Below, piece by piece: positions 1-64,000 of a stretch of 64,000 bases of DNA (position 1 is the stretch's first letter; every line of letters begins with the position of its first letter). The position numbers and the translations under genes were made by a program. Under the pieces are notes generated by a model. It saw only the letters and a list, made by a program, of their open reading frames with translations. It searched no databases and was not told the origin of the DNA. The stretch comes from Bacteroidales bacterium. Lineage in GTDB: Bacteria > Bacteroidota > Bacteroidia > Bacteroidales > UBA932. The stretch is taken from the NCBI GenBank assembly GCA_015060205.1, contig SUYY01000003.1:20719-84718 (forward strand). Reading direction: 5' to 3'.

Positions 1-389
1 CACGGATTTCATTCCCGGATTATGACGACCAGGAAATAACGGCAAAGGTCATTCTTGATACCTTGGAATCGGAGAGCGCCTCTTTGACCTATGAGCAGTC
101 AAACGCCCTTTATCAGGGTGTTGATCAGGACTATTCGCATATCACGACAAAGAAGAAAAGGTATGAGGCAGTCCGTGAAGACAAATATTATAATGCGTTG
201 CAGTTGAAATATGCCAACGCCCTTACCTGCCATAAGTCACAAGGCGGACAATGGCGTTGTGTGTTTATAGATAACGCCTTCTGGCAGGAAGAACTTACGG
301 TAGATGACCTGAAATGGCTATATACCGCCATCACCCGTGCGACCGAAAAGGTGTATCTGGTGAATTTCAAGGATGAATTGTTTATGTAA
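1..389 (+). CDS. C-terminal end of a UvrD/RecD-like ATP-dependent DNA helicase (5' truncated)
   Basis: The frame is open from base 3, so the gene enters from outside the window. The track start at 63 is an internal TTG. The visible 128 residues carry the late superfamily-1 helicase signature: a motif V-like segment (ALTCHKSQGGQW) and the motif VI block (LYTAITRATEKVYLV), whose arginine contacts ATP. This matches the C-terminal UvrD_C_2 domain of RecD-like or exonuclease V-like helicases common in Bacteroidales. The N-terminal Walker A is not in view, so the exact subfamily is unproved. DPP IV starts 6 bp downstream on the same strand, so the two may share a transcript. Confidence 0.85.
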   Translation, partial: RISFPDYDDQEITAKVILDTLESESASLTYEQSNALYQGVDQDYSHITTKKKRYEAVREDKYYNALQLKYANALTCHKSQGGQWRCVFIDNAFWQEELTVDDLKWLYTAITRATEKVYLVNFKDELFM

Positions 390-395
390 TCGAAT

Positions 396-2612
396 ATGAG
401 AGTCGGATTATCAGTTTTATTGACATTTTTCGCAATCTCCTTTGCTTCTGCTCAGGAATTTTGCAGGATTCCCAAATCGTGGAAATGGATAAGTGACGAG
501 CAGGTCGTGTTCAGTTATGACAGGACCTATACTGACAGTGCCGCATTTCTTGTAAATGCAAGGACAGGTGCCAGAAAGGATGGTGTGAAGGCTCCTGACA
601 GATATGTCTCTTTCCCGCTAAAACCTGAAGGAGCGGTCAATCTGACATATTCTCCTGATTCCACCATGTTGGCCTTCACAAGGGAAAACGACCTTTATGT
701 GGTGAATATAGAGGATGGCAAGGAAACCAGACTGACTCATGACGGTTCCGATGTCATACTGAACGGATATGCCTCATGGGTCTACTATGAGGAGATATTC
801 GGAAGGGCTACAAGATACAAGGCGTTCTGGTGGGCACCTGACAGCAAGTCTATTGCTTATTACAGGTTTGACAACAGCAAGGTGCCGATGTTTCCGATAT
901 ATTCCGCTTTTGCGGACCCGTCAGGCGCATCTTCCCAGTCTCAGAGTCCTAAGGTGACCGATCTGGGACTTGGCGGTTCTTTGAGCGAGACACGCTATCC
1001 GAAGGCAGGTCAGACTAATCCGGAGGTGAGAATCGCTGTCACAGACCTGAAAGGAAATACAGTATGGGCCGATTTCGACTATGACGAAGACCAGTATTTC
1101 GGACCTCCTTTCTGGTCGCCTGACAGCAGGGAGTTCTTTGTGCCGCGCATGCCTCGTCTTCAGAATACCCTTGACCTCTATGCAGTGGATCCTTCAGACG
1201 GCTCGAAGAGGCATGTGTATGATGAAACATACCCGACATGGCTCTCCTGGATATATTCAGCCGTCTTTACAGACGAAGGACTCTATATGGTCCGTGAGTT
1301 TGAGACAGGATGGCAGCAGATATATTTCCTTTCATACGACGGAAGGACCTTCAGAAGACTGACGGACGGTACAAACTGGGCGGTCGACATTGTGCGGGTG
1401 GACAGGAAGAATGACGAAGTCTATTTTACTGCTAAGCGTGATGCAACTGTCAGACAGGCCTTGTATAAAGTCAATTCAAAAGGAGTGGTGACCGCATTGA
1501 CGGATCCTGCCTATCATGTGACGGGCATATCCTTTTCGCCTGACGGTAAATATTTTGCGGCGTCATATTCCAATATTACCACTCCGACAAGAGTTGCCAT
1601 CTTCCAGACATCAGGCGGGGGAATCACTTCAGAGGGTCATAAGGAAGATATAGCCAGATGGAATACAATAGGACCGGTCATGCAGAAACTTCGTCCTGGT
1701 TTCTATGGTCTGAAGGGAAAAGTCATTGCTGACATGGCCGGGCCGGATTTCAACCCTGCTGTATATGCTCTCGGCAGTCTCATCCATATCACTACCAAAG
1801 ACGGATTCACCCTGCCTGGAATAATCGTTTATCCTAAGGACTTCGATTCTTCCAGAAAATATCCTGTGCATGTCGACATTTACGGAGGTCCCGGAACCCC
1901 TATGGTGAGGGACAGATGGATTACTCCGAACGAGTCGAACCAATGGTATGCAGAAAACGGAATCATCCAGATCACTGTGGATCCCCGTGCTGCCGGACAT
2001 AATGGTCGAAAAGGGCTTGATATGGTGTACAGAAGACTTACTGTCAATGAGATAAGTGATTTCTGCGAGTGGGCAGACTATCTCAAGTCGTTGCCATATG
2101 TGGATGGGGACAAGATCGGTGTTGAAGGCTTTTCGTTCGGCGGAACCATGACATGCATGCTTCTGATGCAGGCTCCCGACAGTTTCCACTATGGAATAGC
2201 AGGAGGTGGCGTTTATGACTGGGCCTTGTATGATTCACATTATACTGAAAGATATATGGATACTCCTCAGAACAATCCTGAAGGCTATTCTGTTTCCAGG
2301 GTTCTGGATTATGTCCATATGTATCCTGCGGCCTGTTCAGACGGCTTCTGTGACAGGGTAGAGCCGGTCATGCTCAAGATCACTCATGGGACAGGTGATG
2401 ATAATGTACATCATCAGAATACTTTGCTGCTGCTTGACCGTCTTCATAGGGAAGGGAAGAAGTTCGACTTCATGATATATCCGGACGGCATGCACGGCTA
2501 CCGTGGCTATCAGGAGAAACATTTCGAACAGTCTAACCGAGAGTTCTGGAAAAGATATCTTTTGAGTGGGTCCTGCGCCAGAGAGCGAGAGGATATCTGC
2601 GCAGGGGAGTAA
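396..2612 (+). CDS. Dipeptidyl peptidase IV, S9B family, secreted
   Basis: This is a periplasmic serine peptidase that removes N-terminal X-Pro or X-Ala dipeptides, feeding peptide catabolism. The 738-residue protein begins with a signal peptide (MRVGLSVLLTFFAISFASA). Next comes a beta-propeller region with the DPP IV double-glutamate motif WVYYEEIFG (E132, E133), which anchors the substrate amino terminus. The alpha/beta-hydrolase domain follows, with the nucleophile in GFSFGG (S580), the acid in GTGDDNV (about 668-669) and H700 in DGMHGYRG. All catalytic parts are present and the length is normal for the family. The 3' end overlaps the convergent S26-like peptidase gene by 80 bp. Confidence 0.95.
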   Translation: MRVGLSVLLTFFAISFASAQEFCRIPKSWKWISDEQVVFSYDRTYTDSAAFLVNARTGARKDGVKAPDRYVSFPLKPEGAVNLTYSPDSTMLAFTRENDLYVVNIEDGKETRLTHDGSDVILNGYASWVYYEEIFGRATRYKAFWWAPDSKSIAYYRFDNSKVPMFPIYSAFADPSGASSQSQSPKVTDLGLGGSLSETRYPKAGQTNPEVRIAVTDLKGNTVWADFDYDEDQYFGPPFWSPDSREFFVPRMPRLQNTLDLYAVDPSDGSKRHVYDETYPTWLSWIYSAVFTDEGLYMVREFETGWQQIYFLSYDGRTFRRLTDGTNWAVDIVRVDRKNDEVYFTAKRDATVRQALYKVNSKGVVTALTDPAYHVTGISFSPDGKYFAASYSNITTPTRVAIFQTSGGGITSEGHKEDIARWNTIGPVMQKLRPGFYGLKGKVIADMAGPDFNPAVYALGSLIHITTKDGFTLPGIIVYPKDFDSSRKYPVHVDIYGGPGTPMVRDRWITPNESNQWYAENGIIQITVDPRAAGHNGRKGLDMVYRRLTVNEISDFCEWADYLKSLPYVDGDKIGVEGFSFGGTMTCMLLMQAPDSFHYGIAGGGVYDWALYDSHYTERYMDTPQNNPEGYSVSRVLDYVHMYPAACSDGFCDRVEPVMLKITHGTGDDNVHHQNTLLLLDRLHREGKKFDFMIYPDGMHGYRGYQEKHFEQSNREFWKRYLLSGSCAREREDICAGE

Positions 2613-3012
2613 GTGCCATCCAAAGCAAGGAATAGATTCTCCAGGGAAGACCATCGGCAGACCACTCCCGTCCCTTGCGTCTTATGCTGTACATGACCGC
2701 TATGACGTTGTCGTATGTGGCAGTTTCTGTAGTGCCGATGTTACCGTCTCCCAGCAGGGTGACGCCCTTATGGTCGATTCGTATGATTCTGTGTATCAGG
2801 TAATTGCCTTTGGTGTCTCTGACGAGGGCCACTGTGCCTTTCCTGAGATCACCCTCTTTCCAAGGTCCAAGTGTGATCTGGTCCCGCAGATTTACCATGA
2901 ACGGATTCATGCTGTTTCCTTTGATGGTGAAGGATACGGTCTTACCTTCTGAAATCAGTGTCCTGACTTCTTCCATCATTGCAGCCTTGTCCTTTGTGAT
3001 TGTCTTTACCAT
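2533..3012 (-). CDS. S24/S26-family signal-peptidase-like protein of the Ser-His (SipW/ER) type
   Basis: The protein has 159 residues. The serine motif GNSMNPF (S34) is followed by a strand of the type DxxLIHRII (H73) and LLGDGN (D88). That Ser-His-Asp arrangement fits the S26B (SipW or ER-type) signal peptidases rather than the Ser-Lys dyad of LepB. There is no clear N-terminal membrane anchor; a hydrophobic stretch lies near the C-terminus (IYSLLWMALTPL). It is transcribed divergently from an HPr-kinase-like gene and an ABC exporter, an arrangement that suggests maturation or export of a small peptide substrate. No substrate gene was identified. Its 3' end overlaps DPP IV on the opposite strand. 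Confidence 0.75.
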   Translation of the reverse strand: MVKTITKDKAAMMEEVRTLISEGKTVSFTIKGNSMNPFMVNLRDQITLGPWKEGDLRKGTVALVRDTKGNYLIHRIIRIDHKGVTLLGDGNIGTTETATYDNVIAVMYSIRRKGREWSADGLPWRIYSLLWMALTPLRRYPLALWRRTHSKDIFSRTLG

Positions 3013-3042
3013 ATATTTTGCAAAAATAAAGATAAAAATTTC

Positions 3043-3050
3043 TATCTTTG
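3043..3050 (+). promoter_or_regulatory. Bacteroidetes -7 box for the kinase/ABC unit
   Basis: TATCTTTG matches TAnnTTTG, and a TTTG lies 22 bp upstream (3017-3020). The start codon at 3059 follows only 8 bp after the box, so the mRNA would be nearly leaderless. A minus-strand TATTTTTG (3028-3021) could serve the divergent peptidase, but without a clear -33 partner. Confidence 0.5.
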
Positions 3051-3058
3051 AAGGATAT

Positions 3059-3949
3059 ATGAAAAAATATTACAAATATACAGTTGCAGACCACACTTTT
3101 GCGGTGTCATTACCTGGCGGATATGCACAGGAGGACTGCCTTGCCCCTTATCTTCCGTTCATTGCGGAAGGCGATCCGGCACCACTGTTCCGGCTGACTA
3201 TGGATTTTGCCGACACGCTTGATGAGGTCAATCCAGGCAAGTTATGCTTATGTCTTAATGAGGAGGCTCCGTATTTCTGGATATTCGAAAGACCTGAAGG
3301 AGGTTATAATTTCGGTTTTTCTTATTCTAAGAATAATCCGGACTGCATAGTCGTCACTTCTGGTGACCTCAAGGACAGCACAGTCTATGTTCCGGCATCC
3401 GCAGGCAGACAGTTGGTGGAATTTGCCCTGAATAATGCCCTGATGCTTCTCTATACTTTCAATACGACTCCTTATGATACCTTGATGGTTCACGCCTCTG
3501 TTGTCGCTTATGAGGGCGGTGCCTATATGTTTCTCGGCAGAAGCGGTACCGGAAAGAGCACTCATAGCAGTATGTGGCTGAAGAACATATCAGGTACCAT
3601 GCTCCTTAATGATGATAATCCGGTAATCCGTGTCATAGGAGAGGATGTATTCATATATGGTACGCCTTGGAGCGGCAAGACACCTTGTTACAAGAACGAA
3701 TCTTTCCCTTTGAGGGCCTCTGTGCGTCTGTCTCAGAGCAAGGAGAACACCATAAGTAAACTGCTGCCTCTGCAGTCTTATGCCTCACTGATGCCGGCAT
3801 GTTCATGCATGAGATGGGACAGGAGGTCTACCGATGCCCTGCATAAGACAGTCGAGAAGGTCATCTCTAAAGTAGGCAATTGGCATCTTGAGTGCCTGCC
3901 TGATGCGGATGCGGCCATCCTCTGCCACTCTGCGGTAACATCACGATAG
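3059..3949 (+). CDS. HPr-kinase/PEPCK-like P-loop protein of unknown substrate
   Basis: I place the start at ATG 3059 (MKKYYKYTVADH), not at the track start 2804, which runs back over the divergent promoter and peptidase gene. The 296-residue product has an N-terminal beta-rich part and a C-terminal domain with HASVVAYEGGAYMFLGRSGTGKST (Walker A about 160-167). A downstream LLNDDNP block and GTPWSGKTPC follow. This pattern is that of HPr(Ser)-kinase-like ATPases found near RiPP and exporter genes in Bacteroidales. Homologues in lasso-peptide clusters phosphorylate a precursor, but that role here is inference. The ABC exporter starts 3 bp after the stop, so the two form an operon. Confidence 0.7.
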   Translation: MKKYYKYTVADHTFAVSLPGGYAQEDCLAPYLPFIAEGDPAPLFRLTMDFADTLDEVNPGKLCLCLNEEAPYFWIFERPEGGYNFGFSYSKNNPDCIVVTSGDLKDSTVYVPASAGRQLVEFALNNALMLLYTFNTTPYDTLMVHASVVAYEGGAYMFLGRSGTGKSTHSSMWLKNISGTMLLNDDNPVIRVIGEDVFIYGTPWSGKTPCYKNESFPLRASVRLSQSKENTISKLLPLQSYASLMPACSCMRWDRRSTDALHKTVEKVISKVGNWHLECLPDADAAILCHSAVTSR

Positions 3950-3952
3950 GGT

Positions 3953-5590
3953 ATGAAATATATCAGGTGGATAGTCAGGACTGTTCGTCCTTACAGTGTT
4001 TCCATGGCATTGATCTTTCTGTGTCATGTATTTCTGGCTGTCTGTTCGGTAGTTTACGTATATATATGTAAGAAACTTGTCGATGCTGCAGTGGCGATAT
4101 TCTCGGGCGATGCCGATGCCGGAGAGATTGCAGTCCTTGCAGCGGTTTTTGTCTTCATGGCGGTCATGCGTGTGGTCCTTAATGCATCGCGTACATATAT
4201 CCAGTCGAAGACTGAAATACGGATGAAGAATGACCTCAGGCGTCGGCTTTTCGATATCCTTCTGAGAATGCAGTATGACGGAAGCCGCAGGTATCATTCC
4301 GGTGATATCATCAATCGTGTCCAGGAGGATGTGAGGGTTGTCTCTTCCGCATATGCGGTTTCACTTCCTAATCTTGCGGGAACAGCGCTTCAGTTTATGG
4401 CCGCTCTTGCTTTTCTGCTTTATCTCGACCTCAATCTTGCTCTTTCCGTCCTGGTAGTGCTTCCTTTGGGAATACTGATAGGAAAATATGTGTCCAGACG
4501 GATCAGGCATCTTACTTTGGGAATCCGCACAGGTGATTCCAAGGTGCATTCACATCTGCAGGAAAGCATACAGCATCTTTCTCTCCTTCAGTCGTTGGAA
4601 TATGCAGACACCAGTGCGTCGGAACTTGATGAATTGCAGGACGAATTGTATAACAGCGAGATAAGAAGATCCCGCTTCAGCCTGTTCTCAAGACTTATTG
4701 TTTCACTTGCCTTTCAGTCAGGATATGTCATCGCTTTCATTTGGGGCGTCAAAGGAATAAGTGTCGGCACTGTCACATATGGTATGATGACGGCCTTTAT
4801 GCAACTTGTCGGTCAGATACAGCGCCCGTTGCTGGAGATGAGCAGTCAGATCCCATCCATCATTCACTCTTTGGCATCCGTCGACAGGATAAATGAGATT
4901 GAGTCTCTACCTCAGGAGAGACCGCAGGAACCTGTCTTCATTCAAGGTACAGCGGGTATAAGGCTTTCAGGAGTCTCTTTTGCCTATGCCGCAGATGCAG
5001 GAAATGTATTGGATGATTTCTCGTTCGATTTTACTCCAGGAAGCAAAACGGCGATTGTAGGACCTACCGGTATAGGAAAAAGCACGCTTATCCGTCTGCT
5101 TCTTTCCCTTCTTAAACCGCAGAGAGGAAATATCGTTCTATACTCTGATTCCGTCAAGGATATAGAAGTGTCTCCGGCGACACGATGTAATCTGGTCTAT
5201 GTCCCTCAAGGTAACAGTCTCTTCAGTGGTACCGTTCGGGATAATCTTCTTATGGGTAATCCTGATGCTACACAGGAACAGATGATTTCGGCGCTTCATA
5301 CTGCTGCTGCTGATTTTGTCCTTGAACTGCCTGATTCGCTGGATACATCCTGTTCGGAAGGAGGGGCATGCCTTTCCGAAGGTCAGGCTCAGAGAATAGC
5401 CATTGCCCGTGCTCTTCTACGCCCGGGAAGCATTCTTCTTCTTGATGAATTCAGTTCCGCTCTTGATGCCGAGACCGAATGTATTCTCATGAATCGTCTT
5501 ACATCGGCATTGCCGGACCATACCATGATCTTCATCACACACCGTGAAAATATCATAGGTTTCTGCGATTATACTCTCAGGCTTTCATGA
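3953..5590 (+). CDS. ABC exporter, fused membrane and ATPase domains
   Basis: This 545-residue half-transporter has an N-terminal six-helix exporter domain (about 1-300) and a C-terminal ATPase. The ATPase carries Walker A GPTGIGKST, Q-loop region VYVPQGNSLF, signature LSEGQAQRIAIARALL (the usual SGGQ is degenerate to SEGQ), Walker B ILLLDEF and the switch histidine in FITHR. No C39 peptidase domain is fused, so any leader removal would have to come from another protein; the adjacent S26-like peptidase is the obvious candidate. It is co-transcribed with the HPr-kinase-like gene and followed by a strong bidirectional hairpin. Confidence 0.9.
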   Translation: MKYIRWIVRTVRPYSVSMALIFLCHVFLAVCSVVYVYICKKLVDAAVAIFSGDADAGEIAVLAAVFVFMAVMRVVLNASRTYIQSKTEIRMKNDLRRRLFDILLRMQYDGSRRYHSGDIINRVQEDVRVVSSAYAVSLPNLAGTALQFMAALAFLLYLDLNLALSVLVVLPLGILIGKYVSRRIRHLTLGIRTGDSKVHSHLQESIQHLSLLQSLEYADTSASELDELQDELYNSEIRRSRFSLFSRLIVSLAFQSGYVIAFIWGVKGISVGTVTYGMMTAFMQLVGQIQRPLLEMSSQIPSIIHSLASVDRINEIESLPQERPQEPVFIQGTAGIRLSGVSFAYAADAGNVLDDFSFDFTPGSKTAIVGPTGIGKSTLIRLLLSLLKPQRGNIVLYSDSVKDIEVSPATRCNLVYVPQGNSLFSGTVRDNLLMGNPDATQEQMISALHTAAADFVLELPDSLDTSCSEGGACLSEGQAQRIAIARALLRPGSILLLDEFSSALDAETECILMNRLTSALPDHTMIFITHRENIIGFCDYTLRLS

Positions 5591-5637
5591 TCCGTCCGGA
5601 TCGTATCCAACAGTTCTGATACCACTGTATAAAAGAA

Positions 5638-5660
5638 GGGTGACATCATCGATGTCACCC
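5638..5660. terminator. Bidirectional hairpin terminator between ABC exporter and pckA
   Basis: A perfect 10 bp stem, GGGTGACATC / GATGTCACCC, has a 3-base loop. Both convergent genes end at it. On the minus strand it is followed by CTTCTTTTAT, which suits pckA termination best. Confidence 0.8.
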
Positions 5661-5684
5661 TCCTTTGTATTGTATGTCCTCTGA

Positions 5685-7292
5685 TTAGAGAGATGGACCT
5701 GCTGCTACGAGAGACTTACCGAGGTCGTTTCCAGTGAACTTAGCGAAGTTCTTGATGAAACGTGCTGCGAGATCCTTAGCCTTCTCTTCCCACTGGCATG
5801 CGCACTCATAAGTGTCGCGAGGGTCGAGGATTGCAGGATCAACTCCTGGAAGTTCAGTAGGAACCACGAAGTCGAAGTAAGGGATCTTCTTGGTAGGAGC
5901 CTTGTCGATAGAACCGTCGAGGATAGCGTCGATGATTCCTCTGGTATCCTTGATGGAGATACGCTTTCCTGTTCCGTTCCATCCTGTGTTCACGAGGTAT
6001 GCCTTAGCACCGACCTTTTCCATTCTCTTTACGAGTTCCTCACCGTACTTTGTAGGGTGGAGTGAAAGGAACGCTGCACCGAAGCATGCAGAGAATGTCG
6101 GAGTAGGCTCAGTGATTCCGCGCTCTGTACCTGCAAGTTTAGCGGTAAAGCCAGAGAGGAAGTAGTACTGAGTCTGCTCAGGAGTAAGGATAGATACCGG
6201 AGGAAGAACTCCGAATGCGTCTGCAGAAAGGAAGATTACCTGCTGTGCGTGAGGACCCTTTGATGGAACAGCGATGTTGTTGATGTGGTTGATAGGGTAA
6301 GATACGCGAGTGTTCTCAGTCACGCTCTTGTCAGCGAAATCGATCTTGCCGTTTGCATCAACTGTAACGTTCTCAAGGAGAGCATCTCTCTTGATTGCGT
6401 TGTAGATATCCGGTTCAGACTCTGGGTCGAGGTTGATTACCTTAGCGTAGCATCCGCCTTCGTAGTTGAATACTCCCTCGTCATCCCAACCGTGCTCGTC
6501 ATCACCGATGAGGAGTCTCTTAGGGTCAGTTGAAAGGGTAGTCTTACCTGTACCTGAAAGACCGAAGAAGATTGCTGTGCTTGTACCTTCCATGTTGGTG
6601 TTTGCAGAGCAGTGCATTGAAGCGATACCCTTGAGCGGGTTGTAGTAGTTCATGAGAGAGAAGATACCCTTCTTCATCTCACCGCCGTACCATGTGTTGA
6701 GGATAACCTGCTCGTTTGTCTTGATGTTGAATACAGTTGCAGTCTCAGAGTTGAGTCCGAGTTCCTTGTAGTTGTCAACCTTTGCCTTGGCAGCGTTGAA
6801 TGATACGAAATCAGGCTCACCGTAAGCAGCAAGTTCCTCCTCTGTAGGACGGATGAACATGTTCTTTACGAAATGTGCCTGCCATGCAACTTCCATGATG
6901 AAACGTACCTTGAGACGGGTTGCCTCGTTAGTACCGCAGAATGTATCAACAACATAAAGTTTCTTTGCTGTGTTGAGTTGCTTGATGGCCTTTGCACGGA
7001 GGTCTGCCCATGCTTCCTCGGAACAAGGCTTGTTGTCATTCTTGTATTCCTCTGAAGTCCACCATACAGTGTCCTTGCTGGCCTCGTTCATTACGAAGAA
7101 CTTGTCCTTAGGAGAACGTCCTGTGTAGATACCTGTCATTACGTTGATGGTATCAAGTTCAGTAAGTTGGCCTTTCTCGTATCCCTCGAGGCTTGGGTCT
7201 GTCTCTTCTGCAAAGAGAACCTCGTAAGACGGGTTGTGAAGCACTTCCTTCACGTCGGTAATACCGTACTTGGTCAAATCAATTGTACTCAT
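5685..7292 (-). CDS. pckA: Phosphoenolpyruvate carboxykinase (ATP)
   Basis: It interconverts oxaloacetate plus ATP with PEP, CO2 and ADP. In fermenting Bacteroidales the enzyme mainly fixes CO2 towards succinate. The 535-residue protein shows the kinase P-loop [11 protein letters not shown] and the preceding HCSAN segment. Other blocks are [20 protein letters not shown] (metal and ATP binding), [12 protein letters not shown] and the C-terminal [13 protein letters not shown]. Length and all key blocks are normal. It is monocistronic, with a good minus-strand promoter upstream and a hairpin terminator downstream. Confidence 0.98.
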
Positions 7293-7339
7293 AATTTTTT
7301 AAAAATATATTAAGGTTTAACTCTTCATTTATATCTCTG

Positions 7340-7369
7340 CAAAAGTAAACTTTTTTTATGAGATTTCAA
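7340..7369 (-). promoter_or_regulatory. pckA promoter
   Basis: On the minus strand, TTG (7369-7367) is separated by 19 bp from TACTTTTG (7347-7340), a full match to the Bacteroidetes consensus. It lies about 50 bp upstream of the pckA start. A plus-strand TACATTTG at 7393-7400 probably drives the divergent recQ. Confidence 0.7.
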
Positions 7370-7450
7370 CCACTGTTGCTACAAAATTTTGTTACATTTG
7401 CAATGCAACAGCAAGGTAATGAAATTCCCGTGCCGAATATTGAAAAGCAG

Positions 7451-9160
7451 ATGACCAGGCCGCTTGAAATTCTTAAAGAATATTGGGGTTATGACTCTTT
7501 CCGTCCTATGCAGGAGGAAATAGTCAATTCCGCTCTTGAAGGCAGGGATGTCCTTGCCATATTGCCTACAGGTGGAGGCAAGTCGGTATGCTTTCAGGTG
7601 CCTGCGCTGATACGGGAAGGGATAGCGATTGTCATCACACCTCTTATTGCCCTGATGAAGGACCAGGTGCAGAATCTCAACGACAGGGGCATCAAGGCTC
7701 TCTGCGTCAATGCGGGTATGAGTCATAGAGAAGTGGAGACTTCCCTGAACAATGCCGCATACGGAGATTTCAAGTTCCTCTATGTCTCTCCCGAACGCCT
7801 CGGTACCAGGATGTTCCGCAATTTCCTCATGGAGATGAATGTCTCCTATATTGTGGTTGACGAGGCTCACTGCATTTCCCAATGGGGGTATGATTTCCGT
7901 CCGGACTATCTTGAGATCGGGCGTCTGAGGGAACTTGTTGATGCGCCTGTGATAGCATTGACGGCAACTGCTACCGAGAAGGTCTCCGTTGACATCATGG
8001 ACCGCCTGGGATTCAAGGAACCTAACCTTCTGAAAAGCGGATTCGAACGTCCGAATCTTTCCTATATCGTAAGGAAGTGCGAAGACAAACTGGGACAGAT
8101 GCTCAATATCTGTGCAAGCATCGCAGGCACCGGCATCGTCTATGTCCGGAGCAGAAGAAAGACCGAAGAACTTGCTGCATATCTTGCTTCCAACGGGATA
8201 AGTTCCTCGTTCTATCATGCTGGTCTCGGTCCTGACACAAGGGCGGAAAGGCAAAGTCTGTGGAAGAGCGGAAAGATCAGGGTGATGGTGTGTACCAATG
8301 CGTTCGGCATGGGAATCGACAAGCCGGATGTCCGTTTTGTCGTGCATTTCGACGTTCCGGACAGTCCCGAATCATATTTTCAGGAAGCGGGCAGGGGAGG
8401 ACGTGACGGTAAGAGGAGTTTTGCCGTACTTCTCTGGAACTCAGGCGACCTGAGGCGTCTGCATCAGATTGAGACAATCTCTTTCCCTTCTCTGGAATAT
8501 ATGGAGGATATATATCATAAGATCCATGCCTATTATGAGATTCCTTACGACACCGGGGCTGGAAGACAGTTGAAGTTCGATCTTGAGGAGTTCTGCCGCA
8601 GATACGGTCTTCAACGTCAGCCGGTATATTATTCCATCCTTTATATGGAGAGGACAGGCCACTTGACATTTTCGGAAGATGTGGACATAAATACCAAGGT
8701 GCAGGTCATGGTGGACAGAAACGACCTTTATGACATTGATTTCGACGAGGGGAGGATGCCTGTCATTCTTGATCTGCTGATGAGAAGATATACAGGACTC
8801 TTCTCCTGGCCGGTACCTGTCGATGAGGAGTATGTCGCCTCCAGGGCAGGAGTGACGGTGCCGGTACTCAGGCAACTGCTGTACAGGCTTTCTCTTGAAC
8901 ACGTCATCAGATATGTTCCGGCCGACCATGCCACAGTCATATTCCTCCACCATGACCGTCTCAGACAGAAGAACCTCAATCTGGATCCGGAGAGATATGC
9001 TCTACTGAAGGCATCATGCAGTGAGCGCATTGCGAAAATGACCGGCTATATACAGCAAGAAGATACATGCAGGAGCACATATCTTCTTGAATATTTCGGT
9101 CAGGAGGGCAGTGAGGACTGCCGTACCTGCGATGTGTGTCGTTCAAAAGCAAAGGCCTGA
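7451..9160 (+). CDS. recQ: ATP-dependent DNA helicase RecQ
   Basis: This is a 3'-5' superfamily-2 helicase for recombination and fork repair. The track start 7358 lies upstream of a plus-strand -7 box (TACATTTG, 7393-7400), so I choose ATG 7451 (MTRPLEILKEYWGY), giving 569 residues and the usual RecQ opening. Motifs are motif 0 FRPMQEEI, Walker A LPTGGGKS, DEAHCISQWGYDFRP and motif VI EAGRGGRDG. A C-terminal zinc site is formed by CRSTYLLEYFG and DCRTCDVC. It ends right after the zinc and winged-helix region and has no HRDC domain. It is convergent with, and abuts, the acyltransferase gene. Confidence 0.93.
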   Translation: MTRPLEILKEYWGYDSFRPMQEEIVNSALEGRDVLAILPTGGGKSVCFQVPALIREGIAIVITPLIALMKDQVQNLNDRGIKALCVNAGMSHREVETSLNNAAYGDFKFLYVSPERLGTRMFRNFLMEMNVSYIVVDEAHCISQWGYDFRPDYLEIGRLRELVDAPVIALTATATEKVSVDIMDRLGFKEPNLLKSGFERPNLSYIVRKCEDKLGQMLNICASIAGTGIVYVRSRRKTEELAAYLASNGISSSFYHAGLGPDTRAERQSLWKSGKIRVMVCTNAFGMGIDKPDVRFVVHFDVPDSPESYFQEAGRGGRDGKRSFAVLLWNSGDLRRLHQIETISFPSLEYMEDIYHKIHAYYEIPYDTGAGRQLKFDLEEFCRRYGLQRQPVYYSILYMERTGHLTFSEDVDINTKVQVMVDRNDLYDIDFDEGRMPVILDLLMRRYTGLFSWPVPVDEEYVASRAGVTVPVLRQLLYRLSLEHVIRYVPADHATVIFLHHDRLRQKNLNLDPERYALLKASCSERIAKMTGYIQQEDTCRSTYLLEYFGQEGSEDCRTCDVCRSKAKA

Positions 9161-10519
9161 TTATCCGATGATACTGTCCAGGCTGCTATATATGCTGCTT
9201 CTGAGTTCACGCAGTTCCTTCACCTTGGCGCGGTTCTTCCTTGCGTTGAAGTTGCATGTTCCTATGAACTTGAGGAAAAGCCTGATGTAGTTCCAGGCAA
9301 GTACAAACATTACCGGGAATGCCAGGAAGTATCCGAGTGCCCACCAGAAGTTTGCGAATATCCAGATGAATATTAGCGGGATGAACAGACAGATAGGCAC
9401 TGTGACAAGCGCACTTACCGCTACATTGAACGAACTTACGAACATCTGGTCCTTGATGAGTTTCTTGAGGAAGATCTCAGGGATGATGAACAGAAGTGCG
9501 GTAGGGATGATTGAGACGATAAAAAGAGGAAGCAGAACGATCAGTCCCAGACCCCTGAGGATGGCGGATCCGGCTCCCGGATTCTTCTGGAAGAGCCAGT
9601 CTCTGATGTTAATGTCTTTCATTCCTTTCTTCAGAGCGGCTGTATCCTTGTATATCTGAGCCATCTCTTCAGGATGTTCTTCTGTAGCCTTCTGAAGATC
9701 ATTCACGAGACTCTGGTCGGACAGAAGTCGGGATGGAAGATAGTTGAACTTGAATCCACGTCGTTTTGCATAGTTCTTTCCATATCCGTTTTCGCGGAGG
9801 AAATCGATCTGGTCATAGTTTTCAAGGTCATCCACGTGGAGCATCATCTCCTTGATGGCTTCACGTACAATCTGGTTTATCTCCATCATGGTCTCGCGCG
9901 GAGCCTCCTGATAGCGCTCGTAGAACGGCTGCAGGGATATAGGCTTTCCAAATCGGATGAGCATTTCCGTTCTTGCGTGGAAATAGTTGGAGTAGTGGTT
10001 GCATGAAGGAAGAATCATGATATCCTTCTTGAACTCCATCTTTTCCGCTGCGGCGAAAGCAATTCTCAGATATCCGAGTTTGAATTTTCCGAGCCATCTC
10101 TTGTCCTGATGGTCAGCCTCGGGGTAGAGCATCAGTGTCTCACCGTCGTTGAGTGCCTTGCCTGCGTCATCGAATGTCTCCTGGTTCCTTGCAACTGCAG
10201 ACAGTCCCTCGTGGCTCATCCTGTATGCAGGGAGCAGTCCCATCGCTCTGAGTGCCTTGTTGAATATCGGATTCTTGAACACGTTGGCGCGTGCGATGAA
10301 GTTCATTCTTCTGTCAGTCAGTTGAAGACAGACGCATAAAGGGTCGTTGAGACAGTTCTGATGATTTGATACTACGACAAGAGGGATGCCGTTTGTGGGA
10401 ACGTTCTCCAGCCCAAGCACATGCTCTTTTCTGAAGTATAGTCCTGAATTCACATATTGGAGATATGCGCGGAATGCTTTGAGAAAAAGCGAATGTTCTC
10501 TAGGTTTATTGTTTCTCAT
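9161..10519 (-). CDS. PlsC-like 1-acylglycerol-phosphate acyltransferase, membrane-associated
   Basis: The 452-residue protein carries the acyltransferase H(X)4D motif as VVSNHQNCLNDP and a second block LYPEADHQD. These match glycerophospholipid acyltransferases that add an acyl chain to lysophosphatidate or a related acceptor. Three to four hydrophobic segments near the C-terminus (for example IVLLPLFIVSIIPTALLFIIP) anchor it to the inner membrane. That extension makes it longer than classical PlsC (about 240). A paralogue of the same architecture lies at 54386-55705. The exact substrate cannot be read from sequence. Confidence 0.82.
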   Translation of the reverse strand: MRNNKPREHSLFLKAFRAYLQYVNSGLYFRKEHVLGLENVPTNGIPLVVVSNHQNCLNDPLCVCLQLTDRRMNFIARANVFKNPIFNKALRAMGLLPAYRMSHEGLSAVARNQETFDDAGKALNDGETLMLYPEADHQDKRWLGKFKLGYLRIAFAAAEKMEFKKDIMILPSCNHYSNYFHARTEMLIRFGKPISLQPFYERYQEAPRETMMEINQIVREAIKEMMLHVDDLENYDQIDFLRENGYGKNYAKRRGFKFNYLPSRLLSDQSLVNDLQKATEEHPEEMAQIYKDTAALKKGMKDINIRDWLFQKNPGAGSAILRGLGLIVLLPLFIVSIIPTALLFIIPEIFLKKLIKDQMFVSSFNVAVSALVTVPICLFIPLIFIWIFANFWWALGYFLAFPVMFVLAWNYIRLFLKFIGTCNFNARKNRAKVKELRELRSSIYSSLDSIIG

Positions 10520-10548
10520 TTTTAGGTATAGGGTTTTTGTACATTATG

Positions 10549-10580
10549 CAAATGTAATATTTTTATTCGAAAAATTCAAA
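10549..10580 (-). promoter_or_regulatory. Promoter of the acyltransferase gene
   Basis: On the minus strand TTTG (10580-10577), 20 bp spacer and TACATTTG (10556-10549) fit the Bacteroidetes consensus. It is placed 30 bp before the start codon. A plus-strand TACATTTG (10608-10615) sits before the response-regulator gene, so the two units diverge here. Confidence 0.65.
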
Positions 10581-10636
10581 CTGCTTTTATTTCATCAATA
10601 AAATATATACATTTGTACTGATAGAAAATATGACCT

Positions 10637-11323
10637 ATGGACAGAAAAATCCTTATTGTTGACGATGAGGCGGATATCCGCGATATTCTTCAGTTCAATC
10701 TTGAAAATGCCGGTTTCAATGTGGAATGTGCCTCATCTGCAGAAGATGCTCTGGAAATGCTCTCAGACAGGCATAGTCTTATACTTCTGGATGTGATGAT
10801 GCATGGCATGTCCGGTTTTCAGATGGCCACCCTGCTTCGTGAACGAGGCAATCTTACTCCTATCATATTCCTGACCGCCAAGGATACCCAGGACGATCTT
10901 CTGACCGGGTTTTCTGCCGGTGCTGATGATTATATCCCGAAGCCATTCTCCATTCAGGAGGTGATTGCAAGAGTCAATGCTGTCTTGAGACGTAGCGAGG
11001 CTGTGTCTCTTCTGTCATCGAGCAAGGATGTGGTGAAGGTAGGAAAAGTGGAGATAGATGTGCAGAAGAAGACGGTGACTGTGAACGGTGAGCAGGTCCA
11101 GTTTTCCAAGAAGGAGTTCGAGATTCTCAACATGCTTGCTTCCAATACAGGAAAGATATTCTCCAGAGACGACCTCATTACAGAACTCTGGAAGGATGCT
11201 CCATATGTCCTGGACAGGACTGTGGATGTGCATATTGCGAGAATACGTTCAAAACTCGGCGAGTGCAAGGCTTATCTGACAAACCGTTCGGGTTATGGTT
11301 ATACCTTCAATTCTGTGGACTGA
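10637..11323 (+). CDS. OmpR/PhoB-type response regulator
   Basis: The 228-residue protein has a receiver domain with the acidic pair DD (9-10), phospho-acceptor D52 in LLDVMM, T80 and K102 (PKPF). The C-terminal winged-helix DNA-binding domain has a recognition region VLDRTVDVHIARIRSKLG and ends in GYGYTF. It pairs with the histidine kinase that starts 1 bp after its stop. The overall form is that of PhoB, but no regulon can be read from the window. The upstream -7 box is TACATTTG at 10608-10615. Confidence 0.93.
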   Translation: MDRKILIVDDEADIRDILQFNLENAGFNVECASSAEDALEMLSDRHSLILLDVMMHGMSGFQMATLLRERGNLTPIIFLTAKDTQDDLLTGFSAGADDYIPKPFSIQEVIARVNAVLRRSEAVSLLSSSKDVVKVGKVEIDVQKKTVTVNGEQVQFSKKEFEILNMLASNTGKIFSRDDLITELWKDAPYVLDRTVDVHIARIRSKLGECKAYLTNRSGYGYTFNSVD

Positions 11324-11324
11324 T

Positions 11325-12119
11325 ATGGTGTTCTTATGGTTATTCATCATAGCGGTGGTGACAATCATTCTTGTCGTCACCCTGCTTATGCGCTATCTCA
11401 AAGAAGAAAATATCAGAAGCAGCAAGAAGAATACATTGCTGAAGAAGCAGATGACCAGCAATATCGCGCATGAACTCAGGACTCCCGTCACAAGCATACG
11501 CGGATATCTTGAGACTCTCCTCGCATGTCCTGATATGCCTCAGGAAAAAAAGAAAGTCTTTCTGGAGAGGGCCTACAACCAGACACTGCGTCTTTCGGAA
11601 CTGATAAGCGATATGGCGCTGATAAGCAAGATAGAGGAGAAATCTTCCAATTTCAAGAAGGCGGAAATTGATTTCTATGATGTTGCCAAGGAGGTCTTCG
11701 ATGAGTTCAGTGAAAGGACCGCTTCCGGAGGAATCACGGTGGAGAATACTGTCATGCCCGGATCCATGATGACGGCAAACAGGACCCTCATATATTCGAT
11801 ATTGAGAAATCTTGTGGAAAACAGTCTCAAATATGCAGGTCCGCAAGTGACAATACATCTGGAAAGTTTCTATATACCGTCTGACAAATGCTACTACATG
11901 ACATATTATGACACGGGTGCCGGTGTGCCGGAAGAACATCTGGAACGGATATTTGAAAGATTCTATCGTGTCTCCGAGGGAAGAACCCGTGATGACGGCG
12001 GGTCAGGTCTGGGTCTGTCCATAGTGAGGAATGCAGTGGCGTTCCATGGCGGGAAGATCCGCGTGTCAAACAGGGAAGAGGGCGGACTCCAGTTTCAATT
12101 TACTATAATGAGAGGATAA
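11325..12119 (+). CDS. Minimal PhoR-like sensor histidine kinase
   Basis: I use ATG 11325, directly after the regulator stop; the track start at 11295 overlaps the regulator by 29 bp. The product has 264 residues: one N-terminal membrane helix (WLFIIAVVTIILVVTLLM), then the H-box SNIAHELRTPVTSI (H49). The N-box NLVENSLKYA, G1 YDTGAGVPEEHL, F-box RIFERFYRV and G2 GGSGLGLSIV follow. There is no periplasmic, HAMP or PAS domain, so signal input must come through the single helix or a partner protein. It phosphorylates the upstream regulator by context. Confidence 0.92.
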   Translation: MVFLWLFIIAVVTIILVVTLLMRYLKEENIRSSKKNTLLKKQMTSNIAHELRTPVTSIRGYLETLLACPDMPQEKKKVFLERAYNQTLRLSELISDMALISKIEEKSSNFKKAEIDFYDVAKEVFDEFSERTASGGITVENTVMPGSMMTANRTLIYSILRNLVENSLKYAGPQVTIHLESFYIPSDKCYYMTYYDTGAGVPEEHLERIFERFYRVSEGRTRDDGGSGLGLSIVRNAVAFHGGKIRVSNREEGGLQFQFTIMRG

Positions 12120-12129
12120 ATGCCTGTTA

Positions 12130-12208
12130 CAAAAAAAAATGAGACTTCGCCGCTCTCGCGGGGACGTCTCATACTAACCACATAATTAATAACACTAAAA
12201 CTAATAAC
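12130..12208 (-). ncRNA. Candidate minus-strand small RNA or orphan attenuator transcript
   Basis: The minus strand holds a full promoter (TTG 12244-12242, 19 bp, TACCTTTG 12222-12215). About 80 nt later comes an intrinsic terminator: stem ATGAGAC/GTCTCAT with a GC-rich inner arm, followed by eight T. No gene lies between. The only ORF is ATG TGG TTA GTA TGA (Met-Trp-Leu-Val), touching the hairpin. The element therefore looks like an independent short transcript. The transcription start (about 12208) is estimated from the -7 box. Function unknown. Confidence 0.55.
12139..12172 (-). terminator. Intrinsic terminator of the minus-strand small RNA
   Basis: The outer stem ATGAGAC/GTCTCAT (7 bp) and inner CCGC/GCGG close a TCTC loop. 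On the minus strand a run of eight T follows (A-run 12131-12138 on plus). It lies only 20 bp after the kinase stop, so on the plus strand it is at best a hairpin without a U-tract. Confidence 0.75.
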
Positions 12209-12214
12209 CGAGTG

Positions 12215-12244
12215 CAAAGGTAAGGACTTTTGACATTCCCGCAA
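12215..12244 (-). promoter_or_regulatory. Promoter of the minus-strand small RNA
   Basis: TTG and TACCTTTG are separated by exactly 19 bp on the minus strand. No minus-strand coding region follows within the intergenic space. Confidence 0.6.
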
Positions 12245-12279
12245 TAGTTTCGCGGTTAATAAATTGTTACAAATGCATT

Positions 12280-12310
12280 AATCGGCTTCGGATACCCTCT
12301 GAGGCCGATT
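12280..12310 (+). terminator. Possible terminator of the two-component operon
   Basis: Stem AATCGGC/GCCGATT, followed by TTTTC reading from the last stem bases. It is the best plus-strand terminator candidate after the histidine kinase and lies before the thr promoter. The T-tract is short. Confidence 0.5.
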
Positions 12311-12346
12311 TTCATCATTTATATATTGAAAAAATTTGTCTTTTAC

Positions 12347-12376
12347 TTGCAGATGTTAAGAAATGTCCTAAATTTG
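12347..12376 (+). promoter_or_regulatory. Promoter of the thr leader and thrBC
   Basis: TTG (12347-12349), 19 bp, TAAATTTG (12369-12376) is a perfect consensus match. Transcription would start near 12383, only a few bases before the leader-peptide ATG at 12390. Confidence 0.7.
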
Positions 12377-12389
12377 CAACCCGTAACAT

Positions 12390-12500
12390 ATGAAAGTTGT
12401 GATGTATTCTTATCTTTATATAACAGGGATCGGTCTGGGCGTGTCTTACGGCATTTCCACGATTACCGGCATTACAACCATTACCCCTTGGGGGTTATAG
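12390..12500 (+). CDS. Thr/Ile-rich leader peptide of the threonine operon
   Basis: This short ORF is absent from the track. It encodes 36 residues that end in GISTITGITTITPWGL, with six Thr and six Ile overall. E. coli thrL has the same kind of Thr/Ile run and controls threonine genes by ribosome stalling; isoleucine is made from threonine, which explains the mixed content. A good promoter lies just upstream, and the threonine genes thrB-thrC follow. An alternative start is ATG 12402 (32 residues). The last Thr/Ile codons and the stop lie inside a terminator-like hairpin, which supports a leader role. Confidence 0.75.
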   Translation: MKVVMYSYLYITGIGLGVSYGISTITGITTITPWGL

Positions 12501-12509
12501 TTTTCTTTT
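12476..12509 (+). promoter_or_regulatory. Attenuator-like hairpin with U-tract in the thr leader
   Basis: The arms AACCATTACCCC and GGGGTTATAGTT pair with two mismatches around a TTG loop, and TTCTTTTG follows. The 5' arm contains the last Thr and Ile codons, and the stop codon lies in the 3' arm. A ribosome stalled upstream for lack of charged Thr-tRNA would cover the 5' arm and block the hairpin. A segment CTGGGC (12435-12440) can pair with GCCCAG (12522-12527), giving a possible alternative fold. Confidence 0.6.
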
Positions 12510-12664
12510 GTCGTTCTGGATGCCCAGGTTGCATACGACGACGCAGTTTCAACAATCATATTTCAATCAAATGGACCGGTATGCTTATGTCAGGTTCCCC
12601 GATATGTGCCTGAATCGATATCTGCCGGTGACAATGTTTAATAAATCGGACAAAAATTGATAGC
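12501..12664 (+). other. Rest of the thr leader, non-coding
   Basis: Between the leader-peptide stop and thrB there are about 160 bp with no credible ORF and no promoter of consensus type. Several short inverted repeats occur, for example TCGT...ACGA around ATGC/GCAT (12511-12542). The segment is probably transcribed leader. The track ORF 12326-12613 is a shadow frame of the leader. Confidence 0.5.
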
Positions 12665-13612
12665 ATGAAAAAGAATGTCAGGGTCTTTGCACCCGGAACA
12701 GTAGCAAATATGGGATGTGGCTTCGATGTCATGGGTATGACTTTGAATGGTGTCGGCGACATCGTGTCGGTAAGTGTCAGTGAGGGAGACGGACTGGTTA
12801 TAGAGAACAGAAGCAATGTGGAACTTCCGACAGAATTGGATAAGAATGTCATCACTCCGGCAGTCAGGGCATTGATGAAGGAATTCGGCGAGCCGAGGAT
12901 GATCGAAGTGATTGTGGAGCATAAGATTTCTCCGGGCAGCGGTATAGGTTCAAGTGCCGCTTCAAGTGCCGCAGCGGTATACGCCTTGAACGAGGCTCTG
13001 GACTGTCCGTTTTCACCTGAGAAACTCGTGGAGTTCGCAATGGAAGGAGAAAAACTTATCAGTGGCGGAACTCCTCATGCCGACAATGTGGGTCCTGCAA
13101 TCCTTGGCGGTGTCGTCCTGATGAGAGGCTATGAGCCGTTGGATATAGTAAGGCTTCCGGTTCCGGACAATTTCTTCTGTTCGGTAGTGCATCCGGACAT
13201 CATGGTAAGTACCAAGGATGCCCGTGCGGTGCTTCCTAAGGATATCGCATTGAGACTTGCAGTCAAGCAGTGGGGAAATGTGGCAGGTGTGGTGGCCGGT
13301 CTTGCTCTGAAGGATGTATACCTCATAGGCAGAGCGATGGTGGATTCTGTCATAGAGCCGCATCGTAAACGCTTCATCCCAGGATTTGATGAACTTCGCT
13401 CCAAGGTTCTTGCGGGTGGTGCCCTGTCAGTGAACATTTCCGGCTCGGGTCCTTCCGTGTTTGCAGTATCTCCGGACATGGAGACGGCATCTAAGGTAGG
13501 TGAGACCATGAGCCGCCATTTCGCCGATATGGGAATCGGTTCAGACCTGTATGTCGGTACTGTTTCAAATCAGGGTGCCAGAGTACTTAATTCATCACTC
13601 TCATCACGTTAA
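12665..13612 (+). CDS. thrB: Homoserine kinase
   Basis: It phosphorylates homoserine to O-phosphohomoserine for ThrC, in the cytoplasm. The 315-residue GHMP kinase has the N-terminal motif VFAPGTVANMGCGFDVMG, the ATP-binding loop SPGSGIGSSAASSAAA (near residue 90) and the C-terminal GHMP motif NISGSGPSVFAVS. It starts downstream of the Thr/Ile leader peptide and is followed by thrC after 11 bp. The usual partner thrA (aspartokinase/homoserine dehydrogenase) is not adjacent and not in the window. Confidence 0.95.
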   Translation: MKKNVRVFAPGTVANMGCGFDVMGMTLNGVGDIVSVSVSEGDGLVIENRSNVELPTELDKNVITPAVRALMKEFGEPRMIEVIVEHKISPGSGIGSSAASSAAAVYALNEALDCPFSPEKLVEFAMEGEKLISGGTPHADNVGPAILGGVVLMRGYEPLDIVRLPVPDNFFCSVVHPDIMVSTKDARAVLPKDIALRLAVKQWGNVAGVVAGLALKDVYLIGRAMVDSVIEPHRKRFIPGFDELRSKVLAGGALSVNISGSGPSVFAVSPDMETASKVGETMSRHFADMGIGSDLYVGTVSNQGARVLNSSLSSR

Positions 13613-13623
13613 TTCAGAATATC

Positions 13624-14904
13624 ATGAAATATTATAGCACAAGAGACAAGGAAAGGAAGAATCCGTTTTCATTGAAGGATGCCGCCTTCGCCGGACTGGC
13701 TCCGGACGGTGGACTTTTCATCCCGGAACATATCCCTGAGGTGGATATGGACAAGGTTGAGGAACTTGCATCGAAGTCATATGCCGACATGGCGGTTTAT
13801 CTCGCACAGACCGTCTTTGATGACATCCCTGCAGAGGATATGGATGCCCTCGTGAGGGATGCATATGATTTCCCGATAGAACTGAATTCGATTGCTGAAG
13901 GTCTCTACAATCTCGAACTGTTCCATGGACCTACATACGCATTCAAGGATTTCGGTGCCCGTTTCATGGGAAGGATGCTCGGCTATCTTGGTGATGGTGA
14001 GCCTATTACCATATTGGCGGCAACTTCCGGAGATACAGGCAGTGCTGTTGCACACGGATTCTACGGAGTGGATAATGTAAGGGTTGTCATACTTTATCCG
14101 GACGGAAAGGTAAGTCCTCTTCAGGAGGCTCAGATGACCACATTGGGCGGAAATATCCAGCCTTTGAAGGTGGACGGAAACTTCGACGACTGCCAGCGTC
14201 TGGTCAAGACCATGTTCAAGGATGAGGAACTCCGCAGCAAGATACGCATTACTTCTGCAAACTCTATCAATCTTCTCAGGTGGCTGCCTCAGTCATTCTA
14301 TTATTTCTATGCTTATTGTCAATGGAAGAAACGCACTGGCAGAACAGATCCTGTTGTTGTAGTTCCAAGTGGCAACTATGGCAATCTCGCTGCCGGAATG
14401 TTTGCAAAGCGTATGGGACTTCCTGTGGCAGGCTTTGTTGCCGCTTCAAATGCAAACGATGTTGTGCCTGAATATCTGATGACCGGTGAATATCGTCCAC
14501 GCGCGTCAGTTAGGACTGTTGCAAATGCTATGGATGTCGGTGATCCGAGCAATTTCGAGAGGATGCTCTGGCTCTGCAATGACTCTTATGATATGATGAA
14601 GTCGGAGATTCGTGGATATTCGTGCAGCGACTCACAGATTCTCGATGCGATAAAGGACATATATGAGAGTTACGGTTATATATCAGATCCGCATAGTGCA
14701 GTCGGTTATCTCGCTACCAGACATTATTCTTCAGACGGATTCTGGTTGTCAACTGCGCATGCTGCGAAGTTCTGTGAGGTCATAGAACGTGCAATCTCGC
14801 GCATGCCTGAGTTGCCTTCAGGACTTTCGCTTGCGATGAAGCGCGAAAAGCAGTTTACAAGAATTTCCTCTAAGGACAAGGACCTCGTTGACTTCCTCCT
14901 GTAG
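13624..14904 (+). CDS. thrC: Threonine synthase
   Basis: This PLP enzyme converts O-phosphohomoserine to threonine. The 426-residue protein has the PLP lysine in GPTYAFKDFG (K108), the phosphate-binding and SGDTGSA block (AATSGDTGSAVAHGF) and the VPSGNYGN segment. N-terminal MKYYSTRDKERKNPFSLKDAA is typical of the bacterial ThrC type. It is the last gene of the thrB-thrC unit, and its stop codon lies inside an intrinsic terminator hairpin. Confidence 0.97.
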   Translation: MKYYSTRDKERKNPFSLKDAAFAGLAPDGGLFIPEHIPEVDMDKVEELASKSYADMAVYLAQTVFDDIPAEDMDALVRDAYDFPIELNSIAEGLYNLELFHGPTYAFKDFGARFMGRMLGYLGDGEPITILAATSGDTGSAVAHGFYGVDNVRVVILYPDGKVSPLQEAQMTTLGGNIQPLKVDGNFDDCQRLVKTMFKDEELRSKIRITSANSINLLRWLPQSFYYFYAYCQWKKRTGRTDPVVVVPSGNYGNLAAGMFAKRMGLPVAGFVAASNANDVVPEYLMTGEYRPRASVRTVANAMDVGDPSNFERMLWLCNDSYDMMKSEIRGYSCSDSQILDAIKDIYESYGYISDPHSAVGYLATRHYSSDGFWLSTAHAAKFCEVIERAISRMPELPSGLSLAMKREKQFTRISSKDKDLVDFLL

Positions 14905-14915
14905 GAAGTCTTTTT
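14890..14915 (+). terminator. Terminator overlapping the thrC stop codon
   Basis: Stem GACTTCCT/AGGAAGTC (8 bp), loop CCTGT, then five T. The 5' arm and loop are the last thrC codons and the TAG lies at the start of the 3' arm. Confidence 0.85.
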
Positions 14916-14935
14916 GATAAATTTCGTCCTCCATA

Positions 14936-14966
14936 TTTGCAGATTCAAATATTATCTTTATATTTG
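14936..14966 (+). promoter_or_regulatory. Ferritin promoter
   Basis: TTTG (14936-14939), 19 bp, TATATTTG (14959-14966). The predicted transcript has a leader of about 60 nt before ATG 15036. Confidence 0.7.
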
Positions 14967-15035
14967 CAATGTAATTAATTTTGAATGTTTCAAAATTGGC
15001 ATAATTTAAGTAACCCGTCTATAAAAAAGAAAATT

Positions 15036-15554
15036 ATGATCAGTACTAGACTTCACAATGCAATCAATGTTCAGGTAAATGCTGAACTCTGGTCGGCATA
15101 CCTCTATCTTGCCATGTCTCTCGATGCTGAGGCGAAAGGCTATAAGGGTGTAGCGAACTGGTTCTTCATCCAGTTCAAGGAAGAGCAGGATCACGCACGT
15201 ATATTCATGAATTATCTCAACTCAGTGGATGCCAAGGTGGAACTTCTTCCTATAGAGGCTGTACCATCCACATGGGACAGTGTACTCGATATGTTCAAGC
15301 AGACTCTCGAACACGAGAAGAAGGTTACATCCCTTATACGTAATCTGGCAGACATCGCTTCAGAGGAAAAAGACCATGCTTCGATCAACCGTCTCGTATG
15401 GTTCATTGACGAGCAGGTTGAGGAAGAGGAATCTGCAAGAGACATGATCACTGCTTTCGAGGCAGTAGAAGGTAATAAATACGGAATGTATATGCTCGAC
15501 AAGGAACTTGCTGCAAGAGTATATACGGTTCCATCTCCACTGGCGGCAGAATAA
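15036..15554 (+). CDS. ftnA: Ferritin (non-haem iron storage protein)
   Basis: I start at ATG 15036 (MISTRLHNAINVQ), downstream of the promoter, rather than at the track start 14985. The 172-residue four-helix protein has the ferroxidase ligands expected of bacterial ferritin. They include the helix A glutamate (NAELWSAYLYL), the helix B EExxH motif in FKEEQDHARIF, and the later E and Q positions (VEEEESARDM). It stores Fe(III) and lowers Fenton damage. The flavodiiron gene begins 1 bp after its stop, so iron storage and oxygen or NO removal are likely co-expressed. Confidence 0.95.
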   Translation: MISTRLHNAINVQVNAELWSAYLYLAMSLDAEAKGYKGVANWFFIQFKEEQDHARIFMNYLNSVDAKVELLPIEAVPSTWDSVLDMFKQTLEHEKKVTSLIRNLADIASEEKDHASINRLVWFIDEQVEEEESARDMITAFEAVEGNKYGMYMLDKELAARVYTVPSPLAAE

Positions 15555-15555
15555 T

Positions 15556-16734
15556 ATGGAAAGAATCAGTCAGAGAATTTATTCGGTAGGGGTCAATGAC
15601 ACAGACAAGGTATTGTTTGAGGGACTTTGGCCCCTTCCTTATGGAGTGAGTTATAATTCCTATCTTGTTGTAGACGAGAAGGTTGCTCTTATTGATACTG
15701 TTGAAGGCGGCTTTGAAGACGAATTCATCGGGAATATCTCGGAAGCCATAGGTGACCGCCCTATAGATTATCTGGTGGTGAACCACATGGAGCCGGACCA
15801 TTCTTCTCTTACCGCCTATGTGCTGGATAAATATCCGGAACTGAAGATAATTGCCAACGCCAAGACCGTACCGATGCTCGAGGGTTATTACAATATCCCT
15901 CAGGACCGTATTCTTGTGGTGGCAGAAGGTGGGGAAGTGAGTCTTGGAGGATTCTCTCTGAAGTTCTATATGATCCCTATGGTACATTGGCCTGAAACCA
16001 TGGTGACATGGCTCGAATGTGAGAATACCGTCTTCTCGGGAGATGCATTCGGCACTTTCGGAGCAGTTCCCGGTTCGATTCTTGACGAAGAAGGAACTTT
16101 GCAGGAATTCAAGGACGAGATGATAAGATATTATTCCAATATTGTCGGAAAATATGGAAAGCCTGTGCAGACGGCCCTGAAGAAACTTTCAGGCCTTGAC
16201 CTCATGAGAATATGCAGTACGCATGGTCCCGTATGGGAGAATGAGGTGTCTGAAGTCGTGGCACTTTATGACAGATTGAGCAGGTATGAGGTGAGTCGTG
16301 GAGTATGTATCGTATATGGTTCCATGTATGGAAATACTGCGTCTGCCGCCGAGGCTCTTGCTTCCGAACTGGAAAGACTGGATATTCCTTATGCCATCCA
16401 TGATCTTGCCGGCAATAATTCCGGAGAACTTGGAGTTTCCGGAGCCTTGCGCGATGTGTTCAAATATGACACGATAGCGGTCGGTTCCCCAACTTATAAT
16501 AACGGCATATTCCCACCTGTCGAGACGTTCATGAGGGCTTTGCAGGCTCGTCTTATCAAGAATCGCCGCTTTTATGCATTCGGTTCATACACATGGTCTG
16601 CAAGTGCTGTGAATCAACTGAATGATATGGCGGCGAATCTCGGATTTGAAGTCCTTGGTGAAGGCCTTTCTTTTGCTCAGGCGTATTCAAAGGACAAATG
16701 CGATATGTCTCAGGTCGCTCAGATGCTTATCTGA
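15556..16734 (+). CDS. A-type flavodiiron protein (oxygen/NO reductase)
   Basis: The chosen start ATG 15556 (MERISQRIYSVGV) directly follows the ferritin stop and gives 392 residues. The N-terminal metallo-beta-lactamase-like domain holds the di-iron ligands in NHMEPDHSS (H77, E79, D81, H82), the later histidine in MVHWPE, and SGDAFGTFG. The C-terminal flavodoxin domain begins with VYGSMYGNTASAAEAL for FMN. Such FprA or Roo-type enzymes reduce O2 to water or NO to N2O in anaerobes. No rubredoxin domain is fused, so an external donor is needed. It overlaps convergent nadA by 8 bp. Confidence 0.95.
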   Translation: MERISQRIYSVGVNDTDKVLFEGLWPLPYGVSYNSYLVVDEKVALIDTVEGGFEDEFIGNISEAIGDRPIDYLVVNHMEPDHSSLTAYVLDKYPELKIIANAKTVPMLEGYYNIPQDRILVVAEGGEVSLGGFSLKFYMIPMVHWPETMVTWLECENTVFSGDAFGTFGAVPGSILDEEGTLQEFKDEMIRYYSNIVGKYGKPVQTALKKLSGLDLMRICSTHGPVWENEVSEVVALYDRLSRYEVSRGVCIVYGSMYGNTASAAEALASELERLDIPYAIHDLAGNNSGELGVSGALRDVFKYDTIAVGSPTYNNGIFPPVETFMRALQARLIKNRRFYAFGSYTWSASAVNQLNDMAANLGFEVLGEGLSFAQAYSKDKCDMSQVAQMLI

Positions 16735-17644
16735 TGGCAACCATGTTTTCTATGGCCTTTGCTGCAGCCTGACGTGTCTTCTCGTCGAGGATTATTTCCG
16801 GCGACTCGTTTTCCAGACATGCCAGGATGTTTTCAAGGGTGATCATCTTCATGTACCGGCACTCGTTGCATGGCGCTTCATGCACTGCGGGAGCCGGTAT
16901 GAATTTTTTGTCAGGATGGCGCTTCTCCATTTCCACAAGTATTCCTGACTCTGTCACTACTATGAATTCTTTTGCGTCACTTTGTCCGCAATATTCCAGT
17001 ATTCCTGCGGTAGAACCTGTGTAATCGGCAACTTCTACTATTGAAGCGGGACATTCTGGGTGTACGACCACCTTTGCCATAGGATGTTCCGCTTTCAGGG
17101 CAAGAATCTTCTCGAGAGAGAATTTTTCATGGACATCGCATGCTCCATCCCAGATCACCATATTGTCCCTTCCCGTGAGTTTCTGTATGTAAGCGCCGAG
17201 ATTTCTGTCAGGACCGAATATGATCGGCTGGTCTGCAGGTATGCTTTTAACTACCTTGAGTGCGTTTGTGGAGGTGCAGCATACGTCTGTAAGTGCCTTC
17301 ACACCAACAGAAGTGTTTACATACGACACTACCTTGTGACCGGGGTATCTGCTGATGAACTCTCCGAAATCCTTTGCATCACAGGACTCTGCCAGTGAAC
17401 ATCCTGCTTCCGGAACCGGTATGAGCACCTTCTTTTCGGGACATAGAACCTTTGCCGTTTCCGCCATGAAGTTCACTCCGGCAAAAAGTATGACAGGAGC
17501 ATCTATTTCCTTTGCCTTTATGGAAAGCGCGAGTGAGTCTCCAAGGAAATCTGCCACGGACTGGACCTCTGCCGAGGTATAGTAGTGTGCAAGGATCACT
17601 GCTCCTTTCTGTCTTTTAAGTGCCTGTATCTTTTCTGCAATCAT
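16727..17644 (-). CDS. nadA: Quinolinate synthase
   Basis: It condenses iminoaspartate with dihydroxyacetone phosphate to quinolinate, using a [4Fe-4S] cluster. The 305-residue protein begins IQALKRQKGAVILAHYYTS. It has the three cluster cysteines expected of NadA: the CC in TDVCCTSTNA, the one in VHPECPASIV, and APCNECRYMK near the C-terminus. It is the last gene of the nadB-nadC-nadA unit and starts 3 bp after nadC. Confidence 0.97.
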   Translation of the reverse strand: MIAEKIQALKRQKGAVILAHYYTSAEVQSVADFLGDSLALSIKAKEIDAPVILFAGVNFMAETAKVLCPEKKVLIPVPEAGCSLAESCDAKDFGEFISRYPGHKVVSYVNTSVGVKALTDVCCTSTNALKVVKSIPADQPIIFGPDRNLGAYIQKLTGRDNMVIWDGACDVHEKFSLEKILALKAEHPMAKVVVHPECPASIVEVADYTGSTAGILEYCGQSDAKEFIVVTESGILVEMEKRHPDKKFIPAPAVHEAPCNECRYMKMITLENILACLENESPEIILDEKTRQAAAKAIENMVAIR

Positions 17645-17647
17645 AGT

Positions 17648-18502
17648 CTATCTGTTATCTACCTGGATATTCATGCTGATATCCATTCCTTTGACAGTAT
17701 GTGTAAGGGCGCCTACGCTGATGAAGTCGACTCCGGTCGCTGCCACTTCAAGAAGGCGAGGAATGCTCATGTTGCCTGAAGCCTCGGTCTTTATGCCTTT
17801 GTCAGCGGCCTTTATGATCGAAACCGCTTCAGTCATCCGGGCAGTGTCCATATTGTCAAGCATGATGATGTCAGCGCCTGCTGCGATGGCCTGTCTCACT
17901 TCGTCAAGATTCGTGGTCTCCACCTCGATCTTTATATCTGACGGAATACGTGAACGGACCTGTTCCACAGCCTTGGATATGCCGCCGGCCATCTTGATGT
18001 GGTTGTCCTTGATCATAGCCATGTCGTAAAGCCCCATGCGGTGGTTGGTTCCGCCTCCGTGCTTTACTGCAAGTTTGTCGAGAACTCTGAGACCTGGTGC
18101 GGTCTTTCGGGTGTCCAGAAGTTGTGTCTGTGTTCCGGCAAGTTCCTTCACGTATCTTGCTGTCTCCGTTGCGATGCCGCACATTCTCTGGAATATGTTG
18201 AGGGAAAGACGTTCGCCTCTGAGCAAGGTAGGGTAGGTCGCTTCCACCTTAAGTATCACATCTCCCTTCTTTACGGTATCCCCGTCCTTGAAATATGGCG
18301 TGAACACGACGTCGTCCTGAAAACGGTCATAGACCATCTTCACAATCTCCAGTCCGGATATCACTCCGTCCTGTTTCGCTGTCATGGTTGCTGTCGCATT
18401 CATGGATTCCGGGATGATTGACTCTGTGGTTATGTCTCCGGTGTTGATGTCTTCTTCTATGCCCAGGTCGAGCAGTTTGTTGATAAGGTTTTCGTACTGC
18501 AT
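17648..18502 (-). CDS. nadC: Nicotinate-nucleotide pyrophosphorylase (carboxylating)
   Basis: It turns quinolinate and PRPP into nicotinate mononucleotide. The 284-residue protein shows the usual blocks: EDINTGDITTESI near the N-terminus, LNIFQRMCGIATETARYV, the phosphate-binding DTRKTAPGLRVLDKLAVKHGGG and the C-terminal ASGNMSIPRLLEVAATGVD. It lies between nadB (20 bp upstream) and nadA (3 bp downstream), so substrate can pass along the operon's three enzymes. Confidence 0.97.
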   Translation of the reverse strand: MQYENLINKLLDLGIEEDINTGDITTESIIPESMNATATMTAKQDGVISGLEIVKMVYDRFQDDVVFTPYFKDGDTVKKGDVILKVEATYPTLLRGERLSLNIFQRMCGIATETARYVKELAGTQTQLLDTRKTAPGLRVLDKLAVKHGGGTNHRMGLYDMAMIKDNHIKMAGGISKAVEQVRSRIPSDIKIEVETTNLDEVRQAIAAGADIIMLDNMDTARMTEAVSIIKAADKGIKTEASGNMSIPRLLEVAATGVDFISVGALTHTVKGMDISMNIQVDNR

Positions 18503-18522
18503 ATCTGTTTTTTATTGATTTC

Positions 18523-20133
18523 TTAGAACTTGAAATATCCTGAATTTACAGGTGCGGTGGTAATCTCATGTCCTTTCTGCTGGACAGAGTGGATGGCAAA
18601 CGCCTCATCGGAACAAGGGTAGTCTTCCCTGAAATGTCCGCCACGACTTTCTTTTCTCATAAGAGCAGGCTTCATGATCAGGCCTGCGACACAGACAAGT
18701 CTTCTCGAGGACTCGATGTAGTATTCGTGAGTGTCCTGGGCAAGTTCATCCAATGTGGCCTGAATGTCTTCGAGCATGCCAAGACCTTCAGTGAGAGTCT
18801 TCTCACTTCTTATTATACCTGCATACCGGTTCATTATCTCTGCCACTTTCCTTCTTGTCTCCGTATATACCGCGGCGTTGTCAGGATCTTTGGTAAAGAT
18901 ATGCTCAAATTCAGGGACTGTCTCCACCTTACCGACTCTTACACTGTCTTCGACTGCGCGGTTTGCAAACACGAGACATTCTATGAGTGAGTTTGATGCG
19001 AGTCTGTTCGCACCCATTATGCCGGTTGCAGATACTTCTCCGCAGGTATACAGTCTCTTGATGTCTGTTCTTCCGTTACTGTTCGAAAGCACGCCTCCCA
19101 CCGAATAATGTGCAGCGGGAGCCACCGGTATCTCCTGTGTCAGGTCATACCCGAACTCCTTGCATCTGGCATATATTCCGGGGAAACGCTTTATGATCAT
19201 CTCCTTGTCAAGATGCCTCAGGGAGAGTGTCACGTATGGCATGTCGTCGGAAATCATCTGCTTGAATATTGATCTCGCGACTATATCCCTCGGAGCAAGT
19301 TCCGCCAGTTCGTGTATCGGAACCATGAAACGCTTTCCGGCCTTATTCAGAAGATGGGCCTTCTCTCCTCGGACAGCCTCGCTTATAAGGAACGCCTGAG
19401 GCGAGTCTTTCAGATAAAGTCCTGACGGGTGGAACTGGATGAACTCCATGTCCATGATACGGCATCCGGACCCGTAGGCAATGGCCACTCCGTCGCCTAC
19501 CGTTGTCTGCGGATTTGTCGTGCGGGCGTATATGGCAGAAGTGCCGCCGGAGGTGAGGAATACGTGGTTAGAATACATAAGTATCTCCTCGCCACCTTCC
19601 TTTTCCGTAAGGTCTCTGCTTTCACTCCAGCATCTGATTCCGAAACATTCACCGTCCTTTACCAGAAGGTCGAGAAGAAGGGTGTTTTCAAATATCTCTA
19701 TATTTTCCTGCTCCAGAACCTTCGATATGGTGAACTCTGTGACCCATTTTCCTGTAGCATCACCTCCGGCGTGGAGTATCCTTCTTTTGTGATGACCTCC
19801 TTCCAGTCCCAAGGACAGGACTCCGTTTCTGGAATCGAACTTCATTCCTTCCGCAATGATTTCCTCTATCCTCTCCGGACCTTCGTTGACCAGGATGTCC
19901 ACGGATTCCTCCTCACACAGACCTCTTCCCGCAATCAGTGTATCGTCTTTGTGGATTTCAGGGGCATCGTCTTCCGATGTGACTGCCGCGATGCCTCCCT
20001 GCGCATTGAATGAATTGCTCTCTCTTACAAGGGCCTTGGTTATTACTGCAACCCTGCCTACAGATGAAGCCTTCCATGCGGCGTAAAGACCGGCAAGTCC
20101 GCTGCCTACGATAATGTAATCAAACTTACGCAT
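18523..20133 (-). CDS. nadB: L-aspartate oxidase
   Basis: This flavoprotein oxidises L-aspartate to iminoaspartate, the first step of NAD synthesis. The 536-residue protein starts with the FAD dinucleotide fold YIIVGSGLAGLYAAWKA. It continues with the succinate-dehydrogenase-type active-site blocks SNSFNAQGGIAAV, LEGGHHKRRILHAGGDATG, and the substrate-binding HYSVGGV and GANRLASNSLIE segments. The C-terminal helical domain has ESRGGHFREDYP. A minus-strand TAACTTTG (20164-20157) lies 24 bp upstream as a likely -7 box, without a clear -33 partner. Confidence 0.97.
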   Translation of the reverse strand: MRKFDYIIVGSGLAGLYAAWKASSVGRVAVITKALVRESNSFNAQGGIAAVTSEDDAPEIHKDDTLIAGRGLCEEESVDILVNEGPERIEEIIAEGMKFDSRNGVLSLGLEGGHHKRRILHAGGDATGKWVTEFTISKVLEQENIEIFENTLLLDLLVKDGECFGIRCWSESRDLTEKEGGEEILMYSNHVFLTSGGTSAIYARTTNPQTTVGDGVAIAYGSGCRIMDMEFIQFHPSGLYLKDSPQAFLISEAVRGEKAHLLNKAGKRFMVPIHELAELAPRDIVARSIFKQMISDDMPYVTLSLRHLDKEMIIKRFPGIYARCKEFGYDLTQEIPVAPAAHYSVGGVLSNSNGRTDIKRLYTCGEVSATGIMGANRLASNSLIECLVFANRAVEDSVRVGKVETVPEFEHIFTKDPDNAAVYTETRRKVAEIMNRYAGIIRSEKTLTEGLGMLEDIQATLDELAQDTHEYYIESSRRLVCVAGLIMKPALMRKESRGGHFREDYPCSDEAFAIHSVQQKGHEITTAPVNSGYFKF

Positions 20134-20173
20134 CGTTGTATATATGATAAATCATACAAAGTTATAAAAATCT

Positions 20174-20205
20174 TTTGTTTAATGTTCCGCCGGCAGTCAA
20201 ATTTG
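20174..20205 (+). promoter_or_regulatory. Near-consensus promoter of the TonB receptor gene
   Basis: TTTG (20174-20177), 20 bp, CAAATTTG (20198-20205, one mismatch to TAnnTTTG). The predicted start of transcription near 20212 favours ATG 20250 over ATG 20220 for the gene. Confidence 0.5.
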
Positions 20206-20249
20206 CACGATAAATGTAAATGTTCCTTCCAGTTAGTTATTGTAGTGAT

Positions 20250-22625
20250 ATGGAACGGATAATTTTATCATTTGCCGTGATTCTGACCTTTACACTTTCA
20301 GATGCCGCCCCAGTCGTGGACGGCTATACCGTCAGAGGAAAGGTGTTGGACAAGGTGACGAGGGAGGGTATACCATATGCAGCGGTTCTGATTGTGGGTG
20401 TGGAAGGATCCGGAGTTGCGACAGATTCGACAGGGGTCTTTGTCATTGAGAATGTGGCTCCGGGAATCAGTCAGTTCTCCGCCGTGCAACTCGGCTATAG
20501 AACTGTTGTGACTCCGGAATATAGGATAACACCTTATACGCCGTTCATAGAGATAGAGATGGATCAGGATGTGACGGAACTTGCTCACTCAAGCGTCAGA
20601 CCTTCTCCTTTCCTCAGAAGCGTAGAAAGTCCCGTAAGCGCCAGGATAATCAGTGTCGGTGATATCGAGAAGATTCCCGGTGCCAACAAGGACGTAGCGA
20701 GAATAGTGAGGTCATATCCCGGAGTCTCATATTCCCCGATAGGCTATAGAAACGACCTGATAGTCCGAGGCGGCGGTCCGTCGGAAAATGCCTTCTATCT
20801 GGATGGAATAGAGATTCCCAATATAAATCATTTTGCCACCCAAGGTGCTTCAGGAGGGCCTGTCAGCATACTTAATTCGGACCTTATAAGGGAAATCAGT
20901 TTCTATACAGGTTCTTTCCCGGCGAACCGCGGAGGTGCATTGAGTTCGGTCATGGATATATCCCTTAAAGACGGCAACAAGGATAAACAGGCCTTCAAGG
21001 CTACAATAGGAGCATCAGAGGCCGGGGTGAGCGCAAGCGGTCATATCGGTCGCAGGACGACTTACATCGCATCTGTGCGTCAGTCTTATCTTCAACTCCT
21101 TTTCAAACTCCTTGGCCTGCCTCTGCTTCCCAATTATATAGACGGACAGGTGAAGTTCAAGACAACTTTCGACAACAGGGATGAATTGAGTTTCATTGCA
21201 CTTGCAGGATTCGACAACATGAAACTCAATCTTGAAACCGATGACAAGGCGGATGAATACCTTCTCAGTTACCTCCCGGTATTGAAACAGGAGACCTTCA
21301 CCGTAGGAGGTTCTTACCGACATTTCGGCGACGGTCATACCCAGACATATTCATTGAGTTACAGTTATCTGAACAACCGCAGCAGAAAATATCTCGGAAA
21401 TGATGAAAGTGACCCATCAAACCTTATCTCAAAAGGAAGCGGATTGGAGGGGAAGTTTCAGGCAAGATTCGAAAACAGGTCATACTATGGACCTTGGACT
21501 GTACGTGAAGGCGGCGAACTGGGATACAGACATTTCGAAAGTGATGTTTTCAGAAGGACAGATGACGCCAGGGATATACGATATGACTCCGCTCTGGGTT
21601 TTCTGTCATGGGGGCTCTTCACATCTGCAGATTATAAGTCTCCCTCTGGGAAAGTCAATACCTCGTTCGGATTGCGTATGGATGGAAGTTCCTTCTCAGG
21701 CAGGACTGCAGCAGTGTGGAAGCAGATTTCACCTCGCGCGTCAGTGTCATATATGCCATGGAAGGACTGGTCTTTCAATGCAAGTACAGGACTGTACCAT
21801 CAGTTGCCTCCGATGACGGCGTTGAGTTACAGGGAAGACGGCACTCTGGCGAACAGGTCTCTGGATTACATGAGGGTTTTCTCCAGTGCCTCAGGGGTAG
21901 ACTGGAAACTGCGCGACCGGCTTTACATCGGACTTGAGGCTTTCTGTAAATATTTCTTCGATATTCCGGTTTCTGTAGCGACCGGTGTGCCTCTTACATG
22001 CATCGGAGCGGATTACGGCAGTATCGGAGAAGAACTTCTGAAATCGGAAGCGACGGGACTCTCATACGGAACAGAACTTCTTGTGAAATGGCTTATACCG
22101 GACAAGGTGAGTCTGGTGGGTTCGGCAACCCTTTACTGGAGCAGGTTCAAAAGCGATTCACAGGCGTCCTATATCCCTTCTTCATGGGACAACAGGTTCA
22201 TAATCAATCTCAGTGCCGTCTATGACCTGCCGAAATACTGGAGTATCGGAGCAAAGATAAGTGCGATAGGCGGTGCTCCATATACGCCTTATGACCTGGA
22301 GAGTTCATCCCTGAAGACGGTGTGGGATGCCACCGGACGGCCCGTATATGATTTTGACAGATATAACAGTGCCCGTCTGGATCCGTATTATCAGATTGAT
22401 CTTCGTGTCGACAAGAACTTTTATTTCAAGAAATGGACATTGGGACTGTATGTCGACCTTCAGAATGTGACATTCAGCAAGATACGTCAGCCTGATGCTT
22501 ATCTGAGTACCGGGGAAGTGGTCAATCCCGATGCTTTGCTTCCGGAGCAGAAATATGAACTGGAATTGCTGGAACTGTATAGCGGAACAATTGTCCCGGC
22601 AATCGGCGTGACAGTGGATTTTTAA
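20250..22625 (+). CDS. TonB-dependent outer-membrane receptor with carboxypeptidase-like N-terminal domain
   Basis: The start is ATG 20250, giving a signal peptide (MERIILSFAVILTFTLSDA) and 791 residues. An N-terminal CarboxypepD_reg-like beta-sandwich comes first. The plug has a TonB-box-like region and NDLIVRGGGPSENAFYLDGIEIPN, and a long barrel ends in an aromatic residue (VTVDF). It lacks the SusC-specific DGVP signature and has no SusD partner, so it is probably a siderophore, cobalamin or peptide receptor rather than a glycan importer. The ligand is unknown. A small secreted protein follows 47 bp later. Confidence 0.9.
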   Translation: MERIILSFAVILTFTLSDAAPVVDGYTVRGKVLDKVTREGIPYAAVLIVGVEGSGVATDSTGVFVIENVAPGISQFSAVQLGYRTVVTPEYRITPYTPFIEIEMDQDVTELAHSSVRPSPFLRSVESPVSARIISVGDIEKIPGANKDVARIVRSYPGVSYSPIGYRNDLIVRGGGPSENAFYLDGIEIPNINHFATQGASGGPVSILNSDLIREISFYTGSFPANRGGALSSVMDISLKDGNKDKQAFKATIGASEAGVSASGHIGRRTTYIASVRQSYLQLLFKLLGLPLLPNYIDGQVKFKTTFDNRDELSFIALAGFDNMKLNLETDDKADEYLLSYLPVLKQETFTVGGSYRHFGDGHTQTYSLSYSYLNNRSRKYLGNDESDPSNLISKGSGLEGKFQARFENRSYYGPWTVREGGELGYRHFESDVFRRTDDARDIRYDSALGFLSWGLFTSADYKSPSGKVNTSFGLRMDGSSFSGRTAAVWKQISPRASVSYMPWKDWSFNASTGLYHQLPPMTALSYREDGTLANRSLDYMRVFSSASGVDWKLRDRLYIGLEAFCKYFFDIPVSVATGVPLTCIGADYGSIGEELLKSEATGLSYGTELLVKWLIPDKVSLVGSATLYWSRFKSDSQASYIPSSWDNRFIINLSAVYDLPKYWSIGAKISAIGGAPYTPYDLESSSLKTVWDATGRPVYDFDRYNSARLDPYYQIDLRVDKNFYFKKWTLGLYVDLQNVTFSKIRQPDAYLSTGEVVNPDALLPEQKYELELLELYSGTIVPAIGVTVDF

Positions 22626-22672
22626 TGTGAAAGGATGATTTGTCGAAATTTTGCATTAATTTTACCGTCATT

Positions 22673-23131
22673 ATGAAGAAGATCATATTGACTGTAATTT
22701 CGGCACTTTCAGCACTCACGCTCTTTGCAGGAACTCCTGCAGAGGATGTGGTCGAGAAGTATAAGGAAATGAAAGGCGCGAGGAATCTGGTGGCAAAAGG
22801 GGTCCTGATAAAGATGGCAAGACCTCTTATGAAGGACTATCAGATCGCTCCTTTGGCGCATAAGGTGGAGGAATTGTCTGTCCTGCGTATAGACAAGGCC
22901 GATCCTGAAATCAAAGAGCAGTTTCTGAAGGATCTGCAGGCTGCATTGAGCCAGTATATGTTCGGCGGACAGTCCGTCACACGCAATGGAGTGGTCGATG
23001 CATATGTCCACCTTGCAAAGCCGGATGTTGCAGACGAACTTATAGTGTATAATCCTAAGATATTCGCATTGTATAGTGTCTCAGGCACATTTACGGCTGA
23101 GGAATTGACAAAAATTCAGAAAAAGCCATAA
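22673..23131 (+). CDS. Small secreted protein, DUF4252-like
   Basis: I choose ATG 22673 (MKKIILTVISALSALTLFAG), which gives a clean signal peptide and 152 residues. The mature part (VVEKYKEMKGARNLVAKGVLIKM) resembles DUF4252 proteins of Bacteroidales, which are of unknown function and often periplasmic. No catalytic motif is visible. It lies between the TonB receptor and nhaA on the same strand. Family assignment is from memory of the sequence pattern and is moderate. Confidence 0.6.
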   Translation: MKKIILTVISALSALTLFAGTPAEDVVEKYKEMKGARNLVAKGVLIKMARPLMKDYQIAPLAHKVEELSVLRIDKADPEIKEQFLKDLQAALSQYMFGGQSVTRNGVVDAYVHLAKPDVADELIVYNPKIFALYSVSGTFTAEELTKIQKKP

Positions 23132-23157
23132 AAGTTTCCTTTAACGGAAGTATTTTC

Positions 23158-23173
23158 TAACTTTGCGCCCGTT
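23158..23173 (+). promoter_or_regulatory. -7 box of nhaA, with extension shared with the FNT gene
   Basis: TAACTTTG followed by CGCCCGTT. The same 16 bases occur at 25215-25230 before the FNT-like gene. No good -33 element is seen at either place. Confidence 0.5.
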
Positions 23174-23191
23174 TTTCTAAAAATCAGGAAT

Positions 23192-24538
23192 ATGGGAACA
23201 AATAATTACAGTTTCTTGAGCAAGTTCAGACGCCATGTGTCTTCAAGTATGGTGCTGATCTTCTTTACGGTTCTGGCTCTGATATGTGCCAATATCCCGG
23301 GTGTCAAGGATTGGTATTTTTCTCTTTGGCAGCATCCGGTAAGCCTTTCAATAGGCGGATTCAATTTCTTCAGCCACAATGGTCACCCGATGTCACTTGG
23401 ACAGGTGATCAATGACTTCCTGATGGCGATATTCTTCCTTTCGGTAGGACTTGAGATCAAAAGGGAGATAAGGGTGGGTGAACTCTCATCCCTTGACAAG
23501 GCCCTTCTGCCGATAATAGGAGCATGCGGAGGTATGATACTCCCTGTTATCGTCTTCTATCTGATATGCCCTTCAGATGCTTTGATGCAGAGAGGTCTTG
23601 CCATACCGATGGCAACGGATATCGCTTTTTCCCTCGGAGTACTGTCTGTATTCAAGTCGAGAGTGCCGGTCGGACTCAAGATATTCCTGGCAGCACTCGC
23701 TGTGGCCGATGACCTTGGCGGAATCATAGTCATCGCCCTTTTCTATTCATCAGACATCAATATGCTTTTCCTTGGCCTGTCTGCTCTTTGTGTGGTCGTA
23801 ATGGTACTCGGAAACATATTCAAGATACGTACTAAATCATTCTATGTGACAGTTGGCCTTGTACTGTGGTATATGATGCTCAATTCGGGAATTCACGCCA
23901 CCATAGCAGGAGTCATTGTGGCATTCTGTGTACCTGCTACATTGAAGAAGGGTACAGGTGTCTATCTCGAGAGAATCAGACACAATGTCAACAAGTTTCC
24001 TGTCATTGATGTGGATGAACAGCACAATACTATCGTTCTTACCAACGAGCAGGTGCATACTCTCAAGAGTATTGAATCCGCAGCCGACAAGATGATCAGT
24101 CCGCTTCAGGACCTTGAGGATAATCTGCATTTCCTGATCAATTATCTCGTGATTCCTCTGTTTGCCTTTGCAAATGCCGGAATCGACCTTACACAGATGA
24201 GTCTGGGAAGCCTCTTCTCCGGAGTCGGACTTGCCGTGATGCTGGGTCTTGTGATCGGAAAATTCCTCGGTGTGCTTTCATTCTCTTGGATCGCAGTGCG
24301 TCTGAAGGTAGTGAAATTGCCGGCCAACACCACATGGAAGGCTTTTGCAAGCGTATGCGTGGTCTGCGGTATCGGTTTTACGGTATCCATGTTCATCGCT
24401 GACCTTTCATATTCCGGTCTTGGAGCAGAGGGCGCTTCGCTTCTGAGTCAGGCTAAACTTGGAGTTCTTTGCGGTTCTGTGATATCTGCGGTTCTGGGCT
24501 GTATCCTTCTCAACAAGACATTGCCGAAAGAGTGCTGA
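23192..24538 (+). CDS. nhaA: Na+/H+ antiporter NhaA
   Basis: This inner-membrane antiporter expels Na+ in exchange for protons. The 448-residue protein has about twelve membrane helices and the ion-binding aspartate pair in AALAVADDLGGII. It also has early FLMAIFFLSVGLEIKREI and LPIIGACGGM, both highly conserved. It is longer than E. coli NhaA (388) because of a charged loop before VIPLFAFANAG, a form usual in Bacteroidetes. trmO overlaps its 3' end. Confidence 0.96.
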   Translation: MGTNNYSFLSKFRRHVSSSMVLIFFTVLALICANIPGVKDWYFSLWQHPVSLSIGGFNFFSHNGHPMSLGQVINDFLMAIFFLSVGLEIKREIRVGELSSLDKALLPIIGACGGMILPVIVFYLICPSDALMQRGLAIPMATDIAFSLGVLSVFKSRVPVGLKIFLAALAVADDLGGIIVIALFYSSDINMLFLGLSALCVVVMVLGNIFKIRTKSFYVTVGLVLWYMMLNSGIHATIAGVIVAFCVPATLKKGTGVYLERIRHNVNKFPVIDVDEQHNTIVLTNEQVHTLKSIESAADKMISPLQDLEDNLHFLINYLVIPLFAFANAGIDLTQMSLGSLFSGVGLAVMLGLVIGKFLGVLSFSWIAVRLKVVKLPANTTWKAFASVCVVCGIGFTVSMFIADLSYSGLGAEGASLLSQAKLGVLCGSVISAVLGCILLNKTLPKEC

Positions 24539-25209
24539 TCTCGCCGATAGCATATATCCGTACTGAATTTCCGGAAAAATTCGGTGTTCCGCGTCAGAGT
24601 GGGCTTGCGCCTGATCTGCGCGGAACAGTCGTATTCGAACCGGAGTACCGTTCTGCAGATGCTCTGAGAGGACTTGATGGCTTTTCCCATATATGGCTCA
24701 TATGGGAGTTCTCGGCCAACAGGAACAATGGAGACTGGCAGCCTACCGTCCGTCCTCCACGTCTGGGTGGAAATGAAAGGATGGGTGTGTTTGCAACCCG
24801 TTCTCCATTCAGACCCAACCCGCTCGGACTTTCTTGCGTTGAAGTGGATAAGGTGGAGTATGACACTCCGGATGGACCTGTGATACATGTCAGAGGGGCG
24901 GATCTGATGGATATGACTCCTATATATGATATAAAGCCTTATATACGTTATGCGGATTCTCATCCCGAGGCAGTCTGTGGATATGTCGATACGCTCGATG
25001 AAAGAACTCTTACGGTGGTGATTCCCGAAGGGATTGCATCATCGGTGAAGGATAAGTCTGTTCTGGACGCCCTTGTCCAGACTCTCAGTCTTGACCCGCG
25101 CCCTTCATACCATGATGACCCGGACAGGGTATACGGGCTATCTTATGCCGGAATGAATGTAAGATTTAAGGTTTTTTTAAGAAAACTTACTGTGATAGGG
25201 ATAGATTAA
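24532..25209 (+). CDS. trmO: tRNA (N6-threonylcarbamoyladenosine37-N6)-methyltransferase TrmO
   Basis: The track start (24469) lies 70 bp inside nhaA. I prefer GTG 24532, which overlaps nhaA by 7 bp and yields the family's usual opening (ISPIAYIRTEFPEKFGVPRQ). That gives 225 residues. The TsaA/YaeB beta-barrel shows SHIWLIWEF, the SAM-binding ATRSPFRPNPLGLS, and DLMDMTPIYDIKPYI. The C-terminal DPRPSYHDD is also typical. The enzyme adds a methyl group to t6A37 in certain threonine tRNAs. Start choice is by family fit, not by a Shine-Dalgarno sequence. Confidence 0.9.
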   Translation: MLISPIAYIRTEFPEKFGVPRQSGLAPDLRGTVVFEPEYRSADALRGLDGFSHIWLIWEFSANRNNGDWQPTVRPPRLGGNERMGVFATRSPFRPNPLGLSCVEVDKVEYDTPDGPVIHVRGADLMDMTPIYDIKPYIRYADSHPEAVCGYVDTLDERTLTVVIPEGIASSVKDKSVLDALVQTLSLDPRPSYHDDPDRVYGLSYAGMNVRFKVFLRKLTVIGID

Positions 25210-25242
25210 TTGCTTAACTTTGCGCCCGTTAATCAGAATCCT

Positions 25243-25863
25243 ATGATAAGACTTATCAGATCATCAATATTGGCAGGAATAGCGATTGCATGCGGAGGTT
25301 TCGGATTTCTTGCTTCCGGCATTCAGGCGGAGTCGTTCGGACCTCTTTTCGGCTCGATCCTTTTCTCATTCGGACTTATGACTGTGGTGGCCTATAAACT
25401 GGCACTTTACACGGGTACGGCGGGATTTATCAAGAAGAATGAGGTTGGAAGGCTCTTTGTCATTCTGGGCGGTAACATCATCGGATGTTTCCTTGTGGGA
25501 CTGGTGTCAAGGGTCTCGCCGCTTGATATTCAGACTGCGGCAGAAAATCTTCTGCGTCTCAGATTGGAGAGGGGACCGCTCAGATGCGGACTTCTCGGAA
25601 TACCATGCGGATTCATGATGACCACGGCAGTGACATTTGCCCGTCAGAAGCATTATATTCCGCTTCTGCTCGCAGTGCCGCTCTTCATAGTCTGCGGTTT
25701 TACCCACTGTGTCGCTGACGCATTCTATTACAGTTGTGTCCCGTTCGCCTTCATCAAGGCAAATTTCCTGTCGGTCCTGCTTGTCTATGTGAGCATCGTA
25801 CTCGGCAACCTCATCGGCTGCAATCTTTACCGCATAATCATCCCCGCATCCCAGCGGGACTAA
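25243..25863 (+). CDS. Short formate/nitrite-transporter-like membrane protein
   Basis: The start is ATG 25243, after the -7 box at 25215-25222; the track start is a TTG upstream of it. The 206-residue protein has about six hydrophobic segments, beginning SILAGIAIACGGFGFLA, with YTGTAGFI and GGNIIGCFLVGLVS as in the FocA/NirC (FNT) family. It is clearly shorter than FocA (about 280). The second half (GFTHCVADAFYY) takes the place of the FNT histidine region. It could carry formate or another small anion; the substrate is not proved. Confidence 0.7.
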   Translation: MIRLIRSSILAGIAIACGGFGFLASGIQAESFGPLFGSILFSFGLMTVVAYKLALYTGTAGFIKKNEVGRLFVILGGNIIGCFLVGLVSRVSPLDIQTAAENLLRLRLERGPLRCGLLGIPCGFMMTTAVTFARQKHYIPLLLAVPLFIVCGFTHCVADAFYYSCVPFAFIKANFLSVLLVYVSIVLGNLIGCNLYRIIIPASQRD

Positions 25864-25870
25864 GTCAGAT

Positions 25871-26053
25871 AAAAACGAAGTGACAGTCTGCCACCGGCGG
25901 TCCTCCCCACTATCGTGGGTCCCCTCTTTAAGATTCTTTGAATCTTTTCCTCCTTCGCACCTTGGCAATTCAAACAAGTTTGATTGCACTCGGTTTGTCG
26001 TCGGTTTCGGGAGCCAATGCCGCCTTGTGACAGACTGTCACTTCGTTTTTTTT
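25871..26053. repeat. 183 bp palindromic element with 20 bp perfect terminal inverted repeats
   Basis: AAAAACGAAGTGACAGTCTG (25871-25890) is the exact inverse complement of 26031-26050, and the right copy ends in a run of eight T. Inner pairs include GGCGG/CCGCC, CTCCC/GGGAG, and hairpins CCCAC-TATC-GTGGG, AAGATTC-TTT-GAATCTT and CAATTCAAAC/GTTTGATTG. There is no ORF. It lies between convergent FNT and DUF2147 genes. It could be a MITE-like element, a structured RNA or an elaborate bidirectional terminator. Confidence 0.75.
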
Positions 26054-26058
26054 GCTGT

Positions 26059-26484
26059 CTATTTTACTCTGAACCAATCCATTGTACGTCCAAGAAGACC
26101 TCTTGCATCAAGTGAGCCGCGAACTTTGAGTACATCTCCGTCCACCTGCATTGAGCAGTTGTAGGTCTTTCCATTGCCCGGATCGTAGATCTTTCCGCCG
26201 GCATATTTGTTTCCGTCCTTCTTCAGTCCGTGGAGCATATTCAGTCCGAGAATCTCTCTTGTGCGGAGTTTAGGATCCGGATTGTTCTCGTCTTTTGCAG
26301 GAGTTCCGTCTGCTTCAGTCGGCTTTTCAAGCCATACGATCTTGCCGTTGTAGACATCTCCGCTCTTGTATACCTCTACGATGGCGGTTCCGTCCTCAAG
26401 TTTCCATTTGCCGATGACATCCTGTGCAAATGCAGCAGCGATTGGCATCATCATGCAGATTGCGCTTAAGATAATTCTTTTCAT
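26059..26484 (-). CDS. DUF2147 secreted protein
   Basis: The 141-residue protein starts with a signal peptide (MKRIILSAICMMMPIAAAFA). It then shows the DUF2147 pattern: IGKWKLEDGTAIVEVYK, YNGKIVWLEKP, the central EILGLNMLHGLKKDGNKYAGGKIYDP and a C-terminal LLGRTMDWFRV. The family is a small periplasmic lipocalin-like barrel of unknown role. It is monocistronic, transcribed from the leftward arm of a divergent promoter pair at 26511-26541. Confidence 0.88.
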   Translation of the reverse strand: MKRIILSAICMMMPIAAAFAQDVIGKWKLEDGTAIVEVYKSGDVYNGKIVWLEKPTEADGTPAKDENNPDPKLRTREILGLNMLHGLKKDGNKYAGGKIYDPGNGKTYNCSMQVDGDVLKVRGSLDARGLLGRTMDWFRVK

Positions 26485-26510
26485 TTCTTATAGGTTTTAA
26501 AAGTACGGTC

Positions 26511-26541
26511 GCAAAGGTAATTAAAAATTCCTTACCTTTGC
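26511..26541. promoter_or_regulatory. Divergent promoter pair forming an inverted repeat
   Basis: GCAAAGGTAA and TTACCTTTGC are a perfect 10 bp inverted repeat with an 11-base spacer. Each arm is a -7 box (TACCTTTG), one facing the DUF2147 gene and one facing the GH84-like gene. Each polymerase would occupy the other's upstream element. Confidence 0.6.
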
Positions 26542-26566
26542 ACGCTCCACGAAAGCCTTTCAACTG

Positions 26567-28099
26567 ATGAGAAGATATATACGGACCATACTTATATTGA
26601 TTATCCTTTCTTTTGCGACCTTTCCTGCAGATGCGGCAAGACGTAAAAGAATACAGGTGGATACTGTCGGGCTTCGCTGCAGGGGAGTTATGGAAAGTTT
26701 TGCCGGTATTGAGTCCGGATTGGACGAGAGGCTTGATTTCTATGTGTCTGAGAAACTCACACATTATTTCTATTGTCCTTCTGACGACAGGTACTGCAAC
26801 AGGTGGGGATGGAAGTTCCTCTATAACGACAGCGACCGTCACATGGTCCGAAACCTGAAGGCCATATGTGAGGGTAAAGGAATTGAGTTTGTCTGGACAG
26901 TAAACCCGGGTGAACGCTACAGATGGAACGATGAAGATTATAAGTACCTGAGGGATAAACTTATAATGATGTATTACAATGGCATACGTTCTTTTGCTGT
27001 ATATTTCCCGGACACTGCCGGTGACTATCGTGATGTAGAAGAAAGACTTAAGGCCGACTTTGTAGCGACTCGAGAAGAGGAAGTGTCTCTGTATATGATA
27101 AACGGCATTCCGGTATCCGAATATCCGTCAGAAGGTCACTCGGCAGTACGCTCCCTTATGCGTGGTTACCATTTCGATGACTCCTTTGTCGCTTCTGCTA
27201 CCGCTCAAGATGCAGTGATATGCAATATTCTGGAGAATGATGAGTTTGCACGTCTCGCCCTCATATCTGTAGCGGAATTTGCAGGAGATCCTCTGAAATA
27301 TTCTCCGGACAGGACTTTGGCGGATGCGGTCACCACTCTTGATGAGGATGTCAGGGAAGCATTCATGACATTTCTGCGCCATACGGGGAATGTGGATGAA
27401 TCCACTCAGATATCAGTCTTCAGCCTCGATGGATGGTCGAAGGAAAGATCTGACAGTCTGAAGGCTGAATTTGACAGGATTGAGGCAGTCCCTGCCATGA
27501 TGCAGGATTGCTCCGGTACTGAAATATATAGTGCTCTCGAACCTTGGCTGGTGGAGTTCGGCAGGTTGGGAACCAGAGGAAAAAAGGTTCTATCCTGCAT
27601 GGAATATTACAAGACAGGCAATCTTGGCGCTTTCTGGCAGACTTATCGGTCTTCGGTAATGTCTGATGAAGAAATTGCATCCTATCAGATGTATCCTGTG
27701 GGAGAAAGCAAACTTCATCCTTTCTGCATGACTGCGATGGAGCAAATGAAGAAAGGCTTCGAAGAAATGCTCCTGAGCAAGACACATCTGCATAATCTCG
27801 CTTCGACATTATACGCCGAACCGAACGCTGCTCTGGATTCCGACTTCTCCACATATATCAATTCTTCGGGACACATAGAGTTTGCAATCCCCGCAGATGC
27901 GGATACATGCTATCTTCTTACAGGAGACCTGCCTGAGCAGGGAATGGTACTTTTCCGTCAGATCAGGACTGACGGCTCTCTTGCCGCCGAGTTCGTAGTA
28001 AGGTCCGGATATTCGGAATTTCATCTGAAGGAAGGTGCTGTAAAGGTTGATATAGTGGGAGATGTGGATGTGTATGAAAACATTTTTGTATATTTGTAG
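26567..28099 (+). CDS. Secreted GH84-like (beta-N-acetylglucosaminidase fold) protein, probably non-catalytic
   Basis: The 510-residue protein has a signal peptide (IRTILILIILSFATFPADA). Residues 38-150 follow the GH84 barrel closely: RGVMESFAGIE (for GVVEGFYGTPW), LTHYFYCPSDDRY, IEFVWTVNPGERYRWNDED and IRSFAVYFPDTAGD. Active GH84 enzymes have two adjacent aspartates (FDD) at the last site; here it is F147-P148-D149. The GFYG loop and the later WNFPVSD-type segment are also lost, while the helical part after the barrel (LALISVAEFAGDPLKYSP) is kept. I infer a pseudoenzyme, perhaps glycan-binding. trpS follows 17 bp later. Confidence 0.7.
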   Translation: MRRYIRTILILIILSFATFPADAARRKRIQVDTVGLRCRGVMESFAGIESGLDERLDFYVSEKLTHYFYCPSDDRYCNRWGWKFLYNDSDRHMVRNLKAICEGKGIEFVWTVNPGERYRWNDEDYKYLRDKLIMMYYNGIRSFAVYFPDTAGDYRDVEERLKADFVATREEEVSLYMINGIPVSEYPSEGHSAVRSLMRGYHFDDSFVASATAQDAVICNILENDEFARLALISVAEFAGDPLKYSPDRTLADAVTTLDEDVREAFMTFLRHTGNVDESTQISVFSLDGWSKERSDSLKAEFDRIEAVPAMMQDCSGTEIYSALEPWLVEFGRLGTRGKKVLSCMEYYKTGNLGAFWQTYRSSVMSDEEIASYQMYPVGESKLHPFCMTAMEQMKKGFEEMLLSKTHLHNLASTLYAEPNAALDSDFSTYINSSGHIEFAIPADADTCYLLTGDLPEQGMVLFRQIRTDGSLAAEFVVRSGYSEFHLKEGAVKVDIVGDVDVYENIFVYL

Positions 28100-28116
28100 T
28101 TTATATACGATAAGAT

Positions 28117-29232
28117 ATGGGAAAAGTTATATTGACAGGTGACCGTCCGACCGGAAAACTTCATCTCGGACATTATGTGGGTTCACTTCGCAGAAGAGTG
28201 GAACTTCAGAATTCAGGAGAATTCGATAAGATATTCATAATGATTGCAGATGCTCAGGCCTTGACAGACAATGCTGACAATCCGGAAAAGATACGTCAGA
28301 ACATCATCGAGGTCGCACTTGATTATCTTTCGGCAGGTCTCGATCCTGAAAAGGTGACCATCTTCATCCAGTCCCAGGTTCCGGAACTGTGTGAACTTGC
28401 ATTCTATTATATGAACCTTGTGACCGTCCAGCGTCTTCAGAGAAATCCGACTGTGAAGCAGGAGATTCTCCTTCGCGGTTTTTCAGATAGTGAAGATGAC
28501 GAGACACAGAACAGGAAGGGTATACCTGTAGGATTCTTTACCTATCCGATCAGCCAGGCTTCTGATATCACGGCTTTCCGTGCCACAACAGTTCCTGTCG
28601 GTGTAGACCAGGCCCCTATGATAGAGCAGACAAGGGAAATCGTGCACAAGTTCAATGCGGTCTATGGTGAAACTCTGGTTACTCCGGAAATGCTTCTTCC
28701 TGAAAATGCGGTGTGCTGCCGGCTCCCCGGTACTGACGGCAAGGCCAAGATGTCAAAGTCTCTGGGTAACTGCATCTATCTTTCCGACACTTCCAAGGAG
28801 ATAAAGAAGAAGGTGAACAGCATGTATACAGATCCTGAACATCTTCAGATCGAAGATCCGGGACATGTCGAGGGAAATGTGGTCTTTACATATCTTGATG
28901 CCTTCAGCACTCCTGAACATTTTGCAAAGTTCCTTCCTGAATATGCGGATCTTGATGAAATGAAGGCGCACTACCGTCGAGGAGGGCTTGGAGACGGAAC
29001 ATGCAAGAAGTTCCTGTTCAACATCATGGAAGATTTCCTTCAGCCTATCAGAGAGCGTCGTGCAAAATATGAGCAGGACATTCCGGCAGTATATGAGATT
29101 CTCCGCAAGGGATCTGAGACTGCCAGAGCAGAAGCGGCAAAGACGCTTGCAGATGTCCGCAAGGCAATGAAGATCGATTATTTCGATGATGCCGCCCTGA
29201 TAGCGGAACACACAAAGAAATACAGCAAGTAA
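28117..29232 (+). CDS. trpS: Tryptophanyl-tRNA synthetase
   Basis: This class I synthetase charges tRNA-Trp. The 371-residue protein has the HIGH-type motif in [16 protein letters not shown], the KMSKS loop as AKMSKSLGN, and [13 protein letters not shown] in between. These fit the TrpRS family, including its bacterial branch with a slightly longer C-terminus. It follows the GH84-like gene after 17 bp on the same strand, but the two functions are unrelated. It ends before a bidirectional terminator shared with the convergent Dabb gene. Confidence 0.96.
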
Positions 29233-29249
29233 CAACAATATAAAAAAAT

Positions 29250-29275
29250 GAAGAGGCCGGAGCCTCTTCTTTTTT
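29250..29275. terminator. Bidirectional terminator between trpS and the Dabb gene
   Basis: Stem GAAGAGGC/GCCTCTTC with CGGA loop, followed by six T on plus. A run of seven A before it provides the U-tract on minus. Confidence 0.88.
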
Positions 29276-29279
29276 GTTT

Positions 29280-29579
29280 CTATCTTTCGTATTCGACTTT
29301 AGCACGAACTTCGGCGATAGTCTTTACATATTCTATGACGTTGTCCCTCATGTCGTCTGCCTTGTAGGCTGCAAGTGCTTCCCAACTGTCAAAGTCTGCT
29401 ATCATCACTGCATCGTAAGATGACTTTCCGTCATTTCTGTTGATTCCGATTTCGAGTGCAGTCAGACCAGGCACGAGTCCCAGGAGGGACTGATACTTTT
29501 CCTTGACATCTTCAGCCAGTTCTTTTTCAGTCTTGCCATCTGATGGCTTGAACTTCCACATTACACAATATCTTACCAT
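29280..29579 (-). CDS. Dabb-family (stress-responsive A/B barrel) protein
   Basis: I start at Met 29579 (MVRYCVMWKFKPS), as Dabb proteins begin with this strand; the track start adds ten residues. The 99-residue product has the family pattern: H/MWKFK strand, a helix (ELAEDVKEKYQSL), GLTALEIGIN, SYDAVMIADFDSWEAL and a C-terminal helix. Such small ferredoxin-like dimers have varied or unknown roles. It is monocistronic and ends at the bidirectional terminator. Confidence 0.85.
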   Translation of the reverse strand: MVRYCVMWKFKPSDGKTEKELAEDVKEKYQSLLGLVPGLTALEIGINRNDGKSSYDAVMIADFDSWEALAAYKADDMRDNVIEYVKTIAEVRAKVEYER

Positions 29580-29881
29580 AGTTATTAGATTTTTGAAATG
29601 GTTAAACAAATTTGGCTACTAAAGTAAGAACATTCTTTGACATGTCCAAAATTAAATTTCTATTATTTGAAAATAGTTCAGAGAAGATGTCTTTCTGAAT
29701 TTTATTCATGCCCTTGCGGGCCATCACACTATTACTTCGGAGTCTTTGCAGCAGGTGCTCTGCTCGCATCATCGCCACCCGTGCCATCATTGACAGCAGG
29801 TCTTTCTTTTACAGGACCGGACCTGTCACGTTGATATTCCGGAGATAAATCCTATATTTGTATCGTCTTTGTCACTGATTG
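29580..29881. other. Intergenic region with the glycan-cluster promoter and a possible gene relic
   Basis: About 300 bp without a supported gene. The right end has the promoter of the flippase gene. On the minus strand, 29732-29851 is open for 39 codons ending in TAA and encodes a hydrophilic tail-like peptide (ERPAVNDGTGGDD in its middle). It has no start codon and a stop just upstream. It may be the relic C-terminus of a lost gene, or chance. The track ORFs 29602-29790 and 29637-29834 are not supported. Confidence 0.4.
29831..29860 (+). promoter_or_regulatory. Promoter of the surface-glycan cluster
   Basis: TTG (29831-29833), 19 bp, TATATTTG (29853-29860), a perfect consensus. It lies 22 bp before ATG 29882 and probably drives the four collinear genes to 34436. 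Confidence 0.7.
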
Positions 29882-31411
29882 ATGACCGGAAACAGGGAAC
29901 ATACAAAAAGGATTGCCAGGAACACTCTGATGCTCTACATCAGGATGTTCTTCATGATGGTCTTGGGACTCTTCACATCTCGTATCGTACTTGAGTCCTT
30001 GGGTGAAGACGACTTCGGAATATACAACGTGGTCGGTGGTGTGGTAGCCATGTTCTCGGTGATTTCAGGGGCGCTTACCACGGCTGTGACAAGATTCATA
30101 ACTTTCGAGATGGGCAGGGGAGAGAGTGCCAGACTCGGCCGGGTATATTCTACCGCGGTCAATGTGCAGATTATCCTTGCACTGATTGTGGTCCTGGTAG
30201 CGGAGCCTGTCGGATTATGGTTCATTGACAATGTCATGACCATATCACCCGAAAAGATACCTGCTGCACGTTCGGTCATGCATCTATCCCTTCTTGCCTT
30301 TGTCATCAATCTTCTGAGCGTGCCGCAGATGGCTTCCATAACGGCGCATGAAAAGATGTCTGCATATGCTTATATCGGTATTCTTGACGGTACACTCAGA
30401 TTTGCAGTCGCCCTGCTCATAAGCCGTTCTTCCTCTGACCGTCTTGTCCTATATGCCGCACTGATGTCCATGGTAGTGCTTCTGGTCAGAATGGCATACG
30501 GAATATATTGCAGAAGGCATTTCCCTGAATGCCGCTACAGACCTGTCATGGACAAGGCTCTGATCGGGGAGATGTTTTCATTTGCCGGATGGAACTTTAT
30601 CGGAGTTTCTTCGGGCGTCTTGAGGGACCAGGGTGGAAATGTGCTCATAAACGTATTCTACGGCCCTTCCGTCAATGCGGCAAGAGGTGTCGCCGTCCAA
30701 CTCAACGGGGCGATCCAGTCATTTGTGACCAATTTCATGACAGCGGTAAACCCTCAGATAACCAAATCCTATGCTGCCGGAGACAAGGACTATATGTTCT
30801 CCCTCATGCGCAAGGCGTCCAGAATGTCATTCTACCTTCTGCTCGTGCTCGCCCTTCCGGTTCTTTTCAACACGGAATATGTGATGTCCTTGTGGCTGAA
30901 GGAAGTTCCGGAGCATTCGGTACTTTTCGTACAGTGGTTCATAGTCTTTGCCTTGAGCGAATCCATATCCCAACCGCTTATCACGGCGATGTTCGCCACA
31001 GGAAACATACGGAATTATCAGTTGGTGGTAGGAGGACTTCAACTTCTGAATCTTCCGATATCATATCTTTTCCTGAAGGCCGGAGCCATCCCTGAGGTGA
31101 CTGTGATTGTGTCGGTCGTGATTTCTCAGATATCCCTGGGAGCACGTCTTTTCATGCTCGAACGGATGATCGGACTCTCCATAAGTGAATTTGTGAAAAG
31201 GGTGTATTTCAACGTGCTCATGGTTGCTGCTCTCTCTCTTGTCCTGCCGGTTGCGGTCTCATACGTAGTGACGGACGGCTTTGCCGGTTTTGCGGTAAAG
31301 GTGGCGGTAGCGCTGCTTTCCGCATGTCTGTCCATATTCTTTATCGGTTGTTCGGGAGCAGAGAGGAAAGAGGTGATCGGTTTTCTGAAAAACAGGCTTA
31401 TGCGTAAATGA
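29882..31411 (+). CDS. Oligosaccharide flippase, Wzx/MATE-like
   Basis: I start at ATG 29882, one codon after the track TTG. The 509-residue protein has about twelve to fourteen membrane segments; early ones are NTLMLYIRMFFMMVLGLFTSRIVL and FGIYNVVGGVVAMFSVISGAL. These match the polysaccharide biosynthesis flippases of Bacteroidales, which move lipid-linked glycan units across the inner membrane. It is the first gene of a four-gene unit with a pyruvyl transferase, an FrhB-like protein and a GT32 enzyme. Confidence 0.9.
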   Translation: MTGNREHTKRIARNTLMLYIRMFFMMVLGLFTSRIVLESLGEDDFGIYNVVGGVVAMFSVISGALTTAVTRFITFEMGRGESARLGRVYSTAVNVQIILALIVVLVAEPVGLWFIDNVMTISPEKIPAARSVMHLSLLAFVINLLSVPQMASITAHEKMSAYAYIGILDGTLRFAVALLISRSSSDRLVLYAALMSMVVLLVRMAYGIYCRRHFPECRYRPVMDKALIGEMFSFAGWNFIGVSSGVLRDQGGNVLINVFYGPSVNAARGVAVQLNGAIQSFVTNFMTAVNPQITKSYAAGDKDYMFSLMRKASRMSFYLLLVLALPVLFNTEYVMSLWLKEVPEHSVLFVQWFIVFALSESISQPLITAMFATGNIRNYQLVVGGLQLLNLPISYLFLKAGAIPEVTVIVSVVISQISLGARLFMLERMIGLSISEFVKRVYFNVLMVAALSLVLPVAVSYVVTDGFAGFAVKVAVALLSACLSIFFIGCSGAERKEVIGFLKNRLMRK

Positions 31412-31421
31412 CGGTATCAGC

Positions 31422-32519
31422 ATGAAGAAATCTACGGCAACAGTGACATGGGTCACATACAGGAATATCGGTACTTGCCTTCAGGCCTATGCCCTTCAGA
31501 GGGCAATCAAGGATTTGGGGTTTGATAATATGGTCATTGACGATGCTTCTGTCATAGCATCATTTCCGAGGAAACGCTTTTCTCCGTTGAGACTGCTCAG
31601 GAGCATCCCGTTCCTTGCCCCTTCCAGATCTGCCTTTAAAAAATGCAGAAGACAGACCGAATATGAATTGGAGGATTTCAAGAGGAAATACATGTCGATA
31701 GACAGCGGTTGGAAAAGCCGTGAAGACCTTTCCTCGAGATATGAAGTCTTTGTGGCCGGAAGCGACCAGATATGGTCTCCGACATCACATTTCGACGATT
31801 TCTATTACCTCGGATTCACCGACAGACCCAAGATCGCTTACGCACCGAGTTTCGGCACCTCTCTTTATCCTGATTCCATGGTTCCTCTTGTCAGGCCATA
31901 TCTGGATAAGTTCTCCCGTCTGTCAGTGAGGGAGGCTCGAGGGGCGGAGATCCTCAAGGAAAAGTTCGATATGGATGCACAGGTCACTGCAGACCCGACA
32001 ATTCTTCTTGACCGTGGCAGGTGGGACATCCTGACACAGGAGAAATCTCCATATGAAAGGCCATACGCCCTGTGCTACTTTCTTACGTATAACAAGGCTT
32101 ATATCTCCTTTGCAAGGGAATATTGCCATGAGAGAGGTCTGGACATGAAAGTGGTGGTGACATCCCATGATTTTGTCCGCCGCGGCTTCGATGAGGTGGT
32201 CACGGGTCCTCAGGGCTTTCTGAACTTTCTGAAACACGCCGATATGGTCTTTACTGACTCTTTCCATGGTACCATATTCTCTCTGATATTTGAAAGACAG
32301 TTCATTCCGTTCCGCCGTTTCCGCGACGATTCGCCTCTGAGCCAGAACTCCAGGATGGAGAATCTTCTCTCGAGGACGGGACTGGCAGACCGGTTCATGG
32401 ATGAGGCATCTCTTCCTATGCGTTTCGTGCCCGTAGAATTCGGTCGGGTGCGTCAGGAGATTTCACGTATGAGGGAAGAATCCCTGAAATATCTTTCAGA
32501 TTCACTAAACAGCATTTGA
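31422..32519 (+). CDS. Polysaccharide pyruvyl transferase family protein
   Basis: The 365-residue protein begins ATVTWVTYRNIGTCLQAYAL, the family's usual first beta-strand and loop. It has VAGSDQIWSP and IAYAPSFGTS in the middle and a late MVFTDSFHGTIFSLIF, all hallmarks of the PS_pyruv_trans family. These enzymes transfer pyruvate (as a ketal) from PEP to a sugar of an exopolysaccharide, or act as related glycan-modifying enzymes. It stands 10 bp after the flippase and 1 bp before the FrhB-like gene. Confidence 0.9.
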   Translation: MKKSTATVTWVTYRNIGTCLQAYALQRAIKDLGFDNMVIDDASVIASFPRKRFSPLRLLRSIPFLAPSRSAFKKCRRQTEYELEDFKRKYMSIDSGWKSREDLSSRYEVFVAGSDQIWSPTSHFDDFYYLGFTDRPKIAYAPSFGTSLYPDSMVPLVRPYLDKFSRLSVREARGAEILKEKFDMDAQVTADPTILLDRGRWDILTQEKSPYERPYALCYFLTYNKAYISFAREYCHERGLDMKVVVTSHDFVRRGFDEVVTGPQGFLNFLKHADMVFTDSFHGTIFSLIFERQFIPFRRFRDDSPLSQNSRMENLLSRTGLADRFMDEASLPMRFVPVEFGRVRQEISRMREESLKYLSDSLNSI

Positions 32520-32520
32520 T

Positions 32521-33705
32521 ATGGAACGTATATGTAGCCCTTCACAATGTTCCGGTTGCGGTTCTTGTGTCAATGTCTGTCCTCAAGGCGCAGTCTCTCT
32601 TGTCAACGGCTCTTTGGGTGCAGGACTCTCACATGTCGACCAGTCCTTGTGCGTGGACTGCGGATTATGTGTAAAGGTTTGTCCCGTAAGGACTCCTGTC
32701 CCTCTACGAGTTCCGACTCACTCATATGCTTCATATGCGAAAGATAGTGCCGACCGTGCCGCTTCTGCATCAGGAGGAGCGTCTGCAATGTTTGTCAACT
32801 CGGTCCTGGAAGAAGGGGGAGTAGCATATGGCTGTGCTCAGAGGGAAGATTGCAACATAGGACATATAAGGGTTTCAGATATATCGGAAGCAGGATTGCT
32901 CAAGGGTTCCAAATATGTATATGGTAAGGTGGCAGACATATATTCAAGTGTTCTGAACGACCTGAAAGAGCAAAGGAAGGTCTTTTTTACAGGACTTCCG
33001 TGTCAGGTGGCCGGACTCGTCAATCTTGTCGCTAGGCATCCCGGACTCGATCGGTTGCTCTTTACTGCGGACCTGTGCTGTCATGGAGCACCGTCATTGC
33101 CGCTCCTGAAGGAACATGTGAGATATCTGGGATTATCTTCACGGGCAGATAAGGCGGTCTTCAGGGAAAAGACCTCTTCCGGGATCTCATATCTCCTCGC
33201 TCTTTATGATTCAGACGGAAAGCGTCTATATCGCAGATCCTCGAGGAAAGACTATTATATGACAGGCTTTGTCAGCGGCATGTTCATGAGGGAAAACTGC
33301 TTCAACTGTCCTTATGCACGCAAGGAACGATGTTCGGACATAACATTTGCCGACCATTGGGCCATGGGCAGAAGCGATGATCCTCAGATGTCATATGCCA
33401 AGGGCATATCTACCATACTGGTCAATACGCCGAAAGGGAAATCCCTGCTCGAATCTGCATCCGGTCATCTGATACTCGAATCACGCCCGATGGAGGAGGC
33501 TCTCAGAAATGCAAGATTCATACGGCCGATAGACAGGCCTGAGGACTATGAACGGTTTGCAGCATCTTATGAATCAGAGGGTTATGAGGCATCTTGCAGA
33601 AAATTCCTTCCAGCCTATATGAGGCGGACCCTTCTGGATGAAATCAGGTCGAGATATTACAGATGGCCTGTCAGACAATTTATACGTAAACTACTGAAGA
33701 AATGA
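32521..33705 (+). CDS. Coenzyme F420 hydrogenase/dehydrogenase beta-subunit-like iron-sulfur protein
   Basis: The 394-residue protein has two N-terminal [4Fe-4S] sites (CSGCGSCVNVCPQGAV and CVDCGLCVKVCPV). An FrhB N- and C-terminal region follows, with FTGLPCQVAGL, CHGAPS and a further cysteine cluster NCFNCPYARKERC. Such proteins sit beside pyruvyl transferases in many Bacteroidales glycan loci, where their redox role is not established; F420 itself is not expected here. It overlaps the GT32 gene by 4 bp (ATGA). Confidence 0.9.
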   Translation: MERICSPSQCSGCGSCVNVCPQGAVSLVNGSLGAGLSHVDQSLCVDCGLCVKVCPVRTPVPLRVPTHSYASYAKDSADRAASASGGASAMFVNSVLEEGGVAYGCAQREDCNIGHIRVSDISEAGLLKGSKYVYGKVADIYSSVLNDLKEQRKVFFTGLPCQVAGLVNLVARHPGLDRLLFTADLCCHGAPSLPLLKEHVRYLGLSSRADKAVFREKTSSGISYLLALYDSDGKRLYRRSSRKDYYMTGFVSGMFMRENCFNCPYARKERCSDITFADHWAMGRSDDPQMSYAKGISTILVNTPKGKSLLESASGHLILESRPMEEALRNARFIRPIDRPEDYERFAASYESEGYEASCRKFLPAYMRRTLLDEIRSRYYRWPVRQFIRKLLKK

Positions 33706-34436
33706 TACCGAAGGTCATACACTACTGCTGGTTCGGCAGAAAGCCGTTGCCGGAGTCAGCCCTCAGATGCATTGAGTCCTGGAAGAAATACCTTCCGGAT
33801 CATAAGATCGTGCAGTGGAACGAGGATAATTTCGATGTGGAGTCTGTCCCTTATGTTTCACAGGCATATAAGGCTGGGAAATATGCATTTGTGAGCGACT
33901 ATGCCCGCTTCAAGGTGCTGCATGAGATGGGTGGCATCTATTTCGATACCGATGTGGAAGTGGTGTCTTCTATGGATGATGTACTTTCTGAGGGACCTTA
34001 TATGGGTATGGAACGGACACTTTCCGGAGATGTTGCGGTCAATCCCGGACTTGGATTTGCTGCGGAACCGGGTATGGGCCTGCTTGCCGGTCTTCTCGAA
34101 CGCTATTCTCATATGAATTTCATCAAAGAGGACGGAACTCTCAATCTTACGACCATTGTCAGATATACCACCGATATTCTTCAGGAAAATGGCTATACCG
34201 CTCATGACAAGAGACAGTCCTGCGGAGGTTTCAATATTTATCCGGTGGATTACTTCTGCCCTCTGGATTATCGTACAGGACGTCTGGTCAGGACGAGCAA
34301 TACCCATACCATCCACCATTATGCCTCCACATGGCATACGTGGAGGGATAAATGGATCAGACTCAAGAGGATTTTCTTCTCCGAGGACCAGATCAAGAGG
34401 ATATCTGCTTATCTTGACAGATTCAGAAAGCGCTAG
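33702..34436 (+). CDS. GT32-family glycosyltransferase
   Basis: The 244-residue protein opens with MIPKVIHYCWFGRKPLP. It has WKKYLPDHKIVQWNEDNFD, then SDYARFKVLHEMGGIYFDTDVEV, with the DXD metal site at D82-D84. This is the pattern of GT32/TcdA-TcdB-type sugar transferases acting on surface glycans or capsule repeat units. The donor and acceptor are unknown. It ends the collinear glycan cluster; its last bases overlap the convergent YbaK-GT2 gene by 4 bp. Confidence 0.92.
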   Translation: MIPKVIHYCWFGRKPLPESALRCIESWKKYLPDHKIVQWNEDNFDVESVPYVSQAYKAGKYAFVSDYARFKVLHEMGGIYFDTDVEVVSSMDDVLSEGPYMGMERTLSGDVAVNPGLGFAAEPGMGLLAGLLERYSHMNFIKEDGTLNLTTIVRYTTDILQENGYTAHDKRQSCGGFNIYPVDYFCPLDYRTGRLVRTSNTHTIHHYASTWHTWRDKWIRLKRIFFSEDQIKRISAYLDRFRKR

Positions 34437-35959
34437 TGGCGCATCCTGTCCAGAAGATTGTAGATGCATGCCATCCTTTTAGGGAACATGCAGAGCAGGA
34501 AACCTTCGATCCTGTGTGTCAGGGCAGATGATTCTTTCATAAGACGGAAAATCTCCCTGTTCTCATATATTTCTGCGTATAAGGCATCCCTGTCCTGAGG
34601 CGGCAGGGCGTCAAGGAGTCTGATGCATCTGTTGATGCAGTCTGAAACCTGTCTGTAGATATATGGTCTGTAAAGTTCTTCTACCTGTGTCCGGGCAAAA
34701 TCCGTCAGCATTCCGATTATTTTCAGCAGGTCATATCCTCTTTTGACATTTGGCGTGCGGGTGATGGATTGCGGAGTCGGCATCACCATATATATCAGAT
34801 CGTTGCATGATATAGCGTTTTCTGCAAGATAATATGCTCTCGGCGTGAATTCGTTGTCCTCGTGATATATTCCGGGATGGAATCTCAGGCGGTTCTGTTC
34901 CAGAAATCCCTTTCGGTAGATGGAGAACGGGGCGCATACCTGGAATTTCTGTCTGAGGATGTCCTTTCCGGAACACGTCTCTCCATCCTTCAGACTGAAT
35001 CTCCTGATTACTGATCCGTCCCTCACGTCTGCTGCGCATATCCTGAGAATGTCAGGAGAGTCTTTCCTGCACTTTTCAGCAAGACCGGCCAGACAGTCCG
35101 GGACTATATGGTCGTCGCTGTCGATGAACATTATGTATTTGCCAGATGCCGCGTCGATTCCTGCGTTCCTGGCCATGCTCAGCCCCTGATTTGTCTGGGA
35201 AATGACCTTGATGTTCGGATGTCCTGTTTCCCATCTGCGTGCAATTTCCAATGTGTTATCAGAGGAACCGTCGTTTATGACTATCATCTCGTATCTGTGT
35301 GCGGGCAGGTCCTGATGAACGCAGGATTCAAGACATCTTTCAAGATGATTTTCAGCATTATATGCCGGAATTATAAGTGAAAGCAGAGGCTCTTCCCGTA
35401 CATCGATCCATTCGTATTCTCCTCCCCATATATTCAGGAATTTCAGAAGACCGGCATTGCTTATCACTGTGCTGGCAGTGTTGTCGCAGGGGTGAAAACT
35501 TATTTTTTCGGCATTCTGCAGGTCCTTGTCAAGGAAGAGTTTCACCCTGTGTCCGTTCTCGAACAGTTCTTTTGCCGAGACACCTTCTGCGGGTATTCCA
35601 TCGGAATCCGTCAGATTCATGTCGTTTATAAGTCCGAAAGGGGATACCGAACCAGGCAGCAGACCAAGGCATCTTTCCATCCTTTCCTGAGAGGCAAATG
35701 AAAGTTTTCCCTGCCTGAGACTTTTCTCCAATGCATGAACCCCCAGTTCCTTATGACATTCGAAGACTACAAGATAGTGCCTGTTGCCTTTATGGTTACG
35801 GAAAAACAGGTTCTTGCAATGTGTGGCGTCTATTTCCTTCCAATACTCCAGAGCAAGTTCGATGGTGGGAAGCGGAGGATGATGATGGGTGGTGAAGTCT
35901 ATTCCATGTTCTTCGAGAAATTTCTCCACTTTTTCTGTCTTTTCTGTAACCATGTGCAT
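34433..35959 (-). CDS. Fusion of a YbaK/ProX aminoacyl-tRNA editing domain with a GT2 glycosyltransferase
   Basis: The start is Met 35959 or 35953; the 36181 start of the track is too far upstream and overlaps the opposite gene. The 508-residue product is one uninterrupted frame. Residues 1-180 match ProX/YbaK trans-editing proteins: TTHHHPPLPTIELA, CKNLFFRN (K49) and VSPFGLIND, plus SFHPCDNTASTVI. Residues 191 onward are a GT2 domain: PLLSLIIPAYNAENHL, VINDGSSDNT and the DXD-type IDSDDHI (280-283). Editing domains normally stand alone or within ProRS. The reason for the fusion is unknown. It is convergent with the glycan cluster. Confidence 0.85.
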   Translation of the reverse strand: MHMVTEKTEKVEKFLEEHGIDFTTHHHPPLPTIELALEYWKEIDATHCKNLFFRNHKGNRHYLVVFECHKELGVHALEKSLRQGKLSFASQERMERCLGLLPGSVSPFGLINDMNLTDSDGIPAEGVSAKELFENGHRVKLFLDKDLQNAEKISFHPCDNTASTVISNAGLLKFLNIWGGEYEWIDVREEPLLSLIIPAYNAENHLERCLESCVHQDLPAHRYEMIVINDGSSDNTLEIARRWETGHPNIKVISQTNQGLSMARNAGIDAASGKYIMFIDSDDHIVPDCLAGLAEKCRKDSPDILRICAADVRDGSVIRRFSLKDGETCSGKDILRQKFQVCAPFSIYRKGFLEQNRLRFHPGIYHEDNEFTPRAYYLAENAISCNDLIYMVMPTPQSITRTPNVKRGYDLLKIIGMLTDFARTQVEELYRPYIYRQVSDCINRCIRLLDALPPQDRDALYAEIYENREIFRLMKESSALTHRIEGFLLCMFPKRMACIYNLLDRMRH

Positions 35960-35975
35960 TTGTTTGATTGAAAAG

Positions 35976-36005
35976 CAAAAATACAAATTTTTCTGATTAT
36001 CTTTG
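35976..36005. promoter_or_regulatory. Divergent -7 boxes between the fusion gene and the HSDR_N gene
   Basis: Minus-strand TATTTTTG (35983-35976) lies 17 bp before the fusion start 35959. Plus-strand TATCTTTG (35998-36005) lies 41 bp before ATG 36047. Neither has a clear -33 partner. Confidence 0.5.
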
Positions 36006-36046
36006 TATGATTGAGATGTTGTCACGACCATGTCGGACGGAATAGC

Positions 36047-36469
36047 ATGATGACTGTGATGAACGACGGCAAGACCATATGGGATCCGCTCAGGAAAAAG
36101 GAAGTAGCCCTCACTCCGGAAGAGAGGGTAAGACAATGGTTTATAGGGGTCTTGTCGGACTTCATGTCCGTTCCCAGGCATATGATGATGAGCGAGACCG
36201 GATTCCGGCTTGGCGGGAAGCGGTTCAGGGCGGATATCCTGGTCTATGACAGGTCTGCATCACCTCTTATGGTAGTGGAATGCAAGAGACCTGATGTCGA
36301 CCTCACTGATGAGGTTCTTGCTCAGGCCGTCAGGTACAATATGGTTCTGAACGTGAAGTATATGGTCATAACCAACGGCAACAGGACCTGCATCTTTGAA
36401 AGGAACGGGACAGGGTATGCCCATATGGACCATATCCCTAAATATGAAGAAATGATATGTCAACGATAA
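36047..36469 (+). CDS. Stand-alone HSDR_N-type PD-(D/E)XK domain protein
   Basis: I start at ATG 36047 (MMTVMNDGKTIWD), after the -7 box; the track start is a TTG upstream. The 140-residue protein is a single nuclease-like domain. It has FRADILVYDRSASPLMVVECKRP, with D63 and the E78-x-K80 pair of the PD-(D/E)XK fold, and LAQAVRYNMVLNVKYMVITNG. It resembles the N-terminal domain of type I restriction R subunits, but no helicase or methylase genes are near. It overlaps cca by 13 bp, so a housekeeping link is likely. Function unknown. Confidence 0.8.
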   Translation: MMTVMNDGKTIWDPLRKKEVALTPEERVRQWFIGVLSDFMSVPRHMMMSETGFRLGGKRFRADILVYDRSASPLMVVECKRPDVDLTDEVLAQAVRYNMVLNVKYMVITNGNRTCIFERNGTGYAHMDHIPKYEEMICQR

Positions 36470-37971
36470 CGCACGGTTTCCTCGACCACAAGATATTCCA
36501 GATCGTTTCGCAGACTGCTGCAGAGCAGGGTGTAAGAGCCTTCGTCATCGGAGGTTATGTCCGTGACTGTTTCCTCGGACGTCCGAGCAAGGATATCGAC
36601 ATCGTGGTGGAGGGAAGTGGAATTGCTATTGCCGAGGCAGTCGCTTCCAAGGTTCACACAAATGTTTCCGTGTTCAGGAACTTCGGTACAGCCATGCTTC
36701 GCTACAAGGGTATTGAAGTGGAATTCGTGGGTGCGCGGAAGGAGTCGTACAACAGGGATTCGCGCAAGCCTATAGTGGAGGACGGTACCCTCGAGGATGA
36801 CCAGTTGAGAAGGGATTTTACAATCAATGCCATGGCTTTCAGCCTCCAGAAGGAAGATTTCGGAGCATTGGTGGATCCTTTCGGTGGCATCAGAGACCTT
36901 GCTTCCGGTATAATACGAACTCCTCTGGATCCGGACACCACTTACAGCGATGATCCTCTCAGAATGGTGAGGGCTGTAAGATTCGCAACAAAACTTTCTA
37001 CCGATCTGCTTGAATTCAAGATTGTTCAGGAATCCAAGGACTCCATAAGACGCAATCTTCACAGGATGGAGATTCTGTCGAAGGAGAGGATTGTGGAGGA
37101 ACTCAACAAGATACTGGTCACTTCACGACCGTCAATGGGATTCCGGCTTCTCGATGAGACCGGCCTTCTGGACTGGATACTTCCGCAACTTGTCAAACTT
37201 AAAGGCGTGGAAAGCATTGACGGAAAAGGACATAAGGAGAATTTCTCCCATACTCTCGAGGTGCTCGACAATGTGGCGAAATATGAGGAAGAGGGCATAA
37301 AGACGGGAATTCTCAAGGATTATCTCGTGGAAGATGGTGTTGTGGTGGAGAAGGTCCGCACAGAACCGAATGTGTGGCTGCGTTGGGCTGCTCTTCTTCA
37401 TGATATAGCAAAACCTGCCACAAAGAAATACGACCCGGCCCTCGGGTGGACTTTCCATGGACACGAAGTTGTCGGTGCAAGATGGATACCGAAGATATTC
37501 CAGTCGATGAAGATGCCTCTGAATGAGAAGATGAAGTACGTGCAGAAACTTGTCGGACTTCATCTCCGGCCTATTGCACTCGTTACGGATGAGGTTACGG
37601 ATTCTGCTGTCAGGAGACTCCTCTTCGATGCCGGCAACGATATCGACGACCTGATGCTTCTGTGCAACGCAGACATCACCTCAAAGAATCCGCGTAAGGT
37701 GGCCCGTCTGCATCAGAATTTTGAACTGGTCAAGACAAAACTTGTGGAGGTGGAGGCGAAGGACGCCATCAGAAACTGGAAGAATCCGATTACCGGTGAC
37801 TATATAATGGAACTTTTTGCAATCTCACCATGCAATACCATAGGACAACTCAAGGATATGGTGAAGAATGCTATCCTTGACGGAAAGATTGAAAATTCCT
37901 TTGAAGCCGCCGATGCATATATGCGTGAATGTGCCGCGCAAATGGGCCTTTTCCCCGCTGATTCACAATGA
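36457..37971 (+). CDS. cca: CCA tRNA nucleotidyltransferase with HD domain
   Basis: It adds or repairs the CCA end of tRNAs; none is encoded on the one tRNA gene seen in this window. The 504-residue class II enzyme has the nucleotidyltransferase motif FVIGGYVRDCFLGRPSKDIDIVVEG, then RDFTINAMAF and the neck region DDPLRMVRAVRFA. A C-terminal HD phosphohydrolase domain follows (ALLHDIAKP with FHGHEVVGA). It overlaps its upstream neighbour by 13 bp and xerC by 4 bp, forming a tight operon. Confidence 0.95.
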   Translation: MSTITHGFLDHKIFQIVSQTAAEQGVRAFVIGGYVRDCFLGRPSKDIDIVVEGSGIAIAEAVASKVHTNVSVFRNFGTAMLRYKGIEVEFVGARKESYNRDSRKPIVEDGTLEDDQLRRDFTINAMAFSLQKEDFGALVDPFGGIRDLASGIIRTPLDPDTTYSDDPLRMVRAVRFATKLSTDLLEFKIVQESKDSIRRNLHRMEILSKERIVEELNKILVTSRPSMGFRLLDETGLLDWILPQLVKLKGVESIDGKGHKENFSHTLEVLDNVAKYEEEGIKTGILKDYLVEDGVVVEKVRTEPNVWLRWAALLHDIAKPATKKYDPALGWTFHGHEVVGARWIPKIFQSMKMPLNEKMKYVQKLVGLHLRPIALVTDEVTDSAVRRLLFDAGNDIDDLMLLCNADITSKNPRKVARLHQNFELVKTKLVEVEAKDAIRNWKNPITGDYIMELFAISPCNTIGQLKDMVKNAILDGKIENSFEAADAYMRECAAQMGLFPADSQ

Positions 37972-38948
37972 CCCTGATTGACAGATATCTTGAATACATC
38001 CGTTCTGTACGCCGATATTCCGAGCGTACGGTATGCATTTATCACGATATCCTGACGGAATACGCCTCGGCCGTCTCTGCCGATTCTGATGAATCCCTGC
38101 TTGCTTCGTTCAATCCGTCCGAAATCCGTTCCTACGAGGTGACCCTTATGGATGAAAGGAAACTTTCAGTCAAGACAGTCAACCTTCACCTTTCGGTATT
38201 GAGCGGATTCTGCAGGTTTCTGATAAGGAAATCCCTCATGGATTCCAATCCGGTATCACTTGTCTCCCGTCCGCGTCTGCAGAAGAGACTTCCGGAATTT
38301 TACAGGAATGAATCGCTGGATGAGTATTTTACCCATACGGAATATTTCGCTTCAAGAGAAGACCTTCAGGCCTTTCTGCAGGCTCCTTTCACTGATTCAG
38401 GTCGCCGCTCCTATGAGAAGCGTCTTGCCAGGCTGATCATAAGTATCCTCTATTCTCTTGGCCTCAGACGGTCGGAATTGATTGGGATGACAGTAGAAAA
38501 TGTGGATTTTGGCAGAAAAGTTGTCAAAATTTGCGGAAAAGGCGATAAAATGAGAGAAATTCCTCTCATGGATTCATTGTCTGAAGAAATTTTATTATAT
38601 TTGGAAGCAGTTGAGGCATTGGGCGGAAGGCAGAGGTCTTTGAAAGAGCCGTTACTGGTCACATACAGGATGAATCCTCTTTATCCAGTCTATGTGGACC
38701 GGGTTGTGAAGAACGAACTCGGCTGTGTCAGTGGCATTACAGGCAGAAAGTCACCTCATGTTCTCAGACACTCCATTGCCACCGGACTTCTCAACGAAGG
38801 CAGCGACCTTAACTCCATCAAGGAAATGTTAGGTCACTCTTCTCTGGCTACTACTCAGATCTATACCCACAGCAGCATTGCCCAACTCAAGACTATTTAT
38901 GAACAAGCCCATCCAAGGGCAAAAAACGGAGGTAAACATGGAGATTAG
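37968..38948 (+). CDS. xerC: Tyrosine recombinase, XerC type
   Basis: The 326-residue protein has an N-terminal SAM-like core-binding domain (YLEYIRSVRRYSERTVCIYHD). The C-terminal catalytic domain carries the RKHRHY residues: R in YSLGLRRSE, K in CGKGDKMREIPL, HxxR in PHVLRHSIATG, H in MLGHSSLATTQ and the nucleophile Y in IYTHSS. This fits chromosome-dimer resolution by XerC/XerD at dif. It sits within cca-xerC-hpf with overlaps at both ends, a housekeeping context rather than a phage or transposon one. Confidence 0.92.
   Translation: MTLIDRYLEYIRSVRRYSERTVCIYHDILTEYASAVSADSDESLLASFNPSEIRSYEVTLMDERKLSVKTVNLHLSVLSGFCRFLIRKSLMDSNPVSLVSRPRLQKRLPEFYRNESLDEYFTHTEYFASREDLQAFLQAPFTDSGRRSYEKRLARLIISILYSLGLRRSELIGMTVENVDFGRKVVKICGKGDKMREIPLMDSLSEEILLYLEAVEALGGRQRSLKEPLLVTYRMNPLYPVYVDRVVKNELGCVSGITGRKSPHVLRHSIATGLLNEGSDLNSIKEMLGHSSLATTQIYTHSSIAQLKTIYEQAHPRAKNGGKHGD
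38929..38933 (+). promoter_or_regulatory. Shine-Dalgarno sequence of hpf
   Basis: GGAGG lies 4 bases before ATG 38938 and inside the xerC coding region. Most starts in this window have no such element, as expected for Bacteroidetes. Confidence 0.55.
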
Positions 38949-39225
38949 AGTTCAATCCATCAAGTTCAATGCGGATCAGAAATTATTGGACTTTGTAGAA
39001 AAGAAATTCTCTAGAATCGAGAAGTTCTACGATGCGATTACCGGAGTAGATGTGGCGCTTTCATTGCTTCCAGACCAGGAAAACAAGAACGTCAAGGTGC
39101 TCGTGAGCATCCCAGGCGGCACTATCGTGGTTGAGAAGAATGCAAAGACCTTCGAAGATGCAGTTGTAGACTGCGCCGACATTCTCAAAGAAAAACTTGT
39201 GAAAGAAAAAGAGAAAAGAGCATAG
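38938..39225 (+). CDS. hpf: Ribosome hibernation-promoting factor (HPF/RaiA family, short form)
   Basis: The start is ATG 38938 (MEIRVQSIKFNADQ), giving 95 residues; the track start runs back into xerC. Motifs of the family are FVEKKFSRIEKFYDAITGVDVALS, NKNVKVLVSIPGG and FEDAVVDCADILKEKL. It binds the ribosome's A/P-site region and stores ribosomes in stationary phase. It overlaps xerC by 11 bp and has a strong GGAGG (38929-38933) 4 bp before the ATG, a rarity in this phylum that supports the start. A terminator follows. Confidence 0.93.
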   Translation: MEIRVQSIKFNADQKLLDFVEKKFSRIEKFYDAITGVDVALSLLPDQENKNVKVLVSIPGGTIVVEKNAKTFEDAVVDCADILKEKLVKEKEKRA

Positions 39226-39245
39226 GATATTTTAAAAAATGCTTG

Positions 39246-39270
39246 GCACCGAGAAAATCGGTGCTTTTTT
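39246..39270 (+). terminator. Terminator after hpf
   Basis: Stem GCACCGA/TCGGTGC (7 bp), loop GAAAA, then six T. It closes the HSDR_N-cca-xerC-hpf unit. Confidence 0.88.
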
Positions 39271-39304
39271 ATTTCCCCGTCCTACAACTTCGTGTTTTAT
39301 TTCG

Positions 39305-39312
39305 TAACTTTG
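39305..39312 (+). promoter_or_regulatory. -7 box of holA
   Basis: TAACTTTG lies 7 bp before ATG 39320, so the mRNA would be almost leaderless. No clear -33 element. Confidence 0.5.
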
Positions 39313-39319
39313 CATTCTT

Positions 39320-40360
39320 ATGGCTAAAGGATTTCAAGATACTGACTCTCTTTGCAGAGAACTCGTCAAGCAGGCCCGTGAGGGAGTGTTCAGAAGTGTA
39401 TATCTTCTTATGGGAGATGAACCATATTATGTCGATATGGTCTGCGACGCCATTATGGAACATTGTCTTGATGAGTCCGAAAGAGATTTCAACCAGACAG
39501 TGTGTTACGGTGCCGAGGTAGATGCGGAAACAGTCATCACTGCAGCAAGACGCTATCCGATGTTTGCAGACAGGCAACTTGTGGTTGTAAAGGAGGCGCA
39601 GATGATGAAGTCATTGGAAGAACTCTCTGTGTATTGCCAGAATCCTCTGGACTCTACGGTACTTGTCATAACCATGCATGGAGCCTCTGCTGACAAGCGG
39701 AAGTCCCTTTATAAGACGGTTTCGAAGGTCGGAGTGGTTGTCGAGTCCCAGACATTGCGCGACTATGAGGTGCCCAGGTGGATACCGATGTTCTATCAGT
39801 CAAAGGGACTTTCCATAACCCCGGATGCGGCAGCGCTTCTTGCCGAGCATGCGGGAACTGACCTTGCGAAAATATCTGTGGAGACAGATAAGATGTTGAA
39901 GAATCTTCCGGAAGGAACCAAGGAGGTCAACGCTGCCGATATAGAGAGAAATGTCGGAATAAGCCGTCAGTACAGTATTTTTGAACTGACCAAGGAACTT
40001 TCTCTGAAAAATTCAGCCAAGGCTCTCAAGATTGCAGCCTATATAGGTTCTGCCGCCAAATTTGCAATGCCGATGGCTGTCAGCGCACTGTTTACGCATT
40101 TTTACAGGATTCTGAAATATGAGGCACTTCTGACGCAGAATCCTCGTCCCGGTAACGATGTGAAGGCTAAGGTTTTAGGAGTTAATCCATATTTCTTCGC
40201 TGAATATGACACGGCGGTACGCAATTATCCTTTGAAGAAATGTATGGCAGTGATTGCCCTGCTCAAGGAATATGACTTCAAAGGCAAGGGTGGTGAAGTC
40301 GGTGAGGCTACTCCTGCGGAACTTATGGTTGAACTCACAGTAAGGATATTGAATATTTGA
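39320..40360 (+). CDS. holA: DNA polymerase III delta subunit
   Basis: The delta subunit opens the beta clamp within the clamp loader. The 346-residue protein begins FRSVYLLMGDEPYYVDMVCDAI, as HolA proteins do. It continues with ETVITAARRYPMFADRQLVVVKEAQMM, then YEVPRWIPMFYQSKG and the lid region LLAEHAGTDLAKISVETDKM. No intact Walker A is expected in this subunit, and none is seen. It follows the hpf terminator and precedes the NatAB genes; a small GTCCC-TGAA-GGGAC hairpin (40366-40379) lies between them. Confidence 0.93.
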   Translation: MAKGFQDTDSLCRELVKQAREGVFRSVYLLMGDEPYYVDMVCDAIMEHCLDESERDFNQTVCYGAEVDAETVITAARRYPMFADRQLVVVKEAQMMKSLEELSVYCQNPLDSTVLVITMHGASADKRKSLYKTVSKVGVVVESQTLRDYEVPRWIPMFYQSKGLSITPDAAALLAEHAGTDLAKISVETDKMLKNLPEGTKEVNAADIERNVGISRQYSIFELTKELSLKNSAKALKIAAYIGSAAKFAMPMAVSALFTHFYRILKYEALLTQNPRPGNDVKAKVLGVNPYFFAEYDTAVRNYPLKKCMAVIALLKEYDFKGKGGEVGEATPAELMVELTVRILNI

Positions 40361-40396
40361 CACCGGTCCCTGAAGGGACAGTATTGACACTATATT

Positions 40397-41311
40397 ATGG
40401 AATTGATAAAATGTATTGATGTCTGCAAGAGTTTTGGCGAGAAGACAGCATTGGACCATGTCTCTGTGGATATTCAGAAAGGGAAGATCTTCGGTCTTCT
40501 GGGACCGAACGGAGCAGGTAAGACAACGCTTATCCGTATCATAAACCGCATCACCATTCCCGGAAGCGGACAGGTTCTGTTCAACGGAAATCCTATAACC
40601 CAGGATGATGTGGAGAAGATCGGTTATCTGCCTGAGGAAAGAGGTCTTTACCGAAAGATGAAAGTCGGGGAACAGGCTATGTATTTTGCCCGCCTCAAGG
40701 GCATGAGTGCCGCTCAGGCATCCTCCGAACTTAAGAAATGGTTCGTAAGGTTCGGAATACAGGGCTGGTGGAACAAAAAGGTAGAGGAACTCTCAAAAGG
40801 AATGGCTCAGAAGGTCCAGTTCATAACCACAGTGGTTCACCGGCCATCTCTTCTGATACTGGATGAGCCTTTTTCCGGCTTCGATCCTGTCAATGCCCAG
40901 ATTATCCGGGAGGAAATCCTGCGTCTGCGCGATGAAGGAGCCACAATCATACTTTCCACCCACAATATGGAGTCGGTCGAGGAACTGTGCGATGATATAG
41001 CGCTCATCAATAAGTCTCATGTGGTACTCAGTGGAAAGGTAGATGATATCCGTCACCGATATGGCAACAGCAATGTGGAACTGATTTATTCCGGACGTAC
41101 ACCTCTTGAGTCTGCAAGGGGAGTGTACACCATCCTTTCTGACGAGGCTCAGGGCGACAGGCATGTATGCGTGCTTTCTCTGGAAAATGGTGCAGATTCG
41201 AATACAGCCCTCAAGAGTGTTCTGGAACAGAATGTTACGGTAAATTCCTTCAAGGAACTTATTCCGAGGATGAATGATATTTTCATTAAACTGGTAACGG
41301 AGGAGAAATAG
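40397..41311 (+). CDS. ABC transporter ATPase, NatA-like
   Basis: The 304-residue protein has Walker A GPNGAGKTT, Q-loop GYLPEERGLY, signature LSKGMAQKVQ, Walker B LLILDEPFSGFD and the switch histidine in STHNM. A C-terminal DUF4162-like extension (about 230-304) is as in NatA of Bacteroidetes. With the permease that starts 2 bp downstream it forms an exporter, by family possibly for Na+ or small compounds. Confidence 0.93.
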   Translation: MELIKCIDVCKSFGEKTALDHVSVDIQKGKIFGLLGPNGAGKTTLIRIINRITIPGSGQVLFNGNPITQDDVEKIGYLPEERGLYRKMKVGEQAMYFARLKGMSAAQASSELKKWFVRFGIQGWWNKKVEELSKGMAQKVQFITTVVHRPSLLILDEPFSGFDPVNAQIIREEILRLRDEGATIILSTHNMESVEELCDDIALINKSHVVLSGKVDDIRHRYGNSNVELIYSGRTPLESARGVYTILSDEAQGDRHVCVLSLENGADSNTALKSVLEQNVTVNSFKELIPRMNDIFIKLVTEEK

Positions 41312-41313
41312 AT

Positions 41314-42654
41314 ATGAAATTAAGAAATCTGAACATAGTCATAGGCAGGGAATATCTCACCAGGGTGAAGAAGAAATCCTTCCTGCTGATAACCTTCCTT
41401 GGTCCGATCTTTTTTGCGGCAGTCGCTGTTCTTCCTACTGTAATCATGATGATGACGGAGGACAAGGGCAAGAAGGTAGCCGTAGTGGACGAATCATCCG
41501 TAGTCATGCCGTCTCTGACTGACAGCGAGACAGTGATGTTCACAGACTTCTCTTCCATGAGCGTGGATTCCCTGAAGACGACCTTCATTTCAGACGGTTT
41601 CGATGTCCTGGTCAATATATCCCAACTGGACTCTGCGGCATCTGTGACAGTCTCAGCGTATTCCGAGAAGCCGATCAGTGTGGATCTGAAGGATGCCATA
41701 TCCTCCAGGATAAATGCCGCCATAGAAGATTACAGGATCGAGGCATATGAGGTGGACGGTCTCAAGGAGATTATGGAAAATGTAAAGGCGGATATACAGA
41801 TGTCTACCTATACGGTGAGTGAGGACGGAGATGAGAAGATCACTTCATCCGAGGTCTATATGATCATTTCCCTTATCCTGTCTATGATCATATATATGTT
41901 CATAGCGATGTTCTCAGGAATGGTCATGCAAAGTGTCATAGAGGAGAAGGCAAGCAGGGTAGTGGAAGTGCTCGTATCGTCAGTAAAGGCTACAGAACTT
42001 ATGTTCGGAAAGATAATCGGAGTGGCATGCGTGGCATTGACGCAGTTCTTCCTCTGGATCGTTCTTACAGTGATGCTGGTGGCAGGTGCTTCTGTCTTCA
42101 TCGGCTTTGACCAGATAGAACCTGAAAAGGCTCAGGAGATGGTTCAGATGCAGATGGGCGGTATGGAGATGACTCAGATGACAACTGCACAACCTGAAGG
42201 CCTTGAGGTGGTTCTGAGTACTTTGGCTCAGTTGAACTTCGGACAACTGATATTTGGTTTCATCGTATATTTCATTCTCGGATATCTGCTCTATGCATCT
42301 TTCTTTGCCGCCATCGGTTCTGCAGTGGAGAACGAGGCTGATACCACCCAACTTCAGATGCCGGTGACCATACCGCTTCTGATAGCGTTCTTCATTGCGT
42401 TCTATGCATTCAAGGCACCTGACAGTGCTGTGGTGTTCTGGGGGTCCATGATTCCTTTCACCTCACCTATAGTGATGCTCGCCAGGATCCCGTTCGGAGT
42501 CCCATTGTGGGAACTTGCCCTTTCCATGTCTCTGCTTGCCGGAACATTCATAATCTGTGGCTGGGCTTCTGCAAAGATATACAAGATCGGTATCCTCATG
42601 TTCGGTAAGAAAACTACATTCAAGGATTTATGGAAATGGCTCAAACAAAAATAA
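41314..42654 (+). CDS. ABC-2 type permease, NatB-like
   Basis: The 446-residue protein has an N-terminal membrane helix (SFLLITFLGPIFFAAVAVLP), then a long extracytoplasmic domain. Five to six further helices follow (for example MIISLILSMIIYMFIAMFSGMV and FGQLIFGFIVYFILGYLLY). EEKASRVVEVLVSSVKATELMFGKIIG is the hallmark segment of the ABC2_membrane_3/NatB family. A short Met/Gln-rich stretch in the middle (MVQMQMGGMEMTQM) is unusual. Its end overlaps the nucleotidase-like lipoprotein gene by 25 bp. Confidence 0.92.
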   Translation: MKLRNLNIVIGREYLTRVKKKSFLLITFLGPIFFAAVAVLPTVIMMMTEDKGKKVAVVDESSVVMPSLTDSETVMFTDFSSMSVDSLKTTFISDGFDVLVNISQLDSAASVTVSAYSEKPISVDLKDAISSRINAAIEDYRIEAYEVDGLKEIMENVKADIQMSTYTVSEDGDEKITSSEVYMIISLILSMIIYMFIAMFSGMVMQSVIEEKASRVVEVLVSSVKATELMFGKIIGVACVALTQFFLWIVLTVMLVAGASVFIGFDQIEPEKAQEMVQMQMGGMEMTQMTTAQPEGLEVVLSTLAQLNFGQLIFGFIVYFILGYLLYASFFAAIGSAVENEADTTQLQMPVTIPLLIAFFIAFYAFKAPDSAVVFWGSMIPFTSPIVMLARIPFGVPLWELALSMSLLAGTFIICGWASAKIYKIGILMFGKKTTFKDLWKWLKQK

Positions 42655-43469
42655 TCATTCTTATTGCGGTCGTTTTCGCATCGGTATCCTGTGGACCTGT
42701 GTACAGATGGCAGTCTGTCAGTATGGACGGGAGCAGGACCGGATGTGTTTCTGCGTCCGCTGATAATGTATCGCAGGCTCTCGGTCTCATGAATGAAGAC
42801 GGATCATATGTCAGTCCGTCAGGAAAAGTCTTCAATCCTGAAACATCAGTGACAAAAGTCGCTTCTGCCGTGCTTGAGGCCCAGGATAAGATGGCTTCTG
42901 TGAAGAAGGTTATTGCATATTCGGATGAATATATGCCGAACGACGTGCAGGAATGCAGACTGTCAAACTGGTTCATAGAAGTGCTTATGAATAAGGTCGC
43001 GTCGCTTTCCGGCAGGCATGTGGATGTGGGAATCGGCAATTTCGGAGGAATACGTGTAGGTATGCCTCAAGGAGATGTGATGCTTGACGATATACAGTCT
43101 ATGTTCCCGTTCAGGAACAATCTCGTCTATCTGGAACTTTCCGGCAGGACTTTAAGGGATATATTCTCGAAAATGGCTTCGTCCGGAAAATTCGAGGTCC
43201 TGGGAGGTGTGGATATACTCGCTTCCGACGGAAAGATAGTTTCTGTGAAGGTGGGCGGTCATCCTCTTGATGATGACAGGGATTATTCTGTTGCTACCAT
43301 TTCGTTCCTTCTCCATGGAGGAGACGGACTGACATTGGCAGATGGTGCAGCAGGTCTGGAAATATACGATGTCGCTATTTTCGATGCTGTGCTGGAGCAT
43401 GTGGAATCCCTCACATCCGAAGGAAAGCACATCAAGGGTAAGGATGTCGGACATATTGTAATCAGATGA
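42630..43469 (+). CDS. Lipoprotein with the 5'-nucleotidase C-terminal domain only
   Basis: The 279-residue protein starts at ATG 42630 or 42636. It has a lipoprotein signal (KIIILIAVVFASVSC, lipobox VSC). The rest is the substrate-binding C-terminal domain of UshA/CD73-type nucleotidases: VDVGIGNFGGIRVGMPQGDV, MFPFRNNLVYLELSGRTL, and YSVATISFLLHGGDGL. The metal-binding N-terminal domain is encoded by the next gene, with which it overlaps by 4 bp. The two probably work as one enzyme in the periplasm. Confidence 0.88.
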   Translation: MEMAQTKIIILIAVVFASVSCGPVYRWQSVSMDGSRTGCVSASADNVSQALGLMNEDGSYVSPSGKVFNPETSVTKVASAVLEAQDKMASVKKVIAYSDEYMPNDVQECRLSNWFIEVLMNKVASLSGRHVDVGIGNFGGIRVGMPQGDVMLDDIQSMFPFRNNLVYLELSGRTLRDIFSKMASSGKFEVLGGVDILASDGKIVSVKVGGHPLDDDRDYSVATISFLLHGGDGLTLADGAAGLEIYDVAIFDAVLEHVESLTSEGKHIKGKDVGHIVIR

Positions 43470-44287
43470 AGTATATGAAGAGATTGTTTCTGATAATGTC
43501 GTTTCTGACCTTATCGTTTTATGTTCAGGCTCAGAACCTGACGATACTGCATCTAAATGATACTCACAGCCATATAGAGCCTGTAAGAAGCGGAGAGTAT
43601 ATGGGCAAGGGTGGAGTCATTGAGCAGGCGGTGTATATTGATGAGGTCCGTGGTGCGGAATCTCCCGAAAATGTGCTTCTGCTTCATGCGGGTGATTTCA
43701 GCCAAGGTACATCATATTTCACGGAAATGGGTGGAGATATGGAGATTGCGGTCCTGAATGCCATGTCTTTCGATGCGGTGTGTCTTGGAAACCATGAATT
43801 TGACAATGGTGTGGAAGAACTTTCCCGCCGTCTTGCCGGTCTTGAAATGCCGGTACTTTGTGCTAACTATGACTTTACATCTACCCCTCTTGAAGGACTT
43901 GTCAGACCTTATGCCATTATTGAGAAGGCCGGCAGGAAGATCGGTATAATCGGTCTTCTGACAGATGTCTCTTCCGTGGTCGATCCGCAAATAGCATCCA
44001 TGCTGGAATATCAGGATCCTGCCTCAATTGCAGACAAATATGCTCTCATGCTTAAGGACCTGGGATGTGATCTGATCATTGCGCTCACTCATCTCGGTTA
44101 TGAAGGAGAACTCTATACTGATCAGGACCTTGTGCGCAATACAGGATATCTGGATGTCGTGATCGGTGGACATTCTCATACATTCCTGAAGAAGCATGTA
44201 AGGATGAAGGACCGCAGAGGAAGGAAAGTAGTAATAGTCACAGATGGAAAATGGGGGTTGAATATAGGTAAACTTACTGTGAAATGA
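43466..44287 (+). CDS. Metallophosphatase (5'-nucleotidase N-terminal domain only), secreted
   Basis: The 273-residue protein has a signal peptide (RLFLIMSFLTLSFYVQA). The calcineurin-like metal sites follow: LHLNDTHSHIEP, LLLHAGDFSQG, CLGNHEFDNG, ALTHLGYEG and IGGHSHTF. These bind two metals and cleave phosphate from nucleotides. The C-terminal substrate domain is missing but is encoded just upstream, so the usual order of the two halves is reversed. mntP starts within its stop (ATGA overlap). Confidence 0.92.
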   Translation: MKYMKRLFLIMSFLTLSFYVQAQNLTILHLNDTHSHIEPVRSGEYMGKGGVIEQAVYIDEVRGAESPENVLLLHAGDFSQGTSYFTEMGGDMEIAVLNAMSFDAVCLGNHEFDNGVEELSRRLAGLEMPVLCANYDFTSTPLEGLVRPYAIIEKAGRKIGIIGLLTDVSSVVDPQIASMLEYQDPASIADKYALMLKDLGCDLIIALTHLGYEGELYTDQDLVRNTGYLDVVIGGHSHTFLKKHVRMKDRRGRKVVIVTDGKWGLNIGKLTVK

Positions 44288-44847
44288 CTGTAGTGGAATT
44301 ATTTCTGATAGCCGTAGGGGTGTCGATGGACGCTTTTGCTGTGTCCATATGTAAAGGATTGTCTGTCAGAAAACTACGTCCGCGACATGCCTTTTCTGTG
44401 GCTATGTGGTTCGGAGGCTTTCAGGCTCTTATGCCGCTTCTCGGTTATTTTGTGGGAATCCGTTTCTCCGATTTTGTGACAGAGGTCGACCATTGGATTG
44501 CTTTCGCACTCCTTTCTGTCATTGGTGCAAACATGATAAAGGAATCACGCGATTCTTCCGCTGAGTGTGAACATGATTCGGACTTTTCATTCCGGAAGAT
44601 GCTCGCACTTGCCCTGGCAACCAGCATAGACGCTCTGGCTATCGGAGTCTCATTTGCATTCCTTAAGATAAACATCTGGACCGCCATACTTCTGATAGGT
44701 GTCACAACCGCTATGTTTTCAGGTGTCGGGCTGAAGATCGGAAATGTCTTCGGATGCCGTTACAAGTCAAAGGCTGAAATGACAGGTGGACTGATACTGA
44801 TTATCATGGGAGTCAGGATACTTGTGGAGCATCTGTTCCTGTCATGA
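44284..44847 (+). CDS. mntP: Manganese efflux pump MntP
   Basis: The 187-residue protein has six membrane segments. The two repeated aspartate motifs of the family are GVSMDAFAVSICKGL and ATSIDALAIGVSFAF, and GGFQALMPLLGYFVG lies between them. It exports Mn2+ across the inner membrane. It overlaps the metallophosphatase by 4 bp, and the two may be co-expressed because the phosphatase uses divalent metals; that link is inference. The 3' end overlaps the convergent methyltransferase by 6 bp. No mntP riboswitch is seen upstream. Confidence 0.95.
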   Translation: MTVVELFLIAVGVSMDAFAVSICKGLSVRKLRPRHAFSVAMWFGGFQALMPLLGYFVGIRFSDFVTEVDHWIAFALLSVIGANMIKESRDSSAECEHDSDFSFRKMLALALATSIDALAIGVSFAFLKINIWTAILLIGVTTAMFSGVGLKIGNVFGCRYKSKAEMTGGLILIIMGVRILVEHLFLS

Positions 44848-46080
44848 TCGTATTCTTCTTGCGACAATCAGCAAATTGCCTTCAGCATCAGATTTCAGAC
44901 CGAAGATATGTGCATCATCTCCTGAGGCGATGCCGGTTTTTTTTCTAAGAGTGTCAGTATCCATGGGAATGTTTCTGGCAGTCACTTCAGCCTTGGGATA
45001 TTTCTTTCCTGTTTCCTTTATGTTCCTCTTGTCGAGAGGACCGCATTCCAGTATCCGGAATACTTTCCCGTACGGTAGCATCTGTCCTGCCTTTTCTGTG
45101 GAATCTGTGATGTAGTAGTGTGTGGATCGTCCCATCTTGCTCATTCCGAACCTTGATGCCATCAGGTTGAATGCACCTGCTTTCATCAGTGCCTTGCCAG
45201 GTTCGAACAGGTATGTAGGGGAGTCCTTTGCCCCTGACAATTCCTGACAACCGGCATATCCTGCAGCCTTTTCTTCAGAAGGCTGAAATGAGAAAGTGGT
45301 TGCATTTCCGTCCTGATCCAGTTCCGCTGCAATTATCGTATATTCCCCATTCCAATCCCTGTCCATCCATATGAGGAGTTCCTTGCACTCACCTCCGGAG
45401 CCAACCACGTGGACTTCCCGGCATGTACTGCCGAGCCTTTCGCATACCATGGAGATATCTGCCATCGGAGACAGTTTGACAAGGATGTGGCGCACCTGTC
45501 TGAATATCTCGTTCTTTAACGTGAGTATGTCCGGCGTACAGTCTTCTATGAGGAAGACCTTCTTGCCACCGGCACCTCGTCGGGCCGGATCCATGTAGAT
45601 GATGTCAGGAATCTCCTTCAGGAAGTCCAGATAGCATCCTGCAGTGATCATGGTGTTCGAAATGGCTATGTTCTCCGCTCCGAGGATCCTGAAATTGTGT
45701 CTTGCAGCATCGCATAGAACTGTCTGCATTTCGTTGTAGGTCACTGCAGATGCCCTTTGGGAGAAAAACCAGGAGTCCACTCCAAGTCCTCCTGTAAGGT
45801 CTGCAATGCTCCAGTCTTCCTTTCCGGCGATCCTTGCAGCGACATCTGCCTTATACTTTCCTGTGGCGCTGCTGCTGCACTGTTCTGCAGACAATTTCAG
45901 AGGAAATATCAAGGATGGCTCATCATACCATTGCTGTACCTTGCCCTTGAGTTTCCTTCTGCTTTCTATGCAGTTCACGGCGAGGTCTATATCTATACCC
46001 TGATATTTCTTTCGGTCAAGAATCAGTCTTGAGATCTCGTCACTCTCATGTTCCTTCACGAATCGGAGCAAATTTTCCAT
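44842..46080 (-). CDS. THUMP-like SAM-dependent methyltransferase
   Basis: The 412-residue protein has a SAM-binding core with DLTGGLGVDSWFFSQRA (motif I) and IIYMDPARRG (motif IV). A C-terminal THUMP-like domain (GAFNLMASRFGMSKMGRSTHYY) follows. This combination is widespread in Bacteroidetes and is thought to modify RNA or protein; the target is not known. A minus-strand -7 box TATTTTTG (46107-46100) lies 20 bp upstream. Convergent with mntP. Confidence 0.88.
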   Translation of the reverse strand: MENLLRFVKEHESDEISRLILDRKKYQGIDIDLAVNCIESRRKLKGKVQQWYDEPSLIFPLKLSAEQCSSSATGKYKADVAARIAGKEDWSIADLTGGLGVDSWFFSQRASAVTYNEMQTVLCDAARHNFRILGAENIAISNTMITAGCYLDFLKEIPDIIYMDPARRGAGGKKVFLIEDCTPDILTLKNEIFRQVRHILVKLSPMADISMVCERLGSTCREVHVVGSGGECKELLIWMDRDWNGEYTIIAAELDQDGNATTFSFQPSEEKAAGYAGCQELSGAKDSPTYLFEPGKALMKAGAFNLMASRFGMSKMGRSTHYYITDSTEKAGQMLPYGKVFRILECGPLDKRNIKETGKKYPKAEVTARNIPMDTDTLRKKTGIASGDDAHIFGLKSDAEGNLLIVARRIRS

Positions 46081-46130
46081 TGTCAGACATTATATGTTAC
46101 AAAAATAGATGTTTATTTGAGAAATTCCAT

Positions 46131-46138
46131 TAAATTTG
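46131..46138 (+). promoter_or_regulatory. -7 box of the phosphohexomutase gene
   Basis: TAAATTTG, 43 bp before ATG 46182; no well-spaced -33 element found. Confidence 0.45.
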
Positions 46139-46181
46139 TTGGGATGTATTAATGAATATTAATTATTAACACTATACTTAT

Positions 46182-47843
46182 ATGGAAACAGATTTTAGAG
46201 CAGTTGTCCAGAGTTGGCTGGACGGAAATTTTGATGAGGCTACAAAGGCGGAAATCCGTGCTCTCCAGGAGAATGACCTCACTGCACTTGAGGACGCATT
46301 CTACAGAAACCTTGAGTTCGGTACAGGTGGACTTCGTGGCATCATGGGTGTCGGAACAAACAGGATGAACAAATATACTGTCGGTATGGCCACCCAGGGA
46401 CTTGCAAACTATATGAAGGCCAATATCGAGGGTCCTCTGAGTGTATGCATCTCATTCGACAGCCGCAACAACAGTCCTGAATTTGCACAGATTGCTGCAA
46501 ATGTACTTTCTGCCAACGGCATAAAGGTATATATATTTGACAAACTCCATCCTATCGCATTGATGAGTTATTCGGTGAGGATGAAGAAGGCGAATGCCGG
46601 TATCATGATCACCGCATCTCATAATCCTAAGGAATATAACGGTTACAAGGTGTTCTGGTCTGACGGTGCTCAGGTGACTTCTCCTGTGGACAAGGACATC
46701 GTTTCCGAGGTTGCAAAGATCACTGACCCTTCAATGGTCAAGTTCGAGCCTGCGGAAGATGCTGCTCCTATCGAGGTCATGAGTCATGAAATGGATGAGG
46801 CTTACCTCAATTCTGTGATGACCCTCATGCTTTCTCCTGAATCATGTGCAAGACATAAGGACCTTAAGATAGTCTACACTCCTATCCACGGTTCAGGTGT
46901 CGAGATTGTTCCGGAGTTCCTTTCTAAACTCGGATTTGAGAACGTATATCATGTTCCTGAACAGGACGTGGTTGACGGTAATTTCCCGACAGTCATGTCT
47001 CCTAATCCTGAGGAACCTTCCGCTCTCGCAATGGCAGTCGCTGTTGCTGATAAGGAAGGTGCTGACCTTGTGATGGCGACTGACCCTGATGCAGACCGTA
47101 TCGGAATTGCAGTCCGCGACAATGAAGGCAAGATGGTTCTTCTCAATGGAAACCAGACCGGTTCGATCCTTACATACTACATTCTCCGCCGTTGGTCCGA
47201 ACTTGGAAAACTTGATGGAAACCAGTACATCGTCAAGACTATCGTTACCACAGAACTCATGCGTGCTATCGCTCAGAAGTATGATGTGAAGGTATATAAT
47301 GTGCTTACCGGCTTCAAGTGGATTGCAGATGTGATCAAGAAGAATGAAGGCAAGTCAACATTTGTCTGCGGTGGTGAGGAAAGTTACGGATTCAACGTGG
47401 GTGAGTTCGTGCGTGACAAGGATGCTCCGATATCATGTGCCTTCGTTGCAGAATGTGCAGCATGGGCTGCAGATCAGGGCAAGACCCTCTATCAGTTGCT
47501 CCAGGATATCTATGCTGAGTTCGGCTATTACAAGGAATCACTCATTTCCCTTACCAAGAAAGGCAAGGCAGGTCTCGAGGAAATCGCGGCAATGATGGTT
47601 GAATACAGAAACAATCCTCCTAAGGAGATGGCAGGTTCGCCGGTTATCAAGGTTATCGACTACAGCAAGCCTGAGGAAACAGGTCTCCCTGCATCCAATG
47701 TGCTTCAGTTCTATAATGAAGCAGGCGATGTGGTGACAGTCCGCCCTTCAGGTACCGAGCCTAAGATCAAGTTCTACTTCGGCATCAAGGGTTCTGATGC
47801 TGACGCCAAAAACGAGGTTCTGAGAGCGCAGTTCAGCAGATAG
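46182..47843 (+). CDS. Phosphoglucomutase/phosphomannomutase
   Basis: The 553-residue alpha-D-phosphohexomutase converts glucose- or mannose-1-phosphate to the 6-phosphate. It has the phosphoserine loop GIMITASHNPKEYNGYK, metal loop ATDPDADRIGIAV, sugar-binding CGGEESYGF and phosphate-binding VRPSGTEPKIKFYFG. The form with N-terminal FRAVVQSWLDGNFDEATKAEI is the long PGM type of Bacteroidetes. It stands alone with its own -7 box. Confidence 0.96.
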   Translation: METDFRAVVQSWLDGNFDEATKAEIRALQENDLTALEDAFYRNLEFGTGGLRGIMGVGTNRMNKYTVGMATQGLANYMKANIEGPLSVCISFDSRNNSPEFAQIAANVLSANGIKVYIFDKLHPIALMSYSVRMKKANAGIMITASHNPKEYNGYKVFWSDGAQVTSPVDKDIVSEVAKITDPSMVKFEPAEDAAPIEVMSHEMDEAYLNSVMTLMLSPESCARHKDLKIVYTPIHGSGVEIVPEFLSKLGFENVYHVPEQDVVDGNFPTVMSPNPEEPSALAMAVAVADKEGADLVMATDPDADRIGIAVRDNEGKMVLLNGNQTGSILTYYILRRWSELGKLDGNQYIVKTIVTTELMRAIAQKYDVKVYNVLTGFKWIADVIKKNEGKSTFVCGGEESYGFNVGEFVRDKDAPISCAFVAECAAWAADQGKTLYQLLQDIYAEFGYYKESLISLTKKGKAGLEEIAAMMVEYRNNPPKEMAGSPVIKVIDYSKPEETGLPASNVLQFYNEAGDVVTVRPSGTEPKIKFYFGIKGSDADAKNEVLRAQFSR

Positions 47844-47893
47844 TCAGACCTTTGGTCCAGACATTGTAAATATCCGTTTCGTATATTAAAAAG

Positions 47894-48982
47894 ATGTATA
47901 TGAAACGGATATTTACTTTATTTGCCTTCATGCTTTTTGCCGCAGTATATTCTGATGATACTAAAGCATGCACCGGCATTTCATTATCAGCGGCGGATGG
48001 GAGCAAGGTCGTCGCAAGAACTGTCGAGTGGGCGGCAACCTCGATGCAGTGCGGATATGTCGTGTCCCCACGCGGACATCAGCAACAGTCATACACCCCG
48101 TCTGGTTCTGACGGTATGAAATTCACTTCTGTCTACGGCTATGTCGGTATTTACACTGAATATGAACCTTTCGTAGTGGAAGGTATCAATGAGTCCGGTC
48201 TGTCAGCGGGACTTTTCTTTTTCCCGGAATATGGTCAATATACCCCTTATGACCCATCACAGAACGACCATACCATATGTGACATGCAGTTTGTCTCCTG
48301 GGTCCTGTCCCAGTTTGACTCCATAGATCAGGTGAAGGCTGCGTTGAAGAAGGTCAAGGTCGTTACACTCAATCATAAGATAGGTGCAGTGCATTGGAGA
48401 ATTGCCGAACCGGGAGGCAGAATGGTAGTCCTTGAATTTGTAGGTGGAGTGCCTCAATTTTATGAGAATACCCTGGGAGTCATCACCAATGCTCCTGGTT
48501 TTCAATGGCATATGACAAATCTGAACAATTATGTCAATCTGCGTCCCGGCTCTGCTCCTGACCAGACTATCAAACCGGGAATCATACTTCAGCCTCTCGG
48601 CCATGGAAGCGGCATGCTGGGACTTCCTGGAGACTATACCTCTCCTTCCAGATTCGTCAGGGCTACATTCTATCAGACCACCGCTCCTGTGCAGCCGACC
48701 GGTTTCGATACTGTAGTACAGGCTTTTCATATACTGAACAACTTCGACATTCCTATAGGTACCCAGCATGCTTCGGATAATGTTCCGGAAAACCTTCAGA
48801 CTGCCACCCAGTTTACGGCAGTTACGGACCAGACTGCGATGAAAATGTACTACAGGACTGCATGGAACAGCAATATCCGCTGTATCGATCTGATGAATAT
48901 CAATTTCCATTCTGTGAAATATCAGTCCCATCCTCTCGATAACGTAATGCAGCAACCGGTAGAAATGGTCAGGATAAGATAA
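47894..48982 (+). CDS. Secreted Ntn-hydrolase of the choloylglycine hydrolase/penicillin V acylase family
   Basis: The 362-residue protein starts at ATG 47894 or 47900. A signal peptide (RIFTLFAFMLFAAVYS) precedes C26 in KACTGIS, which should become the N-terminal nucleophile after processing. Other active-site positions of the family are the arginine in VVARTVEW, NESGLSAG, ITNAPGFQWH and the arginines in SPSRFVRA. These enzymes cleave linear amides such as conjugated bile salts, penicillin V or acyl-homoserine lactones; the actual substrate cannot be told from sequence. A strong hairpin follows at 49057-49087. Confidence 0.92.
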   Translation: MYMKRIFTLFAFMLFAAVYSDDTKACTGISLSAADGSKVVARTVEWAATSMQCGYVVSPRGHQQQSYTPSGSDGMKFTSVYGYVGIYTEYEPFVVEGINESGLSAGLFFFPEYGQYTPYDPSQNDHTICDMQFVSWVLSQFDSIDQVKAALKKVKVVTLNHKIGAVHWRIAEPGGRMVVLEFVGGVPQFYENTLGVITNAPGFQWHMTNLNNYVNLRPGSAPDQTIKPGIILQPLGHGSGMLGLPGDYTSPSRFVRATFYQTTAPVQPTGFDTVVQAFHILNNFDIPIGTQHASDNVPENLQTATQFTAVTDQTAMKMYYRTAWNSNIRCIDLMNINFHSVKYQSHPLDNVMQQPVEMVRIR

Positions 48983-49056
48983 TGATTTCACGTCCTCTGG
49001 CTGTGGTTTGGCCGACCAGACGCTGAGGCTCATCATATCACCTTACTTTTGCAAGG

Positions 49057-49087
49057 TCGCCGGAGTCGGATATGCAGACTCCGGCGA
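49057..49087 (+). terminator. Strong hairpin after the Ntn-hydrolase gene, before yfcC
   Basis: Stem TCGCCGGAGTC/GACTCCGGCGA (11 bp), 9-base loop, followed by TATTTGTT. A -7 box TACTTTTG (49044-49051) lies just upstream, so the hairpin could also sit at the very 5' end of the next transcript. Confidence 0.65.
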
Positions 49088-49151
49088 TATTTGTTCCTGT
49101 CCCATCCTGTTATGAAGATTTAATGTTATCTTCGCGCAAAATTCAAATGAT

Positions 49152-50645
49152 ATGGTGAAATTCAAGGTACCGAATACATATGTCATAATATTCTTTGTGC
49201 TTCTGGTATGCGCTATGTCCACCTGGTTCGTGCCTGGGGCGGTTCCTCAGACATGGCAGGTGTTTTCCGCACTTTATGAAGGATTCTGCCAGCAGGCAGG
49301 GATAATAGCGTTTGTCCTTATATTGGGAGGCTCTTTCTGGCTTGTCAATCAGACGAAGGCAGTAGATGCCGGAATATTGAAATTCATGAACAAGGCCCGC
49401 AGACTTGAGAGGTTCGCCTTTGTCAGATTGCTCGGTGTAGGGAATATCGTTATGGTCCTGATCATGCTTCTTTTCGGACTCTTCGGTGCTGTTTTCGGAA
49501 TGAGTGAGGAGACAATTGCATTTGTCGCCGTGGTGATACCTGTTGCAAAGTCCCTGGGCTATGATGAATTCATTGCAGTATGTATGGTCTATGTCGCTGC
49601 GCATGTGGGATTCGCAGGAGCCATGCTTAACCCTTTCACCGTAGGTATAGCACAGGATATGTCCGGCTTGCCTTTGTTTTCAGGTGTGGAATACAGGACA
49701 ATATGCTGGATTGTTCTCATGCTTATTACCATTGTCTTTGTGCTTTGGAAAGCATCAAGGACCAGGGGAGACTCAGATGCCGTCTTGGAAGCACCGGCAT
49801 CTGAACCTGTGAAGGAGCAGAAAGCGGGAACCGGAGCATGGGTGACTTATATCATGATTGTTGCCGCTCTCGTACTTTTCTCAATATCATACGCCTCTCA
49901 TTGTCATATAAACATCGGAAAGATATCATTTGATGCTCCTTATCTTCTGTGGATCCTGGATGCTCTCTTCGTTCTGGCCGGCTTTATATCCATAAGGAAG
50001 TCAAGACAGATGTTTGTTCTCACTCTCCTCTTGTCTGCCGTCGTCTTCATGGTTGCGGGAGTGATGGGATACGGCTGGTATCTGCCTGAAATATGCGCTT
50101 TGTTCATTGCTTTAGGACTTTCAGCGGGAATATCTGCCGGTTATTCTGCTGACAATATAGCAAAGGAATTTGTAAATGGGGCAAAGGATATATTTTCTGC
50201 CGCGCTTGTAATAGGTCTTGCGGCAGGAATCATCGTCATCCTGAAGAACGGCAATGTGATCGATCCGATGCTTGAATCTATGGCGGAATCCCTTGATGGA
50301 AGCGGTAAGACCGGAGCATTGGCAGGGATGTACGGTATTCAGACTTTCATAAACCTGTTCATACCTTCGGCATCTGCAAAAGCCGCTGTTACGATGCCTG
50401 TCTTGGCACCATTCTCCGACATGATAGGTCTTTCCCGTCAGGCGACGGTCATGGCATTCCAGTTCGGTGATGGATTTACGAATATGATAACTCCTTGTTC
50501 CGGAGTGCTGATGGCTGTTCTTTCTGTTGCCAAGATACCATACGGCAGATGGTTCGGATTTATATGGAAATTCATCCTGACACTTGTTGTCGTAGGATTT
50601 CTTCTTCTCTTGCCGACCTTATTCCTGACGATTCCGGGATTCTAG
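49152..50645 (+). CDS. YfcC-family membrane transporter
   Basis: The 497-residue protein has about twelve membrane segments. It opens FKVPNTYVIIFFVLLVCAMSTWFVPG, typical of the YfcC/DcuC-like superfamily (YfcC, AbgT and ArcD relatives). Conserved blocks are AVFGMSEETIAFVAVVIPV, HVGFAGAMLNPFTVGIAQ and the second repeat NLFIPSASAKAAVTMPVLAP with FQFGDGFTNMITPCSG. It probably takes up or exchanges an amino acid, peptide or dicarboxylate; the substrate is unknown. It overlaps the convergent kinase gene by 4 bp. Confidence 0.88.
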   Translation: MVKFKVPNTYVIIFFVLLVCAMSTWFVPGAVPQTWQVFSALYEGFCQQAGIIAFVLILGGSFWLVNQTKAVDAGILKFMNKARRLERFAFVRLLGVGNIVMVLIMLLFGLFGAVFGMSEETIAFVAVVIPVAKSLGYDEFIAVCMVYVAAHVGFAGAMLNPFTVGIAQDMSGLPLFSGVEYRTICWIVLMLITIVFVLWKASRTRGDSDAVLEAPASEPVKEQKAGTGAWVTYIMIVAALVLFSISYASHCHINIGKISFDAPYLLWILDALFVLAGFISIRKSRQMFVLTLLLSAVVFMVAGVMGYGWYLPEICALFIALGLSAGISAGYSADNIAKEFVNGAKDIFSAALVIGLAAGIIVILKNGNVIDPMLESMAESLDGSGKTGALAGMYGIQTFINLFIPSASAKAAVTMPVLAPFSDMIGLSRQATVMAFQFGDGFTNMITPCSGVLMAVLSVAKIPYGRWFGFIWKFILTLVVVGFLLLLPTLFLTIPGF

Positions 50646-51253
50646 AAGAGACCGAAGAGCATTGCATCTATCTTGTCAGTGATTGACGCGAAGTCTTCCG
50701 GGATGTGCTCGAAGTCGAGGTTGTCTGCGTCAATGACGAGAATCTTGCCTTTATAGTCCGAGATCCATTTCTCGTATCTGTCGTTGAGATTGCTCAGATA
50801 TTCGATGCTGATACCCTTTTCATAGTCACGTCCGCGCTTCTGGATCTGTGCTACCAGGGTCGGAACCGAAGATTTCAGATATATCAGAAGGTCTGGTTCA
50901 TGGACCATGGACATCATCAGGTTGAACAGTTGCATATATGTGTCAAAATCCCTGTCGGAGAGATTGCCCATAGCCTTGTTGTTGGCCACGAAGATATGCA
51001 CACCTTCGAGAATGGTGCGGTCCTGGATTATGACTTCGTCGGATTTGGCGATTTCCAGAAGGTCCTGAAACCTTTGGGCAAGGAAATATGTCTCCAGATT
51101 GTATGACCATCTCTCGATATCCTTGTAGTAGTCTTCAAGATATGGATTATAGGTCACCGATTCAAATTTAGGTGTCCATCCGTAATGCTCTGCCAGCATC
51201 CTGGTCAGGGTTGTCTTTCCGCAACCGATATTTCCTGCTATTCCTATGTGCAT
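50642..51253 (-). CDS. Deoxynucleoside kinase
   Basis: The 203-residue protein starts MHIGIAGNIGCGKTTL (P-loop). It has NLETYFLAQRFQDL, the DR-type motif QDRTILEGVHIF and the lid region IQKRGRDYEKGI. It fits the deoxyadenosine/deoxyguanosine kinase (dNK) family, which phosphorylates salvaged deoxynucleosides with ATP. Base specificity cannot be assigned from sequence alone. Cytidine deaminase, another salvage enzyme, is about 6 kb away. It is downstream of, and separated by a terminator from, gdhA. Confidence 0.92.
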   Translation of the reverse strand: MHIGIAGNIGCGKTTLTRMLAEHYGWTPKFESVTYNPYLEDYYKDIERWSYNLETYFLAQRFQDLLEIAKSDEVIIQDRTILEGVHIFVANNKAMGNLSDRDFDTYMQLFNLMMSMVHEPDLLIYLKSSVPTLVAQIQKRGRDYEKGISIEYLSNLNDRYEKWISDYKGKILVIDADNLDFEHIPEDFASITDKIDAMLFGLF

Positions 51254-51261
51254 GGTATGAT

Positions 51262-51292
51262 ATAAAAACGGGCTGATTAAAGTATCAGCCCG
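51262..51292 (-). terminator. gdhA terminator
   Basis: Stem CGGGCTGAT/ATCAGCCCG (9 bp), 6-base loop. On the minus strand it is followed by TTTTTAT. It lies between gdhA and the deoxynucleoside kinase gene. Confidence 0.85.
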
Positions 51293-51315
51293 CTAATTTA
51301 GTATTTTTTCGATGA

Positions 51316-52671
51316 TTAGACAAGACCCTGAGCCATCATGGCCTCGGCAACCTTTATGAATCCGGCGACATTTGCGCCCTTCACATAGTTTACATATCCG
51401 TCTTCCTCAGTACCGTATTTCACACAAGCCTCGTGGATGTCTGTCATGATCCTCTTGAGTTGCTGATCGACCTCTTCCGGTGTCCATCTGAGCCTTATTG
51501 AATTCTGTGTCATCTCAAGACCTGATGTCGCTACACCACCGGCATTTGACGCCTTACCTGGAGAGTAAAGTATCTTTGCCTCCTGGAATGCTGCGATAGC
51601 CTCAGGTGTGGTAGGCATGTTTGCACCCTCTGCAACGCACATACATCCGTTGGCAAGAAGTGTCTTTGCCTCTTCACCGTTGAGTTCGTTCTGGGTTGCA
51701 CATGGCATTGCGATGTCGCATTTCACACCCCATGGACGCTGGCCTTCGAAATACTGTGCTGAAGGATACTGCTGTACATATTCCTTGATACGTCCGCGAA
51801 GAACGTTCTTGAGGTACATTACATAAGCGAGTTTGTCTGCATCGATTCCGTCCGGATCGTAGATGTAACCGTTTGAATCCGAGAGAGTCACGACCTTACC
51901 GCCGAGTTGTGTGGCCTTCTGTGCAGCGTACTGTGCCACATTACCTGATCCTGAGATTGCCACAGTCTTGCCCTCGTAACTGTCACCCTTGGTCGCAAGC
52001 ATTGCTGCAGCGAAATAGCATGTACCGTAACCGGTTGCTTCAGGACGCATAGGGCTTCCTCCGAATGTCTGTCCCTTTCCTGTGAATACACCTGTAAACT
52101 CATCGCGGAGTCTCTTGTATTGTCCGAACATATATCCTACCTCACGTCCGCCTACTCCGATATCACCTGCAGGGACGTCAGTGTTTGATCCGATATGTCT
52201 GTAGAGTTCTGTGATGAAACTCTGGCAGAAACGCATTACCTCGTTGTCTGACTTGCCCTTAGGATTGAAGTCCGAACCTCCTTTGCCGGCACCCATTGGA
52301 AGGGTAGTGAGGCTGTTCTTGAAGGTCTGCTCGAATGCAAGGAACTTCATGATTGAAAGATTGACACTCGGATGGAAACGTATACCTCCCTTGTAAGGTC
52401 CGATAGCGCTGTTCATCTGGACGCGGTATCCTCTGTTTATCTGGATGTTGCCTTCATCATCAAGCCAAGGAACACGGAAAATGATGATGCGTTCAGGTTC
52501 AACGATTCTCTCAAGAATTTTCTGGTCGATAAGATAAGGATGCTCCATCATGTATGGGGCTACACTTTCAAGCACTTCCTTAACTGCCTGGTGAAACTCC
52601 TTTTCGCCAGGATTCTTCGCTGTAAGATCGGCCATGAAGCCGTCTACATACTTTTTAGTCATCTGATCCAT
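51316..52671 (-). CDS. gdhA: NADP-type glutamate dehydrogenase
   Basis: I start at Met 52671 (MDQMTKKYVDGFMADL), eight codons inside the track ORF, giving 451 residues. That is the usual size of hexameric GDH. Motifs are GYRVQMNSAIGPYKGGIRFHPSVN, the catalytic region LPMGAGKGGSDFNPKGKSD, PAGDIGVGGREVGYMFG and the nucleotide fold AISGSGNVAQYAA. It assimilates ammonium into 2-oxoglutarate. A minus-strand TAAATTTG (52711-52704) is the likely -7 box. A palindrome at 52730-52744 overlaps its upstream region. Confidence 0.96.
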   Translation of the reverse strand: MDQMTKKYVDGFMADLTAKNPGEKEFHQAVKEVLESVAPYMMEHPYLIDQKILERIVEPERIIIFRVPWLDDEGNIQINRGYRVQMNSAIGPYKGGIRFHPSVNLSIMKFLAFEQTFKNSLTTLPMGAGKGGSDFNPKGKSDNEVMRFCQSFITELYRHIGSNTDVPAGDIGVGGREVGYMFGQYKRLRDEFTGVFTGKGQTFGGSPMRPEATGYGTCYFAAAMLATKGDSYEGKTVAISGSGNVAQYAAQKATQLGGKVVTLSDSNGYIYDPDGIDADKLAYVMYLKNVLRGRIKEYVQQYPSAQYFEGQRPWGVKCDIAMPCATQNELNGEEAKTLLANGCMCVAEGANMPTTPEAIAAFQEAKILYSPGKASNAGGVATSGLEMTQNSIRLRWTPEEVDQQLKRIMTDIHEACVKYGTEEDGYVNYVKGANVAGFIKVAEAMMAQGLV

Positions 52672-52729
52672 AACGTTTCTATTTGTTAAATACACATAAA
52701 CTGCAAATTTAATACAAAAAATTAAAAAG

Positions 52730-52744
52730 TGACCGAATTGGTCA
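52730..52744. promoter_or_regulatory. Palindrome upstream of gdhA, possible operator
   Basis: TGACCGAATTGGTCA is an imperfect-centre palindrome (TGACC/GGTCA arms). It occupies the -33 position relative to the gdhA -7 box, where no TTG is found. It may bind a regulator; none is identified. Confidence 0.35.
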
Positions 52745-52803
52745 AGATTCTTTATTCAGAATTTTAATCGATTGTTAATTCTTTGATATCCGATCATATA
52801 CAA

Positions 52804-52837
52804 TTAATGCCTGCTCGGTCTGAGAAGCAGGCATTAA
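52804..52837. terminator. Hairpin after the outer-membrane barrel gene
   Basis: A 12 bp perfect stem (TTAATGCCTGCT/AGCAGGCATTAA) with a 10-base loop, 31 bp beyond the barrel gene's stop. No long U-tract follows on the minus strand, so its strength as terminator is uncertain. Confidence 0.6.
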
Positions 52838-52867
52838 TCGCAATATGTTGATTTATAGTTGTTTCCG

Positions 52868-54361
52868 TTAGAAGAGGAAGCCGGTGTTAAGGTAGAATGC
52901 AAAACCTCCGTCCTGCTTGTTGAAGCACTGTGCTCCTTCAAATGCCACGATGAAGTTCTGGTTCATAATGAATCTCAGACCGAGACCTGCAGTGCCGTGG
53001 AATCCGTCATTTCTGTCAAATACGAACTTCTTGTACAGATTCTCGTAGTTCAGAAGTTTATCCGCTCCTTCTACAGGATTTGCTGCGGAGTTGATGATGT
53101 TCTGTTTCGCTGTCTCGCCGAAGGTCATGTCATATCCTCTGAATACATGTGCAGCATCTGTAAATGCGCTCAGTGCAAATGCTATGTTCTGTTTCCAGAG
53201 TTTGAATTCCACGAACTTGTATCTGAACTCGATGTTGTAGAATCCGGTGTCAAGTCCCTGAACTCTGTTGAGCATGAGTCCGCGTACTGTCCTGTAGCCT
53301 CCGAAACCGTCATTGTCAGCCTTGATACCCATGTTTGTGTAGAAAGGAAGGTTGTACCAAGGGGTGTTTTTGCCGATTGTTCCCTGATAGCCGATGCGAT
53401 ATGCGAATGTGAGTTTGTCCTGTACGATAGGAACATACTGACGCATTGTAAGGCAGTACCTGTAATGCTCATGAGTCGTTCCAAGCCATTTCGGTGCGGC
53501 GATGATATGTCCTTCTGCCCATATACCTTTTGTCGGGTTGTTCTCGACATTTCTGCTGTCATACATCAGACCGAGACGGATGGATGATGTGATTCCTCCC
53601 TTTGCTTCATTCTCGGAAATTATTCCCCATGCCTTGTAGAGGTCGAAAAGGGTAGTGCCGCCAGGTACGTATAGACCCGGTTCCAGAGGATTGTCAAGGA
53701 CAGCATATCCCTTAGGAACAAAAGACTGCGCATTTGTCCATGAAAAGTTATAACCTGCCTCCCAATAGAAATTCTTCAGGATCTCGCCTGTGAAATCGAT
53801 CTTTGCTTTCACGAGGTCGCGTCCGAAACGGTAGAATCCCTTCGGCATCTTGCCTTTTTCCTCGAATTTCCTGTAGATCTTGTTATAGTCGTCACTTCCT
53901 TTTTCCGGGCTTCCGTCAAAATGGAATGTCGGCTTGAGCATACTCATGTCATAGTTGCTCTGATAACCGTTGAATCCGTAGAAGTCAAGTGCCGCGTCCT
54001 TGTAATATCCGGTACATATCGACATCCTGACTCCCGGGATGAGGGTCTTGTTGTCGTAGTTGAGAACGAATTTATAACTTCCGATCTTTGATTCCTTTAC
54101 GTATGCGGATCCTTCTATATACCACTGTGAGTTCGGATTCGGATAGTTCTTTCCGTTTCCGAAGTCATAGATGTTCATAAGTGCTCCGAACTGGAAGCCG
54201 CGGTCCGCGTCAAACGCCACTACAGGGAGAGGTCCGAGGTTTATACCTGTCTTGATGATTTCACCCTTTTCATTATATGTGACGTTCTTCTTTTCTTTTT
54301 TTGCCGTTGCAGGAGTTGCAAGCACAACTGCCGCAAGCAGCAGGATAAATAATTTTTTCAT
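52868..54361 (-). CDS. Outer-membrane beta-barrel protein, BamA/TamA (surface antigen) C-terminal type
   Basis: The 497-residue protein has a signal peptide (KKLFILLLAAVVLATPATA) and a short lysine-rich start. A 16-strand-like barrel with alternating aromatic residues then ends in FYLNTGFLF. A motif GFGGYRTVRGLMLNRVQG resembles the conserved VRGY/F-type L6 loop of Omp85 proteins. No POTRA domains are present, so it is a barrel-only member, and its cargo or function is unknown. It lies before a paired acyltransferase and BASS transporter unit on the same strand. Confidence 0.75.
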   Translation of the reverse strand: MKKLFILLLAAVVLATPATAKKEKKNVTYNEKGEIIKTGINLGPLPVVAFDADRGFQFGALMNIYDFGNGKNYPNPNSQWYIEGSAYVKESKIGSYKFVLNYDNKTLIPGVRMSICTGYYKDAALDFYGFNGYQSNYDMSMLKPTFHFDGSPEKGSDDYNKIYRKFEEKGKMPKGFYRFGRDLVKAKIDFTGEILKNFYWEAGYNFSWTNAQSFVPKGYAVLDNPLEPGLYVPGGTTLFDLYKAWGIISENEAKGGITSSIRLGLMYDSRNVENNPTKGIWAEGHIIAAPKWLGTTHEHYRYCLTMRQYVPIVQDKLTFAYRIGYQGTIGKNTPWYNLPFYTNMGIKADNDGFGGYRTVRGLMLNRVQGLDTGFYNIEFRYKFVEFKLWKQNIAFALSAFTDAAHVFRGYDMTFGETAKQNIINSAANPVEGADKLLNYENLYKKFVFDRNDGFHGTAGLGLRFIMNQNFIVAFEGAQCFNKQDGGFAFYLNTGFLF

Positions 54362-54385
54362 GAATCTTGTGTTTAGATTACTTGT

Positions 54386-55705
54386 TTATGCACGGAAATC
54401 CTTTACGATGGATTTGAATGTCTTGTATAATTTCTTGTTTTTCAACAGTCTGATGTCTGATATCCATCTTCTGCATCCTTCGATATAGTCATGGAAGTAG
54501 TAGTATGAAGGGAAGTATGTCACCAGAAGTGCAAGTGCGAGCCACCATGGAGCAAGACAGAATGCAAGTACAGCATATAGAGGGGTAAGAATGACCTTCA
54601 TTCCCAGTTTTACTCCGAAACTTACAGTGTTCTTGAAGGCTGGGTCCTTGACGCTGTTTCTGATCATGAATTCCGCAGCCCACATTGGCAGGGAGACAAT
54701 GGCACTGTAAATGAAATAAGGAAGACCTATGAGTGCAGCAGCAGCCTTTCCCGCCACATTCCACTTAGGACACATCTTTCTGAACGAATAGATCGATATG
54801 CCTGCTTCGCGTCTTTCTTTCTCAAATCTGCCGGCACGTTCGAGAATCGATGCTCCTTTGTCAGGATCTTCCGCCATCAGATTTTCAATCTGTTCAGCGA
54901 TCTTTCTGTTTTCTGACATCGAATCATAAAGTTTCGTGCCGAAATCTCCGTATCCTTTCTTCTTTTTATATATGGAGCACATCTTGACCAACGCCCATTT
55001 TGCCTCATAATTCTCATCATCAGGAATGAACGTGATCAGTTCAGATATCCTCTTTCCTAATTCTTTTCTCAATGCATCTACAGCCTGCGCTTCATTCTCA
55101 AAATCTCCGTTCTTGAAGAACTCGGTGACATTGATCGCTTCGCCGTAGTTGACAAGTGACGTGCTTCTGTATCTGAAGTAATCACCGTACTCGATTCCGA
55201 CAGGAACTACATATACAGGTCTTTCGCTTCCGAATTTCTCATCTGCGGAATAGGCAATCCTTGAAACACCTTTTCCTAATGTCTGAAGGGAATGTCTTGT
55301 CCTGTGTTTTCCTTCCGGAAATATACAGAATCTCACATTGTTCTCGAGAGTTGCTACTATGATTTCCTGAGTCTTGTTGTTCTGGAGTACATTTCTGAGT
55401 CCGTCCCTCTGTCTGACCATAGGAAGTATCCTCAGGAAGTACATGGCCTTGGCAATGAGAGGTCTCCTGAACATATCCGCTCTGGCTCCGAATACCGTCG
55501 ATCCCTTGTATGAACGCAGCATCACAAGCGCGTCCATCAAGGTGTTGCAATGGTTGGGGGCAAGAATCAGACATCCGTCTTCCGGCAGATTCTCCATGCC
55601 GTGCACCTCTGCCTTACGGTAACTGTTCCGGATTGTTCCATCTGTCCAGAACCTTCTCAGAAAGCAGTAGAAAAGGTCTTTGTCGTAAATATTTTTTCTT
55701 GACAT
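54386..55705 (-). CDS. PlsC-like acyltransferase, membrane-associated (paralogue of 9161-10519)
   Basis: I start at Met 55705 (MSRKNIYDKDLFYCFLRRFW), which lies 1 bp after the BASS stop. The 439-residue protein has the H(X)4D motif in LAPNHCNTLMDAL and FPEGKHRTRHSLQTLGKG, plus IEYGDYFRYRSTSLVNYGEAI. C-terminal membrane segments (AALIGLPYFIYSAIVSLPMW and others) repeat the architecture of the other acyltransferase in this window. It likely acylates lysophospholipid or a lipid precursor. It is co-transcribed with the upstream BASS transporter. Confidence 0.83.
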   Translation of the reverse strand: MSRKNIYDKDLFYCFLRRFWTDGTIRNSYRKAEVHGMENLPEDGCLILAPNHCNTLMDALVMLRSYKGSTVFGARADMFRRPLIAKAMYFLRILPMVRQRDGLRNVLQNNKTQEIIVATLENNVRFCIFPEGKHRTRHSLQTLGKGVSRIAYSADEKFGSERPVYVVPVGIEYGDYFRYRSTSLVNYGEAINVTEFFKNGDFENEAQAVDALRKELGKRISELITFIPDDENYEAKWALVKMCSIYKKKKGYGDFGTKLYDSMSENRKIAEQIENLMAEDPDKGASILERAGRFEKERREAGISIYSFRKMCPKWNVAGKAAAALIGLPYFIYSAIVSLPMWAAEFMIRNSVKDPAFKNTVSFGVKLGMKVILTPLYAVLAFCLAPWWLALALLVTYFPSYYYFHDYIEGCRRWISDIRLLKNKKLYKTFKSIVKDFRA

Positions 55706-55706
55706 A

Positions 55707-56678
55707 TTAATCTTCGTTTTCCTCTTTCCTTCCTCTTGCTCTCCACAGACCTGCAAGAGTCAGACCTGAAATGATGTGCCATACGCCCCACCATGCAGTG
55801 ATGACGAGCATACCTCCATTGTTTGCCCAGATTTCAGGATTGAATATGTGAGGGTTGAGCAGAAGGGCAAGTCCAAGTCCCGAGTTCTGTATGCCGGTCT
55901 CGATCGTGATGGTTCTTCTGTCCTTATAAGGCATCTTCAGCAGGGTGCTTGTACCGAAGCCGATACCCAGTGCCAGAAGGTTGTGTACCAGGACGATAAG
56001 GAATATATACTGGATGCATTTGATGAAAACTCCGAAGTTTCCTCCGAATGCGATACATACCATTCCGACAAAGAAGATGATTGAAAGGTACTGCATAGGC
56101 TTTTTCAGGGCCTTAGCCACTTTAGGCAGGTATTGTGCGCAAAGTACTCCCAGTACCAACGGAATACCCAGAAGGATCACTATGGTCACGAATACGTCAC
56201 TCAGAGGTATCTGCAGTTCAGGCAGAACCATGTCCCTCTTTCCGGCAAAATTGATGTACATGTTTCCCCAGAATGCGAAGTTCAGTGGAGTCGTGAAGAC
56301 GCAGGCTGCGGTGTTGAAGGCAGTGAGGGAAACCGAGAGTTCTGTGTTACCTCTGGAAAGTGATGTGATGAAGTTCGATATGTTTCCTCCCGGACAGGAT
56401 GCCACCAGAATCATTCCCAGTGCTATCATCGGTGATATCCAGTTCTTGAATGTGATGGTAAGAAGGAATGTAAGCGCAGGCAGAATTAGCAATTGGCAGA
56501 AAATTCCTACCAGCACGGATTTGGGACTTTTGAGAATGTCGATGAAGGTTCTGGGCTTGATGCCGAGTGCCACTCCGAACATTACTATTGCAAGGACGAT
56601 GTTCAGGGCAATCATTCCTCCGTTTCCGCCCATATGCACATCAAGGCTGTCCAGCATTTCGATTACTTCAGGTTTCAT
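55707..56678 (-). CDS. Bile acid:sodium symporter (BASS) family transporter
   Basis: The 323-residue protein has nine to ten membrane segments. BASS-type motifs are the CPGGNISNFITSLSRGNTELS crossover segment and the second one with ETGIQNSGLGLALLL. Family members carry bile acids, pyruvate, pantothenate or other organic anions with Na+; the substrate is unknown. A minus-strand TATATTTG (56706-56699) precedes it, and a TAGTAAA/TTTACTA inverted repeat (56705-56722) overlaps the promoter. Confidence 0.92.
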   Translation of the reverse strand: MKPEVIEMLDSLDVHMGGNGGMIALNIVLAIVMFGVALGIKPRTFIDILKSPKSVLVGIFCQLLILPALTFLLTITFKNWISPMIALGMILVASCPGGNISNFITSLSRGNTELSVSLTAFNTAACVFTTPLNFAFWGNMYINFAGKRDMVLPELQIPLSDVFVTIVILLGIPLVLGVLCAQYLPKVAKALKKPMQYLSIIFFVGMVCIAFGGNFGVFIKCIQYIFLIVLVHNLLALGIGFGTSTLLKMPYKDRRTITIETGIQNSGLGLALLLNPHIFNPEIWANNGGMLVITAWWGVWHIISGLTLAGLWRARGRKEENED

Positions 56679-56698
56679 GGTCTTAGTTGTTTAGGCTG

Positions 56699-56722
56699 CA
56701 AATATAGTAAATATTTTTACTA
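56699..56722 (-). promoter_or_regulatory. BASS promoter with overlapping inverted repeat
   Basis: The -7 box TATATTTG (56706-56699) overlaps the 7 bp inverted repeat TAGTAAA-TATT-TTTACTA (56705-56722) in the spacer, a possible operator. No -33 element is clear. Confidence 0.4.
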
Positions 56723-56761
56723 TTTCTGTCGCGCTGGTCTTTAACGGAAGTCAAGCGTCTG

Positions 56762-57235
56762 CTATATGCTGTCGAAGATAAAAGGAAGCAGGTCCTCTAC
56801 TTGCTTGAATTTCAATATCTTGTCCGAACCGATAAGAATGGTGGTCATTGGCTTTCCGCCTCTTGTCTGATATTGGGCCATTACCTGTCTGCATGCACCG
56901 CAGGGAGTGACAGGCGATTTGCATAGGATTCCGTTCTGTGCACCGGCTATGGCTATTGCGATTACTGCTTTGGCAGGATATGAAGCACCGGCATAGAAAA
57001 GCGCAGTCCTTTCTGCGCAAAGGCCTGATGGGAATGCGGCATTTTCCTGATTTGAACCTTTGATTACCGTTCCGTCTTCAAGAAGTACGGCAGCGCCTAC
57101 ATTGAACTTTGAATATGGAGCATAGGACTGTTCTGTGGCCTCTATTGCTGCCTGGACCAGAGACTGAAATTCCTTTTCGAGTTCGTATGGGGAGTCATAC
57201 TCCTGATACGATATTTTTATCTCTTTATTTGTCAT
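56762..57235 (-). CDS. cdd: Cytidine deaminase
   Basis: The start is Met 57235 (MTNKEIKISYQEY); the track adds 21 residues running into the divergent mnmA promoter. The 157-residue enzyme has YSKFNVGAAVLLEDG. The zinc ligands are in SGLCAERTALFYAG (C plus catalytic E) and TPCGACRQVMAQY (two C), the tetrameric CDA pattern. It deaminates cytidine and deoxycytidine for pyrimidine salvage. A minus-strand TATATTTG (57275-57268) is the likely -7 box. Confidence 0.95.
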   Translation of the reverse strand: MTNKEIKISYQEYDSPYELEKEFQSLVQAAIEATEQSYAPYSKFNVGAAVLLEDGTVIKGSNQENAAFPSGLCAERTALFYAGASYPAKAVIAIAIAGAQNGILCKSPVTPCGACRQVMAQYQTRGGKPMTTILIGSDKILKFKQVEDLLPFIFDSI

Positions 57236-57250
57236 AACAATCAATTGACT

Positions 57251-57258
57251 TATCTTTG
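57251..57258 (+). promoter_or_regulatory. -7 box of mnmA
   Basis: TATCTTTG, 45 bp before ATG 57304. It faces away from, and lies close to, the cdd -7 box at 57275-57268, so the two genes share one short divergent control region. Confidence 0.5.
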
Positions 57259-57303
57259 CAGACTTCACAAATATAATGCTTTTTATTGACAAAGTCACTT
57301 GAT

Positions 57304-58698
57304 ATGAAGGAAAACGCTGAAATTAAGGTGTGTATAGGTCTTTCCGGCGGTGTGGACTCCAGTGTCGCTGCTCTTCTGCTCAAGCAGCAGGGCTATGATG
57401 TATTTGCGCTTTTCATGCAGAACTGGCACGATGCCTCCACTACTCTCCACGGTGACTGCGAGTGGGAGGAAGACCGTTTTGTCGCTGAAATGGTGGCAAG
57501 AAAGATAGGCATTCCTTTTTATTTTGTCGATCTGAGCAAAGAATACAGGCAGAGGGTTGTCGACTATATGTTTGATGAATATGAAAAAGGCCGGACACCG
57601 AATCCGGATGTGCTCTGCAACCGGGAGATAAAGTTCGATGCCTTCCTCAAATGTGCCAGAAAACTGGGTGCAGACTTTGTTGCGACCGGCCATTATTGCA
57701 GAAAGGTCACCACAGATACTCCGGATGGACCTGTATACAGTATACTTGCAGGTACTGACCCTAACAAGGACCAGAGTTATTTCCTCTGTCAACTTACTCA
57801 GGAACAACTCTCATACGCCATGTTTCCCGTAGGTGATATAATCAAGCCTGAAGTGCGGCGTCTGGCACAGGAGGCAGACCTTCCTTCCGCTGACAAGAAG
57901 GATTCACAGGGCATATGCTTTGTCGGTAAGGTGGACCTGCCTACCTTCCTTCAGCAGAAACTGAAACCTTGTGAAGGGGATATTGTAGAGGTGTATGATG
58001 CATATTATGCTGATAATGAGCAGTATGCCTTCATGAAAGATACTCTGGAATCCATTATGGCAGATGAGACTGCCCAGGTAAAGATGATAACTGATTATGT
58101 GTCGGAAGACAAGGCCAGTCCGTCAGAGCCGTCAGGTTGTCCTTTCTCTACGGAAAAGATTGCCCTTCTGTCAGATGAGTCGCTTCTGAGGCTTTCCCGA
58201 CAGGTCAGGTACGACATTGACTTCGAGACCGAGACATACCGGAGCGGAAGAAAACATATAAAGAAGACAAGATACAAGGACAATCCTTACGGAAAGATAA
58301 TAGGAAGACACGACGGTGCCCAGTTCTATACCATAGGCCAGCGCAAGGGTCTCAATGTCGGAGGACATAAAGATTCTGTCTTTGTGATAGAGACCGATAT
58401 TCCGCGGAATATAATATATGTGGGGGAGGGACATACCCATAAGGGACTTTCCCGTTCATGTCTGCGTATCGCTCCGGAGGAAATCCACTGGATACGGCCA
58501 GACCTTGCCATGCATGAAGGTGAAATCCGCCGCTACAAGGTGCGTATCCGTTATCGCCAGCCTTTGCAGCAGGCTACGGTAATCATGCGTTCCAACGGGA
58601 TGTTCATCCTTTTCGACACTCCTCAGAGAGGAATCACTCCCGGTCAGTTTGCCGTATGGTATGACGGTGATGAAATGCTTGGTTCCGGTGTCATTTAG
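57304..58698 (+). CDS. mnmA: tRNA-uridine 2-thiolase MnmA with a large central insertion
   Basis: I start at ATG 57304 (MKENAEIKVCIGLSGGVDSS), giving 464 residues against about 360 usual. The PP-loop GLSGGVDSS, GRTPNPDVLCNREIKF (C105), TGHYCRK, GTDPNKDQSYFL and SQGICFVGKV (C205) are normal. GAQFYTIGQRKGLNVGG is also normal. About 100 residues (roughly 231-329) are inserted between GDIVE and GKIIGRHDG, rich in charged residues and including KHIKKTRYKDN. The enzyme makes s2U34 in Lys, Glu and Gln tRNAs; the insertion may alter tRNA or sulfur-donor contact. Convergent overlap of 8 bp with the next gene. Confidence 0.93.
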   Translation: MKENAEIKVCIGLSGGVDSSVAALLLKQQGYDVFALFMQNWHDASTTLHGDCEWEEDRFVAEMVARKIGIPFYFVDLSKEYRQRVVDYMFDEYEKGRTPNPDVLCNREIKFDAFLKCARKLGADFVATGHYCRKVTTDTPDGPVYSILAGTDPNKDQSYFLCQLTQEQLSYAMFPVGDIIKPEVRRLAQEADLPSADKKDSQGICFVGKVDLPTFLQQKLKPCEGDIVEVYDAYYADNEQYAFMKDTLESIMADETAQVKMITDYVSEDKASPSEPSGCPFSTEKIALLSDESLLRLSRQVRYDIDFETETYRSGRKHIKKTRYKDNPYGKIIGRHDGAQFYTIGQRKGLNVGGHKDSVFVIETDIPRNIIYVGEGHTHKGLSRSCLRIAPEEIHWIRPDLAMHEGEIRRYKVRIRYRQPLQQATVIMRSNGMFILFDTPQRGITPGQFAVWYDGDEMLGSGVI

Positions 58699-60046
58699 CC
58701 TTGAGAATTGACTTTGCTGCAGATATTCCGGAAAGATATCCTGTACTGAAGGCGGTCTGAAGGTTATATCCGCCTGTGTCTGCATCAAGGGCAAGGACTT
58801 CTCCGGCAAAATACAGCCCCGGGTTCAGTTTTGATTCCAGGGTCTTGGGCGCGACCTCTTCGCATGACACTCCTCCTGCCGTGATTACGCATCTTTCATA
58901 CCCTACGTATCCTGCAATCTCGAATTTCCAGTTTTTAAGTGACTTTGCAAGCGTCTTATGGTCGGCATTGGGATTGAGTTTTACGAATCCCTGTATCAGT
59001 GACATCGGAAGGACTTTTGTCAGCAGGATCCTGTATCTGTCCTTATATGGTCTGTTCGCATTTCTCTTGTCCTTGGAAATCTCGTTCCACAGGGTGTTGA
59101 TGCGGACTGTCAGGTCTTCGATTTCAACTGCAGGCTTAAGGTCCAGTACGGCGATAACCTTGCTTCCGTTTATCAGAGCGTTCACGCATTTGCGGCTGAC
59201 CTTGAATCCTACAGGACCTTCGATGCCCCCATCGGTGAAGTCCATGTCGCCGAATTCTGACGCCGCCTGATTTCCGTCGATCACTACCGTAAGAGATATG
59301 TTCTTCAACTGATTACCGCACAGCAATCTTCCTGATTCTGATAACGGAACCTCTCTGCTTATATGTGCTTTTCCATAATTTGGCGGCGGGACAGACTGGT
59401 CCATGATTTTGTAACCGGATGGTACAATTGCCGTAAGTGACGGAAAAAGAGTCCGTACGGTGTGGCCGTATTCTGCTGCCCACCTGTATCCGTCTCCTGT
59501 GGAACCGGTCTTTGGGTAGGAGAGTCCTCCGGTGCAGATGATGAGTCTGCGGCATGTATAGGTGGTGCCGTCCGTGCATTTGAGGGTGAACGGTGTCTCG
59601 CTTCCGCTCGACATGACAGAGGGGGTGCTCGAGGTGATTTCTGAGACTTCTTTATTGCAGATGATCTTTGCTCCGGAAGCATTTGCCGCCCTTACGAGTG
59701 CATCCACGACATCAGATGCGAGATGTGATGCCGGAAAGACCCGGTCACCTCTCTCTACGATGCTTTCCATGCCGTTGGCTTCCAGAAAGCCCATCATCCT
59801 GGCGGAATCGAGATTATAGAACGAGGGCTTGAGGAAATTCGGCTTCGGATGTATATGGGTGCTGAATTCATTCCAGGCCTTGAGATTAGTGAAATTGCAT
59901 CGTCCCTTTCCGGTGATCATTATCTTTCTGCCCGGTCTGGGCATTTTTTCCAGCACGAGGACTGATGCTCCTTCTCCTGCAGCACCGGCAGCGGCCATGA
60001 GTCCGGCCGCTCCTGCACCAATGACTATTATGTCTTGAGTCTCCAT
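58691..60046 (-). CDS. HI0933/YhiN-family FAD-dependent oxidoreductase
   Basis: The 451-residue flavoprotein starts DIIVIGAGAAGLMAAAGAAG (dinucleotide fold). The family-specific segments are PGRKIMITGKGRCNFTN and a later TGGLSYPKTGSTGDGY. C-terminal VTAGGVSCEEV and LYFAGEVLALDADTGGYNLQ complete the HI0933 signature. These proteins occur in most bacteria; some reduce bile-acid intermediates (BaiN), but the general role is not settled. A minus-strand TAACTTTG (60071-60064) lies 17 bp upstream. The tRNA-Thr gene diverges from it. Confidence 0.92.
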   Translation of the reverse strand: METQDIIVIGAGAAGLMAAAGAAGEGASVLVLEKMPRPGRKIMITGKGRCNFTNLKAWNEFSTHIHPKPNFLKPSFYNLDSARMMGFLEANGMESIVERGDRVFPASHLASDVVDALVRAANASGAKIICNKEVSEITSSTPSVMSSGSETPFTLKCTDGTTYTCRRLIICTGGLSYPKTGSTGDGYRWAAEYGHTVRTLFPSLTAIVPSGYKIMDQSVPPPNYGKAHISREVPLSESGRLLCGNQLKNISLTVVIDGNQAASEFGDMDFTDGGIEGPVGFKVSRKCVNALINGSKVIAVLDLKPAVEIEDLTVRINTLWNEISKDKRNANRPYKDRYRILLTKVLPMSLIQGFVKLNPNADHKTLAKSLKNWKFEIAGYVGYERCVITAGGVSCEEVAPKTLESKLNPGLYFAGEVLALDADTGGYNLQTAFSTGYLSGISAAKSILKAK

Positions 60047-60084
60047 AAATCAACTATATTTGGCAAAGTTATCCAAAAAATATT

Positions 60085-60092
60085 TATATTTG
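60085..60092 (+). promoter_or_regulatory. -7 box before tRNA-Thr and susC
   Basis: TATATTTG, 31 bp before the tRNA, with TTTG 22 bp upstream (60059-60062). No further promoter is visible between the tRNA and the susC ATG. Confidence 0.5.
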
Positions 60093-60122
60093 CACCTTCC
60101 ATTGTCAATATGGATGATATTT

Positions 60123-60195
60123 GCCAGTTTAGCTTAGTTGGTAGAGCATCGCATTCGTAACGCGAAGGTCGTGGGTTCAAGTCCCACAACTGGCT
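60123..60195 (+). tRNA. tRNA-Thr (anticodon CGT)
   Basis: The cloverleaf folds fully: acceptor GCCAGTT/AACTGGC, D-arm GCTTAGTTGGTAGAGC, anticodon loop TTCGTAA with CGT at 60156-60158, and T-arm GTGGG/CCCAC around TTCAAGT. It reads the codon ACG. CCA is not encoded. The anticodon stem TCGCA/CGCGA has an A-C mismatch at its loop-proximal pair. The gene ends only 26 bp before the susC start. Confidence 0.95.
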
Positions 60196-60221
60196 CAAGT
60201 ATAGGCTTAATCTCCCCAATC

Positions 60222-63200
60222 ATGTATCGGCCTGTAAAAATAATCATATCAATCTGTATTCTCTTGCTGTTCCCGTTTCTGTCGTCAGCACAGACAAGGA
60301 CAGTTTCCGGTGTCGTGTCAGATAACGACGGTAATCCTCTCCCGGGAGCAGGTGTCCTCATCAAGGAGATTCCCGGCAAGGGTGTCTCTACCGGTGTTGA
60401 TGGCAGGTTCAGGATTGAAATCCCCTCTGATGGTCTGACGCTGGTCTTCTCTTCACTTGGAATGCAGTCTGTCGAATATGCGGTTCCGCGTAATGTCAAG
60501 GGTGATGTTGAAATAACCCTTTCCTACGAAGATACTTTTCTGGATCAGGTCGTGGTGACGGGTTATGCTCAGACCACGGTAAAACGTATCACGGGATCTG
60601 TCGGTATAGTATCATCTGATAAACTTGAGGCTACACCACTGGCATCAGTCAGTTCGCTTCTGCAGGGACAGGTGGCCGGAGTGTCTGTGTCTGCTGTTTC
60701 CGGACAGCCGGGAGTTCAGTCCAAGATCCGTATCAGAGGAACAAACAACCTTTCCGGAAACAGCGATCCTCTCTGGGTCGTGGACGGAGTGCCTATGCAG
60801 AATGAATCTGCAGCCATGTCGAAGGAGGAACTTGCGACAGGTGGATTCGACAATATATTCGTAACAGGTATCGGCAATATAAATCCTAACGATATAGAAA
60901 GCATCACTATCCTGAAGGATGCGGCTGCGGCAGCCATCTATGGTTCGAGAGCGGCAAACGGAGTCATTGTCATCACTACCAAGAAAGGTCAGGCAGGCAG
61001 GATGAAAGTGAGTTATTCCAACAATTTCACTTGGTCGTTCAAACCTCAGAGGAACCTTCAACTCATGAATGCATCGGAGAAACTCGCCTGGGAACAGGAA
61101 CTTTGGGATGAGTTTTCTGCTGAAGGATATCGGAAGTCCTTGACTGACAATACTGTGGTATTTCCGATAGTCGGAGTTGTGGGACAGATCAGAGCAGGAG
61201 TAGGACAGTTTGCCGAGTTGAATGGCGATACCGCAGCGCAGGATGCCATGATAGATGAGTTGAGCAAGGTCAGTACGGATTGGTACGGTCATCTTTTCAG
61301 AAACGCATTTTCGCATAACCACCATCTGTCATTGAGCGGCGGTTCCGGCAAGAGTACGTATTATGTGGCGATGGGCTTCAATGACGACAACGGTATGCTC
61401 ATTCGCAATAATTATAAAAGGTACAGTCTCAATTCGAAGGTCACCATGAATCCGGTTGACCGTCTGAGGATTGAAGTGGGATATGACATGTCGCGTCAGT
61501 CTTCCGTCTCTCCGGACAGTTATGTCGATGCCTTCAAATATGCGTATTTTGCGAACCCATATGAAAGAGCATACAATGCAGACGGTTCATATGCAGCAGA
61601 CAATACGTATTTCTCGTTAGGTTATTATAATGGAAGGGGAGTGGAGGAAGTAATGCCTGACAACGGTTTCAGCATACTTCGCGAACTTCACAACAATACT
61701 ACCGACACGGTCAACTGGTCAAATACAGTCAGAGGTCAGGTGGATGTCAAGATTCTGGAACCTTTCAAGTTCGTGGGACTTGCGTCGTATACCTATTCCA
61801 ACAACAAGACGGACAAGATTGTGGACAAGTATACCTACACTGCATTCAGGGACCGTCTTGGCAATGATGACAGGAAACAGGACAATCTCTACGGCTCGAT
61901 ATCCCAGAACCGTACAGACAGGAACAGTTATGTCGCGAGAGGCCATTTCCTGTATAACGACACTTATGGTGACATCCACACTCTCAATGTCCTTGCAGGA
62001 GCGGAAGTCAGAGGGTCCAGGTCGAACAGTATATTCACCAAGAGATACAACTATGACCCTCAGACCGGTACGACATCTCTTCCGCAGATTTCCGGACCCC
62101 AGGATGAATGGGTGAAGGAAGTGGAAAGGCTCAACGGAGAGTATTTCACTGAGAGCAGATATGCTTCGTTCTATGCCTCTGCCGACTACTATCTGGATGA
62201 CCGTTATGTGTTCAATGCTTCGTTCAGGACAGACGGCAGTTCCAACTTCGGAAGTGACAGGCAGTTCAATCCGACATGGAGTGCCGGTGCGGCATGGCAT
62301 TTCGCACAGGAACGTTTCATCAAGGACAGCGATGTGCTCTCGCATGGAACCTTCCGTCTGGCCTATGGCTTTACAGGTGACGTGAATACAAGTGCACCTC
62401 ACCATCTTGTCCTTCAGTATACACAGCAGATGTACCGCTATTATGACGGCAAGGCCTATCTTCTGGGAACCATACCTTCTGCACCGAACCCGGATCTCGG
62501 ATGGGAGAAGACTCAGGATATGAAGGCAGGAGTGGATGTCGGCTTCTTCAAGGACAGGCTTACCCTTAATACAGAGGCCTATTACCGTCTCAGTACCGAT
62601 GTAGTTACATCTTCCCAGGTGAGTTCCACCACCGGATATACCTATGTATATTTCAATTCGGCAGATATAATGAACAGCGGAGTGGAAACGACGCTCAGCG
62701 GAGATATACTGAAGGGAAACGGGCTGAATATATCGGCTTCTGTCAATTTCGCGTACAATTATAACAAGGTACTGAAATACAGACCTGCGAGCAAGAATAT
62801 AACAGCCAAGGATCGTTATGTCGAGGGTTATCCTATAGGTTCGCTTCTGACTGGAAGATATATCGGCATCGATCCGAGTACCGGACTGTATTCGTATCAG
62901 ATGCGTCCGGATGTGCAGATTACTGGGTCTAAAGATCTTAACAAGGCGGACAATTACCGCTATTTTCTCGGTACCACCATTGCGCCATTTACGGGTGGCT
63001 TCAATCTGACTTTGTCATATAAGATATTGAGACTCAGTATATCCGGAGTGTATTCCTTTGGACACAAGGTGTATGACAAGATAGAGTCTCCGGCGTCATA
63101 CCTCAGCGGAAGGCATCCGGGTGTATCTACTGAGACGGTCCAGTCCCAGTATAGTGATCTCTATTCCAATCATCTGAATGTCATGAAAGACAGGACTGAC

Positions 63201-63539
63201 AGGTGGACGCCCGACAGGACATCAGGGGTCGCATATCCTGTTATTTATGACCACTTTGACAGGAAATACAATTTTGAGATGACGAATCCTATGGATTACA
63301 ATATCATTGATGCCATTTATCTCAAGGATGTATCCTACATGAGGATAAAGACTGTTATCCTGTCGTGCAGCCTTCCTAAGAAGTGGCTACGTCGAATAAG
63401 GTTTTCAAATATGAGCTTTAATCTTACTTTGGGAAATCCTCTGACCTTTACCGTATATGACGGTATGGATCCGGAGGTTCCCGGTGCTACATATCCTACT
63501 ACAAGAACAGTTTCATTCGGTATTAATCTGGGTATATGA
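60222..63539 (+). CDS. SusC/RagA-type TonB-linked outer-membrane protein
   Basis: I start at ATG 60222 (MYRPVKIIISICILLLFPFLSSAQ), since the track start at 60138 lies inside the tRNA gene. The 1105-residue protein has a signal peptide, then a carboxypeptidase-like domain (VSGVVSDNDGNPLPGAGVLIKE). The SusC signature region VVVTGYAQTTVKRITGSV and the plug follow: IRIRGTNNLSGNSDPLWVVDGVPM, SITILKDAAAAAIYGSRAANGVI. A long barrel completes it. With the SusD partner that starts within its stop codon it imports oligosaccharides or peptides. No glycoside hydrolase or regulator is visible, so the substrate is unknown. Confidence 0.95.
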   Translation: MYRPVKIIISICILLLFPFLSSAQTRTVSGVVSDNDGNPLPGAGVLIKEIPGKGVSTGVDGRFRIEIPSDGLTLVFSSLGMQSVEYAVPRNVKGDVEITLSYEDTFLDQVVVTGYAQTTVKRITGSVGIVSSDKLEATPLASVSSLLQGQVAGVSVSAVSGQPGVQSKIRIRGTNNLSGNSDPLWVVDGVPMQNESAAMSKEELATGGFDNIFVTGIGNINPNDIESITILKDAAAAAIYGSRAANGVIVITTKKGQAGRMKVSYSNNFTWSFKPQRNLQLMNASEKLAWEQELWDEFSAEGYRKSLTDNTVVFPIVGVVGQIRAGVGQFAELNGDTAAQDAMIDELSKVSTDWYGHLFRNAFSHNHHLSLSGGSGKSTYYVAMGFNDDNGMLIRNNYKRYSLNSKVTMNPVDRLRIEVGYDMSRQSSVSPDSYVDAFKYAYFANPYERAYNADGSYAADNTYFSLGYYNGRGVEEVMPDNGFSILRELHNNTTDTVNWSNTVRGQVDVKILEPFKFVGLASYTYSNNKTDKIVDKYTYTAFRDRLGNDDRKQDNLYGSISQNRTDRNSYVARGHFLYNDTYGDIHTLNVLAGAEVRGSRSNSIFTKRYNYDPQTGTTSLPQISGPQDEWVKEVERLNGEYFTESRYASFYASADYYLDDRYVFNASFRTDGSSNFGSDRQFNPTWSAGAAWHFAQERFIKDSDVLSHGTFRLAYGFTGDVNTSAPHHLVLQYTQQMYRYYDGKAYLLGTIPSAPNPDLGWEKTQDMKAGVDVGFFKDRLTLNTEAYYRLSTDVVTSSQVSSTTGYTYVYFNSADIMNSGVETTLSGDILKGNGLNISASVNFAYNYNKVLKYRPASKNITAKDRYVEGYPIGSLLTGRYIGIDPSTGLYSYQMRPDVQITGSKDLNKADNYRYFLGTTIAPFTGGFNLTLSYKILRLSISGVYSFGHKVYDKIESPASYLSGRHPGVSTETVQSQYSDLYSNHLNVMKDRTDRWTPDRTSGVAYPVIYDHFDRKYNFEMTNPMDYNIIDAIYLKDVSYMRIKTVILSCSLPKKWLRRIRFSNMSFNLTLGNPLTFTVYDGMDPEVPGATYPTTRTVSFGINLGI

Positions 63540-64000
63540 TGAGCAGAAGATTATATATGTTGATATTGATTGGAGCACTCCTCTCGTCATGTGCCAATTA
63601 CCTGAATGTGAGACCTCAGGGAAAGGTGCTTCCGCAGACTGATGAGGAATTCGCTGCCATCATGCATAACCGTATCAATGACATTGAGGGCGGTTATGAT
63701 GAATATGTAATTGGAAATATGGACGTAATATCGCGTCGTGAGGGTTGTGCTGATGATCTTGATGCCAATATAAAGACGGGAAACATGACCGCATATGCAG
63801 GTGATGTGATCAATCAGAGGCAGACTGATTACAGGGAGACTTTTGAGATAATCCGTGACTGCAATATCGTAATCGAGAACATGGAGGGGCGTACCACGAC
63901 ATTGGCTTCTGATGTGCTTGCGGCAGCATATGCAATGAAGGGTATATGCTATTACAATCTGCTCCGTGATTTCTGTGATGCCTGGGATGCCGCGGATTCC
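63536..64000 (+). CDS. SusD/RagB-type surface lipoprotein (3' truncated by the window edge)
   Basis: The frame opens at ATG 63536 (overlap ATGA with the susC stop) and runs off the window without a stop, so it is not in the track. A lipoprotein signal (MLILIGALLSSC) precedes NYLNVRPQGKVLPQTDEEF, the usual start of SusD-family mature proteins. The visible part is helical and includes EIIRDCNIVIENM and AMKGICYYNLLRDF, consistent with the TPR-like SusD fold. It would be the surface glycan- or peptide-binding partner of SusC. Confidence 0.9.
   Translation, partial: MMSRRLYMLILIGALLSSCANYLNVRPQGKVLPQTDEEFAAIMHNRINDIEGGYDEYVIGNMDVISRREGCADDLDANIKTGNMTAYAGDVINQRQTDYRETFEIIRDCNIVIENMEGRTTTLASDVLAAAYAMKGICYYNLLRDFCDAWDAADS

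Follow-up and report, generated by a model that had tools for sequence, protein, structure and literature searches.

The region directly upstream of thrB and thrC in the stretch analysed here (64,000 nucleotides of a Bacteroidales genome, the window) carries a real threonine leader-peptide element, whose translation very probably reports threonine shortage. We favor, with a probability of roughly 0.6, the reading that this ribosome-sensed leader controls transcription into thrBC. Its control point would be a hairpin in the last codons of the leader, here called T, and the site at which transcription stops is a prediction. The codons point to threonine as the amino acid that would be sensed first, and to isoleucine as the second.

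All the elements lie on the plus strand. A Bacteroidota-type promoter (-33/-7 type) is present, with TTG at 12347-12349 and TAAATTTG at 12369-12376, and its position predicts a transcription start at ~12383. Directly downstream is a Thr/Ile-rich leader ORF with 6 Thr and 6 Ile (MKVVMYSYLYITGIGLGVSYGISTITGITTITPWGL, 12390-12500), closed by a TAG stop codon at 12498-12500. Its last sense codons (Thr-Pro-Trp-Gly-Leu) form T, ACCCC-TTG-GGGGT, at 12483-12495. After the stop codon comes a U-rich tract, TTTTCTTTTG (12501-12510, 8 T in 10 positions), a candidate termination or pause site for the window's clade. The next genes are thrB (homoserine kinase, 12665-13612; NCBIfam TIGR00191 and NF002288) and thrC (threonine synthase, 13624-14904; TIGR00260), all matched above cut-off. 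The first-pass annotation had described this succession of promoter, ORF, hairpin with U-tract and thrB-thrC, and every part of it is present. A short ORF with clustered end-product codons upstream of biosynthetic genes, one mark of amino acid leader-peptide attenuators, is found here. The genome of the window comprises 2.45 Mb in 89 contigs and is 81% complete. Its thrA is on a different contig, without such a leader.

Two start codons are available to the ORF. ATG 12402, which gives a form of 32 codons (MYSYLYITGIGLGVSYGISTITGITTITPWGL), is more likely the start than ATG 12390, because it is common to the closest relative, L039, and because its spacing from the promoter fits better. This spacing is 25 nt for ATG 12402 and 13 nt for ATG 12390. 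Among relatives, it is ~18-24 nt in most of the thrB clade and 3-14 nt in others. In most of the 27 relatives, the leader ATG comes 3-30 nt after the promoter motif TAnnTTTG, which itself has TTG 22-23 nt upstream of it. Bacteroidota ribosomes largely ignore Shine-Dalgarno sequences.

The leader is strongly conserved across relatives. We gathered ThrB relatives from species genomes and compared their upstream regions. Twenty-seven leaders, in 14 clusters, have a Thr-run ORF that ends in an ACCCC/GGGGT hairpin; 26 of them precede thrB. These ORFs share the same plan and keep their position, and their DNA is quite different. Examples are L039 (...MLFNQYITGIGIGMSYGITTVSGITTITPLGL; ...YGITTVSGITTITPLGL), L050 (...TTTTTTTTTTTPWGL) and the divergent relatives L045 (...TTTTTTITPVGV; ...ITTTITTTTTTITPVGV) and L156 (...TTTTTTTTTTTTPVGVR). 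Conserved codons over variable DNA, upstream of thrB, were the proposed check across Bacteroidales. Their presence supports the original identification of a leader peptide for the threonine operon in a member of the Bacteroidota.

We also searched 393 Bacteroidales genomes with a codon-plus-hairpin pattern (two AYN codons followed by ACCCC, a three-base spacer, GGGG and a stop-like end), with the reversed pattern as control. The pattern matches in 12 genomes, the control in none. Besides the window, nine matches are upstream of thrA (MKVLKFGGTSVGS...) in other Bacteroidales families. Another, L122 of family f106, is the one leader of the 27 that does not precede thrB; its gene has an aspartokinase-like N-terminus. 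L124 has no thr gene nearby. This match and L108 appear unrelated to thr genes and were left out. By its neighbors, the leader is associated with threonine-specific genes: thrB in the window's clade and thrA in other families. Order-wide and family-wide scans with the structure model R1, gave few matches; with only ten candidates scored per genome, a missing match carries no information there. For the thrABC operons of congeners, the start of thrA was located in one of five stretches, and that one has no Thr leader. L040, whose ThrB is 92% identical, lacks the leader, which counts against the favored reading. Judging from this example, loss of the leader occurs in the group.

The CCCC/GGGG of T is invariant in all 25 aligned leaders. 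This proves sequence conservation and is by itself no argument for pairing. Where the loop codon of T is TAG (L120 and L121), Pro is the last residue of the peptide, which stops within the hairpin, yet the hairpin is kept. The conserved entity is therefore the RNA (or the DNA), not the C-terminal peptide. As first described, the last Thr codon lies in the 5' arm. The stop codon, however, is not properly part of the 3' arm: it is beyond the 5-bp core, with its pairing confined to a weak outer extension. Its position also shifts. It is 3-6 nt further on in L156, L158, L160 and L162, inside strand b of the downstream stem P1 (see below) in L146-L148, and beyond the P1 strand in L070.

The U-tract after T is not conserved. 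The 11 nt after the hairpin contain 3 to 9 T across relatives (8 in the window, 9 in L039); they are U-rich in the window and in roughly one half of the relatives, and the tract is missing in several clades. Because of this, and because the stop codon is in or past the hairpin in some relatives, T is not a general intrinsic terminator. The first-pass annotation had taken the hairpin as an attenuator. The hairpin itself, with its invariant GC stem, holds; a general role as intrinsic terminator does not. In the window's own clade (the window and L039), T with its U-rich tract could act as one. The overlap of ORF and hairpin had been considered unusual, and in itself it is not: the 1:2 pause hairpin of E. 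coli trp overlaps trpL. There and in pyrBI, as in the window, the leader ORF overlaps a hairpin melted by the translating ribosome. The differences are that trp has a separate 3:4 terminator, whereas in pyrBI the leader ORF runs through its terminator and UTP is sensed via polymerase speed, not through an amino acid codon.

Comparison of the leaders indicates that a second conserved structure, absent from the earlier description, is present at 12510-12542, directly downstream of the U-rich tract. It consists of the hairpin P3 (ATGC-[CCAGGTT]-GCAT, 12520-12534) enclosed by the stem P1. The 5' strand of P1 is segment b (GTCGT, 12510-12514), and its 3' strand is segment c (ACGACGAC, 12535-12542), for which two registers are possible. 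P3, with the loop C[ACG]AGG[CT], occurs in 27 of 27 leaders, 40-82 nt after ACCCC.

Both stems covary. In alignment A2, made with MAFFT before any model was built, 7 of 15 pairs show two-sided changes and 95.6% of the cells are paired. None of 500 shuffles, which ignore relatedness, matches this, and slid controls, which correct for relatedness, give 40-52%. When 25 leaders are placed on model R1, an alignment biased towards the structure, two-sided changes affect 9 of 15 pairs (64 cells) and 96.2% is paired, with slid controls at 42-53%. P1 has two-sided changes in 4 of 5 pairs (93.6% paired), and P3 in 5 of 6. The window itself carries a compensation in P1, GTCGT/ACGAC in place of GCCGA/TCGGC. 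Folding of the window only gives P3 a probability of ~0.1 and prefers another small hairpin. By eye, several GC-rich relatives (L137, L146-L148, L156, L158, L160 and L162) have a further hairpin, P2, between b and P3, and the Alistipes-like L138-L140 have different P1 strands, CTGCGG/CCGCAG. Rfam, Thr_leader included, gives no leader match at gathering in the window, and a search of six leader loci at E<=1 is negative too. P1/P3 thus adds a previously uncatalogued RNA structure to those in Rfam.

Constrained folding and a search for U-tracts found no conserved terminator after c. Likewise, the interval from 12543 to thrB yielded no hairpin with a U-tract, either in the window or in leaders of its type. 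The swap test of c against downstream sequence is null, and a c:d terminator is rejected as a general feature. The swap tests of the P3 loop and of the T arms against downstream sequence are null as well. The suggestion that regulation may differ from the classical four-segment scheme agrees with these results, as neither a conserved downstream terminator nor a conserved partner for c is found. Other pairings were also discarded. A kissing contact of the AGG loop with the CCU of T is rejected as a general feature, the swap test of the P3 loop against ORF and T being null. The alternative pairing CCCCTAT:ATAGGGG, seen in L042 and L043, is not common to other leaders. The P3 loop as a mimic of the tRNA-Thr anticodon was dropped, since the position after AGG varies between C and T.

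Strand b may have a competing partner within the ORF. Segment a (ACGGCA, 12448-12453) is complementary to it, pairing with TGTCGT at 12509-12514. We compared cognate with exchanged partners in swap tests, with clusters and b strands assigned by hand. A cluster's own c pairs better with b than the c of other clusters in 13 of 14 cases (p=0.0003). The own ORF also pairs better with b than the ORFs of others in 13 of 14 (p=0.0002), and the a:b controls are not significant (p=0.27 for the reversed ORF, p=0.21 for DNA further upstream). The ORF segment that matches b is mostly within or beside Thr codons; in L039 the match has 8 bp (TTACGGCA/TGCCGTAA). In partition-function (equilibrium) folding, a:b reaches at most 0.30, in the window, and ~0 in the others. 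Being weak at equilibrium, it could therefore matter only during transcription. We tentatively take the competition of a:b with b:c as a lead rather than proof.

The mechanism that we propose is the following. With sufficient charged tRNA-Thr, the ribosome would cross the Thr codons, reach the stop codon and leave. T would then form behind RNA polymerase and make it pause; in the window's clade, with the U-rich tract following T, the polymerase would stop. With Thr-tRNA in short supply, the ribosome would stall on Thr codons within ~20 nt of T. It would then lie over segment a and over the ACC in the 5' arm of T, and T could not form. Without T, b would pair with c, and RNA polymerase would continue into thrBC. 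Since a ribosome occupies ~12 nt past its codon (PMC4833913), one stalled at the Thr codons 12474-12485 would lie over the 5' arm of T. The promoter directly upstream of the ORF, the covariation of P1/P3, the cognate-specific a:b and b:c pairings and the invariance of T are in favor of this reading. So are the positionally conserved Thr-run ORFs of divergent relatives, the association with threonine-specific genes and the classical attenuators of congeners described below. The absence of the U-tract after T in several clades, the lack of a conserved downstream partner for c and the weak folding of a:b are against it. Moreover, P1 is transcribed after the polymerase at T has decided, so it cannot be the antiterminator of T. 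As a polymerase that has stopped at T is beyond rescue by P1, two options are left: T acts chiefly as a pause and the decision is made later, or P1 has its role in the read-through RNA.

A later decision is the core of the best alternative, a serious minority possibility. Here T would only be a pause hairpin that couples polymerase and ribosome. The choice would be made afterwards between a:b and b:c, and downstream termination would be Rho-dependent or at an unconserved site. Conservation of T without the U-tract is consistent with this, as are the location of a in or beside Thr codons, its competition for b and the failure to find an intrinsic terminator downstream of c. In L146-L148, with the stop codon in b, a finishing ribosome would mask b. 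As precedents, there is a proposal for some actinobacterial cys leaders and the known case of tna; leader peptides without obvious terminators have been discussed for Actinobacteria (PMC1262725). Against it, roughly one half of the relatives share with the window a U-rich tract right after T, and rut-like sequence is not conserved.

It is rather doubtful, although conceivable, that the thr leaders of Bacteroidales have in P1/P3, with its invariant CNAGGY loop, a new RNA element that acts on the polymerase, the ribosome or a protein. Control would then depend on an ORF-embedded pause hairpin and a dedicated RNA structure, not on an intrinsic terminator. An even less probable proposal makes the leader peptide secondary and P1/P3 an independent RNA sensor or a ligand- or protein-binding antitermination RNA. 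Such a role would suit a loop that is invariant in 27 of 27 leaders while the stems covary, and the lack of an Rfam match. Nevertheless, P1/P3 here always lies behind a Thr-run ORF, though the searches were seeded that way; the element is small, and the data suggest no binding partner.

A textbook four-segment attenuator, in which terminator and antiterminator follow the ORF, is very improbable for the window, where the interval from 12543 to thrB holds neither a hairpin with U-tract nor a conserved partner for c. Exactly such attenuators exist, however, in the congeners L013, L026 and L069. These share with the window the genus, the gene thrB and the Thr-run ORF, but they carry a strong terminator (-13 to -24 kcal/mol) and an ORF-overlapping antiterminator (-18 to -22), whose place is taken in the window by T and P1/P3. 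In kind, therefore, threonine attenuation is ordinary for this group, and the window's variant is a non-textbook form. A single genus contains two architectures, the classical terminator/antiterminator and the ORF-terminal hairpin with P1/P3. Upstream of thrA, L127 keeps T and has a separate terminator-like hairpin downstream (CGCCGAAAAAGGCGTTTTT), which we count for the favored reading, the ribosome-sensed leader with T as control point. By eye, the thrA leaders L126, L128 and L130 likewise show T followed by separate terminator-like hairpins; all four come from Bacteroidales families other than the window's.

Attenuation is textbook in Proteobacteria and, to our knowledge, poorly documented in Bacteroidota. 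The enterobacterial thrL (Rfam Thr_leader) resembles the window in its short Thr/Ile-rich ORF directly upstream of threonine genes and in the presumed sensing of charged tRNA-Thr/Ile. In contrast, the window has no Rfam match and no terminator/antiterminator pair was found in it; its GC hairpin is in the last sense codons, and P1/P3 is additional. The Bacteroid-trp motif (RF01692; PMC2864571) is likewise a candidate for attenuation of amino acid operons in Bacteroidota, but it belongs to another operon and does not match. Leader-peptide clues in Flavobacterium psychrophilum have suggested attenuation for Bacteroidota in other operons (PMC9723704), and B. thetaiotaomicron has sORFs in long 5' UTRs (PMC7366714). 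Our literature search returned no description of this leader in the papers available to it; an earlier prediction in Bacteroidetes is possible in the comparative attenuation survey of Lopatovskaya et al. 2010 (cited in PMC4833913). A threonine leader in several Bacteroidales families would offer a direct system for how ribosome position becomes a transcription decision in Bacteroidota.

Taken singly, the elements of the window are close to chance, and the case from this one sequence is weak. A terminator scan gives 1 site, against 0.7 +/- 1.0 expected, and the folding of the segment with T does not surpass that of shuffles (z -0.14). Of 2000 dinucleotide shuffles, 32 (1.6%) contain an ORF with 5 or more Thr in 16 codons, and 2 (0.1%) contain one that has at least 4 Ile as well. 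These statistics and the leaderless L040 would suit an ORF and a hairpin that arose by chance in a 5' UTR, but the comparative data refute this with near certainty, through cross-family conservation with codon-level variation and through covariation. The leader is beyond chance because Thr-run ORFs are conserved at the same place in relatives and because the pattern matches number 12 in 393 against none for the control.

Two neighboring features were noted. A PhoR-like histidine kinase of only 274 aa (11295-12119) adjoins PhoB (10637-11323). It matches only the C-terminal positions 350-582 of the 583 in the Bacteroidota PhoR model, below the cut-off, so its sensor part is short or missing. On the minus strand, 12215-12124 is a probable small RNA of ~85 nt, with the promoter TACCTTTG, a strong terminator (GAGACGTCCCCGCGAGAGCGGCGAAGTCTCATTTTTTTTT) and a fold z of -2.28; it has no Rfam match at gathering. 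L040 retains this small-RNA sequence upstream of its thrB. Of 151 genomes of the genus, 126 contain this sequence, each with 1-3 copies whose locations differ, and its 42-nt core (12209-12168) is identical in many of them.
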